From Victivallaceae bacterium (GTDB lineage Bacteria; Verrucomicrobiota; Lentisphaeria; Victivallales; Victivallaceae): 38,662 nt of DNA. The notes under the pieces were generated by a model. The model was given only the letters and a program-made list of their open reading frames with translations. It made no database searches and was not told the DNA's origin. Positions 1 through 38,662 of this stretch are shown piece after piece. The stretch lies in assembly GCA_028718375.1 (NCBI GenBank), contig JAQULZ010000007.1, forward strand, positions 1 to 38,662. The letters run 5' to 3'. The translations under genes and the position numbers were made by a program. Each line of letters opens with the position of its first letter. The stretch's first letter is position 1.

Positions 1-125
1 AGTGTTCTGAAAAACAAAAAAGCTTTTGTTTTTCAGTCAGCAAAAGGGGGAAATAGGGAAATTTACGCAATATATTAATAATCAATAACATAAATAAAAA
101 CTCGCCTAGAATTTTTGACAGAACC
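1..125 (+). repeat. Dispersed intergenic repeat Rep, copy 1 (cut by window edge)
   Basis: First of three copies; the others are at 11466-11588 (plus) and 33490-33629 (minus). Shared landmarks in order are GTGTTCTG, a perfect 13-bp hairpin CTGAAAAACAAAA/TTTTGTTTTTCAG (7-19 with 24-36), an ATTTACGC block, an AT-rich TTAATAAT block and a terminal CAGAACC. GTTCTG at one end and CAGAAC at the other form a short inverted pair. The copy lies just upstream of the methyltransferase at 151, in the same orientation. The upstream AAAGTGAGACGGGAGG block of the other copies lies outside the window. Confidence 0.75.
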
Positions 126-150
126 AACGGAATATATAGGAATATAAATT

Positions 151-939
151 ATGGATACGACGTCAACCCGGTATTATAATGAAATAGCCGCCAGTTACGA
201 CGCTGATTATAAAACGCCTTTTTGGCGGATGTATAACGAAGTTACGTGGAACTACCTAAAAGACTGTCTGCCGGAAAATAAAACCGATTCTCTGGTGCTC
301 GATGCCGGCGGAGGCACCGGTTTATGGGCCGTCAAGCTGGCCAAGCTGGGGTATAGGGTTGTTCTGACGGACGTCTCTGAAGGCATGCTTGATGTTGCTG
401 AAAAAAAAGTAGTTGCGGAAGGCCTTTCGGATCGGATTCGAATTATTAACTCGGACATTACTGATATGAGGCAATTTCAGGATAACGCCTTTGATCTGGT
501 GCTGGCGGAAGGAGATCCGGTTTCATATTGTTCCGCGCCGCAAAAAGCGATAAAGGAATTGTCCCGGGTGTGCAGGAAAGCCGGATATATCACGGTATCG
601 GTCGACAACAAGTTGACTTGGATGAAAAGGAGTGTTGAACGATGCGACTTCGCCGCAGTTGACAAAATAATGAGTACCGGTATCGCCATGATGCCGACAA
701 CTGAAAATACCGGATATCCGGCATTTACTTTTACGATTGACGAACTCGAAGCCATTTTCAGGAAAAATAATGTCCGCCTGGTCAGAACAGTGGGAAAACC
801 GGTTTTCGCCGGCAAGCATGACCTGGAAGATGAAGATATTTATAATAAGCTTCTGGAATATGAATTGAGGTATGCTTCAGTCCGGTGGCTGGCTGCAACG
901 GGAGGGCATATTGCAGTTATTGGACAGAAAGAATATTGA
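151..939 (+). CDS. Class I SAM-dependent methyltransferase
   Basis: A 262-residue protein with a class I methyltransferase fold. Motif I (VLDAGGGTG, residues 49-57) binds S-adenosylmethionine, and an acidic turn follows the second strand (VVLTDVSEGML, about 70-80). The N-terminal YYNEIAASYDADY resembles Methyltransf_11/25 type enzymes. Nothing identifies the acceptor substrate, so no gene symbol is given. TATAGGAAT about 12 bases upstream can serve as a ribosome-binding site. Repeat copy 1 lies directly upstream and may have replaced or brought the promoter. The thpR gene follows 33 bp downstream on the same strand. A BioC role (malonyl-ACP methyltransferase) is conceivable because bioC is missing from the bio cluster here, but nothing specific supports it. 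Confidence 0.85.
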   Translation: MDTTSTRYYNEIAASYDADYKTPFWRMYNEVTWNYLKDCLPENKTDSLVLDAGGGTGLWAVKLAKLGYRVVLTDVSEGMLDVAEKKVVAEGLSDRIRIINSDITDMRQFQDNAFDLVLAEGDPVSYCSAPQKAIKELSRVCRKAGYITVSVDNKLTWMKRSVERCDFAAVDKIMSTGIAMMPTTENTGYPAFTFTIDELEAIFRKNNVRLVRTVGKPVFAGKHDLEDEDIYNKLLEYELRYASVRWLAATGGHIAVIGQKEY

Positions 940-972
940 GCTGCCGGGGCTGCGGCTGATTGGGAGGGGCTG

Positions 973-1545
973 ATGATGGAAATTGCGCCCGGGAGGGTAT
1001 CGCGTCTTTTCATTGCGCTGGAGGTGCCGGATGAACTGAAAGCCGCGCTGTTGCGGACCCCGATTCCAATGCCGCGCAGCCGGCCGACGCCGCGCGGCCG
1101 GCTTCATCTGACCTTGCGTTTTCTCGGCGATACTCCGGCGGAACTGACCAAACGCCTGATAAAATATATTCAGGATGAGTTCCGTCTGATCGAACCGGTT
1201 CGCCTGATTCCGCAAGGTATCGGTTTTTTCCCGAATTTGCGCCATGTTTCCAGCATGCATTTGCGGCTTGAACTCACCCCGGAACTTTGGGAACTCAAAG
1301 AACGCCTCGACCGTGATTTGCACCGTCTGGCCGGAATCCGGGAGGAAAACAGTTTTAAAGCGCATATCACGTTGTTGCGGATGAGATCATCGCCGTCGGC
1401 CGCCGATTTTAAAGGTCTTTCCGGTTGGGGAGCGGCGCTTGAGCTTCCCGAAACCCGAGCCGCGCGCCTCATCCTTTTCCTCAGCCGCCAGGAAAGAGGA
1501 CGTCAGCTTCATGCGCCGATAGCCTCATGTTCCTGCTGCCGGTGA
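973..1545 (+). CDS. thpR: RNA 2',3'-cyclic phosphodiesterase (LigT/ThpR family)
   Basis: A 190-residue 2H-phosphoesterase. The two catalytic HxTx motifs are visible: HLTL at residue 45 and HITL at residue 131, spaced as in the family. These enzymes hydrolyse 2',3'-cyclic phosphates on RNA ends in the cytoplasm; some were first described as RNA 2'-5' ligases. The N-terminal RLFIALEVPDELK is typical of the family. Length is normal. The ATG at 973 is preceded by a purine-rich GGGAGGGG and followed by a second ATG that could also serve. The Cys-rich C-terminal end (SCSCCR) is unusual but continues in frame. The gene is convergent with gatB, with 19 bp between stops. Confidence 0.9.
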   Translation: MMEIAPGRVSRLFIALEVPDELKAALLRTPIPMPRSRPTPRGRLHLTLRFLGDTPAELTKRLIKYIQDEFRLIEPVRLIPQGIGFFPNLRHVSSMHLRLELTPELWELKERLDRDLHRLAGIREENSFKAHITLLRMRSSPSAADFKGLSGWGAALELPETRAARLILFLSRQERGRQLHAPIASCSCCR

Positions 1546-1564
1546 GCCGTCAGATGTTTCGGGT

Positions 1565-3013
1565 TTATTGTAAATCCAGTTTCCGTTTGAGCAGTTCGAC
1601 CACCAGTTGGGGATTGGCCTTGCCGCGGCTCAATTTCATTACCTGGCCGACGAAGAATTGAAGCACCTTCGGATTGCCTTCCCGGTACTGTTGAACCTGG
1701 GGAGCGTTACGGGTAATGGCTTCGTCGATCAGCGTCTCGATTGCCCCGGTGTCGGTAAGTTGTTCCAGACCCTTTTCCCGGACAATGGCCGGCGCGTTTT
1801 TCCCGGTACTGAACATTTCCGCGAAAACGTCCTTGGCGATCTTGCCGCTGATGGTATTGTTCTCGATCAGGCCGACCATTTCCGCCAGTTGTTCCGGAGC
1901 GATCCGGCACTCGGAAATATCAATCCCCGCACCGGAAAGTTCGCGCAGCAATTCAGAAATAATCCAGTTCGCCAACAGTTTCGGAGTTTTAACCAGTTTC
2001 GCGCCCCGCTCAAAATACAGCGCAATGGGTTTAGTCTGGCAAATGACTTCGGCATCATATTCCGTGATGTCGAAATCGGCGACCAGACGCCGGCGCATTG
2101 CTTCCGGCAATTCCGGCAGGGCGGCCCGGAAAGCTTCGATCTCCTCCGGCGTGAATGTTACCGGCATCAAATCCGGATCCGGGAAATACCGGTAATCGTG
2201 CGCCGCTTCCTTGACCCGCATCAGATAAGTTTCGCCCCGGTCGTCGTTCCAGCCGCGGGTTTCCTGCTCCAAAGTACCGCCGCCGTTCAGGATTTCCGGC
2301 TGCCGCCGGAGTTCATATTCCAGCGCCCGGTGCACCGCCCGGAAACTGTTGAGATTTTTTATCTCGATTTTAGTGCCGAATTCCTTACCGCCGGTTTTCC
2401 GCACGGAGACATTCACATCGCAGCGCATCTGGCCTTTTTCCATATCGCAGTTACTGATGTCGGCGTACTGCATGATTTGTTTGAGCTTGGTAAGATAAGC
2501 GTAGGCTTCATCCGGGGTGCGGATATCCGGTTCACTGACCACTTCCATCAACGGTACGCCGGCGCGGTTGTAATCGACGCCGCTGCAAGTATTGAAATGG
2601 GTCAGCTTGCCGACGTCTTCTTCGAGATGGATCCGGGTGATGCCGATGGTTACGTCGCCCAGATCGCGCCCGGAAAAGCCTTTACCGCCGAGTTTTATCC
2701 GCCCGCCGGTACAGAACGGCAGGTCATACTGGGATATCTGATAATTCTTGGGCATATCCGGATAAAAATAACTTTTACGGTCGAACTTGCTGAATCCGGC
2801 GACTTTACAGTCGGTCAGCAGGCCCGCAATTACCGTCTGTTCGATCGCTTTTTTATTGGGGACCGGCAGTACTCCGGGATAGCCCATGCAGACCGGACAA
2901 ACCCGGGTATTCGGTTCTCCGCCCGACCGGTTGGCACAGGAACAGAACATTTTGCTGGCAGTCTTGATCTCGATATGGACTTCCAGGCCGATCACTGCTT
3001 CATATTCAGCCAT
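1565..3013 (-). CDS. gatB: Aspartyl/glutamyl-tRNA amidotransferase subunit B
   Basis: A 482-residue full-length GatB. In the GatCAB complex it activates the side-chain carboxylate of mischarged Glu-tRNA(Gln) or Asp-tRNA(Asn) for amidation with ammonia channelled from GatA. The zinc-site cysteines are present (C24, C26, C39, C42 in MFCSC...CPVCMGYPG), as is the signature block around SYFYPDMPKNYQISQYD. The C-terminal third is the YqeY-like tRNA-binding region. An AAGGA ribosome site lies nine bases before the ATG. The neighbouring gatA and gatC are not in the window, so the complex is encoded at more than one locus. The exported-protein gene lies 33 bp upstream on the same strand and may share its transcript. 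Confidence 0.97.
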   Translation of the reverse strand: MAEYEAVIGLEVHIEIKTASKMFCSCANRSGGEPNTRVCPVCMGYPGVLPVPNKKAIEQTVIAGLLTDCKVAGFSKFDRKSYFYPDMPKNYQISQYDLPFCTGGRIKLGGKGFSGRDLGDVTIGITRIHLEEDVGKLTHFNTCSGVDYNRAGVPLMEVVSEPDIRTPDEAYAYLTKLKQIMQYADISNCDMEKGQMRCDVNVSVRKTGGKEFGTKIEIKNLNSFRAVHRALEYELRRQPEILNGGGTLEQETRGWNDDRGETYLMRVKEAAHDYRYFPDPDLMPVTFTPEEIEAFRAALPELPEAMRRRLVADFDITEYDAEVICQTKPIALYFERGAKLVKTPKLLANWIISELLRELSGAGIDISECRIAPEQLAEMVGLIENNTISGKIAKDVFAEMFSTGKNAPAIVREKGLEQLTDTGAIETLIDEAITRNAPQVQQYREGNPKVLQFFVGQVMKLSRGKANPQLVVELLKRKLDLQ

Positions 3014-3046
3014 TGGCAGTATCCTTGGTCAGCTTAGTGATAATCG

Positions 3047-3619
3047 TCATTTTTTGACCGGACCGGAGGAGGTTTTCGCATAAAAAGTAACGGTTACCGG
3101 TTGTCCCGGTTTTACCTTCAGAGTCTGGTATACCGGATTATTGTGCCAGACGACAATATAATTTTTCCCGGACTGGGCATCCTCCATTCCGGTCACCATG
3201 TTGGCGGGATTGCCGCTCCAGCCGTCAAACAGGTTATTCTGCCCGACAAATTCAAAATCGCAGTTTTTGGCTTCCGTGCCGGTTATGGTAATGTTATCGT
3301 AGGCCGTCCAGAAAGTAATATCGGTCTTGTCCCCCTGGGGCTTGGAGGAGGGAGCGCAGAAATGAATACTTACGATGCCTTCCTTATTCGGAGTGAAACT
3401 GAAACTGTATTTCTGCCATTTGTCCGGCAGGTTCAGGGCTGAAGCAACCGTCAGACAATATTTACTGTCGGCGTTGACTACCGTCAAACCCTGATCGGCC
3501 TTACCGGGTTTCAATTCGATTTTGTCGTCAGTTCCGTTCAGCTCGATCTTGATGCCGGAGGCGGCAAAACAACCGGCCGCGGCAACTGCGGCGCTGATAA
3601 TGAGCGCTCTTTTCAACAT
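3047..3619 (-). CDS. Small exported protein of unknown function
   Basis: A 190-residue protein with an N-terminal signal sequence (MLKRALIISAAVAAAGCFA). The Cys at residue 17 might make it a lipoprotein, but the lipobox is weak, so ordinary Sec export is equally likely. The mature part is rich in beta-forming stretches, with paired aromatic and Asn/Gly residues (WQKYSFSFTP, ITFWTAYDNITITG, VTVTFYAKT). This resembles the jelly-roll carbohydrate-binding-module style, but I do not recognise a family. A strong AGGAGG lies six bases before the ATG. The gene sits 33 bp upstream of gatB in the same direction; that looks positional rather than functional. Confidence 0.7.
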   Translation of the reverse strand: MLKRALIISAAVAAAGCFAASGIKIELNGTDDKIELKPGKADQGLTVVNADSKYCLTVASALNLPDKWQKYSFSFTPNKEGIVSIHFCAPSSKPQGDKTDITFWTAYDNITITGTEAKNCDFEFVGQNNLFDGWSGNPANMVTGMEDAQSGKNYIVVWHNNPVYQTLKVKPGQPVTVTFYAKTSSGPVKK

Positions 3620-3902
3620 GATAACCTCCTGTTATTTCGATGCGAAAACGCTGCAAAAGTAAATTACCTGAATTTACCCTATTCCCGGGAAATAGTCAAA
3701 CCAAATTCGGCAATCGGTAAACGGATTTCGAAAAAATCAGGTTTCCAAGCCGGCCTTTCGGGGAAAAGTAAAAAAATCCAAAATTACGGAGCAGTTTTTT
3801 TAGATATCGCTGGCGGGAGAGATAATGCTGCAATATATTAGCAGGTAACTGCATGGAAAATTTGATTGTTGAAGACAAACGGAAAACAGTGAGTAAAAAG
3901 AA

Positions 3903-4346
3903 ATGAAAAAATGCTTAATGGCACTGGCGCTGGCGGGATGCTGTTTTTTGCCGGCAGGATGTTCGAAGCAGGACAGTTCTATCAATTCTCTGATAGAAGT
4001 CAACCTGCAAAAACACAACCGGGAGTTAGTGAATCTGGGTGAGGCTTATCCGGAGCGATGGGACAAATTCTACGTTTTCGAGCCCTATACTCCGAAAGAG
4101 AAAATCGAGCGCACATTAGGCTGTGACTTTTCCGGTAATTCAAGGATCAGTCGTTCCGAGTCAATTTCATTGCTGATATTTGTCAAGGATGGAAAAGTTG
4201 TTTCATGGACGGATTATCCGCGGCATCGTGGGGATTTTTCCAAGCTGTACAGAAGTGAGGGCTATCTCAGAAAAAAAGCAATATTCAAAGTTGCGGACAA
4301 ATCGGCAAAGTGGCTTACTTTTACAGTTCTTCACAAAAATCTGTAA
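3903..4346 (+). CDS. Small putative lipoprotein, unknown function
   Basis: A 147-residue protein with a lipoprotein-like signal: a charged MKKC start, a hydrophobic core and the sequence LPAGC|SKQD, giving a candidate lipidated Cys at residue 20. The mature part contains YVFEPYTPKEKIERTLGCDF and LLIFVKDGKVVSWTDYPR...GDFSKL. This pattern resembles a family of short hypothetical lipoproteins whose members carry a similar 'PY...E...LG' block and a C-terminal 'GDFSKL'; I recall that likeness from memory and did not search for it. There is no clear Shine-Dalgarno sequence, only a purine-rich AAAAAGAA before the ATG. It stands alone between divergent and unassigned DNA. Confidence 0.6.
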   Translation: MKKCLMALALAGCCFLPAGCSKQDSSINSLIEVNLQKHNRELVNLGEAYPERWDKFYVFEPYTPKEKIERTLGCDFSGNSRISRSESISLLIFVKDGKVVSWTDYPRHRGDFSKLYRSEGYLRKKAIFKVADKSAKWLTFTVLHKNL

Positions 4347-4768
4347 TGGAACGCAAACCGTTAATGTCACCAATGCAGTCCCGAGTTGAGTATCGCTTTT
4401 TCAATCGCGGTAAAGTTGTTCCGCGGCATAAAACCGCTCACTTCGTTTGCTATTTATACGCTCCAGAACTTGACAGCTCAATCAAAAGCGAAGATCATCA
4501 CCGTCGTCAAAAACAAAAAAACAATTTTTTTGTTTTTGAACTGTTTATCAGCTCTTTTGCCGGGGCGTCGAGTCAAGGCAAAATACCCGCTCGGAAAAAC
4601 ATTTTCGACATTGATCCAGATTTTTGAGAAGAACCACTTTTACCCGAAATTGACCGGTGCTGAAAGGAAGCGGCTAAAAGCGTTGAACCCGGAAAACGCC
4701 GGAATGGAAAAAATCCGGGATTTTGGAAGTGATAATTTCTTTATCCATGAAGTGTTTGAATTATTTTT
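4347..4768. other. Unassigned stretch between lipoprotein gene and MITE-1
   Basis: About 420 bases without a recognised gene. A 131-codon open frame (4386-4781, plus) crosses it, but its last codons lie inside the inserted element at 4769 and it resembles nothing I know. Its middle is the A/T palindrome near 4508-4538 (AAAACAAAAAAAC...TTTTTTTGTTTTT). The C-terminal part (LTGAERKRLKALNPENAG) looks protein-like, so a decayed gene is possible. Confidence 0.4.
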
Positions 4769-5078
4769 GGGTCTTCACTAGAATTTATGGGTGAAACAAT
4801 GGGAGCTACATCAGAACCCGTCGTCAATCAAGCGGCAATCCGGCATAACCGGTCGCAAGCTCCCTTTTATTCCGTTTGCTCGCTTGATAGCCGTCGGAAC
4901 CTGATGTAAATACAGTTCTTGTCGCTTCGGAAGAAAAAAAAGATTTTTCTTCCGAATCCTTGAAAAACATTGGCCGCCCCATCCGTCATATCGCATCTGA
5001 AATGACGGATTTTTTTGAACGTTAAAATATTTTCGCTCACTCTGAGCCAATGTAATCCACAAATTCTGGCGAAGAGGC
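4769..5078 (+). mobile_element. MITE-1: 310-bp transposase-less element with 8-bp target duplication
   Basis: The left end reads GGGTCTTCACTAGAATTTAT and the right end, read inward on the minus strand, GCCTCTTCGCCAGAATTTGT, giving inverted ends of about 24 bp. It is flanked by perfect 8-bp direct repeats TTATTTTT at 4761-4768 and 5079-5086. It contains a long interrupted hairpin (4807-4908; CATCAG/CTGATG outer and ATCAAGCG/CGCTTGAT inner stems), a perfect 13-bp hairpin (4926-4938 with 4944-4956) and the inverted pair CCGTCAT/ATGACGG. No coding capacity is visible. The end type and 8-bp duplication recall ISL3-family elements, so mobilisation in trans is inferred. The insertion abuts the oxidoreductase stop codon without altering it. 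Confidence 0.88.
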
Positions 5079-5085
5079 TTATTTT

Positions 5086-6384
5086 TTATTTTGATTGTTT
5101 TCCGGCAGCAGGTGAGGAAAGCTGAAATTCCTGAGGCCATATTTCCGCTATTTCAATGGTTCTCTCCTCTTTCCGTGAAAGTTCAGCGGCGAAAACAATT
5201 GCATGGGATCTCAATACTTCCCGGGTATCAACCCCGATCCCGGCTGGGGGTTTCTGAGGGGCGGCAATGGCGGAAAACCAATCAATTACGATGTCCTTAT
5301 CTTCGGGATGGTAGCTGTCAGGCGGCTTAATATCAATCACTTCCGATATTGATGAATTAAAATTCCATATTTTTATTTTGCCGGCTTCTTCATCAAAAAG
5401 CAGTTCTCCTTCAGTTCCATGGACGCGCGTCCGGCGTCCGTTGGTTGCGGAAAACCCGCTGAGCGTACAAGTGGCAGTGGTTCCGTTTTCATATTCCATC
5501 ATAACAACCTGATGGTCTACAACATCATTTCCTGCCCGCCAAACGCATTTACCCCATGTTCCATCCTGTACCGCCTTCAAATGCGACTTGCGGGTATGGA
5601 CGGGGGAAACGTCTCTGGCCGGCCACGCGTCCAGCTTGGAATCAATGTACAGGCGCTGTGCAGAATAAGGGCAGGAATTATTAATCTTGCAATCATCGAG
5701 ACATCGTTTTCCGCTTCCTGCCGGTGCGTTGGAAGGGGTGAAGTGGGAAAGACTGCCAAAAGATGAAACCTTGACGCAGCGGTTATCGATAAGCCAATTA
5801 ATAAAGTCCAAATCATGACAGCATTTGTGCAGAAGCAGAAACGTATTGTTTGCTTCCTTGCCCCATCTTCCCCTGACGTAATTATGAGTGAAGCGCCGAT
5901 TGCCAATCGCTTCCACATGTTCAAGATCGATAATTTTACCCAAAGTTCCGTTTTCAATGATTTTTTTAATTTTCACGAAGGAAGTCATGAAGCGGAGACT
6001 GTGACAAACCCGGACGATGCAGTTATTTTCACGGCACAGTTTATCTATTGCCAGGCAGTGGGGCCATTTATCCGCTATTGGCTTTTCCATCAGGATATGC
6101 CAGCCTTGTTCGGCGGCAGCCGTTGCCGGTCCGAAGTGCTGATTGTCCATGGTGGCAATAACTGCAGCATTACAACTACGGGATTGAGCAAATAATTCTT
6201 CCCATGAGGAAAATACTTCTTGGCCGGTAAGTGAATGGGTTTCGGCAAATTTTTTTCTGCGTATCGGATCCGGTTCTGCAACCGCGGCAATCCGGCAGTC
6301 CAGTCCGGAGGACGATAAATGATGAGCTAAATGCGTTCCCCGGACTCCTGCGCCTATTATTGCGATTTTCACTGTTTTTTTCAT
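5086..6384 (-). CDS. Gfo/Idh/MocA-family NAD(P)-dependent oxidoreductase
   Basis: A 432-residue protein with an N-terminal Rossmann fold (IAIIGAGVRGTHLA, residues 7-20), the family EKP motif (E100-K101-P102) and the KCCHDLDFINWL segment (187-198) carrying the usual catalytic His. A cysteine-bearing insert (RCLDDCKINNSCPYSA) matches a subgroup common in sugar-degrading anaerobes and PVC bacteria. Family members oxidise or reduce sugars, inositols or their derivatives; the substrate cannot be read here. The gene is isolated, bounded downstream by MITE-1, whose target duplication touches its stop codon, and upstream by a 16-bp palindrome and MITE-2. MITE-2 probably displaced or replaced the original upstream promoter region. 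Confidence 0.9.
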   Translation of the reverse strand: MKKTVKIAIIGAGVRGTHLAHHLSSSGLDCRIAAVAEPDPIRRKKFAETHSLTGQEVFSSWEELFAQSRSCNAAVIATMDNQHFGPATAAAEQGWHILMEKPIADKWPHCLAIDKLCRENNCIVRVCHSLRFMTSFVKIKKIIENGTLGKIIDLEHVEAIGNRRFTHNYVRGRWGKEANNTFLLLHKCCHDLDFINWLIDNRCVKVSSFGSLSHFTPSNAPAGSGKRCLDDCKINNSCPYSAQRLYIDSKLDAWPARDVSPVHTRKSHLKAVQDGTWGKCVWRAGNDVVDHQVVMMEYENGTTATCTLSGFSATNGRRTRVHGTEGELLFDEEAGKIKIWNFNSSISEVIDIKPPDSYHPEDKDIVIDWFSAIAAPQKPPAGIGVDTREVLRSHAIVFAAELSRKEERTIEIAEIWPQEFQLSSPAAGKQSK

Positions 6385-6451
6385 ATCATCTGAAATATAA
6401 TGCCGGTTGAAATATTAACCAGCGGTTTAACGAAAAAAATCATTTTCATTC

Positions 6452-6495
6452 ATTCAACCGCCTGACCACCTGTTTAGGCGGTCAGGCGGTTGAAT
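6452..6495. promoter_or_regulatory. Perfect 16-bp inverted repeat upstream of the oxidoreductase
   Basis: ATTCAACCGCCTGACC (6452-6467) is repeated exactly inverted at 6480-6495, with a 12-base centre. It lies 68-111 bp upstream of the oxidoreductase start and 11 bp from MITE-2. It could be an operator or a hairpin terminator for leftward transcripts entering from MITE-2: a T-rich run follows about 10 bases beyond the stem on the minus strand. The sequence alone does not decide between these. Confidence 0.55.
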
Positions 6496-6506
6496 AATTA
6501 AAAAGT

Positions 6507-7036
6507 GCTTCTTCACCAGAATTTATGGGTTATATATGCTCAGATTGAGCGAAAATATTTCGGTGTTCAAAAAAATCCGTTATTTCAAATATGGTATGAC
6601 GGCGCCGGCCCTCCTTTTTTTGGTGGGCCCTTAAGCCCCCCAAACCCCCTCTGCGCCTTTCGCCGGCGGCGGCAGGGCAATGCCCTGCACTTTGACGCTT
6701 CCTTTGCCTTGGTCTGTCCGCGTGATACCGTGAAGCCCCGGCTGCGCCGGACACTTCCCGGTATCACACGGGAGAGCAAAAAATCTTCGCTCCCGCCCTC
6801 CGGGCACTGAGCTCAATTTTAAAAGCCGAATTCCTTAGTTGCCTGCTTTATTATTATGTTTCAGGGAAAACAAACCATTGTTTTTCTCTGAAAGCAAAAA
6901 AACTTTACTTATCAGGTTCCTGGCCTTGTCAAGCTGAATCGAAATAAATAGCGAAGCGGTTTATGTCGAATCCGAGCTTGACAAGAGCAGGGTTCTGATA
7001 TATTTGCGTTCAACCCATAAATTCGCGCGAAGACCC
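6507..7036 (-). mobile_element. MITE-2: 530-bp relative of MITE-1 with 8-bp target duplication
   Basis: The ends are GCTTCTTCACCAGAATTTAT (left) and GGGTCTTCGCGCGAATTTAT (right, minus strand). Perfect 8-bp direct repeats TAAAAAGT flank it at 6499-6506 and 7037-7044. It shares about 110 bp of one subterminal region and about 130 bp of the other with MITE-1, in the opposite orientation, and has about 220 bp of extra GC-rich interior (about 6610-6830). It contains the hairpin 6910-7000, homologous to 4807-4908 of MITE-1, and a GTGATACCG/CGGTATCAC stem near 6721-6768. No credible reading frame is present. Confidence 0.88.
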
Positions 7037-7067
7037 TAAAAAGTTTTTGCAGGAAAAGTTGGGGTAC

Positions 7068-7114
7068 GGGGAAGAAAAAACCGCTTTTTACCAAAAAGGG
7101 GGTTTTTCTTCCCC
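7068..7114 (-). terminator. Hairpin terminator downstream of thiI
   Basis: GGGGAAGAAAAAACC (7068-7082) pairs with GGGGTTTTTCTTCCCC (7099-7114) around a 16-base loop, starting seven bases past the thiI stop. The stem is strong, but a terminal U-run is only partly present, so factor-independent termination is likely rather than certain. Confidence 0.6.
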
Positions 7115-7121
7115 GTTTCCG

Positions 7122-8327
7122 CTAGGGAGTCAGGGTTTCGATGGCGGCGATGATTTCCTGCAGCAGATCGGGGTATTCGGGGATTTTCGCTTCTTCTGCG
7201 ATGATTTTTGAGGGAAAAACGGCGGTGGCCGGATTGGACGGCGCGAAAACCGTACAACTGTCCGGCACCGGTTCATTGGACAGTTCCAGCGTTCCGATCC
7301 GCTGCGCCGCCCGGATCGTCTCGTTTTTATCGTTGCCGACCAGCGGCCGCAGAACCAGCAGGTCGGCCGCCGCGCCGATCGTCGCCATATTGGCGATCGT
7401 CTGGCTGGCCACCTGGCCGACCGCTTCGCCGGTGAGCAGGGCGGCGCGCCGGTGTTTCGCCGCCAGCGCGGCCGCGATGCGGAACATCATCCGCCGGTAT
7501 AAAATCGTCCGGAAGCGCGGATTGCACTTATCCCGAATGAGTTTCTGCAGCGGCGCGAGATTGCAGATGAATAACCGCGCCGGACACTGAAAGCGGTTCA
7601 AATGATGAGCGATGCGGCGGACTTTGTCCACCGTGGCCTGCGGGGTATAGGGGTAACTGTGAAAGGTCAGAAAGTCGCAGCGGCAGCCGCGTTTCATGAT
7701 CTGGTAGCACGCCACCGGCGAATCAATGCCGCCGGACAGCAGCGCCAGCACCGGGGAATTCGAGCCGACCGGCAATCCGCCGGGGCCGCGGATGACTTCA
7801 TAGTAAACGAACGCGAATTCCGAGCGCACTTCGCACCAGACCGTGATGGCGGCGTTTTCCAGGTCCACTTCGAGAGAATCCGGATCGTAAATTCGCGCGA
7901 TTTCAGCGGCGAGTTCGATTTCGATGCCCTTGGAGTCCGGCTCGAATTTCTTGTCGCTGCGTTTGGCGCGAATCCGGAAGGAAACCGCCGGCTGCTTTGT
8001 GAACGCCGCTGCAAAATAAGGCCGGCAGGAATTGTTCACCGCCGTTTTCAGCGCCGCGAGAGACCGTTCGCACATTATTACCGGCGAAAATGATTCCAGT
8101 CCGAACGCCCGCGGCAGTTCCTCCCGGATAATCGCCAACTGGTCATCGGTAAAAGAATTTTTGTCTTTGCGTTCGATCCAGATCCGGCCCCGGACCCGGG
8201 CGATCCGGATATCATGAAGCCGGCGCAGCAGATAATACATATTTTCGACCAGCCGGGTCTCGAACATCGACCGGTTATTGCCTTTGATGGCGATTTCGTG
8301 ATAGCGGCAGATAATCGCGTTATACAT
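7122..8327 (-). CDS. thiI: tRNA 4-thiouridine synthase ThiI (no rhodanese domain)
   Basis: A 401-residue protein. Residues 1 to about 170 form the N-terminal ferredoxin-like plus THUMP RNA-binding region (FRIRAKRSDKKFEPDS...). The PP-loop ATP pyrophosphatase motif SGGIDSP is at 198-204. ThiI adenylates U8 of tRNA and inserts sulfur, and in many bacteria also sulfurates ThiS for thiamine synthesis. The chain ends near residue 400, so the C-terminal rhodanese domain of the enterobacterial protein is absent, as in many other bacteria; sulfur must come from a separate carrier. AAGGAA before the ATG overlaps the end of pdxB, 11 bp upstream, so the two are almost certainly co-transcribed and perhaps translationally coupled. 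Confidence 0.95.
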   Translation of the reverse strand: MYNAIICRYHEIAIKGNNRSMFETRLVENMYYLLRRLHDIRIARVRGRIWIERKDKNSFTDDQLAIIREELPRAFGLESFSPVIMCERSLAALKTAVNNSCRPYFAAAFTKQPAVSFRIRAKRSDKKFEPDSKGIEIELAAEIARIYDPDSLEVDLENAAITVWCEVRSEFAFVYYEVIRGPGGLPVGSNSPVLALLSGGIDSPVACYQIMKRGCRCDFLTFHSYPYTPQATVDKVRRIAHHLNRFQCPARLFICNLAPLQKLIRDKCNPRFRTILYRRMMFRIAAALAAKHRRAALLTGEAVGQVASQTIANMATIGAAADLLVLRPLVGNDKNETIRAAQRIGTLELSNEPVPDSCTVFAPSNPATAVFPSKIIAEEAKIPEYPDLLQEIIAAIETLTP

Positions 8328-8338
8328 AAAATTCCTTA

Positions 8339-9457
8339 TCAGGGATTGATTTTGAAACCGAGCTGCCGGAGAGCTCCGGCGGTTTCGGGGTCAGCGCCGT
8401 GCACCGAAAATGCCGGGAACTCGCGGCGGAGCGGATAGTTGCCGCGCTGTTGTTCAAAAGCCGCCGGCGATTGCCGCAGCCGGCGGGTGTCTTCCCGGAC
8501 GTCATAGGTCAGGTTGACGGCGGTCAGCATTTTTTCCTCGAAACTCCCGGCGGCGGGAAGAGTTGCCGAGCATTTTTCCGGCAGGGGAACGTTGTCCGGA
8601 TACCAGTTGTCCAATCCCAGTCCGAAAAACCGGGAAAGGGCGTTGACGCTCATCGCAGTGCCGTTGGCTTTGCCGTCGGCGGAGTAACCGGCGATGTGCG
8701 GCGTGGCGAAATCGACCAGTTCCAGCAGCTCCGGGTCCAAATCCGGTTCGTTTTCCCAAACGTCCAATACTGCTCCGGCGATTTTTCCCCGTTTCAGAGC
8801 GGTTTTCAGCGCCGCCTGGTCGCAGACCCCGCCGCGCGCCGAATTGATGAAAAACGCTTCGCTTTTCATAGCCTCGAACAAGGCCCGGCCGGCCAGCTGC
8901 CGGGTGGGATAGTTACCGCCCGACGTCAGCGGCACGTGCAGGGTAAGGAAATCCGCTTCGGCAGCGGCTTGCGCCAGTTCCACAAAACCGGCCGGGCCTT
9001 CGCGTTCTGCCCGGGGCGGATCATTGAGCAGGACGCGCATGCCCAAAGCGGCGCCGACCCGGGCGACTTTGGCGCCGACGTTACCTGCCCCGACCACGCC
9101 CAGCGTCCGGCCGCACAGAGAAAGCTGGTGCTCAACCGCCAGATTCAGCAGTACCGAAGTCAGGTACTGCGCCACCGACGAGGAATTGCAGCCGGGGGCG
9201 TTAGTCCAGCCGATGCCGTTGGCTTCCAGCCAGCGGGTGTCGAGATGATCGTAGCCGATGGTTGCTGTCGCAACGAATTTTACGGCCGATCCGCTCAGCA
9301 GCGCCGCGCCGCACCGGGTCCGGGTGCGGGTAAGCAGAGCGTCGGCGTCTTTCACCTCCGCCGGACTTATCCGGTCACCCGGCAAATAGACCACTTCCGC
9401 CCGGGATTCCAGAACCCCTTTCAGAAACGGTATCTTGTTGTCGGCAACGATTTTCAT
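8339..9457 (-). CDS. pdxB: Erythronate-4-phosphate dehydrogenase
   Basis: A 372-residue D-2-hydroxyacid dehydrogenase that oxidises 4-phosphoerythronate in pyridoxal phosphate synthesis. It has the NAD motif GAGNVG (123-128), an NSARGG segment with the substrate-binding Arg, and TPHIAGYSADGKANGT, a PdxB-type catalytic His block. The C-terminal dimerisation extension (about 290-372) distinguishes PdxB from SerA. An in-frame TTG at 9481 would lengthen the protein by eight residues. I chose the ATG at 9457 because the protein then begins MKIVADNKIPF, like its relatives, and has AGGAAAA upstream. It lies between the DUF1805 gene and thiI in one operon; vitamin B6 and thiamine/tRNA sulfur metabolism may be linked here. 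Confidence 0.9.
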   Translation of the reverse strand: MKIVADNKIPFLKGVLESRAEVVYLPGDRISPAEVKDADALLTRTRTRCGAALLSGSAVKFVATATIGYDHLDTRWLEANGIGWTNAPGCNSSSVAQYLTSVLLNLAVEHQLSLCGRTLGVVGAGNVGAKVARVGAALGMRVLLNDPPRAEREGPAGFVELAQAAAEADFLTLHVPLTSGGNYPTRQLAGRALFEAMKSEAFFINSARGGVCDQAALKTALKRGKIAGAVLDVWENEPDLDPELLELVDFATPHIAGYSADGKANGTAMSVNALSRFFGLGLDNWYPDNVPLPEKCSATLPAAGSFEEKMLTAVNLTYDVREDTRRLRQSPAAFEQQRGNYPLRREFPAFSVHGADPETAGALRQLGFKINP

Positions 9458-9477
9458 GGTTAAAATTTTCCTGTATT

Positions 9478-9759
9478 TCAAGAGAATTTAAGCAGGGCTT
9501 CACGCCCGCTCATACCCGGGCTGACCCCTGAAGCGGCGGCGGCGGCACTGCACGCGACGATTTCGGCTCGCAGCATCTCGTCAAATGTTTTCACGCCGGT
9601 AACGATGGCCGCATGTTCCCGAAGTTTGTTCGCGGTTTCCACGCTGAAATAACCGCAGCCGATAAAACCGCATTTCGCCCGGATCAGCAGAATCACGGCT
9701 GACTCCGTGGGAATGCGCCATCCTTCGAATTGCTTCCCGTCAACGATGATTTTTTCCAT
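9478..9759 (-). CDS. DUF1805 (YunC-like) protein
   Basis: A 93-residue protein from the chosen ATG (MEKIIVDGKQFEGW). The family core is clear: VILLIRAKCGFIGCGYFSVETANKL, AAIVTGVKTFDEMLRAEIV and a final GMSGREALLKF. DUF1805 proteins are small and of unknown biochemical function, and are often found beside metabolic genes. Another ATG at 9801 would add 14 residues, but homologues start near the chosen one and GGAAGGGA stands about ten bases before it. It is first in the DUF1805-pdxB-thiI operon; its stop is 20 bp from the pdxB ATG. Divergent to dapL. Confidence 0.85.
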   Translation of the reverse strand: MEKIIVDGKQFEGWRIPTESAVILLIRAKCGFIGCGYFSVETANKLREHAAIVTGVKTFDEMLRAEIVACSAAAAASGVSPGMSGREALLKFS

Positions 9760-10007
9760 TTTTGCCGTCCCTTCCGTGGTTATCCGGGATATTATTGTCA
9801 TAATGATTGCAAAAGCGCCTTTCCGGTTGTACTTTTACCGGTTATTAGCATATCGCAAAAATAATAAATTGCGAAAAAAAATACTGAAAAAAGCAATTAA
9901 TGCGCGAAATAATAACCAATCTTCGCTTTTGATCGAGCTGTCAAGTTATGGAAAAAGCGATATTTGCCGCGAAATTTGGCGCATTAACCAAAAACGGGGA
10001 TATTGAC

Positions 10008-11246
10008 ATGCGGGAAAGTTTTTTGCAGCGGAACTTCGCGGAACGCCTGGGCGGCAGCAACTTCGGCAAAGATACCACCATCTATAAATTCGAAAAGATC
10101 AAACGCGCCAAGCGCGCCGCGCAGGCCGCCAGTCCCGGCGTCAAACTGATCGATATGGGGGTCGGCGAGCCCGACGAAGCCGCGTTTCCGGAAGTGATCG
10201 AGGCGCTGCGCCGGGAAGCCGGAAACTGGGAAAACCGTACTTATACCGATAACGGCATCGCCGAATTCACCCGTGCCGCCGCCGAATATATGCGGGAACT
10301 GTACTGCGTGGACATCGATCCGGAAACGGAAATAGTTCATGCGATCGGCAGCAAATCGGCTTTGAGTTTACTGCCGGCCTGTTTCATCAATCCCGGTGAC
10401 GCCGGTATTATGACGATTCCCGGTTATCCGGTGATGGGTACCTGGACCAAATATTTCGGCGGTGAGGTGATCAATCTGCCGTTATTGGCGGAAAACAACT
10501 TTCTGCCTGCCCTCGAGTCGCTCACTCCGGAACAGCGCCGCCGCGCCAAACTGCTTTACCTGAATTATCCGAACAATCCGACCGGGGCTTCCGCCACGGT
10601 GGAATTTTTTGCCGGAGCGCTTGATTTTGCCCGGAAAAATCAACTCCTGATCGTCTCGGACGCGGCTTACGCGCCGCTCAATTTCAGCGGTAAGCCGCTG
10701 AGCATCCTGTCTTTGCCGGGAGCCAAGGAAGTAGCGATCGAACTGCACAGCATGTCGAAAGGATTCAATATGACCGGCTGGCGGTTGAGCTGGGTATGCG
10801 GCAATTCCCTGGCGGTCAAGGCGTTCGCTCACGTCAAGGACAACGCTGACAGCGGCCAGTTCGCGGCCATCCAGAAAGCCGCGATCGCAGCGCTCGCCAA
10901 CCAGGCTGCGATCACCCCGAAAATCTGCGCGAAATATGAACGCCGGCTGCAAAGCATGACTGCCGCCCTGCGGAAAATCGGTTTCGCAGCCGAAATGCCG
11001 CAAGGGTCATTTTATCTGTACGTAAAGGCGCCTAAGGAAATCGTGAACGGCGCAAGTTTTGCGACCGGCGAAGATTTCAGTCAGTGGCTGATCCGCGAAA
11101 AGCTGATCAGTTCGGTGCCCTGGGATGATGCCGGTCATTATGTCCGGTTCAGCGCCACTTTCGTTGCCCGCGGAGGCATTGAAGAGGAAAAAGCTGTGCT
11201 GAATGAATTCGCGGAACGGTTGAGCAAGGTTAAATTTATTTGGTAA
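10008..11246 (+). CDS. dapL: LL-diaminopimelate aminotransferase
   Basis: A 412-residue class I/II PLP aminotransferase. The protein starts MRESFLQRNFAERLGGSNFG and contains KLIDMGVGEPD, NYPNNPTGA and the Schiff-base lysine K251 in SMSKGFNMTGWR. This matches the DapL2-type enzymes that convert tetrahydrodipicolinate directly to LL-2,6-diaminopimelate, feeding lysine and peptidoglycan synthesis. This one-step route is typical of Chlamydiae, other PVC bacteria and some anaerobes and plants, which supports the taxonomic guess. An upstream in-frame ATG at 9948 would add 20 residues without homology; the start at 10008 fits the family and has ACGGGGA upstream. It is transcribed alone, divergent from the DUF1805 operon across a roughly 250-bp AT-rich gap. 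Confidence 0.92.
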   Translation: MRESFLQRNFAERLGGSNFGKDTTIYKFEKIKRAKRAAQAASPGVKLIDMGVGEPDEAAFPEVIEALRREAGNWENRTYTDNGIAEFTRAAAEYMRELYCVDIDPETEIVHAIGSKSALSLLPACFINPGDAGIMTIPGYPVMGTWTKYFGGEVINLPLLAENNFLPALESLTPEQRRRAKLLYLNYPNNPTGASATVEFFAGALDFARKNQLLIVSDAAYAPLNFSGKPLSILSLPGAKEVAIELHSMSKGFNMTGWRLSWVCGNSLAVKAFAHVKDNADSGQFAAIQKAAIAALANQAAITPKICAKYERRLQSMTAALRKIGFAAEMPQGSFYLYVKAPKEIVNGASFATGEDFSQWLIREKLISSVPWDDAGHYVRFSATFVARGGIEEEKAVLNEFAERLSKVKFIW

Positions 11247-11465
11247 CCGTTAGTCAACAATAAAATGAAAAAATGAAAGTATAACGCACCGGGGCCTCCC
11301 CGGACGAGTGTCGAGGCGGAACTCGACCAGCCCCGCGGCAATGAGCGGTCGCCAGGGACGAAATCAACCCATGGGGTTGGGTTTCCCGCATGAGCGCACC
11401 GATAGCGCGGGCAGCATGCGAAGATATGGCCTTCGCTACGCTCAGGTTCAGTCTGAGCGCAATAA
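11247..11465. other. Hairpin-rich intergenic DNA upstream of Rep copy 2
   Basis: No gene. It holds a run of short inverted repeats: CCGGGG/CCCCGG near 11290-11304, GTCGAG/CTCGAC near 11309-11330, AACCCAT/TTGGGTT near 11365-11383, and GCGC pairs near 11395-11410. The composition is much more GC-rich than the flanking AT-rich spacer. It may be the variable structured part of the same insertion as Rep copy 2. It does not align clearly with the hairpin elements near 33800 and 38050. Confidence 0.5.
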
Positions 11466-11588
11466 AGTGAGACGGGAGGTGTTCTGAAAACAAAAAAGCT
11501 TTTGTTTTTCAGTCGGCAAAATGAGAAAAACGGAAAGATTTACGCAATGAGTTAATAATTAACAAGATGATAGGAAAATGATAGAACC
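11466..11588 (+). repeat. Dispersed intergenic repeat Rep, copy 2
   Basis: Begins AGTGAGACGGGAGG, then GTGTTCTG, the CTGAAAACAAAA/TTTTGTTTTTCAG hairpin, GATTTACGCAATGAG, TTAATAATTAACAAGATGAT and AGAACC. Nearly identical to copy 3 over about 105 bp. It ends 24 bp before the NifU-like gene and points toward it. Confidence 0.85.
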
Positions 11589-11612
11589 GTTAATAAAGAA
11601 AGGATAAGGAAA

Positions 11613-11843
11613 ATGACCGAATTGCATGCGAAGATTAAGCAGCGTCTGGAAGAATTACGGATTCACCTGCAGAATGACGGCGGCGATATGGAGCTCGTCG
11701 GCATCGAAGGAAAAACTGTCACCCTGAAACTGAAAGGCGCCTGCGGCGGCTGTCCGATGGCCATGATCACCCTCAAAGACGGGATCGAACGGATTCTGAA
11801 AGAGGAAGTCGATCCGGAAATCGTCATCGAACGCGCGTTGTAA
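11613..11843 (+). CDS. NifU C-terminal-domain Fe-S scaffold (Nfu-type)
   Basis: A 76-residue protein consisting only of the Nfu domain. The CxxC motif GACGGCP (C44, C47) binds a [4Fe-4S] cluster between two subunits for delivery to apo-proteins. The preceding LQNDGGDMELVGI is the usual family start. It lacks the N-terminal IscU or degenerate A-type domain of longer relatives, as in many anaerobes. AAGGATAAGGAAA precedes the ATG. Possible cluster clients in this window include the radical-SAM enzyme BioB. It follows Rep copy 2, and its TAA stop is immediately followed by the stop codon of the convergent glycosyltransferase gene, leaving no spacer. Confidence 0.93.
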   Translation: MTELHAKIKQRLEELRIHLQNDGGDMELVGIEGKTVTLKLKGACGGCPMAMITLKDGIERILKEEVDPEIVIERAL

Positions 11844-13760
11844 TCAGGCTGAATAGAAAATAGTTGCGGTTTGAGCGGTCGGAATTCCGCCGCCCGGCTT
11901 CTTGCTGGTTTTTTGCGGCGGCGGGGAGATGAACAGCCGGCAGACTATTTCTCCCTTGATCGGACGGTTATTTTCCTGAGAACGGCCGTAATTGCGCTGG
12001 GTGTCGACCAGGTAGCCCACCGGGCAGCTTGCTGAAATCAGGCTGATTCGTACCGTTCCGTCGGCCGGAAGCGAAACCGGAAAAGTCTGTTTGACCGCCC
12101 CCGGCCGGGCGGTGGTGAACTGTTTCAGTTCGCCGTTGATCCGCAGGGTCGCTTCCCCGGCTTCGGCGAAAAGCAGCATCAATTCCAGCTCGACCGCAGC
12201 ATTTTTGGGAATCCCGCAGATTTTAAATTCTTTTTTCAGGGCCGAACCCGGATTGAACAATACTTGGGTCCAGCCGCCGAAAGTCTGGGGGCCGTTATCC
12301 AGGTACATCATTTTGTCTTTGCCCATTTGTACCCGGACACCGTTAGGGCGGACTTCCCGGATGACCGCCGCTTCGTAATTTTCCCGGTAGGTCTCGTAGG
12401 CGGCGAAACAGATAAAAGTACTGGTGCAAAAGGCGATTATGTAGGGGATATACAATTGCCGCCGGTCATTTTTGCAGACGCGCCAGACGCGGTTGACGAA
12501 GATGCCGCCGAGAATCGCCAGTAACGGAATCACCGGCGCCCGGAAGCGGGCCAGAATATAGAACATCGCCGTCGCGAAAGCGTAAGCCAGGATAAAGTAC
12601 ATCAGCAGCAGTAATTTAAGATCGCGTTTTTTCAGGCTGCGCCAGATCAGGACATATAAACCGGCCAAAGCCGGAACGATAAGGAAAGCGGTCAGGCAAA
12701 GACCGCCGTAATTCAGGATGCTGCTCTGTTTCAGGGCTGATTCGAGAGAAATGTTATTCGGCAGTTCGCGATAATCCCAGAACAGCAGGAACTTGCGGTA
12801 ATTCAGTTCGATTACGGCCAGCGGTTCGGCGCGGAACCACTGCCAGATGTGTTGCGGAATGCTGATTTTTGAACTTTCCGCCATCCAGGCCCCATAAGCC
12901 GGCGGATATTCCATCGGGCCTGCTCCCCAGTAAGCTTCGCGGCCGCCCGGCGGCGCTTCCGGGGTATTGCCCAGGCTCAGTACCGCCGGCGCTGCGGTGG
13001 ACGGGCCGCTCAATTCTCTGTTCAGAACGGTATTGTGCCAGGCGAACGGGAATTGCGGCAGGATAATGACCAGCAGAAAAACGGCCGCGACGGCGCTGCT
13101 TTGCAGGATTCTATGCCATAAAATCGGAGATCGCCATTTTTTTATGACCAGCGAATAAACCGCCAGGGCAATGATTCCGGGCGCTACCAGCCAGATGTTG
13201 CCGCGCGACAGGATCGCACAGCTCGTAACCAGGGCGCAAGCCGCCCAGGTAATTATACGGCCGGACTTGAACGCGGCCACCGTTACGTAGAATAGCAGCG
13301 CGAGCCAGAAAGCCTGTAAAGTGGCGATGAGCAAGTAAGGGGTATAGACAATCAGAACCTGTGAAAAAGCGGCCATGAGGGCGGCGAGGACCGCCGCCTG
13401 GCGATTCCAGATCCGGGCAGTGGAAAGCCCGACCAGATAAACGGTGGCTGCTCCCAGCAAACTCTGGACGACGATTACCGCCCAGGGGGAATAGCCTAGA
13501 GTCAGATAGATCAGGGGCAGAAAAACGGCATAATAAAACGGCTGATAGTAAAAGCGGTCATGAAAATCGCCTTGAGAAATCAATTCCGCCAGTCGCCGGT
13601 AAGTGCACATGTCGGTGGCGGCCGGCGGAAAATTGACGGCGTTCCGGCCGCCGTTGGCACTTTGCAGTTCGTAGGCCGCGCCCAGCCGCACCGCCAGCGC
13701 CGCCAGCGTGATCGCCAGAAGAACCAGGAAAAATTTTTTCTTCAGCAGATATTTCAGCAT
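11844..13760 (-). CDS. Polytopic membrane glycosyltransferase (PMT/ArnT-like)
   Basis: A 638-residue protein with about eleven predicted membrane segments over residues 10-460 and a soluble, beta-rich C-terminal part of about 180 residues. The first extracytoplasmic loop carries an acidic YELQ...ATDMCTYRRLAE region, and FHDRFYYQPFYYAVFLPLIY follows, the arrangement of GT-C enzymes (PMT_2/GT39/GT83) that use polyprenyl-phosphate sugars. The acceptor could be protein, lipid A or another envelope component; this cannot be read from sequence. The C-terminal end (SPPPQKTSKKPGGGIP) is low complexity. The gene is leftward, 31 bp downstream of frr, and may be co-transcribed with it, although a functional link is unlikely. 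Confidence 0.8.
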   Translation of the reverse strand: MLKYLLKKKFFLVLLAITLAALAVRLGAAYELQSANGGRNAVNFPPAATDMCTYRRLAELISQGDFHDRFYYQPFYYAVFLPLIYLTLGYSPWAVIVVQSLLGAATVYLVGLSTARIWNRQAAVLAALMAAFSQVLIVYTPYLLIATLQAFWLALLFYVTVAAFKSGRIITWAACALVTSCAILSRGNIWLVAPGIIALAVYSLVIKKWRSPILWHRILQSSAVAAVFLLVIILPQFPFAWHNTVLNRELSGPSTAAPAVLSLGNTPEAPPGGREAYWGAGPMEYPPAYGAWMAESSKISIPQHIWQWFRAEPLAVIELNYRKFLLFWDYRELPNNISLESALKQSSILNYGGLCLTAFLIVPALAGLYVLIWRSLKKRDLKLLLLMYFILAYAFATAMFYILARFRAPVIPLLAILGGIFVNRVWRVCKNDRRQLYIPYIIAFCTSTFICFAAYETYRENYEAAVIREVRPNGVRVQMGKDKMMYLDNGPQTFGGWTQVLFNPGSALKKEFKICGIPKNAAVELELMLLFAEAGEATLRINGELKQFTTARPGAVKQTFPVSLPADGTVRISLISASCPVGYLVDTQRNYGRSQENNRPIKGEIVCRLFISPPPQKTSKKPGGGIPTAQTATIFYSA

Positions 13761-13791
13761 AAACGAACACCCGGTTGGAACGGGGGGCGAT

Positions 13792-14358
13792 TCAGACGCT
13801 CAACAAATCATGTTCCTTGGCGGCGAGGACATCGTCGATATTTTTAATATACCGGTCCGTCAGATCCTGGATTTCCTTAAGCATGTCCGTCAGATCGTCT
13901 TTGGTGATCGCGCTGTTCTTCTGGGCCTTTTTAGCGAGTTCATTGCCTTCCCGGCGGATATTGCGTACCGTTATTTTAGCTTCTTCAGCCCGGTTTTTCA
14001 CCTGTTTGACCAGAGCGTTGCGGCGTTCCTCGGAAAGTTCCGGCATCGGCAGCCGCAGCACCCGGCCGTCGTTGACCGGGGTGATCCCGAGTCTGGAAGC
14101 GTTGATGGCTTTCTCCACGGCGGCAATGGCGGAGGTGTCCCAGGGCTGAATGACCAGTAACCGCGGTTCCGGGACGGTAATGCCGGCAATTTCTTTGAGG
14201 CGGGTTTGAGTACCGTAATAATCGACGGATAAATTTTCCACCAGGGCCGGAGAAGCTTTTCCGGTACGGATCGCGGAAAAATCCCGCTGCATCGCGTCTT
14301 GGGCATTCATCATTTCTTCTTCGAGATGATCCAGCAACAAATCAATTTCTATATCCAT
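13792..14358 (-). CDS. frr: Ribosome recycling factor
   Basis: A 188-residue RRF. With EF-G it splits post-termination ribosomes. The family blocks are all present: DFSAIRTGKASPALVENLSVDYYGTQT, IQPWDTSAIAAVEKAI, RLPMPELSEERRNALVKQVKNRAEEAKITVRNIRR and the final helical arm. A TTG at 14382 would add eight residues; I chose the ATG at 14358 because it gives the standard MDIEIDLLLDHLEEEM start and has GGAGAG eight bases upstream. A promoter-like pair lies upstream at 14396-14423. The usual partners pyrH and tsf are not adjacent. Confidence 0.96.
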   Translation of the reverse strand: MDIEIDLLLDHLEEEMMNAQDAMQRDFSAIRTGKASPALVENLSVDYYGTQTRLKEIAGITVPEPRLLVIQPWDTSAIAAVEKAINASRLGITPVNDGRVLRLPMPELSEERRNALVKQVKNRAEEAKITVRNIRREGNELAKKAQKNSAITKDDLTDMLKEIQDLTDRYIKNIDDVLAAKEHDLLSV

Positions 14359-14395
14359 GATATGCTCTCCGTTAATTGACAAATCGCAGCAATAT

Positions 14396-14423
14396 ATAAT
14401 AAACCCCGACCGGGAAAATTCAA
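14396..14423 (-). promoter_or_regulatory. Predicted promoter of frr
   Basis: On the minus strand TTGAAT (14418-14423) and TATTAT (14396-14401) are separated by 16 bases, close to a sigma-70 type promoter. It lies about 40 bp upstream of the frr start codon. Confidence 0.45.
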
Positions 14424-14482
14424 ACCTGATAGAAGAGAAATTTATGAGCTGAAAAAAATTATCCTTAAAAATCCGTTACCGG

Positions 14483-14510
14483 TTGCAGAATGTTCATTTT
14501 AAGCTATACT
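14483..14510 (+). promoter_or_regulatory. Predicted promoter of serA
   Basis: TTGCAG (14483-14488) and TATACT (14505-14510) with a 16-base spacer, 42 bp before the serA ATG. This is a good sigma-70-like match in an otherwise AT-rich gap. Confidence 0.5.
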
Positions 14511-14552
14511 TTGTGAGAGAACAACCAGAACAGTTTTTTCGGGAGAACCGTG

Positions 14553-15740
14553 ATGCATATTTTAATTGCCGACAAATTATCCTCGCCGGCGATAAGCCGA
14601 TTGGAACAATTAGGAGCGCGGATAACCTTTAAGCCGGATTTGAGCGCCGCGGAATTGCCGGGACAGGTAGCGGATGTCGAGGTGCTGATAGTCCGGTCGA
14701 CGAAAGTTACGGCGGCGGCCATTGCAGCGGCGCCGTTGCTGGCGCTGATTATCCGGGCCGGGGCCGGGGTCAATACCATTGATCTGGCGGCAGCCGGCGA
14801 ACGTGCCATCCATGTGGCGAACTGTCCCGGCAGGAATACCGACGCGGTGGCGGAACTGACTATCGGGCTGTTGATTGCGGCTGACCGGCGCATTGTCGAT
14901 GCCACCGGCGATTTGCGGGCGGGACGCTGGCGTAAGAAGGAATACGGCCAGGCTAACGGCCTGAAAGGCCGTACCTTGGGGATTATCGGCCTGGGCGCGA
15001 TCGGCAAGGCGGTCGCGGCCCGGGCGAAAGGGCTGCAGATGCAGGTTATCGCCTGGTCCAGAAGCCTGACCGAAGAAACCGCGGAGGAATTGGGTATCTG
15101 CCGGGCGGATTCACCGCTGACGGTCGCGGAACAGGCCGATGCGGTCTGTATCCATTTGGCGGCGGCTTCCGAAACCGAATATCTGATCGATGCCGCTTTC
15201 CTGGAAAAGATGAAGCGAGGCGCAATCCTGGTTAATACGGCGCGCGGCGAAGTGGTGGATTCAGCGGCGGTCATGGCGGCAGTCCGGAATAAGGGTATTC
15301 GTTATGCCGCGGATGTTTTTGAAAACGAGCCGGCCGGCGGAGAAGCCGAATTTGCGGCAACGGATTTTGCCGCGCTGATTACGGCCACGCCGCATATCGG
15401 GGCCTCGACGGAGCAGGCTTCCGAAGCAATCGCGGAAGAAGTGGTGCGGATCGTTGCTTCCTACCGGCGGAGCGGGAAACCGTTGAACGCCGTCAATGTC
15501 TGCGCCAAGTCGAAGGCAATCCGGAGTCTGGTAGTGCGGCATTATAACCGGATCGGCGTCCTGGCGGGAGTGCTGGACCGGCTTAAGGACGCCGGTATAA
15601 ACGTCGAGGAAATGGAAAACACCATTTTCGAGGGCGGACTGGCGGCTTCCTGTACCCTGCAACTGGACGAAGAGCCGGCCCGGGAATTGATCGCGGCAAT
15701 CGGCAAAGCGGAAAATATCATCCAGGTGATGCTTAAATAG
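14553..15740 (+). CDS. serA: D-3-phosphoglycerate dehydrogenase with C-terminal ACT domain
   Basis: A 395-residue protein for the first step of serine synthesis: NAD-dependent oxidation of 3-phosphoglycerate. It has the NAD motif GLGAIG (146-151), an NTARG segment with Arg231, acidic FENEP (about 256-260) and TPHIGAST with His281, the usual catalytic set. Residues from about 325 form an ACT domain (RHYNRIGVLAGVLDRLKDAGINVEEM), probably for allosteric control by serine. The GTG just before the ATG is unlikely to be the start; GGGAGAA precedes it. It resembles the shorter SerA class without the extra intervening domain. It is followed by the nucleotide-sugar cluster but probably has its own promoter. 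A different 2-hydroxyacid substrate cannot be fully excluded. Confidence 0.87.
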   Translation: MHILIADKLSSPAISRLEQLGARITFKPDLSAAELPGQVADVEVLIVRSTKVTAAAIAAAPLLALIIRAGAGVNTIDLAAAGERAIHVANCPGRNTDAVAELTIGLLIAADRRIVDATGDLRAGRWRKKEYGQANGLKGRTLGIIGLGAIGKAVAARAKGLQMQVIAWSRSLTEETAEELGICRADSPLTVAEQADAVCIHLAAASETEYLIDAAFLEKMKRGAILVNTARGEVVDSAAVMAAVRNKGIRYAADVFENEPAGGEAEFAATDFAALITATPHIGASTEQASEAIAEEVVRIVASYRRSGKPLNAVNVCAKSKAIRSLVVRHYNRIGVLAGVLDRLKDAGINVEEMENTIFEGGLAASCTLQLDEEPARELIAAIGKAENIIQVMLK

Positions 15741-15747
15741 AACAGGC

Positions 15748-15775
15748 TTGCAAAAACGGGATTCGGGAGTATTTT
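15748..15775 (+). promoter_or_regulatory. Possible promoter of the nucleotide-sugar cluster
   Basis: TTGCAA (15748-15753), a 16-base spacer and TATTTT (15770-15775), about 60 bp before the tviB-like ATG. A modest match, included because five same-strand genes follow. Confidence 0.35.
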
Positions 15776-15835
15776 GTAGCACCGGGTTTTCCGGTCGGCG
15801 GCGGAAGAAAAACGACTTAACGTAAAAGGATTATC

Positions 15836-17107
15836 ATGGTTCCGAAAATAGCGGTTATCGGCCTGGGATACGTTGGTTTGCCATTAGCGGTTGAGTTTTC
15901 CAAAAAATATCAGACTTGCGGCTTCGATGTCAGTCTGAAACGGATCAAAGAATTACACTCCGGAAACGATCATACGCTGGAGGTTTCCGGCGAACAGCTC
16001 CGGGCGTCCGAAAAACTTTCTTTTACCGCCGATCCGGCCGATATCGCCGCCTGTAATATCTACATCGTAACTGTCCCGACCCCGATTGACAACCATAATT
16101 CTCCGAATCTGACCCCGCTTTACCGGGCCAGCGAAACGGTTGGCCGGGTATTGAGCAAAGGCGATATCGTTATTTACGAAAGCACCGTGTTTCCCGGCTG
16201 TACCGAAGAGGAATGCGTGCCGATCCTGGAACAATTCAGCGGCCTGAAATTCAATACGGATTTCTTTTGCGGCTACAGCCCGGAACGCATCAATCCCGGC
16301 GACAAAATCCATACTTTGACCAGGATTCTGAAAGTTACCAGCGGTTCCACTCCGGAAACCGCCGAGCAGGTAGACGCTTTATACAGAAGCATCGTCACTG
16401 CCGGAACCTATAAAGTTTCTTCAATAAAGGTCGCGGAGGCGGCCAAGGTCATCGAAAATTCCCAGCGCGATCTGAACATCGCCTTCGTCAACGAACTGGC
16501 GAAAATATTCAAACGCCTTGATATCGACACCCTGGAAGTCCTCGAAGCCGCGGGCACGAAATGGAATTTTCTGCCTTTCCGTCCCGGGCTGGTGGGGGGA
16601 CATTGCATCGGAGTCGATCCTTATTATCTGACCTATAAAGCCCAGGCGCTGGGTTATCATCCCGAGGTGATTCTCGCCGGTCGGCGGCTTAACGACGGGA
16701 TGGGACAGTATGTCGCCGCTGAAGTGGTAAAACTGATGATCCGGAAAAACCATGTGATCAATTCCTCCCGGGTACTGGTGCTGGGAGTGACCTTCAAGGA
16801 AAACTGCCCGGACATTCGCAATTCCCGGGTAATCGACGTGATCCGCGGGCTGGAGGAATTCGGTATCAATGTCGACGTCTATGATCCCTGGGCCGATGCC
16901 GGGGAAGTAAAAGCGGAATACGGAATCGAATTGATTACCGGTTTGGAGAACCTCAGGAAGTCAAAGAGTAATTATGACGCGGTAGTGCTGGCGGTGGCGC
17001 ATGACAAATTCAGAGAACTTGATTTCAGTCGGTTCAACAAGGCCGGATTGGTCATCTACGACATCAAAGGCGGCCTGCCGCCGGCCGACGTTGACGCGAG
17101 GTTGTAA
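15836..17107 (+). CDS. tviB: UDP-N-acetyl-hexosamine 6-dehydrogenase (TviB/WbpA type)
   Basis: A 423-residue UDP-glucose/GDP-mannose dehydrogenase family enzyme. It has a Rossmann start ([17 protein letters not shown]), [11 protein letters not shown], and the catalytic cysteine C257 in [16 protein letters not shown]; this wording is that of the TviB/WbpA branch, which makes UDP-N-acetylhexosaminuronic acids by two NAD-dependent oxidations. The C-terminal UDP-binding domain ([21 protein letters not shown]) is complete. The following gene, 3 bp downstream, is a UDP-GlcNAc C4-epimerase homologue, the usual partner in Vi antigen and B-band O-antigen synthesis. Together they would yield UDP-GalNAcA. 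The exact hexosamine substrate is inferred from this pairing. Confidence 0.88.
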
Positions 17108-17110
17108 GCA

Positions 17111-18124
17111 ATGCGGAAAATAGAAAATTTCCGGGTATTGGTGACCGGCGGCGCCGGTTTTATCGGCTCCAACCTGGTCGAAACGCTGCTGAAACAGCAT
17201 AACGAAGTGGTTTGTCTGGACAATTTCATGACCGGCAAACGAAGTAACTTGAAGGCGTTCAGGGATGATCCCGGCTTCAGTCTGATTGAAGGCGACATTC
17301 GCGATTTCAACCTCTGCCGCCGGGCCTGCGCGGGCATCGATTACGTTTTACACCAGGCGGCGCTCGGCTCCGTGCCGCGGTCGATCGAAGACCCGATGAC
17401 TTCCGCGGCAGTCAATATTTCCGGCTTCGTCAATCTGCTGTTTGCGGCGCAGCAGGCGAAAGTCAAACGTTTTGTCTACGCCGCCAGTTCCGCAGTTTAC
17501 GGCGACAGTCCGAAACTTCCGAAAATCGAACCCGAACTCGGCCGGCCGCTGTCTCCCTACGGAATAACCAAATACGCCGATGAGCTTTACGCCGATAATT
17601 TCACCCGCCTTTACGGTATCGAAACGGTGGGTTTGCGTTATTTCAACGTATTCGGCAAATATCAGGATACGAACGGCGCCTATGCCGCGGTGATTCCGAA
17701 ATTCGCCCTCAGTCTGCTGAAACATGAATCTCCGACCATTAACGGGGACGGCAGTTTTTCCCGGGATTTTACGTATATCGACAATGTCGTCGAAGCTAAT
17801 CAGTTGGCGGCATTGGCAACGGCTTCTGAAGCAGTCAACACCGTGTACAATATCGCCTGCGGAGAACAGACGACGCTGAACGAGCTTTTTGCTGAACTGC
17901 GGAAAAATCTGGTAAAATTCGATCCCGGAATTGCGGTTGTCGAGCCGATTCACGGGCCGGTACGGGCTGGTGACATTCCCCACTCGCTGGCCTGTATCGA
18001 CAAAGCCCGCCGGCTGCTCGGCTATGCGCCGCGTTACGGTCTTGGTGAAGGACTGAAAAAAACCGCGGAATGGTATTTTAATCATCTTAACCCTGAATTG
18101 ACAACTAACGGCGGCAATTTATGA
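17111..18124 (+). CDS. tviC: UDP-N-acetylglucosamine 4-epimerase (TviC/WbpP type)
   Basis: A 337-residue extended short-chain dehydrogenase. The NAD-binding [11 protein letters not shown] (12-22), the catalytic pair Y150/K154 in [13 protein letters not shown] and the segment [15 protein letters not shown] are all present; this last wording is typical of the WbpP/TviC epimerases that interconvert UDP-GlcNAc and UDP-GalNAc or their uronic acids. The start is 3 bp after the dehydrogenase stop, and its own TGA overlaps the gmd ATG (ATGA), so translation is probably coupled along the operon. The product feeds a cell-surface polysaccharide; no polymerase, flippase or cytoplasmic glycosyltransferase is in the window. 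Confidence 0.88.
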
Positions 18125-19173
18125 AAAAGGCATTGATTACCGGAATTACCGGCCAGGACGGGTCATATCTGGCGGAACTGCTGTTGACCAAAGGTTATGA
18201 GGTGCACGGCATTATCCGCCGGGCGAGTTCATTCAACACTCACCGCATCGATCATCTTTACCGGGATCGGCATGAAAAAAACGTTCGGTTTCTGCTCCAT
18301 TACGGCGATTTGACGGATTCGAGCAATCTGAACCGGCTGATTGAAAAAATAAATCCGGCGGAAATTTATAACCTGGGTGCCCAGTCTCACGTCCGGGTGT
18401 CCTTCGAGGTCCCGGAATACACTGCGGAAGTCGACGCGCTCGGCACTCTGAGGCTGTTGGACGCGATCCGGGAAACCGGCATTGAAACCCGGTTTTACCA
18501 GGCCTCCACTTCTGAACTCTACGGCAAAGTAGTGGAAATGCCGCAGTCGGAAACGACGCCGTTTTGTCCGCGGTCGCCTTACGCCATCGCCAAACTGTAC
18601 GCGTTCTGGACGGTCAGGAACTACCGCGAAGCCTACGGTCTGCACGCCGGCAACGGCATTTTGTTCAATCATGAGTCTCCCCGGCGCGGCGAAACTTTCG
18701 TCACCCGCAAGATAACCATGGCCGCCGCCCGCATCAGCCGCGGCTTGCAGGACTGCCTGTATATGGGGAATATTGACGCCCGGCGCGATTGGGGCTACGC
18801 GCCTGATTACGTGAAACTGATGTGGCTGATGCTGCAGCAGGATCAGCCTGATGATTTCGTCGCTGCGACCGGAGAGATGCACAGCGTCCGGGAATTTATC
18901 GAAAAAGCGTTCGCGAAAGCCGGAATGCCCGTTGAATGGCGCGGCAACGGGGTTAATGAAACCGGCCTCAATACTGTAAACGGTAAAACCGTCGTCCGGA
19001 TCGATCCCCGTTATTTCCGCCCGGCCGAAGTTGAGCAATTGCTCGGCAACCCCGCCAAAGCCCGGGAAAAACTCGGCTGGAAGCCGGAAGTTAAGTTTGA
19101 CCAATTGATTGATCTCATGGTCGAGGGAGACTTGCGGCTGCTGGGCGATTCCCGCTATGAAATCGGATTTTAA
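18121..19173 (+). CDS. gmd: GDP-mannose 4,6-dehydratase
   Basis: A 350-residue enzyme converting GDP-D-mannose to GDP-4-keto-6-deoxy-D-mannose. It has an N-terminal [16 protein letters not shown], catalytic STSE around 129-132 (QASTSELYG), Y154/K158 in [10 protein letters not shown], and [17 protein letters not shown], diagnostic of Gmd. The C-terminal [20 protein letters not shown] completes it. The ATG overlaps the previous stop by 4 bp. The partner fcl follows after a roughly 340-bp gap filled with gene remnants, so the gmd-fcl pair for GDP-L-fucose was probably contiguous before that DNA arrived. Confidence 0.96.
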
Positions 19174-19204
19174 TGTGGGACGTGAGAAGCAGGACGGTTG
19201 GGTA

Positions 19205-19315
19205 ATGAAATGTGAAACACTGAATGTTTGGAAAGCAGGTGCCAGATTATCGGCGGATGTCCATACGTTTTTCAGTGATTGTAAAAATTTTGGTTTTAGA
19301 GACCAGATAACTCGC
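19205..19315 (+). pseudogene. Remnant of an S23-type four-helix-bundle protein
   Basis: The frame starting MKCETLNVWKAGARLSADV and running to FGFRDQITR matches the first helices of the 23S rRNA-intervening-sequence (S23/four-helix-bundle) family, which normally continues with SxxSIxSNIAEG. Here the likeness stops after residue 37 and the frame runs into unrelated codons ending at 19360. Such genes often sit inside polysaccharide clusters as mobile intruders. Only the first third survives, so it is a truncated remnant. Confidence 0.7.
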
Positions 19316-19328
19316 TTCCGACGATGTC

Positions 19329-19523
19329 TTAGCCGCAACAATAGGTACCTTCACAAATGAAGCTGTAAAGGAAGCTAACCGGGAAGGTGCTCCTGAAATA
19401 GAGCTTGTTGACGGAGAAAAATTGATTGAAATATTTGAAAAAGCGGAACTTGGTGTAATGCCTAAAACTGTATATGAAGTAGATTTAGAATACTTCCAAA
19501 AGTTGGGGATTCATGATAGATAA
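19329..19523 (+). pseudogene. C-terminal remnant of an Mrr-type restriction endonuclease
   Basis: An open frame without a start reads LAATIGTFTNEAVKEANREG...IELVDGEKLIEIFEKAELG, then KTVYEVDLEYFQKLGIHDR and a stop. This is the end of an Mrr-type (type IV restriction) nuclease: the 'TTG.FT.EA...A' strand followed by 'I.LIDGE.L'. The catalytic part (D...E/QxK) is missing. It is more AT-rich than the flanking sugar genes, implying separate origin, and it overlaps the fcl start by 11 bp. It directly follows the S23 remnant, so a deletion may have fused two incoming genes. Confidence 0.7.
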
Positions 19524-20451
19524 AAACGCTAAAATATTCATTGCCGGTCATTGCGGTATGGTTGGTTCTGCGATATTGCGAAAGTTTGAAGCGGAAGGGT
19601 ATATTAACCTGATAACCCGTACCCGGGAGGAACTCGATCTGCGGCGTCAGGAAGCGGTGGAGCAATTCTACGCTGCGGAAAAACCGGAATATGTCATTGC
19701 CGCCGCCGCCAGGGTAGGGGGGATTGACGCCAACCTGAAACACCGGGCTGAATTTCTGCTGGAAAACACTCAGATTCAAAATAACCTGATTTACCGGGCT
19801 TACCTCAACGGCGTGAAGAAACTTTGTTTTTTGGGCAGTTCCTGCATTTATCCGGCGGCGAGCCCGCAGCCGATCCGGGAGGAATACCTGCTGACCGGTC
19901 CGCTCGAGCCGACGAACGAGGGCTATGCATTGGCCAAGATTGCCGGGTACAAACTGGGGTATTATCTGCATGAACAGTACGGTTTCAACGTGATCAGCCT
20001 GATGCCGTGCAATCTTTACGGTACCAACGATCATTTCGACTATGAGAATTCACATGTCCTGTCGGCCCTGGTACGGCGTTTCTGCGATGCCGTTGACAGC
20101 GGCGCAAAGACGGTCATCTGCTGGGGAACGGGCGCGGCGCGGCGCGAATTCCTGCATGTCGACGATCTGGCGGATGCGGTGTATTTCCTGATGGAAAAAT
20201 GGGAGCGTCCGGAATTCATCAACGTCGGCAGCGGAGTTGATATTTCAATCAGGGAACTGGCCGGATTGATCGCCCGCCTGACCGGTTTTGCCGGCGGTAT
20301 TGAGTGGGATCACAGCAAACCGGACGGGATGCTGCGGAAATGTATGGATGTTTCGAAGATCACTGCTGCCGGGTGGAAACCGGAAGTTTCGCTCGAAGAC
20401 GGCATCACCCGGCTGATCGCCGAATATCGGAAACGGAAAAAAGATATTTAA
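19513..20451 (+). CDS. fcl: GDP-L-fucose synthase
   Basis: A 312-residue enzyme that epimerises and reduces GDP-4-keto-6-deoxy-mannose, the Gmd product, to GDP-L-fucose with NADPH. AGHCGMVGSAI (11-21) binds the nucleotide; FLGSSCIYP carries S110/C111; Y138/K142 lie in NEGYALAKIAGYKLG; the family blocks LEPTNE and PCNLYG are present. The length is standard. The ATG at 19513 lies inside the tail of the Mrr remnant, with only a weak ribosome site (GTTGGGGATTC), so expression may have been altered by the rearrangement. Confidence 0.95.
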   Translation: MIDKNAKIFIAGHCGMVGSAILRKFEAEGYINLITRTREELDLRRQEAVEQFYAAEKPEYVIAAAARVGGIDANLKHRAEFLLENTQIQNNLIYRAYLNGVKKLCFLGSSCIYPAASPQPIREEYLLTGPLEPTNEGYALAKIAGYKLGYYLHEQYGFNVISLMPCNLYGTNDHFDYENSHVLSALVRRFCDAVDSGAKTVICWGTGAARREFLHVDDLADAVYFLMEKWERPEFINVGSGVDISIRELAGLIARLTGFAGGIEWDHSKPDGMLRKCMDVSKITAAGWKPEVSLEDGITRLIAEYRKRKKDI

Positions 20452-20458
20452 TTAACCA

Positions 20459-20507
20459 CTAAACACACGAAATTTCTTTTATCCCTGCTATCTTTTCGTG
20501 TGTTTAG
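20459..20507. repeat. Inverted repeat between fcl and rfbB
   Basis: CTAAACACACGAAA (20459-20472) is inverted at 20493-20507 (TTTTCGTGTGTTTAG), with outer flanks CCACT and GTTTCGTGGT that can partly extend the pairing. It resembles widespread CACGAAACACACGAAA-type intergenic repeats. A hairpin in the transcript could act as a processing or termination point between fcl and rfbB. Confidence 0.6.
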
Positions 20508-20546
20508 GTGTTTCGTGGTAGAAAATTATCGGGAACGGAAGCTGAA

Positions 20547-21599
20547 ATGAAAAAAATAATAGTAACCGGGGGGGCTGGTTTTATCGGTTCGGCTCTGATC
20601 CGGCATTTACTGAAATCGACCGGTTACCGAATTCTGAACCTGGACAAACTCACCTATGCCGGCAATCTGGAGTCGCTCAGAGAGGTAGCGGATCACGCCG
20701 ATTACCGGTTTGTGAAAGGCGATATTGGCGATTATGGGTTGGTCAGTTCTATTTTGGCGGATTTCCGGCCGGACGCGATTATGCACCTGGCTGCTGAATC
20801 CCATGTCGACCGCTCGATCGACGGCCCGGCGGCATTCATTGAAACCAATATCGGCGGTACTTACAATCTGCTCCGCTGTGCGAAAAATTACCTCCGGAGT
20901 CTGAGTGCGGAAAAACAGGCGGCATTCCGGTTTCAGCATATTTCCACCGACGAAGTTTACGGCAGTCTGGGCAAAACCGGTTTATTCGACGAAACCACGC
21001 CTTATGATCCGCGGTCGCCGTATTCCGCGAGCAAAGCCGCGAGCGATCATCTGGTCATGGCGTGGTTCCATACTTACGGTTTGCCGGCGCTGATAACGAA
21101 TTGCTCGAACAATTACGGGCCCTATCATTTTCCGGAAAAACTCATTCCGTTAGTGATCTTGAATGCGCTGGACGGCAAGGAACTGCCGGTTTACGGTACC
21201 GGGGACAATATCCGCGACTGGCTTTATGTCGAGGATCATGCCAAAGCCCTGGCGCTGGTATTGGAAAAAGGCGTGCCGGGGGAAACCTATAATGTCGGCG
21301 GCGGCAATGAACGCACCAACCTGGAAGTCGTCGAAACGGTCTGTGCCATTCTCGATGAACTGCGACCGAAAAAAACCGGCCGTTACCGGGATCAGATCAC
21401 CTTTGTTCCCGACCGTCCGGGACACGATAAACGCTATGCGATCGACGCGACGAAACTGAAGACTCAGTTGGGCTGGCGGCCTGAAGAAAGTTTCGATAGC
21501 GGCATCCGCCGCACGGTTCAATGGTATCTCGGCAACGAATGGTGGTGGAAACCGATCCGGCAGATGAAATATGCCGGAAAAAGACTCGGGTATGAATAA
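20547..21599 (+). CDS. rfbB: dTDP-glucose 4,6-dehydratase
   Basis: A 350-residue enzyme making dTDP-4-keto-6-deoxy-D-glucose, the precursor of rhamnose and other deoxysugars. It has [15 protein letters not shown] at the N-terminus, [13 protein letters not shown], catalytic T134-D135-E136 (STDEVYGSL), Y159/K163 ([13 protein letters not shown]) and [18 protein letters not shown], all diagnostic of RmlB. A GTG at 20508 would add 13 residues from the inverted-repeat region; I chose the ATG at 20547, which gives the canonical [14 protein letters not shown]. The other rml genes (A, C, D) are not nearby. It is convergent with the exonuclease gene, with 18 bp between stops. Confidence 0.95.
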
Positions 21600-21617
21600 A
21601 ACCGCAACCGGATAATA

Positions 21618-22547
21618 TCACTGTTCACCAAAAAGGTCAGGGGCGAATTTTTCCGGTTTTACTTCGGGCGGAGCTGCGTTGCTGTCCGGCAGTTCCCGGA
21701 GAATGCTTTTCAATTCCATTTCCTCGCAGATTGAGCGGATTTGTTCCCAGTCCGGAGTTTTCCGCGCCAGGGAGTCCAGATTTTTCCAGGGTTTATCCCG
21801 CACCTCGGTGTTCAGACTGATCAATTTGACGTTTTTTTTCAGGAGTTCGAGATTATCCGCGATTTTCTGCCGCAGCTTGGGATTGCCGATCAGTTCCGGG
21901 CGAGTAAAGATATTCGCCAGCGAACCGTGTTCCGCAATCAGTTTTGCGGCCGTCTTGGGGCCGACGCCCGGCACCCCGGGGATATTGTCCGACGTGTCGC
22001 CGATCAGCGCCAGATAATCGATCATCTGTTCCGGAGCGACTTCGAATTTTTCCCTGACTTCCGCAGTTCCGCGGAGCGTGAAACCGCCGCCTTTAGCGGC
22101 CGGGACGAGCATTTTTACCCGGTCGTCGATAATTTGGGCGAGGTCTTTGTCCGAACTGATGAATTTAACCGTCCGATCTGCAAATTCGGCGGCAATCGCG
22201 GCCAGCAGATCATCCGCCTCGTAGCCTTCCCGTACCAGCTTCGGCCAGCCGAAAGCCTCGGCCAAAGTTTCGATCGTAGGTATCTGCTGCCGCAGTTCGG
22301 GCGGCATCGGCGGCCGGTTCGCCTTGTAATCGGGAGCAATTTCCAGTCGGAACGCGGGTTTGCCGCAATCCAGAATAAAGGCCCCGTAGGGGGTCGGATA
22401 ATCGGCGTTGATTTTGAGCATCAGCCGGGTGAAACCAAAAATCGCATTGGTCATCTGTCCCTTGGAGTTGGACAGCGCGCCGATGGCGTAAAAACAGCGG
22501 AAAATCTGGGAATAAGCGTCGATCAGCAAAATATCGGTTTCAGACAT
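21618..22547 (-). CDS. Stand-alone 5'-3' exonuclease (PolA N-terminal-like)
   Basis: A 309-residue protein equal to the 5' nuclease domain of DNA polymerase I with no polymerase attached. LLIDAYSQIFRCFYAI begins the PIN-like fold, EGYEADDLLAAIA and FISSDKDLAQII carry metal-binding acidic residues, and GDTSDNIPGVPGVGPKTAAKLI is the helix-hairpin-helix DNA-binding block. The chain ends with MELKSILREL, where PolA would continue, plus a short PEKFAPDLFGEQ tail and a true stop. It probably removes RNA primers and flaps. It follows the efflux adaptor by 18 bp in the same direction. Either this organism also has a normal PolA, or the two activities are split; this window cannot tell. Confidence 0.9.
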   Translation of the reverse strand: MSETDILLIDAYSQIFRCFYAIGALSNSKGQMTNAIFGFTRLMLKINADYPTPYGAFILDCGKPAFRLEIAPDYKANRPPMPPELRQQIPTIETLAEAFGWPKLVREGYEADDLLAAIAAEFADRTVKFISSDKDLAQIIDDRVKMLVPAAKGGGFTLRGTAEVREKFEVAPEQMIDYLALIGDTSDNIPGVPGVGPKTAAKLIAEHGSLANIFTRPELIGNPKLRQKIADNLELLKKNVKLISLNTEVRDKPWKNLDSLARKTPDWEQIRSICEEMELKSILRELPDSNAAPPEVKPEKFAPDLFGEQ

Positions 22548-22565
22548 AACGGCCTCCCGGGTTGG

Positions 22566-23663
22566 TTATATGTCGGCATTGTCAGTGAATTTCCGGTTAT
22601 TTCCGGGCGGGAGAATCAGTTCCGTGTCGGAATCGATCCCGGCAACGACCCGGAGAGTGTCCGGGGTCGGGCCGGAAACCGTCCGTACCAGGACTTTTGC
22701 CGGTTTGCCGTCCTGGATTTTCGTCAGGTATTCCAACTGGCCGATGCGGGTAACGGCTGCCGCCGGGACGATGTACGCCGGTTCGGTGCCGAGCCGCAGT
22801 TCGGCCAGGCCGAACATTCCCGGCATTAATCCTTTGATGTCGCCCTGAATACACATTTTTATCAGAAAAGTCCGGCTGCCGGGGTCAACTGAAGGCACGA
22901 TTTCCTTGACTTCTCCGGTAAAGTCCTGCTTGAGCGACTCGACCTGAAAGCGGATCTTGTCGCCGATCTTAACCGATCTGACCAGTGACTCCCGCAGCGG
23001 CACGTAAAGCATGAGGCGGGAAGCGTCGAAGATTTTCAGGATGATGCTGCCGGGACTGGCAAGGTCGCCGGGGTCGTTCAGACGGTCGGAAATTACGCCG
23101 TCCATCGGACTTCTGAGAGTGGCGTAAGACCGGTTGGCCTGCACTTGCCGCAATGCCTGCCGGGCCGCTTTTTCGGCGGCCAGGGCTGATTTCCAGACCT
23201 GTTCCGATTGTTCGAAAGTTTTGCGCGGCACCACATTCTTGTCCAGGAGCATTTTCTGCCGCCGGTAATCTTTGACCGCCCATTGGAGTACGGCTTCGGC
23301 GGCGTTGAGGTTTTCGGCCGCCTGGCGTTCGCCCGCCTTCAAATCACTGTCATCCAGCTCTACCAGCACCTCGCCGGCTTTCACGGAATCGCCGCTGCGC
23401 CGGGTTATTTTGAGGATTCTGGCGACGATGCGCGGCGACAGTTCGATCTCATCCCGGCTCCGTACCGTGCCTACGGTACGATAAATTACCGGTATTGCGG
23501 TCGGTACGAGTTTAAACCGCCGTCCCGGAATTTTTTTCTTATCCGGCTGCTGTTCGCCGGGGACGATCAGTCCGGAGCGAAAACCGCCGGTCTGATATAG
23601 AATAGCCGCAGCAATTATCAGAGCGGCAGCGGCAATCGCGCTAATTTTCCAGAAAAGTTTCAT
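22566..23663 (-). CDS. RND efflux periplasmic adaptor (membrane fusion protein)
   Basis: A 365-residue protein with an N-terminal membrane anchor (ISAIAAAALIIAAAILY, residues 7-23), a split biotinyl-lipoyl-like domain (VARILKITRRSGDSVKAGEVLVELDDSDL and SPMDGVISDRLNDPGDLASPG), an alpha-helical hairpin between them (about 110-185) and a beta-barrel (GEVKEIVPSVDPGSRTFLIKM). This is the HlyD/AcrA arrangement linking an RND pump to an outer-membrane channel. The frame is open much further upstream, but that part is out of frame within the pump gene. The ATG at 23663 overlaps the pump stop by 4 bp (ATGA) and gives a proper signal anchor. No TolC-like gene is present here. Confidence 0.92.
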   Translation of the reverse strand: MKLFWKISAIAAAALIIAAAILYQTGGFRSGLIVPGEQQPDKKKIPGRRFKLVPTAIPVIYRTVGTVRSRDEIELSPRIVARILKITRRSGDSVKAGEVLVELDDSDLKAGERQAAENLNAAEAVLQWAVKDYRRQKMLLDKNVVPRKTFEQSEQVWKSALAAEKAARQALRQVQANRSYATLRSPMDGVISDRLNDPGDLASPGSIILKIFDASRLMLYVPLRESLVRSVKIGDKIRFQVESLKQDFTGEVKEIVPSVDPGSRTFLIKMCIQGDIKGLMPGMFGLAELRLGTEPAYIVPAAAVTRIGQLEYLTKIQDGKPAKVLVRTVSGPTPDTLRVVAGIDSDTELILPPGNNRKFTDNADI

Positions 23664-26600
23664 TTGGCATTCTCCTGTCGGCCTGAGTTGATCAACATAT
23701 AGATAGTGGGAATAACCAGCATCGTGAAGCAGGTACTGGCGACCAGACCTAGAATCAAGGCCCAGGCCAGCCCGGAAAAAATCGGATCCAGCGTAATCGG
23801 CCAGGCTCCCATCATAGTGGTCAGGGCAGTGAGGATTATCGGCCGGAACCGGACGGCGCCGCTTTCGATGATCGCCTGCTGCAGGCTTTTCCCCTGACGA
23901 ACGGCGTCCTGGATGAATTCGATCAGGACAATGCTGTTGCGGATGACAATGCCCCCCAGGGCGATCATGCCGATCATCCCGGTGGCGGTGAAAAACACCG
24001 GGTCGGCATAACCGGCGATTTCGCGTCCCGTGAACAGGTTGAGCAGGTAAAAACCCGGCGCAATGCCGATAATCGTCAGCGGGATGGCGCCCATGATGAT
24101 CAGCGGCATGACCACGCTGTCGGTCTGGATGATCAGCAGCAGGAAAATGCCGATCATGGCGATCCCGAACGCGATTCCCAGATCGCGGAATACCCGAAGG
24201 GTGATTTCCCATTCGCCTTCTCCGGCCCATTCGGCGCGGATGCCGGCGGGCAGCGGGTTATGCCGCAAGGTGTCCCAGACGGTTTTGAGAATCAGTTCGC
24301 CCGGGGGTTTGCCGACGCATTCGGCGGTCACAAAAACCACCCGTTCGAGATTTTTGTGGAAGATCGGCTGTTCCGCCCGGCAGCGGACAAAGCGGCCGAG
24401 CTCGGCTAATTGCACCATGTTGCCGTCCGCGCTTTTCAGCCAGAGCCGGCCCAGGCGTTCGGCGTCGAAGCGGTCGCGATAAGGCAGCTGGACACAGGCA
24501 TAAAGCGGGGCCCGCTCATAAGGTTTCATCACCAGGACGGCGCAGTCGCCGTCCAGGGCGATTTTGAGCGCTTCAGTTATCTGAGCGGGAGTGATGCCGT
24601 GGAGCGCCGCCTTATCCCGGTTGATCCTGAATTCCAGGCGGTCATGCGGCCGTTCGGCCATATCATCGATTTCCGCGATGTGAAAAGAATCCGTCGCGCG
24701 CAGCCGGTCTTCGAGAACGTGAGCTCCGGCGATCAGTTCAGCGTAAGTCTGTTCCGGCTTGCCGTAAACCTCGACGGTGATGGTGGACAATACCGGCGGG
24801 CCGGGCGGAACTTCGACGATATTGACTGCCGCCCCGAATTTTCGGGCGATTTCGGAGACGCGTTTCCGGAGGCGCAGCGCAATTGCATGACTTTGCTCCC
24901 GGCGCCTGGTTTTGTCCGCCAGGTTGATCCGGAGGTCGGCGTAATTGGCTTCGCGATGCAGGGCGTAATGCCGCACCAGGCCGTTGAAATCGATCGGGGC
25001 GTTGATCCCGACGCAGGCCTGGTAATTATCGACCTCATTGACGGTGGCGAGGTATTTTTCCAGTTCCTGCACTGCCGCGTAAGTTTTTTCCAGCGGCGTT
25101 CCTTCCGGCATTCGCACGATCAACTGTAATTCGTTCTTGTTGTCGAACGGCAGCATTTTCAGCGGCACCTTGAACAGCATCAACAGGGCTGAACCGAGCA
25201 TCAGGATCACCACCGCGCCCAGCAGCAGCCAGGCGTTGCGCCGGTTCAGGAACGGGCTGATCAGCGCCCGGTAAAGCCTCCTTACCCAGGCCGGGGTGAC
25301 GTCAGCTTCTTTACCCTCCGCCGTCAGTCCGGTGCCGCCGGCTTTGTTGTGCAGCAGTTTCAACGACAGCCAGGGCACGAAAGTCAGAGCGCAGACCGTG
25401 GAAAAAGTGACGGTCAGCGGGACGTTGATCGCCATCGGCCCCATGTACGGTCCCATCATTCCGGTGATGAAAAACATCGGCGTAAAGGAAATGATAATTG
25501 CCAGCGTTGACATGATTACCGGGGGAATGACTTCGTGCACCGCCGCCAGCGTGGCCTGAAACGGCTCCAACACTCTCATCCGGATATGCCGCTGAATGTT
25601 ATCGACGTTGGTAATCGGGTCGTCCACCACCAGTCCCAGGCTGAGGATCAGGGCAAAGAGCGTTACCCGGTTGATGGTGAAACCGGCGAGATAATTGACG
25701 AAGAGCGCCAAAGCGAAACTGACCGGCACCGCCAGTCCGACCACAATTCCCTCCCGCCAGCCCATGGTTACGGCAATCAGGATGACTACCGTCAGGATGG
25801 CGAAGATCATGCTCGAGATCAGATCGTTAACTTTGTCATTGGCGGTTGCCCCGTAATTGCGGGAAACAACCAGTTGCACATCTTCCGGCAGGATTTTCCG
25901 GCGCAGTTTTTCCGCGGTATCGATAATATTTTCAGCCACGGCCACGGCATTGGTGCCTTTTTTCTTGCTGAATGCCAGCGTCACTGCCGGATAGGTTCCG
26001 TTTCCGGCCGGCCGGCCGGATTTCGCGGCCGGACCGAAGCCGATATTGACATAATTCCACTGTTCCTCGGGGCCGTCTGAGACTTTGGCGACATCCTCGA
26101 GCCGGATGAGCCGGCCGGCCCGGAGCCCGATCACCGTTTTGCGCAACTGTTCGGCGCTTTCCAGTCCGGGCGCGGTAACCAGGTCAAGCACCCGGCCGCG
26201 GGACAGCGTTTTGCCGACGGTCGTCACGCCATTGTTCCGTTCCAGAGCGGTCTTGATTTCGCCGAGGCTGATTTTCCGGGCCGCCAGGTTTTCGAGGTCC
26301 GGTTCGATCGATATCTGCCGCTGATGACCGCCAATGATCTCGGTTAAGGAAATATCGCGCAATGCGTCCAGCCGCGCCTTGAATTCTTCCGCCATCCGCC
26401 GGAGCTCGAACGGGGTGCGCCGGGGCGAATAAAGGGTCAGCGATACGATCGGCACGTCATCGATTTCCACCGGATCGACCAGCCAGCCGGTCACTCCTTT
26501 CGGCACGAGCTTGAGGTTTTCCTCGATCTTGTCGCGCACTCTGACCATGGCGCGGTCGCGGTCTTTCCCGACATAAAACCGCACCGTAACGAACGCTGAA

Positions 26601-26899
26601 TCCCGGCGGCTTATCGAATAAACATGTTCCACGCCGTCGATCTGCCATAACAGCCGTTCCAGCGGAATCGTCACGAGTTGTTCGACTTCCGCCGGCGAGT
26701 GGCCGGGAAACTGAACCGTCACGTCGACCATCGGGACGACGATTTGCGGTTCCTCTTCCCGGGGGGTAAGGAAAACCGCCATGATTCCCAATAAAACCGC
26801 CAGCGCAATGAAAATCATCGACAACGGGCCGGTGAGAAAGGTCTTAACGGTTTTTATTATCAGTCCGGGCGGTTCGGAAAATTTATCCTGCTGCATCAT
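23660..26899 (-). CDS. RND-family efflux pump permease
   Basis: A 1079-residue inner-membrane proton-driven transporter with the ACR_tran layout: one membrane helix near residue 30, a large periplasmic loop, a bundle of helices, a second loop and a final bundle, twelve in all. The fourth-helix proton relay is recognisable in SLGLVVDDPITNVDNI (paired Asp). The N-terminal loop wording (EEEPQIVVPMVDVTVQFPG...EVEQLVTIPLERLLWQIDGVEHVYS) belongs to a branch common in environmental anaerobes whose substrates are mostly unknown. The start is MM at 26899. It heads a leftward unit with the adaptor (4-bp overlap) and the 5'-3' exonuclease. No regulator gene is adjacent. Confidence 0.93.
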   Translation of the reverse strand: MMQQDKFSEPPGLIIKTVKTFLTGPLSMIFIALAVLLGIMAVFLTPREEEPQIVVPMVDVTVQFPGHSPAEVEQLVTIPLERLLWQIDGVEHVYSISRRDSAFVTVRFYVGKDRDRAMVRVRDKIEENLKLVPKGVTGWLVDPVEIDDVPIVSLTLYSPRRTPFELRRMAEEFKARLDALRDISLTEIIGGHQRQISIEPDLENLAARKISLGEIKTALERNNGVTTVGKTLSRGRVLDLVTAPGLESAEQLRKTVIGLRAGRLIRLEDVAKVSDGPEEQWNYVNIGFGPAAKSGRPAGNGTYPAVTLAFSKKKGTNAVAVAENIIDTAEKLRRKILPEDVQLVVSRNYGATANDKVNDLISSMIFAILTVVILIAVTMGWREGIVVGLAVPVSFALALFVNYLAGFTINRVTLFALILSLGLVVDDPITNVDNIQRHIRMRVLEPFQATLAAVHEVIPPVIMSTLAIIISFTPMFFITGMMGPYMGPMAINVPLTVTFSTVCALTFVPWLSLKLLHNKAGGTGLTAEGKEADVTPAWVRRLYRALISPFLNRRNAWLLLGAVVILMLGSALLMLFKVPLKMLPFDNKNELQLIVRMPEGTPLEKTYAAVQELEKYLATVNEVDNYQACVGINAPIDFNGLVRHYALHREANYADLRINLADKTRRREQSHAIALRLRKRVSEIARKFGAAVNIVEVPPGPPVLSTITVEVYGKPEQTYAELIAGAHVLEDRLRATDSFHIAEIDDMAERPHDRLEFRINRDKAALHGITPAQITEALKIALDGDCAVLVMKPYERAPLYACVQLPYRDRFDAERLGRLWLKSADGNMVQLAELGRFVRCRAEQPIFHKNLERVVFVTAECVGKPPGELILKTVWDTLRHNPLPAGIRAEWAGEGEWEITLRVFRDLGIAFGIAMIGIFLLLIIQTDSVVMPLIIMGAIPLTIIGIAPGFYLLNLFTGREIAGYADPVFFTATGMIGMIALGGIVIRNSIVLIEFIQDAVRQGKSLQQAIIESGAVRFRPIILTALTTMMGAWPITLDPIFSGLAWALILGLVASTCFTMLVIPTIYMLINSGRQENAK

Positions 26900-27003
26900 C
26901 GGCTCCTGCCTCTTTTTTCATAAAATAGTGCGTTCCTGGTCATTATCAAACCGCTTTCGGCGTAAAAGCCGCAGATGTTTTTTTATCACGAACTTAAATC
27001 CGG

Positions 27004-27032
27004 TTCGCAATTCTTTTCCGAGGCGTTATATT
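27004..27032 (+). promoter_or_regulatory. Weak candidate promoter for the M42 peptidase-holA-bio genes
   Basis: TTCGCA (27004-27009), 17 bases, TATATT (27027-27032), about 41 bp before the ATG at 27074. The -10 is good and the -35 poor. Confidence 0.3.
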
Positions 27033-27073
27033 ATTTTTTACGATTTGATTTGGATAATTTAAGGGTATCTGCC

Positions 27074-28159
27074 ATGTTACAGCAAAGCGCATTGAAATTT
27101 CTGAAAGAATTGTTGAATTCTGCCGGGCCGTCCGGGTTCGAGGAAGAAACTGCCGCCGTCTACCGTACTTACCTGAGGGGGTTTTGCTGCCGGGTCGAAA
27201 CCGATGTACTCGGCAACACTATTGGCGTATTGAATCCCGAGGCCGAATTCAAAGTCATGCTGGCCGGGCATTATGACGAGATCGGGTTTCAGATTGTTTT
27301 CATCGACGACGGCGGACTGTTGTATTTCCGGCCCAACGGCGGTGTCGACAAGCTCACCGTACCCGGCACGGAAATCGAAGTTACCACCGAACGCGGCAAA
27401 GTCCCGGGGGTCATCGGCAAAAAACCCCTCCATCTGCTGAAAACCGCTGAACGCGACAAGGCGGTGGAACTGGAAGACATGTGGATCGACATCGGCGTTG
27501 AAAACAGGGCGGAGGCCGAAAAACTCGTCCGGATCGGCGATCCGGTCGCAGTGAAACCGAATTTCCAACTGATCGGCAAAAACCGGGTCATGTCGAAAGG
27601 GCTTGACGACCGGATCGGAGCGTTCGTGGTCGCTGAAACATTACGCGCGCTCAGCAAGCGCAAGCTGGCCGTGGCTGTTTACGGGGTTGGTACGGCCCAG
27701 GAGGAAGTCGGATTGCGCGGCGCTACCACCAGTACTTACGGCATCAATCCGCAGGTGGGATTTGCGGTCGATGTCGGGTTTGCGACTGACATTCCGGATA
27801 TTCCGCATAAGCTGCTGGGCGATCTCAAGCTCGGCCGGGGTCCGGAACTCAACCGCAGCGCCGACAACAACGTGGTGCTCGGCAAAATGCTGCGGAAAAT
27901 CGCTGTCCGGTACAAAATTCCCTGTCAGGAAACCGTTTCGCACCGCGCCTCCGGCGGCACCGATACCGCTCAGATGCAAATGACCCGGGCCGGGGTGGCC
28001 ACCGCCCTGGTGAGTATTCCGAACCGTTACATGCACACTCCGGTTGAAGTCTGCGATCTGCGCGATGTGCGGCACGCGGTAAAGCTGCTGACCGAAACTA
28101 TCGCGGCCATGACCGGAAAGGAAACGTTTATTCCCGGCCTCAGCAAGGCCGAAATTTAA
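27074..28159 (+). CDS. M42-family metallo-aminopeptidase
   Basis: A 361-residue binuclear metal peptidase of the M42 (FrvX/tetrahedral aminopeptidase) family, cytoplasmic, trimming peptides from the N-terminus. Likely metal ligands and catalytic residues are visible: H66 (AGHYDEIGF), D178 (KGLDDRIGA), E210-E211 (TAQEEVG), D233 (AVDVG) and the late His in NRYMHTPVEV. I chose the ATG at 27074, giving MLQQSALKFLKELLNSAGPSGFEEE, rather than an in-frame ATG at 26975 whose 33 extra residues look non-coding. AAGGG lies about ten bases upstream. The holA gene starts 18 bp after the stop and is probably on the same transcript. Confidence 0.93.
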   Translation: MLQQSALKFLKELLNSAGPSGFEEETAAVYRTYLRGFCCRVETDVLGNTIGVLNPEAEFKVMLAGHYDEIGFQIVFIDDGGLLYFRPNGGVDKLTVPGTEIEVTTERGKVPGVIGKKPLHLLKTAERDKAVELEDMWIDIGVENRAEAEKLVRIGDPVAVKPNFQLIGKNRVMSKGLDDRIGAFVVAETLRALSKRKLAVAVYGVGTAQEEVGLRGATTSTYGINPQVGFAVDVGFATDIPDIPHKLLGDLKLGRGPELNRSADNNVVLGKMLRKIAVRYKIPCQETVSHRASGGTDTAQMQMTRAGVATALVSIPNRYMHTPVEVCDLRDVRHAVKLLTETIAAMTGKETFIPGLSKAEI

Positions 28160-28177
28160 CTCCGGGAAAAATGAACA

Positions 28178-29281
28178 ATGGCCGGACTTTATCTGATCAG
28201 CGGCAATGATGATTTTGCGATAAAAGCGCAAAGCCGGGCGGTAATCGTCGCACTGTGCGGCGAGGACGCTGAAAGCGATCCAGCTCTGGAAATTATCCAG
28301 GGTGACCGCGATGAGGCGAAACCGGAGGACATGCTCACTGAGTTGCTGAGCGCGCTGCGGACGCCGCCGTTTCTGACGCCGGACAAAAAAGTTTGGCTGC
28401 GGCATTTCGCGTATTTCGAGCAGGTGCTCGCAACCGGTGCCGGCGACCTGAACAAAAAACGGCTGGCGGAACTGACCGAGTTCATCAAAAAAGGTATTCC
28501 TGAGGATATTACCCTGATCATGGACGGTCCGGATGTCGATCAGCGCAAAGCGTTTTTCAAAATCTGCAAAGCCGCTCCGGCCGCCGAGGTGATAATTTAT
28601 AAGAAAACCGGTTTCGGCGAACCTCAGTTTGCGGAAAACCAGCGGCAGTTGATTCAGCAAATCGCCGACCGCGACGGACGGCTGATCGATCCTGCCGCGG
28701 TCTATTATCTTTCGGAAACGGTTTCAGGAGACCGGGGTCAACTTCAGAATGAGCTGGAAAAGATTTTCTGTTATGCCGGCGACAACCGGCGGGTGACGCT
28801 CAATGACTGCAAGGCGGTGGGCAGCTGCACTCCCGAAGCCATGGGCTGGGAATTCGCCAACGCGCTGGCCGACCGCAACCGGCCGGCGGCTTTACGCTTG
28901 GTCAGCGCTTTGACAAAACAACTCGCGGCCGAGCGCGGCGGCAATATCGAATTATCGCTACTCAGCCAGGCGATGCGGGTATTCCAGGAAATGGTCAAAA
29001 CCAAAAGGGCGCTGGCCGAACTGAAGGCTCCGGCGCAAATCGGGAAAGCTTATTTTTCCGGAATTCCGGCCAGTATAAAAGAACGTTTCCCGGACAATAT
29101 GCTGCTCCGGATTCATCCGTTCCGCGCCTATAAGATCTGCGAGAGCGCGGCCCGGTTTACCGACCGGCAGCTCGCCCGGATCCTGCGCGCCATTCTTGAC
29201 GCTGACCGGCGGCTGGTTTCGGGTTCCGGCGAACCCCGGATCGTCCTCGAGCAACTGGCGATCAGCATTACCGGGGGGTAG
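28178..29281 (+). CDS. holA: DNA polymerase III delta subunit
   Basis: A 367-residue protein with the clamp-loader delta layout. The N-terminal AAA+-like domain lacks a P-loop (LYLISGNDDFAIKAQSRAVI); the middle has IPEDITLIMDGPDVDQRKAFFKICKAA; the C-terminal helical collar includes GQLQNELEKIFCYAG and SLLSQAMRVFQEM. Delta opens the sliding clamp during replication. It is slightly longer than typical homologues (about 340 residues). The bioB ATG lies 4 bp after the stop, so the biotin genes appear to be carried on a holA transcript. Family assignment rests on the layout and the typical 'G.....N.L.K...Y' block. Confidence 0.85.
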   Translation: MAGLYLISGNDDFAIKAQSRAVIVALCGEDAESDPALEIIQGDRDEAKPEDMLTELLSALRTPPFLTPDKKVWLRHFAYFEQVLATGAGDLNKKRLAELTEFIKKGIPEDITLIMDGPDVDQRKAFFKICKAAPAAEVIIYKKTGFGEPQFAENQRQLIQQIADRDGRLIDPAAVYYLSETVSGDRGQLQNELEKIFCYAGDNRRVTLNDCKAVGSCTPEAMGWEFANALADRNRPAALRLVSALTKQLAAERGGNIELSLLSQAMRVFQEMVKTKRALAELKAPAQIGKAYFSGIPASIKERFPDNMLLRIHPFRAYKICESAARFTDRQLARILRAILDADRRLVSGSGEPRIVLEQLAISITGG

Positions 29282-29285
29282 GGGA

Positions 29286-30296
29286 ATGCAGCGGATACAC
29301 CGGACGATTGAAAATGCCTACAAAGTGCTTGACGGCGGAGTCTTGAGCCGGGAGGAGGCGCTTGAACTCGACCGGCAGGTTTCCGGCGCCGGATTGCTGG
29401 ATCTGATCTCGCTGGCCAACAAAGTGAAGGATAAATACGTCCCGGAAATATCAGCCTGCTCGATCCTGAACGCCAAATCCGGCGTCTGTTCGCAAAACTG
29501 CAAGTTCTGTGCCCAGTCGGCGCATTATCAGACCGGGATCGACACCTATCCGCTGGTTGCCAGGGAACAGGCCCTGGCCGCGCTGGAAAAAGTTCATGCT
29601 TCCGGGGTGCGTTCTTTCGGCTATGTGACCAGCGGTTACGGTTATCTGAAGCCGGATCGGGAATTCGAATATATTCTGGAAACGCTCGATGCCATGGAGG
29701 CGCGTTTTCCGGAGATGAAATTATGCGTTTCCCTGGGCGTGCTGAGCGAACAGACCGCAAAACTGTTGTCCGAACACCACTGCGGCCGCTATAATATCAA
29801 TTTGCAGACCGCTCCGGGTAAGTACGCCGAACTGGTGGCGGATACCCACGGCATTCAGCAAAAGATCGATACCGTGAAATATCTGCAGGCGTTCGGGGTG
29901 GAAATCTGCTGCGGCGGCATTTTCGGTCTGGGTGAAAGTTCGGTCGACCGCATCGACCTGGCGCTGGCGGTGCGGGAACTCGACGTCGAAGGCATTCCGC
30001 TGAACGTGCTGATGGCGATTCCCGGTACTCCGCTGGAAAAGCTCCCGGTCATGGAACCGGCGGAAGTCGCTAAGAGCTTCGCCCTGTTCCGGCTGTTGAA
30101 CCCGGCGAAAATGATCAAATTTGCCGGCGGGCGCGAAACCGTCATGAAAGATTTCCAGGGGCTGCTGATGTTGGCGGGCGTCAATGCGCTGATGACCGGC
30201 GGTTATCTGACCACGCGCGGCCGGTCGGTCGCCGAAGATGAAGCGTTTATCGGGCGCTTGAAACATTTCAGTTCGGATTCTCGGAAACTGCCATGA
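29286..30296 (+). CDS. bioB: Biotin synthase
   Basis: A 336-residue radical-SAM enzyme inserting sulfur into dethiobiotin. The radical [4Fe-4S] cysteines are C68, C72 and C75 (GVCSQNCKFCAQS). YVTSGYG, YNINLQTAPGKY, GGIFGLGES and the C-terminal GGRETVMKDF follow in the usual order. The downstream Arg in GGRE and the conserved cysteines contribute to the second [2Fe-2S] site. The ATG at 29286 is preferred over an upstream in-frame TTG, which lies inside holA. The stop overlaps the bioF start by 4 bp. The NifU-like protein encoded at 11613 could help supply its clusters. Confidence 0.95.
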   Translation: MQRIHRTIENAYKVLDGGVLSREEALELDRQVSGAGLLDLISLANKVKDKYVPEISACSILNAKSGVCSQNCKFCAQSAHYQTGIDTYPLVAREQALAALEKVHASGVRSFGYVTSGYGYLKPDREFEYILETLDAMEARFPEMKLCVSLGVLSEQTAKLLSEHHCGRYNINLQTAPGKYAELVADTHGIQQKIDTVKYLQAFGVEICCGGIFGLGESSVDRIDLALAVRELDVEGIPLNVLMAIPGTPLEKLPVMEPAEVAKSFALFRLLNPAKMIKFAGGRETVMKDFQGLLMLAGVNALMTGGYLTTRGRSVAEDEAFIGRLKHFSSDSRKLP

Positions 30297-31435
30297 CTTT
30301 ATCGGAAAAAATCGCGGCTGAACTGGAAACGTTGCGCCGCCGGGATCAGTTCCGAATATTGCGCGAACTCAATTATCGCGGCGAGATGCTGAACCTGTCC
30401 TCGAACGACTATCTGGGACTGGCCGCGCGGCCGGAACTCCGGGAAGAATTTTATCGCGGCTTACGGGATTGTCCCGGTGCCGAAACTTATGCCTTGGCCG
30501 CCTCCGCGTCGCGGCTTTTGACCGGCAATCATCCCGGCTATCCGGAACTGGAACGGCTTCTGAGCCGGCTTTACGGCGGCCGGGCGGCGCTGGTGTTCAG
30601 CAGCGGCTACCACGCCAATATCGGCATCCTGCCGGCGCTGAGCTCAAAAACGGATCTGATCTTATCCGACAAACTCAATCACGCCAGCATTATCGACGGT
30701 CTCCGGCTGGCGGACGCCGAATTCCGGCGCTATCCGCACCGGGATTACGGCGCGCTGGAGGAATTGCTGGCCAAGTATTCCCGCCGTTACGAGAACAGCT
30801 TCATCATCACCGAATCGGTTTTCAGTATGGACGGCGATCTGGCCGATTTACCCAAGCTCGTCGAACTGAAACGGAAATACCGTGCCTTCCTGATCGTCGA
30901 CGAGGCGCACGCCGCCGGGGTTTTCGGTCCCGCCGGTCTCGGATTGGCCGAAGCTCAGGGCGTTGTGGAGGAAATCGACCTTATTGTCGGCACTTTCGGG
31001 AAAGCCTTCGCTTCGACCGGCGCTTACGCAATTATGGCCGAACCGGTGCGCGATTACCTGATCAATAACATGCGGCCGTTTATTTTCACGACCGCGCTGC
31101 CGCCGGTAGTGGTAAACTGGAGCCGGTTTATTCTGGAGAAGATCCCGGTGCTGGGAAAACATCGGGAACACTTGCAGCGCCTGGCGGCGAAACTGCGCGC
31201 CGGACTGGCGGCAAAAAATTTCAAGACCGGCGGCAATTCACAGATCGTCCCCCTGATCGTCGGGGAAAACGCCGCCGCGGCGGCACTGGCGGAAAAACTG
31301 CGCCGGGCAGGTTTGCTGGTGTTCGCCATCCGGCCGCCGACCGTTCCGGCGGGAACCGCCCGGCTGCGGTTTTCCCTGACCGGCGCGCTCCGGGAAAGTG
31401 ACATTGAGCGGATTCTGGAGGCGGTGGAGAGATGA
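30293..31435 (+). CDS. bioF: 8-amino-7-oxononanoate synthase
   Basis: A 380-residue PLP enzyme of the alpha-oxoamine synthase family, condensing pimeloyl-ACP with alanine. MLNLSSNDYLGLAARPEL, GSRLLTGNHPGYPELE-like wording (ASRLLTGNHPGY, 72-83), FSSGYHANIGIL, VDEAHAAGVFG and the Schiff-base lysine K237 in GTFGKAFASTGAY are present. Start and stop both overlap neighbours by 4 bp (ATGA), indicating coupled translation with bioB and bioG. BioF uses the pimeloyl-ACP released by BioG, so the last three genes form a coherent late-biotin module. Confidence 0.95.
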   Translation: MTLSEKIAAELETLRRRDQFRILRELNYRGEMLNLSSNDYLGLAARPELREEFYRGLRDCPGAETYALAASASRLLTGNHPGYPELERLLSRLYGGRAALVFSSGYHANIGILPALSSKTDLILSDKLNHASIIDGLRLADAEFRRYPHRDYGALEELLAKYSRRYENSFIITESVFSMDGDLADLPKLVELKRKYRAFLIVDEAHAAGVFGPAGLGLAEAQGVVEEIDLIVGTFGKAFASTGAYAIMAEPVRDYLINNMRPFIFTTALPPVVVNWSRFILEKIPVLGKHREHLQRLAAKLRAGLAAKNFKTGGNSQIVPLIVGENAAAAALAEKLRRAGLLVFAIRPPTVPAGTARLRFSLTGALRESDIERILEAVER

Positions 31436-32109
31436 AAAAACTCTGGATAAAGCGGCAGAATTCCGCGGCCTTGAGCGTATTTTTCAACGGCTGGGGGATG
31501 GATGAAAGACCCTTCAGTCATTTGAAACCCGGTGCCGGTACGGACCTCCTGATGATTTATGACTATACGGAACCGGATAACGGCGGAGAACTGCGCCGGA
31601 TTATGACCGGTTACGATACCGTGCACCTGACTGCCTGGTCGCTGGGAGTTTTCGCCGCCGCTCAGGCTCTGGCGGGCATGAACTTTGCGAGCGCAACGGC
31701 GATTAACGGCACCTTGAAACCGCGGGACGCCGAGGAAGGCATTCCGCCGGCAATTTTCCAGGGAACGATCGCTTCCTGGAACGAAGCGGCACGGGTCAAA
31801 TTCAACCGGCGCATGGGCGGGGTGCAATACGGCAGACAGTTCGCCGCCGCTTCTCCCGCACGTTCGACAGCCGATCAGCGGACCGAGTTGACCGCCCTCC
31901 AGGAACGGATTGTCGGCAGCCCCGTCCCGGCCAACATTTTTCATCAGGCGATTATCGGTCTGAATGATAAGATATTCACCCGCCGGGCTCAGGAAAAACA
32001 CTGGACGCGGGCGCGGATTCCCATCCGGATTATCACCGAACCCCACTATTTTTTCTCCGCGCTCAAAAGCTGGGATGAACTGATTGTACGCATTCACCAC
32101 CCCGGCTAA
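31432..32109 (+). CDS. bioG: Pimeloyl-ACP methyl ester esterase, BioG type
   Basis: A 225-residue alpha/beta hydrolase of the DUF452/BioG family, which removes the methyl group from pimeloyl-ACP methyl ester to end pimelate synthesis. FFNGWGMDERPF (17-28) is the family start, S70 in TAWSLGVFAA is the nucleophile, and D179 (GLNDKIF) and H205 (TEPHYFF) complete a likely triad. It is coupled to bioF by an ATGA overlap. The usual next gene, bioC (often fused or adjacent to bioG), is absent, as are bioD and bioA, so the pathway must be completed elsewhere. The gene ends 44 bp from the convergent broken polyol dehydrogenase. Confidence 0.9.
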   Translation: MKKLWIKRQNSAALSVFFNGWGMDERPFSHLKPGAGTDLLMIYDYTEPDNGGELRRIMTGYDTVHLTAWSLGVFAAAQALAGMNFASATAINGTLKPRDAEEGIPPAIFQGTIASWNEAARVKFNRRMGGVQYGRQFAAASPARSTADQRTELTALQERIVGSPVPANIFHQAIIGLNDKIFTRRAQEKHWTRARIPIRIITEPHYFFSALKSWDELIVRIHHPG

Positions 32110-32153
32110 ACCCTGAACCCGGCTCTCAGGATAGGTGCGCCCGAAAAATTCTT

Positions 32154-33467
32154 TTAAAATTTGATCATGGCTTTAACTACTCCGTCATCGTATTGGTCTA
32201 CCAGCCGAAAAGCGGCTTTGGTGTGCTCGAAATCAAAACGATGACTGGTCATAATATTTACCTCAACCTCCCGGTTGGCAATCAGGTCCAGAGCCGTTTG
32301 CGTGCAGTGATTTTGACGGCGGACATTCTGCACGCAGATTTCCTTCCGGCGCATATGGTCCATGTTAAATTCCATCGTATCCGTTTCAGGAATGCCGATC
32401 ATCATCAGTTTACCGCCGGGCTTAAGCATTTCAAGGGCGTTTGCAACCGCTTCGGCCTGTCCGCAGCACTCAAAGACGACATCCAGCAACTCCGGTTCAG
32501 CTTCGGCAACAGCTTTTCCAACAGCGCCTTTAAGAGGATTTCCCCCCCATGCCGCTCCGGCTCTTCGGGCATATTCGAGCCGGTAATCAAGTTTATCTGT
32601 AGCATATATCTTTTCCGCGCCCAGCGCCAAAGCCGGCATTAAGACGCTCAGGCCGATCGGCCCGCAGCCCAGGATGCCGACTTTTGCTCCCCGGATCGGA
32701 GCAGCTGATTTTACCGCGTAATACCGATTTGCAATCTAAGAGCAAGTAAAAATCGGAATTATTGCGGATGCCGGAAGCGTTAAAACGAACTGTGCGCTAC
32801 CGAGGTAGCGACGGTTCGTTTTGGCGCAAAACGGCACCGCAAGAATCCGACCGTACACGGCAGCATGCTTTTGGGCTCGTTCACCGGCAAAAAGAATGGT
32901 GCGATAGACCTATCGCTCATTATTTTTGCCGGCAACTCAGCCTCAAAATCAAAGCTGTTTTTACTAGCTATTAGAATGCAATTCGGTATAAACACCTATC
33001 GACAGCGGTTCGGACAGAGCGCCTTCTTCCAAAGTAATATTTTCGCCAAGCGGAAAACAAGACTCCTCTTTCATAACAATATATTCACTCAGACAGCCTT
33101 CCGCCTGGCCGGGGCAGCCTAAATAGATAAGTTTCCTGCAAGTGTGTTCGCGCCCGCGCAGACACTGGTCACAATGATGACAGGGCATTCCCGGTTCGAT
33201 GGCTATTGCATCACCGGGTTTAACCCTGCTTACCGCTGAACCGGCGGCGGCTACGATGCCGGATCCTTCGTGACCGACGGTAAAAGGATATTGAATCACC
33301 TGCGAACCAATCTTGCCGCAGGCGTAATAATGCACATCCGAGCCGCAAATTCCGACCCGGGCCATTTTTATAAGTACATCGTTATCAGCGGTTATTTGCG
33401 GTTTATCCACTTCCAGCATTTCCATACCGCGGATACCGGTGAGCCGCATTGCTTTCATTTTTGCCAT
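32154..33467 (-). pseudogene. Zinc-dependent polyol (sorbitol-type) dehydrogenase split by a MITE
   Basis: A medium-chain dehydrogenase in two pieces. The first (33467 to 32989) carries catalytic zinc ligands C41 (GICGSD), H66 and E67 (VGHEG) and structural zinc cysteines C96, C99, C102, C110. The second (32721 to 32154) resumes at KSAAPIRGAKVGILGCGPIG, the NAD-binding motif. A 267-bp element (32722-32988) plus a TAA duplication separates them. Removing the element and one TAA leaves 1044 bases, an uninterrupted frame of 347 residues reading IGVYAVKSAAPIRG across the join. As it stands, translation would stop seven codons after the break. Substrate (sorbitol, threonine, butanediol or another polyol) is undecided. 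It lies downstream of etfB-etfA-glcD on the same strand. Confidence 0.93.
32722..32988. mobile_element. 267-bp MITE with 3-bp TAA target duplication
   Basis: The ends are imperfect inverted repeats of about 33 bp: left TACCGATTTGCAATCTAAGA and, read from the right, TACCGAATTGCATTCTAATA, both continuing to AGTAAAAA. TAA duplicates flank it at 32719-32721 and 32989-32991. Inside are two nested hairpins: AACGAAC/GTTCGTT enclosing CTACC/GGTAG (about 32782-32822) and CCGGCAAAAA/TTTTTGCCGG enclosing GCGATAG/CTATCGC (about 32885-32934). No gene. A TNA-type 3-bp duplication is known for some IS5-family (IS1031/IS427) elements, so a related transposase might mobilise it; that link is inference. Confidence 0.9.
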
Positions 33468-33489
33468 TTTAATACCTTATGGTTAAAAA

Positions 33490-33629
33490 GGTTCTGTAAA
33501 ATTTACTTTGCTAATTTTCTGTCATCTTGTTAATTATTAACTCATGGCGTAAATCTTTCTGTTTTCTTCATTTTGCTGACTGAAAAACAAAAGTTTTTTT
33601 GTTTTTCAGAACACCTCCCGTCTCACTTT
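33490..33629 (-). repeat. Dispersed intergenic repeat Rep, copy 3
   Basis: On the minus strand: AAAGTGAGACGGGAGG, GTGTTCTG, the CTGAAAAACAAAA/TTTTGTTTTTCAG hairpin, GATTTACGCCATGAG, TTAATAATTAACAAGATGAC and, near 33490, CAGAACC. Nearly identical to copy 2. It ends 22 bp before the polyol dehydrogenase start codon and points toward it, separating that gene from glcD. Confidence 0.85.
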
Positions 33630-33691
33630 AACGCTGCTTTTTTGTCAGCGGCCAAAATCGTATAAACAGCGACTGTAAGGAGCTCGATTTT

Positions 33692-33897
33692 GCGCCTTGA
33701 CAACGAAGTGGCGATAAAGTAACGTTATGCGTCCAAATCCAGCTCGACCGCTCAGCATTTTCCAAAACACCACTCCGTTCTTTTTTGAAAATATCGCTTT
33801 TCGAGGACGGTACTGCCGCGCAATACTTTCGCTCATTGGAGATGAGCGACCAACGTTTTCGGCCGTTGGATCACCGAGGCGTTGCATCCGCCTTTTT
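33692..33897 (-). other. Structured multi-hairpin element, copy A (candidate ncRNA or mobile element)
   Basis: Read on the minus strand it begins right after ATGA (33901-33898) and forms a chain of hairpins: GGCG/CGCC, CCAACG/CGTTGG, CGCTCAT/ATGAGCG with loop CTCCA, an ATTTTC...GAAAAT stem (33757-33792), and CGCC/GGCG at the far end. It aligns with copy B at 37943-38167: linkers and loops (TCGGTGRTCC, GCCGAAA, CTCCA, AGTACCG) are kept while stem bases differ in compensating pairs. It lies in the gap between glcD and Rep copy 3 and has no plausible reading frame. Confidence 0.7.
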
Positions 33898-33930
33898 TCA
33901 TTTTTTTTCATGTTATTTTTGACACTACCG

Positions 33931-35364
33931 TTAAAAAAAATCGAATATTTTCCCGGGATTCATAATGTTATTCGGATCTAAACCGCGTTTTATCACCCGC
34001 AGTAAATTCAGATATTCTTCCGAAACAAATCCTTTCATGTATTTTTTGCGTTTGTGTCCGATACCGTGTTCACCGGAAAGCATTCCGCCCAGCTCGGCGG
34101 TCTTTTCATATATTTCATTAAGGATAAGCGGTAAAGTTTTTTTCCATTTGTCATCACTCCACTCCGGGGGGCCGACCAGGCGGGCGTGAATATTGCCGTC
34201 ACCGGCATGACCGAAACACGGCGCCATTATGCCGTATTTACCGGTTATATTCTGTAGAGCTGCGATCATTTTCGAAATTTCCGCAGGAGGCACTACCAGG
34301 TCTTCCCCGCTTTGCCGGGTTGAGATAATATTATACGCTTCCCCGATATTACGGCGGATTTTCCAGATCCGTTCAGTGGTCGCGGGATTATCGGCCACAT
34401 AAATTTCCTGGACACCGTGTTTTTCAATAAATTTCCCGACTTGCTCATAATCGTTTTCCACCTGCTCCATATTCGGGCCGTCAAAGGTCAACAAAAGCAT
34501 GGCGCCGCAATTTTCGTATGGAATTGTTTCATTAAGATAATCACAAGCCGCTTTTACGGAATTTTTATCCATAAACTCAATCGAAGTCGGAGTAATGCCG
34601 GTCCCGGTAATGATTTGCGGAACAATATCAAGCGCCTGCTCCAAGGTCTCAAAAAGACCCAGTAAATCCGCCTGGGCCTTCGGCAGCGGCAGGAGTTTCA
34701 GGATAATTTTAGTGAAAAATCCCAATGTGCCTTCAGACCCGACCATTAACTGAACCAAATCGTAACCGGTAACATTTTTTACCAGCTTACCGCCCAGTTC
34801 GACGATTTCACCAGTCGGCGTAACGATTTCCAGGCCGAGTACGTAACGGGAAGTAACCCCGTATTTGACCGCTTTGCCGCCGCCGGCATTTTCCGCGACA
34901 TTGCCGCCGATAAAGCAGGTTTCCAAACTCATCGGGTAACCCGCGTAAAATAAGCCGTATTCTTTAAGGCATTCGTTTATTTCATTTGAAATTACCCCGG
35001 GTTCAACGGTCATCATCATGTTTTTGCGGTCAATTTCGAGGATTTTATTCATCCGGTCAACGCTGACTACGATTCCGCCCCGGACCGGAACCGCTCCGCC
35101 GGAGAGACCTGATCCGGCCCCCTGCGGAGTAACCGGGATTTTTTCCCGGTTGGCAAGCTTCATGATTTCAGCAATCTCCCGGGCCGTCTCCGGACGAACA
35201 ACCGCTTCCGGCATATGGCGATATTCAGTACCGGGAATTTCATCATGGGAAAAGGCTTCCAGGTTTTCAGGATCATGGTATATTACGTATTTTTTGCCGG
35301 CAATAGCCGCCAGCGCTTCGGCTATTTCCGGTGTAACATTTTGGTATGCAGGTTGTTTCAGCAT
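33931..35364 (-). CDS. glcD: FAD-linked 2-hydroxyacid dehydrogenase (GlcD/LctD type)
   Basis: A 477-residue flavoprotein with an N-terminal FAD_binding_4 domain (TPQGAGSGLSGGAVPV, GNVAENAGGGKAVKYGVT) and a C-terminal FAD-oxidase domain (GHAGDGNIHARL, SGEHGIGHKRKKYM). Members oxidise D-lactate, glycolate or related 2-hydroxyacids. Here it directly follows etfB and etfA, with its ATG overlapping the etfA stop by 7 bp and GGGGAGAAAA upstream. This gene trio matches the lactate dehydrogenase/ETF complexes of anaerobes such as LctBCD of Acetobacterium, in which lactate oxidation by NAD is driven by electron confurcation with ferredoxin. D-lactate or 2-hydroxyglutarate are therefore likelier substrates than classical glycolate oxidation, which needs GlcE and GlcF. 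The substrate remains an inference. Confidence 0.88.
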   Translation of the reverse strand: MLKQPAYQNVTPEIAEALAAIAGKKYVIYHDPENLEAFSHDEIPGTEYRHMPEAVVRPETAREIAEIMKLANREKIPVTPQGAGSGLSGGAVPVRGGIVVSVDRMNKILEIDRKNMMMTVEPGVISNEINECLKEYGLFYAGYPMSLETCFIGGNVAENAGGGKAVKYGVTSRYVLGLEIVTPTGEIVELGGKLVKNVTGYDLVQLMVGSEGTLGFFTKIILKLLPLPKAQADLLGLFETLEQALDIVPQIITGTGITPTSIEFMDKNSVKAACDYLNETIPYENCGAMLLLTFDGPNMEQVENDYEQVGKFIEKHGVQEIYVADNPATTERIWKIRRNIGEAYNIISTRQSGEDLVVPPAEISKMIAALQNITGKYGIMAPCFGHAGDGNIHARLVGPPEWSDDKWKKTLPLILNEIYEKTAELGGMLSGEHGIGHKRKKYMKGFVSEEYLNLLRVIKRGLDPNNIMNPGKIFDFF

Positions 35365-36353
35365 ATTTTTTCTCCCCGTTTCAATTTTCCAATAAGCACC
35401 GGCAGAACTTCAAAGAGGTCGCCGACTATTCCGAAATCCGCAATATGAAAAATTTGTGCATCGGGATCTTTATTTATTGCGATAATACATTCAGCAGTCT
35501 GCATTCCGGCCAGGTGCTGGATGGCGCCGGATACCCCGATCCCGACGTAAAGTCGAGGCGTTACGGTTTTTCCGCTTAAGCCGATCTGGTGTGAATAGTT
35601 CAACCAGCCCCGGTCAACAACTTCCCGGGTGGCCCCGAGCGCAGCCCCCAGTAAATCGGCCAGTTCACGGGCCGACTTTATATTGGCTTCAGTTTTAATG
35701 CCGCGTCCGACAACGACTATTTTTTCCGCGTCCTGCAAGCTGATTTCCTCGTCGTCCGGTTCGAAACCGTTATATTCAACCCGGGTCCGCTTAATTGCAG
35801 CAGGAGCTTCAAGGCGGATAATTTCGCCGGTACGTCCGGCTGTTTGCGGAGATTCAGGAGTGGATTTCGGACGGATTGTCGCCATTTGCGGGCGGTGTTC
35901 AGGACATTTGATCGTTGCCATTATATTGCCGCCAATCGCCGGACGGGTTTGCAGGAGCAGTCCGGTTTCAGCTTCTATATCAAGTTCGGTACAATCCGCA
36001 GTTAAACCCGCGTGACAGGTCATGGCGACATAAGGCATTAAAGTTCTGCCGGTCGACGTTGCCGCCGCAAGGATTATTTCAGGTTCATATTTTCTTATCA
36101 ATTCCAGCATGCAAACCGAATAAGGCTCTACTGAAAAATGCTTTAACTCGGGAGCTTCCATCGCGACGACCCGGTCGGCACCGCGCGCGATCAGTTCGTT
36201 CAGGCCGGCTTCGGAAATATTTTCCCCGAAAACCATGGCGCCAAGCCGCCGCCCGCTTTTTTTCGCCAGCGCCCGGCCGCGCGTCAAAAGTTCATAAGCG
36301 ACCGGTTTGATTTCCCCGGCTTCCTGCTCGGCAGTTATCCATATCGCTTTCAT
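35358..36353 (-). CDS. etfA: Electron transfer flavoprotein alpha subunit
   Basis: A 331-residue EtfA. The N-terminal half (about 1-190) is the Rossmann-like domain shared with EtfB. The C-terminal half carries the FAD-binding block: VVVGRGIKT, GATREVVDRGW, QIGLSGKTVTPRLYVGIG, SGAIQHLAGM, INKDPDAQIFHIADFGIVGDL. There is no N-terminal ferredoxin domain, unlike the LctC subunit of Acetobacterium as I recall it. The start overlaps the etfB stop by 4 bp and the end overlaps glcD by 7 bp, so the three products are probably made in fixed ratio and assemble into one complex in the cytoplasm. Confidence 0.95.
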   Translation of the reverse strand: MKAIWITAEQEAGEIKPVAYELLTRGRALAKKSGRRLGAMVFGENISEAGLNELIARGADRVVAMEAPELKHFSVEPYSVCMLELIRKYEPEIILAAATSTGRTLMPYVAMTCHAGLTADCTELDIEAETGLLLQTRPAIGGNIMATIKCPEHRPQMATIRPKSTPESPQTAGRTGEIIRLEAPAAIKRTRVEYNGFEPDDEEISLQDAEKIVVVGRGIKTEANIKSARELADLLGAALGATREVVDRGWLNYSHQIGLSGKTVTPRLYVGIGVSGAIQHLAGMQTAECIIAINKDPDAQIFHIADFGIVGDLFEVLPVLIGKLKRGEKIC

Positions 36354-37153
36354 GCTGATTTTACCTCCTCCCGATTCATAAGTGCCAGCATCGCTTCCAC
36401 CGCAGCCTTGGTCTGCGTCTCCGTTTCGGCCCGGAAGAGGTGACAGCGGCGGACGATTTCCGGACGGAAAATTTTGACTACCCGGGTCGGTGAACCGTCC
36501 AGCCCGATCAGTTGCTTATCAAGTTGCAGAATTTCCAGATTTAAAACCGGGATATCCAGTTTTTTGGCTTTGAGTTTGCCGCGGAAAGTCGGCAGACGCG
36601 GTTCCCCGATTTCCTTGACCACCGTAATCACCCCCGGGAGCCGCAGCGCCAGTTTTTCCATCCCGCCTTCGACCAGACGGGATATTTTAAGCGTTCCCGC
36701 CCGCAATTCATGAATATGGTTGACATACGTGATCACCGGCAGTCCCAGCGCAGCGGCCATTTCCGGGCCGACCTGCCCGGTATCGCCGTCAGTGGCGCGT
36801 TCCCCGCACAAAATCAGCTCAAAGCCGCCGAGTTTGCGGATTGCGGCCGCCAGAATATAGGACGTCGCCCAGGTATCCGAGCCGGAAAAAGCGCGGTCAC
36901 TGATCAGAACGGCCTGATCGATCCCCATCGCAACCGCTTCCTTCAGGGCGTTTACCGCCTGCGGCGGCCCCATGGAAAGCGCGGTGATTTGTGCATCGCA
37001 GCTTTCCTTGAGACGCAAGGCCGCTTCGATGGCATAGAGGTCGAGCGGATTGATTATCGCCTGTACGCCCTGGCGAACGACGGTGCGGGTTTCCGGGTCC
37101 ATTTTCACGGACTTGGTCTCCGGTACCTGTTTTACAGCTACTGCGATGCGCAT
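36350..37153 (-). CDS. etfB: Electron transfer flavoprotein beta subunit
   Basis: A 267-residue EtfB with the usual start (MRIAVAVKQVPET) and TVVRQGVQAIINPLDLYAIEAAL. Residues 116-130 read CGERATDGDTGQVGP; the DGDTxQVGP form is, to my knowledge, typical of ETFs that bind FAD in the beta subunit and bifurcate electrons, whereas canonical ETFs that bind AMP differ here. This supports an electron-bifurcating or confurcating role together with EtfA and the GlcD-like dehydrogenase. CGGAG precedes the ATG. The SorC-like gene ends 29 bp upstream, so all four genes may be one transcript. Confidence 0.95.
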   Translation of the reverse strand: MRIAVAVKQVPETKSVKMDPETRTVVRQGVQAIINPLDLYAIEAALRLKESCDAQITALSMGPPQAVNALKEAVAMGIDQAVLISDRAFSGSDTWATSYILAAAIRKLGGFELILCGERATDGDTGQVGPEMAAALGLPVITYVNHIHELRAGTLKISRLVEGGMEKLALRLPGVITVVKEIGEPRLPTFRGKLKAKKLDIPVLNLEILQLDKQLIGLDGSPTRVVKIFRPEIVRRCHLFRAETETQTKAAVEAMLALMNREEVKSA

Positions 37154-37182
37154 TTTAAACTCCGGTCGGTATTAGGTTCATA

Positions 37183-37932
37183 TTATTTTTTCCGGATAAA
37201 GGTCAATAAGTTTTCAGCCCCGTTTTCATCGATAAGCAAAGCGTTGATGAAGCTTCCCTTGACCGCTCCGCAAATTGCCTCAACCCGGTCTTTGCCGCAA
37301 ACAACCGCAAACACGCGGGGAATAAGACGCAAACCTTCAAGATCAATACTGACCACCTGGCCTCTGAATTCAGTATCAAGTTCAACACCGTCCTTATCAA
37401 AAAAATGTCCGCATATTTCGCCGACAATTCCTTTATTTCGCAATTGGTGAATTTGTTGCGGCGATATGGCATTTTGAGAAGCGAATATTGAATTTTCCGG
37501 GGTTCCTATCCCTACCAGGGCAATATCAAGACGGGAATATGTATCCATAACTGACTTTATCTGCTCATGTTCCAAGAGACTTTTTTTAAAAACTTCGTCT
37601 TTAATTAATATCGGTGCATTCAAGGCCATGAAAGTTCCGGTTTCCGTCGTAAGTTTACGTCCGAGCTCCGCAGCGTCACTCGCGGCTGCAGTAGACCCGA
37701 CATTTCCCATAAGTTGCACAACGGTGAGTTCCTTGGGCATATCCATACTTAATAGGCCGTTAACCGCATGCATGATCGTCCGCCCGCCGGAAAGTCCGAA
37801 CTTTGTTCCGGGCCGCAAATATCGATAAAGCTCTTTACCTCCGAAATATCCGACTCTTTGCAACAGATTGGCTCCCGAAGATTCGCCAAGAGTTCTCATG
37901 ACGATTACTTCGTCCAAACCAAGATTCCGCAT
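37183..37932 (-). pseudogene. SorC-family sugar-binding regulator lacking its DNA-binding domain
   Basis: A 249-residue frame equal to the SorC effector-binding domain alone: LGLDEVIVMRTLGESSGANLLQRVGYFGGKELYRYL, GTKFGLSGGRTIMHAV, VGIGTPENS, GEICGHFFDKDG, VFAVVCGKDRVEAICGAVKG. Family members are about 310-320 residues, with an N-terminal helix-turn-helix of about 55 residues that is absent. The upstream frame stays open through the hairpin element, but its codons encode nothing like a helix-turn-helix. The likeness begins six bases from the ATG, close to the element boundary at 37943. It probably once controlled etfB-etfA-glcD in response to a phosphorylated sugar; as it stands it should not bind DNA specifically. 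Confidence 0.75.
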
Positions 37933-37942
37933 AAAAAAATGA

Positions 37943-38167
37943 CATAGTCCAGAACTTGTTCTGGTCGGTGGTCCAGCGGCCGAAATCGCTGGTCGCCCGT
38001 CTCCAACGGGCGAAATTTATGCGCAACTTGTTGCGCCTTAAAAAGTACCGCTCTCGCTAAGCGATGTCCGGAAAAAATCAGCGGAGCGTATTTTTTCCGG
38101 ATGTTGAGCGGGCGAGCCGGACGAAAAATACTGTTTTTTCAATAACGGCGACTTTTGTCGGGGCCGT
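37943..38167 (+). other. Structured multi-hairpin element, copy B (candidate ncRNA or mobile element)
   Basis: It begins directly after ATGA (37939-37942). Successive perfect stems are CCAGAA/TTCTGG (37949-37964), CCAGCG/CGCTGG (37973-37992), CGCCCGT/ACGGGCG with loop CTCCA (37994-38012), GCGCAA/TTGCGC (38021-38036), TCCGGAAAAAAT/ATTTTTTCCGGA (38067-38101) and ACGG/CCGT enclosing CGAC/GTCG (38145-38167). It aligns with copy A (33692-33897, minus), with compensating stem changes and conserved linkers. It sits at the point where the SorC gene loses its N-terminal domain. Confidence 0.72.
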
Positions 38168-38426
38168 CTAATTATTCAGTTTAAAAAAAGTTTTTTCAGA
38201 ACGGTTGATTAGTTGCTGAATTTTCTCATAAACCTCCGTTTTTAGTTTAAAACCCGTTGACCAAAACCCCCATTCGCTATCTGCTGATCTTTTCCGTCCA
38301 CCGCCTTCGGCTGCACCAACCGGAGGCCTTTTTCCGGATCCTGAAAACCATACAGCTTTTGGTTATTTGAAAAGCCGGGACTCTACCAGCCCCAATCATA
38401 CCTCTGCTTGATAAAAACCCTTTATT
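38168..38426. other. Non-coding stretch between hairpin element B and the partial regulator
   Basis: No gene recognised. All three minus-strand frames were read and none encodes the missing SorC helix-turn-helix. One frame without a start codon stays open for about 60 codons and ends at 38168 (...KTEVYEKIQQLINRSE...), and another for about 45 codons, but neither resembles a known protein. GGAGGTTT followed by a six-codon ATG frame lies near 38230. TTCTGAAAAAACTTTTTTT near 38185-38204 faintly recalls the Rep hairpin. Confidence 0.4.
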
Positions 38427-38662
38427 CTACACTGGCAGTTTTACCGGAATCAATTTTTTTATAGCGTTGGCATTGGGATTTCTGAGTCTCCCATAAAGCG
38501 TTTCGGCCGCACAGAAACCACATAATTCAAGGTCTTTGTAGATCTGGATGAACTCTTCTCCGGTCATCCCTCCGGTTCCATCGTTAAAGACCGCTATCCG
38601 CGGAAGAGGGTATTTCTTTTTCAAGATCTCACGCTTCAAGCCATCGATCACGTGCTGCAAGT
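38427..38662 (-). CDS. C-terminal part of a LacI/GntR-type regulator (runs off the window)
   Basis: The last 78 or so codons of a leftward gene whose start lies beyond the window. LPRIAVFNDG, then FIQIYKDLELCGFCAAETLYGRLRNP and KKLIPVKLPV follow the end of the LacI-family periplasmic-binding-like effector domain ('vavfgfDd... l.tv.qd...lG..Aa..L..ri..p.....i.lp..L'). Many PVC bacteria have GntR-HTH/LacI-type hybrids, so the DNA-binding type cannot be stated. It may regulate the downstream genes, but it is separated from them by over 490 bp of repeat-like DNA. Confidence 0.55.
   Translation of the reverse strand, partial: LQHVIDGLKREILKKKYPLPRIAVFNDGTGGMTGEEFIQIYKDLELCGFCAAETLYGRLRNPNANAIKKLIPVKLPV

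What the first reader, a model, noticed from the sequence alone, without database searches (positions are those of the whole stretch)
4761..7044. Two related transposase-less elements, each with a perfect 8-bp duplication, flank one oxidoreductase gene
MITE-1 (4769-5078) is bounded by TTATTTTT and MITE-2 (6507-7036) by TAAAAAGT. Both share ends of the GGGTCTTC...GAATTTATGGGT type and subterminal sequence, in opposite orientation. The different duplications show two independent insertions. End sequence and 8-bp duplications resemble ISL3-family elements, which would have to supply a transposase in trans. The first insertion touches the gene's stop codon and the second removed its distal upstream region.
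Basis: partly seen in the sequence, partly recalled or inferred. Interest (0 to 1): 0.62.

Follow-up and report, generated by a model that had tools for sequence, protein, structure and literature searches.

The report
Three ISL3-derived MITEs sharing a hairpin
Short transposon remnants, moved by an ISL3-type jumping gene that this draft genome no longer shows intact, have inserted around an ordinary oxidoreductase gene; the unexpected part is that they and their parent transposons carry a conserved hairpin found in no RNA database searched.

Summary
MITE-1 (4769-5078, TSD TTATTTTT) and MITE-2 (6507-7036, TSD TAAAAAGT) have imperfect 24-bp inverted repeats (18/24 and 19/24), perfect 8-bp duplications and opposite orientation. 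A same-genus genome has the last 39 aa of a 90%-identical transposase. MITE-2 is a mosaic holding an unrelated dispersed repeat. The gene-damage claims are overstated: both gene ends are intact and no deletion is shown. Empty sites could not be tested. The new element is a ~100-nt hairpin close to the left end of MITE-1, MITE-2 and ISL3 elements whose transposases are only ~25% identical. It covaries strongly, occurs in 32 of 100 related genomes, and has no Rfam match. Its function is open (antisense RNA, transposition site, promoter). MITEs: ordinary. Hairpin: worth follow-up.

The parts
4317..4324 (.). 8-bp target-site duplication ACTTTTAC, left copy, of the third element (MITE-0)
4325..4635 (+).
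4636..4643 (.). 8-bp target-site duplication ACTTTTAC, right copy
4761..4768 (.). 8-bp target-site duplication TTATTTTT, left copy (MITE-1)
4769..5078 (+). MITE-1, 310 bp; left ~205 bp is 80% identical to the left end of the intact ISL3 element of G030
4769..4792 (+). left inverted repeat GGGTCTTCACTAGAATTTATGGGT
4807..4908 (+). hairpin HP1 in MITE-1 (covariance model R1, 103 bits)
4926..4956 (+). second, A/T-rich hairpin HP2 (13-bp perfect arms)
5055..5078 (-). right inverted repeat (GCCTCTTCGCCAGAATTTGTGGAT on the minus strand)
   Evidence: C67 copy
5079..5086 (.). 8-bp target-site duplication TTATTTTT, right copy; its last base overlaps the oxidoreductase stop codon
5086..6384 (-). Gfo/Idh/MocA-family oxidoreductase, 432 aa, intact (neighbour, not part of the elements)
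6499..6506 (.). 8-bp target-site duplication TAAAAAGT, left copy (MITE-2)
6507..7036 (-). MITE-2, 530 bp, in opposite orientation to MITE-1; a mosaic
6507..6602 (-). right-end module shared with MITE-1 (82% over 96 bp)
6614..6824 (+). dispersed GC-rich genomic repeat carried inside MITE-2; copies elsewhere in the genome lie outside ISL3-type ends
6855..6898 (-). HP2 of MITE-2
6908..7002 (-). hairpin HP1 of MITE-2 (model R1, 69 bits)
7013..7036 (-). inverted repeat GGGTCTTCGCGCGAATTTATGGGT (hairpin-side end of MITE-2)
7037..7044 (.). 8-bp target-site duplication TAAAAAGT, right copy

Best explanation
The window carries three non-autonomous elements (MITEs) derived from ISL3-family insertion sequences in a bacterium whose closest named relatives are Victivallales (Lentisphaerota). 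An ISL3 transposase supplied in trans recognised their ~24-bp ends and inserted each into AT-rich DNA, duplicating 8 bp. MITE-1 is an internal-deletion derivative of a GGGTCTTC-ended ISL3 element like that of G030. MITE-2 has the same ends but captured an unrelated dispersed repeat. MITE-0 belongs to a second ISL3 subgroup whose transposase remnant survives in the own genome. The anatomy and family are shown by sequence; mobilisation in trans is inferred. MITE-1 and MITE-2 keep the parent's left-end module, a ~100-nt structured hairpin (HP1) followed by an A/T-rich hairpin (HP2); MITE-0 has only a weak resemblance to HP1 plus an HP2-like hairpin. I infer that the module acts in cis close to the end, either controlling transposase expression or assisting transposition; which of these is not shown. 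The confidence given is for the MITE/ISL3 part, not for the hairpin's role.
For: Exact ends and 8-bp duplications. Intact G030 element: L121:517-2036, IRL GGGTCTTCACTGGAATTTGTGGGT, IRR GCCTCTTCACCAGAATTTGTGGGC, duplication AAAAAAGA, Tnp 419 aa hitting DDE_Tnp_ISL3 at 7.6e-74; MITE-1 left 205 bp 80% identical to it. Other type-A elements with perfect 8-bp duplications: own C11, G026:C42, G045:C5, G003:C176. Same-genus transposase C-terminus 90% identical to that of G030. MITE-0: duplications perfect in the window, C131 and C33, one mismatch in C28 and C49; ISL3 Tnp remnant in C66 with the same end. HP1: 92.8% of cells paired versus 80.1% shuffled; 123 double-changed cells versus 40; 32 of 100 related genomes.
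Against: No intact type-A transposase is seen in the own genome; the assembly is 87% complete. No empty site could be compared. The MITE right ends (GCTCA..TGAGC plus an AATGACGG hairpin) do not match the G030 right end beyond the terminal repeat, so the direct parent is not identified. HP1's role is inference only.
Confidence: 0.93

Rival explanations
1. The two repeats are the ends of one composite element (MITE-1 + oxidoreductase + MITE-2) that moved as a unit and carries the oxidoreductase as cargo.
For: The ends are related and inverted relative to each other (pair I2), as in a compound transposon.
Against: Each MITE has its own, different 8-bp duplication. The outermost flanks (TTATTTTT left of MITE-1, TAAAAAGT right of MITE-2) do not match. 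MITE-2 occurs alone at C11 with its own duplication.
Confidence: 0.03
2. On the hairpin: HP1 is a structured RNA transcribed antisense to the transposase leader that limits transposase synthesis, comparable in role to RNA-OUT of IS10.
For: The strand antisense to tnp folds better in 31 of 33 sequences, mean 7.4 kcal/mol. HP1 lies between IRL and the tnp start. Under an antisense-fitted structure G-U cells exceed A-C cells, 57 to 8.
Against: Under the sense structure G-U and A-C are nearly equal, 28 to 21, so the strand test is not decisive, and the antisense structure was itself fitted on that strand. No antisense promoter or terminator was sought systematically. MITEs without tnp keep HP1.
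Confidence: 0.3
3. On the hairpin: HP1 is a DNA-level cis element, a subterminal transposase or host-factor site or a cruciform, that assists transposition.
For: Kept by MITE-1 and MITE-2, which have lost the transposase. Where the element end was seen upstream, the conserved core starts 55-84 nt from it, most often 64-68, across several end types.
Against: Closeness to the end alone could explain retention in MITEs. ISL3 elements G050:C176, G025:C113 and G099:C83 show no such hairpin in the leaders read.
Confidence: 0.35
4. On the hairpin: HP1 contains the tnp promoter (TTGACA in the 3' arm), the inverted arm being secondary.
For: A TTGACA-like hexamer in almost all HP1 3' arms, in the correct direction, ~115 nt upstream of the ATG in G030.
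Against: -10 matches average 3.1 of 6 against 2.6 in shuffles. Does not explain the conserved apical AATCCGGCATAA/TTATTCCGTTT.
Confidence: 0.2

Closest known systems
ISL3-family MITEs, e.g. the 179-bp ISMac21-partnered MITE of Methanosarcina acetivorans (PMC3852290)
   Same: short, transposase-less, ISL3 partner, inverted repeats, several copies
   Different: the last value in its table row, which I read as the duplication length, is 7 bp; no hairpin module is described in the passage read; different domain of life
ISL3-family insertion sequences, e.g. ISAeme19 (PMC12554700)
   Same: imperfect terminal inverted repeats and 8-bp direct repeats; ISL3 transposase in the G030 parent
   Different: the parent here carries the HP1+HP2 leader module, not found in all ISL3 elements examined
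IS10 RNA-OUT / IS200 transposase leader RNAs (own knowledge; IS200 leader RNA: PMC12594629 abstract)
   Same: structured element near the 5' end of a transposase gene
   Different: no sequence relation shown; no transcript known; HP1 also occurs in MITEs

Membership tests
ISL3-family MITE | short, no transposase gene | tested here: met
   310, 530 and 311 bp; only short ORFs inside
ISL3-family MITE | terminal inverted repeats shared with an ISL3 IS | tested here: met
   G030 element ends; C66 remnant for MITE-0
ISL3-family MITE | partner transposase belongs to ISL3 | tested here: met
   PF01610 E=7.6e-74, PF13542 E=1.2e-5
ISL3-family MITE | 8-bp target duplication | tested here: met
   three elements in the window, plus copies in own and related genomes
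ISL3-family MITE | multiple copies in the genome | tested here: met
   MITE-0 many, MITE-2 a second full copy plus fragments, MITE-1 a second truncated copy
ISL3-family MITE | mobilised in trans by the ISL3 transposase | not testable with these tools
   needs a transposition assay; no intact transposase in the own assembly
Known Rfam RNA family (HP1) | match to any of 4227 covariance models | tested here: not met
   no Rfam match over HP1 in the window or in six other loci at gathering threshold; permissive matches over HP1 were far below gathering and of eukaryotic miRNA type
Structured nucleic-acid element (HP1) | pairing kept through compensatory changes | tested here: met
   19 of 29 pairs with double changes; covariation 0.328 versus 0.123 shuffled and at most 0.057 slid; the alignment was fitted to the model, which favours the structure

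The most novel reading that the evidence does not exclude
HP1 is an undescribed transposon-borne structured element, RNA or single-stranded DNA, that works in cis for ISL3 elements. It has been kept or exchanged between ISL3 lineages whose transposases are only ~25% identical, retained by their MITEs, and its apical core also occurs in Verrucomicrobiota and Bacteroidota genomes where no ISL3 transposase was found next to it.
Probability: 0.35. Interest if true: 0.7.

Novelty: new variant of a known kind. Interest (0 to 1): 0.45.

Why it matters
As ISL3-derived MITEs the elements are ordinary, but the parent family is now named with evidence. The hairpin matters more. A covarying structure at a nearly fixed place in diverged ISL3 elements and their MITEs suggests a regulatory or transposition part that no ISL3 description found here mentions. 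Victivallis vadensis DSM 14823, a cultured species, carries copies, so it can be tested.

Tried and rejected
Compound transposon carrying the oxidoreductase: rejected, flanks differ. Empty-site comparison: the same-genus and family genomes align only from the thiI gene onward around this locus, so no empty site could be read. Rfam: no match over HP1 at gathering threshold. HP1 as a leader that hides the ribosome-binding site: in G030 it ends ~115 nt before the ATG, so unlikely. HP1 as promoter: -35 good, -10 weak. Strand test by G-U versus A-C: inconclusive under the sense structure (28 versus 21), in favour of antisense only under a structure fitted to that strand. Paper searches for ISL3 with MITE and 8 bp, and for ISL3 with non-coding RNA and hairpin, returned none in this library; other searches gave one ISL3 MITE precedent. 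The internal repeat of MITE-2 as a separate ISL3 element: rejected, no ISL3-type ends seen around the copies read.

Full report
OBSERVATION. MITE-1 is 4769-5078 between TTATTTTT copies, MITE-2 is 6507-7036 between TAAAAAGT copies. The end motif, searched with up to three mismatches, hits only these ends in the window and never in 100 shuffles. The inverted repeats are imperfect (18/24 and 19/24 by direct reading). The elements share 82% identity over the 96 bp of the MITE-1 right end and the MITE-2 left end, so they lie in opposite orientation. The different duplications show two separate insertions.

A THIRD ELEMENT. The inverted repeat I8 led to MITE-0, 4325-4635, with perfect duplication ACTTTTAC. 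DNA from this stretch hits many places in the genome, mostly at 93-96% identity, starting at or within a few bases of its left border. In five copies that could be read at both ends the flanking 8-mers are identical (window, C131, C33) or differ by one base (C28, C49); three other read pairs (C45, C143, C46) do not match. Its end differs from that of MITE-1/2 but is that of an ISL3 transposase remnant in the same genome (C66). It lies at the 3' end of a small putative lipoprotein gene (3903-4346); taking it out in silico with one duplication gives 143 instead of 147 codons.

FAMILY. The whole-genome pattern search gave copies in the own genome and matches in 16 of 100 related genomes, own included. 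G030 carries the intact element: L121:517-2036, 1,520 bp, both ends, 8-bp duplication AAAAAAGA, a 419-aa transposase with PF01610 at 7.6e-74 and PF13542 at 1.2e-5. MITE-1's left 205 bp is 80% identical to its left end. Type-A elements with perfect duplications also exist in G026:C42 and G045:C5 and G003:C176 (CCTTTATT). In the same genus, G003:C202 encodes 39 terminal transposase residues 90% identical to G030's, and G002 has a broken 68% stretch; the own genome has no hit to that protein. ISL3 8-bp repeats (ISAeme19, PMC12554700) and an ISL3-partnered MITE (M. acetivorans, PMC3852290) are published. The duplications collected here are 87.5% A+T in a window of 47% A+T.

MITE-2 IS A MOSAIC. Positions 6614-6824 match a GC-rich repeat dispersed in the genome at about 77-91% identity; the copies read lie outside ISL3-type ends.

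GENES. The oxidoreductase (5086-6384, minus) is a Gfo/Idh/MocA protein and intact; the neighbour 7122-8327 is ThiI. The MITE-1 duplication overlaps its stop codon by one base and keeps it. MITE-2 lies about 120 bp upstream of its start and separates it from the older upstream DNA; no deletion is shown. No effect on expression is known.

THE HAIRPIN. MITE-1, the G030 element, the G001 element and others share, just inside the left end (38 nt in MITE-1 and G030, 22-54 nt in the others read), a long hairpin HP1: outer stem, a conserved AGAACC/GGAACC internal loop, a GTCAAG/CTTGAC stem, and an apical AATCCGGCATAA...TTATTCCGTTT. MITE-2 has it on the minus strand. A model built from ten sequences finds it in 32 of 100 related genomes and a second model in 20 of 289 genomes of the phylum, nearly all in the same order. 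On 33 aligned sequences 92.8% of cells pair (80.1% shuffled, 27-47% when slid), with 123 double-changed cells (40 shuffled). That alignment was fitted to the model, which leans towards it, but the double changes are many and spread over all five helices. HP1 is followed in many elements by an A/T-rich hairpin HP2. MITE-0 gives only a weak HP1 match (13.7 bits, E=0.21) and an HP2-like hairpin (I11).

WHERE IT OCCURS. It precedes ISL3 transposases of two groups only ~23-25% identical to each other (G030/G056 and G001/G015/G084). It was not seen in the leaders of G050:C176, G025:C113 and G099:C83, nor in genomes G066, G071 and G087. A scan of named genomes with the apical core reported 96 stretches, of which 80 loci were read: many Lentisphaerota including Victivallis vadensis, but also Verrucomicrobiota, Bacteroidota and others. 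Of 43 with at least 500 bases downstream, 11 had an ISL3 transposase downstream by a profile built from my own set; L275, L266 and a viral-collection contig L315 were confirmed by Pfam. In the Verrucomicrobiota and Bacteroidota loci read, neighbours varied (kinase, resolvase-containing frame, IS110-type transposase, DUF932), so the core has hosts other than ISL3. By my estimate, from 23 specified bases and 31 gap lengths, chance would give about 0.2 such matches in the collection.

HOW IT MAY WORK. Shown: a conserved, covarying structure at a set place in the element. Inferred: a cis role. For antisense RNA: the bottom strand folds better in 31 of 33. Against a clear strand: 28 G-U versus 21 A-C under the sense structure. 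For a promoter: TTGACA conserved, -10 weak. For a transposition role: MITE-1 and MITE-2 keep it without a transposase to regulate. These are not exclusive, so the rival confidences are not meant to sum to one with the main statement.

VERDICT. The finding is real and its family assignment right; as MITEs these are ordinary members of a known kind. The shared hairpin is the part that goes beyond, with function open.

Noticed in passing
window 4325-4635: Third ISL3-type MITE (MITE-0), high copy in the genome, with 8-bp duplication ACTTTTAC, at the 3' end of a small putative lipoprotein gene.
   Followed up: yes
window 4807-4908 (+), 6908-7002 (-): Conserved ~100-nt hairpin HP1 shared with ISL3 elements of the order; no Rfam match over it.
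   Followed up: partly
window 6614-6824: GC-rich dispersed repeat inside MITE-2, many other copies in the genome without ISL3-type ends; nature unknown.
   Followed up: partly
window 6443-6504: Strong inverted repeat (29-nt arms, 86%) upstream of the oxidoreductase, abutting the MITE-2 insertion site.
   Followed up: no
L222, L258, L277 (Verrucomicrobiota), core at about 507, 343-389 and 510: The HP1 apical core follows a sequence that looks by eye like the 3' end of a tmRNA or tRNA gene (the Rfam gathering search of L222 did not report one).
   Followed up: no
contig ends in G022, G033, G056, G064, G089: Many contigs break inside or just after HP1, so such elements are probably under-assembled and copy numbers are lower bounds.
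   Followed up: no
apical loop of HP1 across alignment A3 (e.g. window 4807-4908 versus L121:555-656): The apical stem occurs in two flipped forms, GGTCGC..GCTCCC and GCTCCC..GGTCGC, in different elements.
   Followed up: partly
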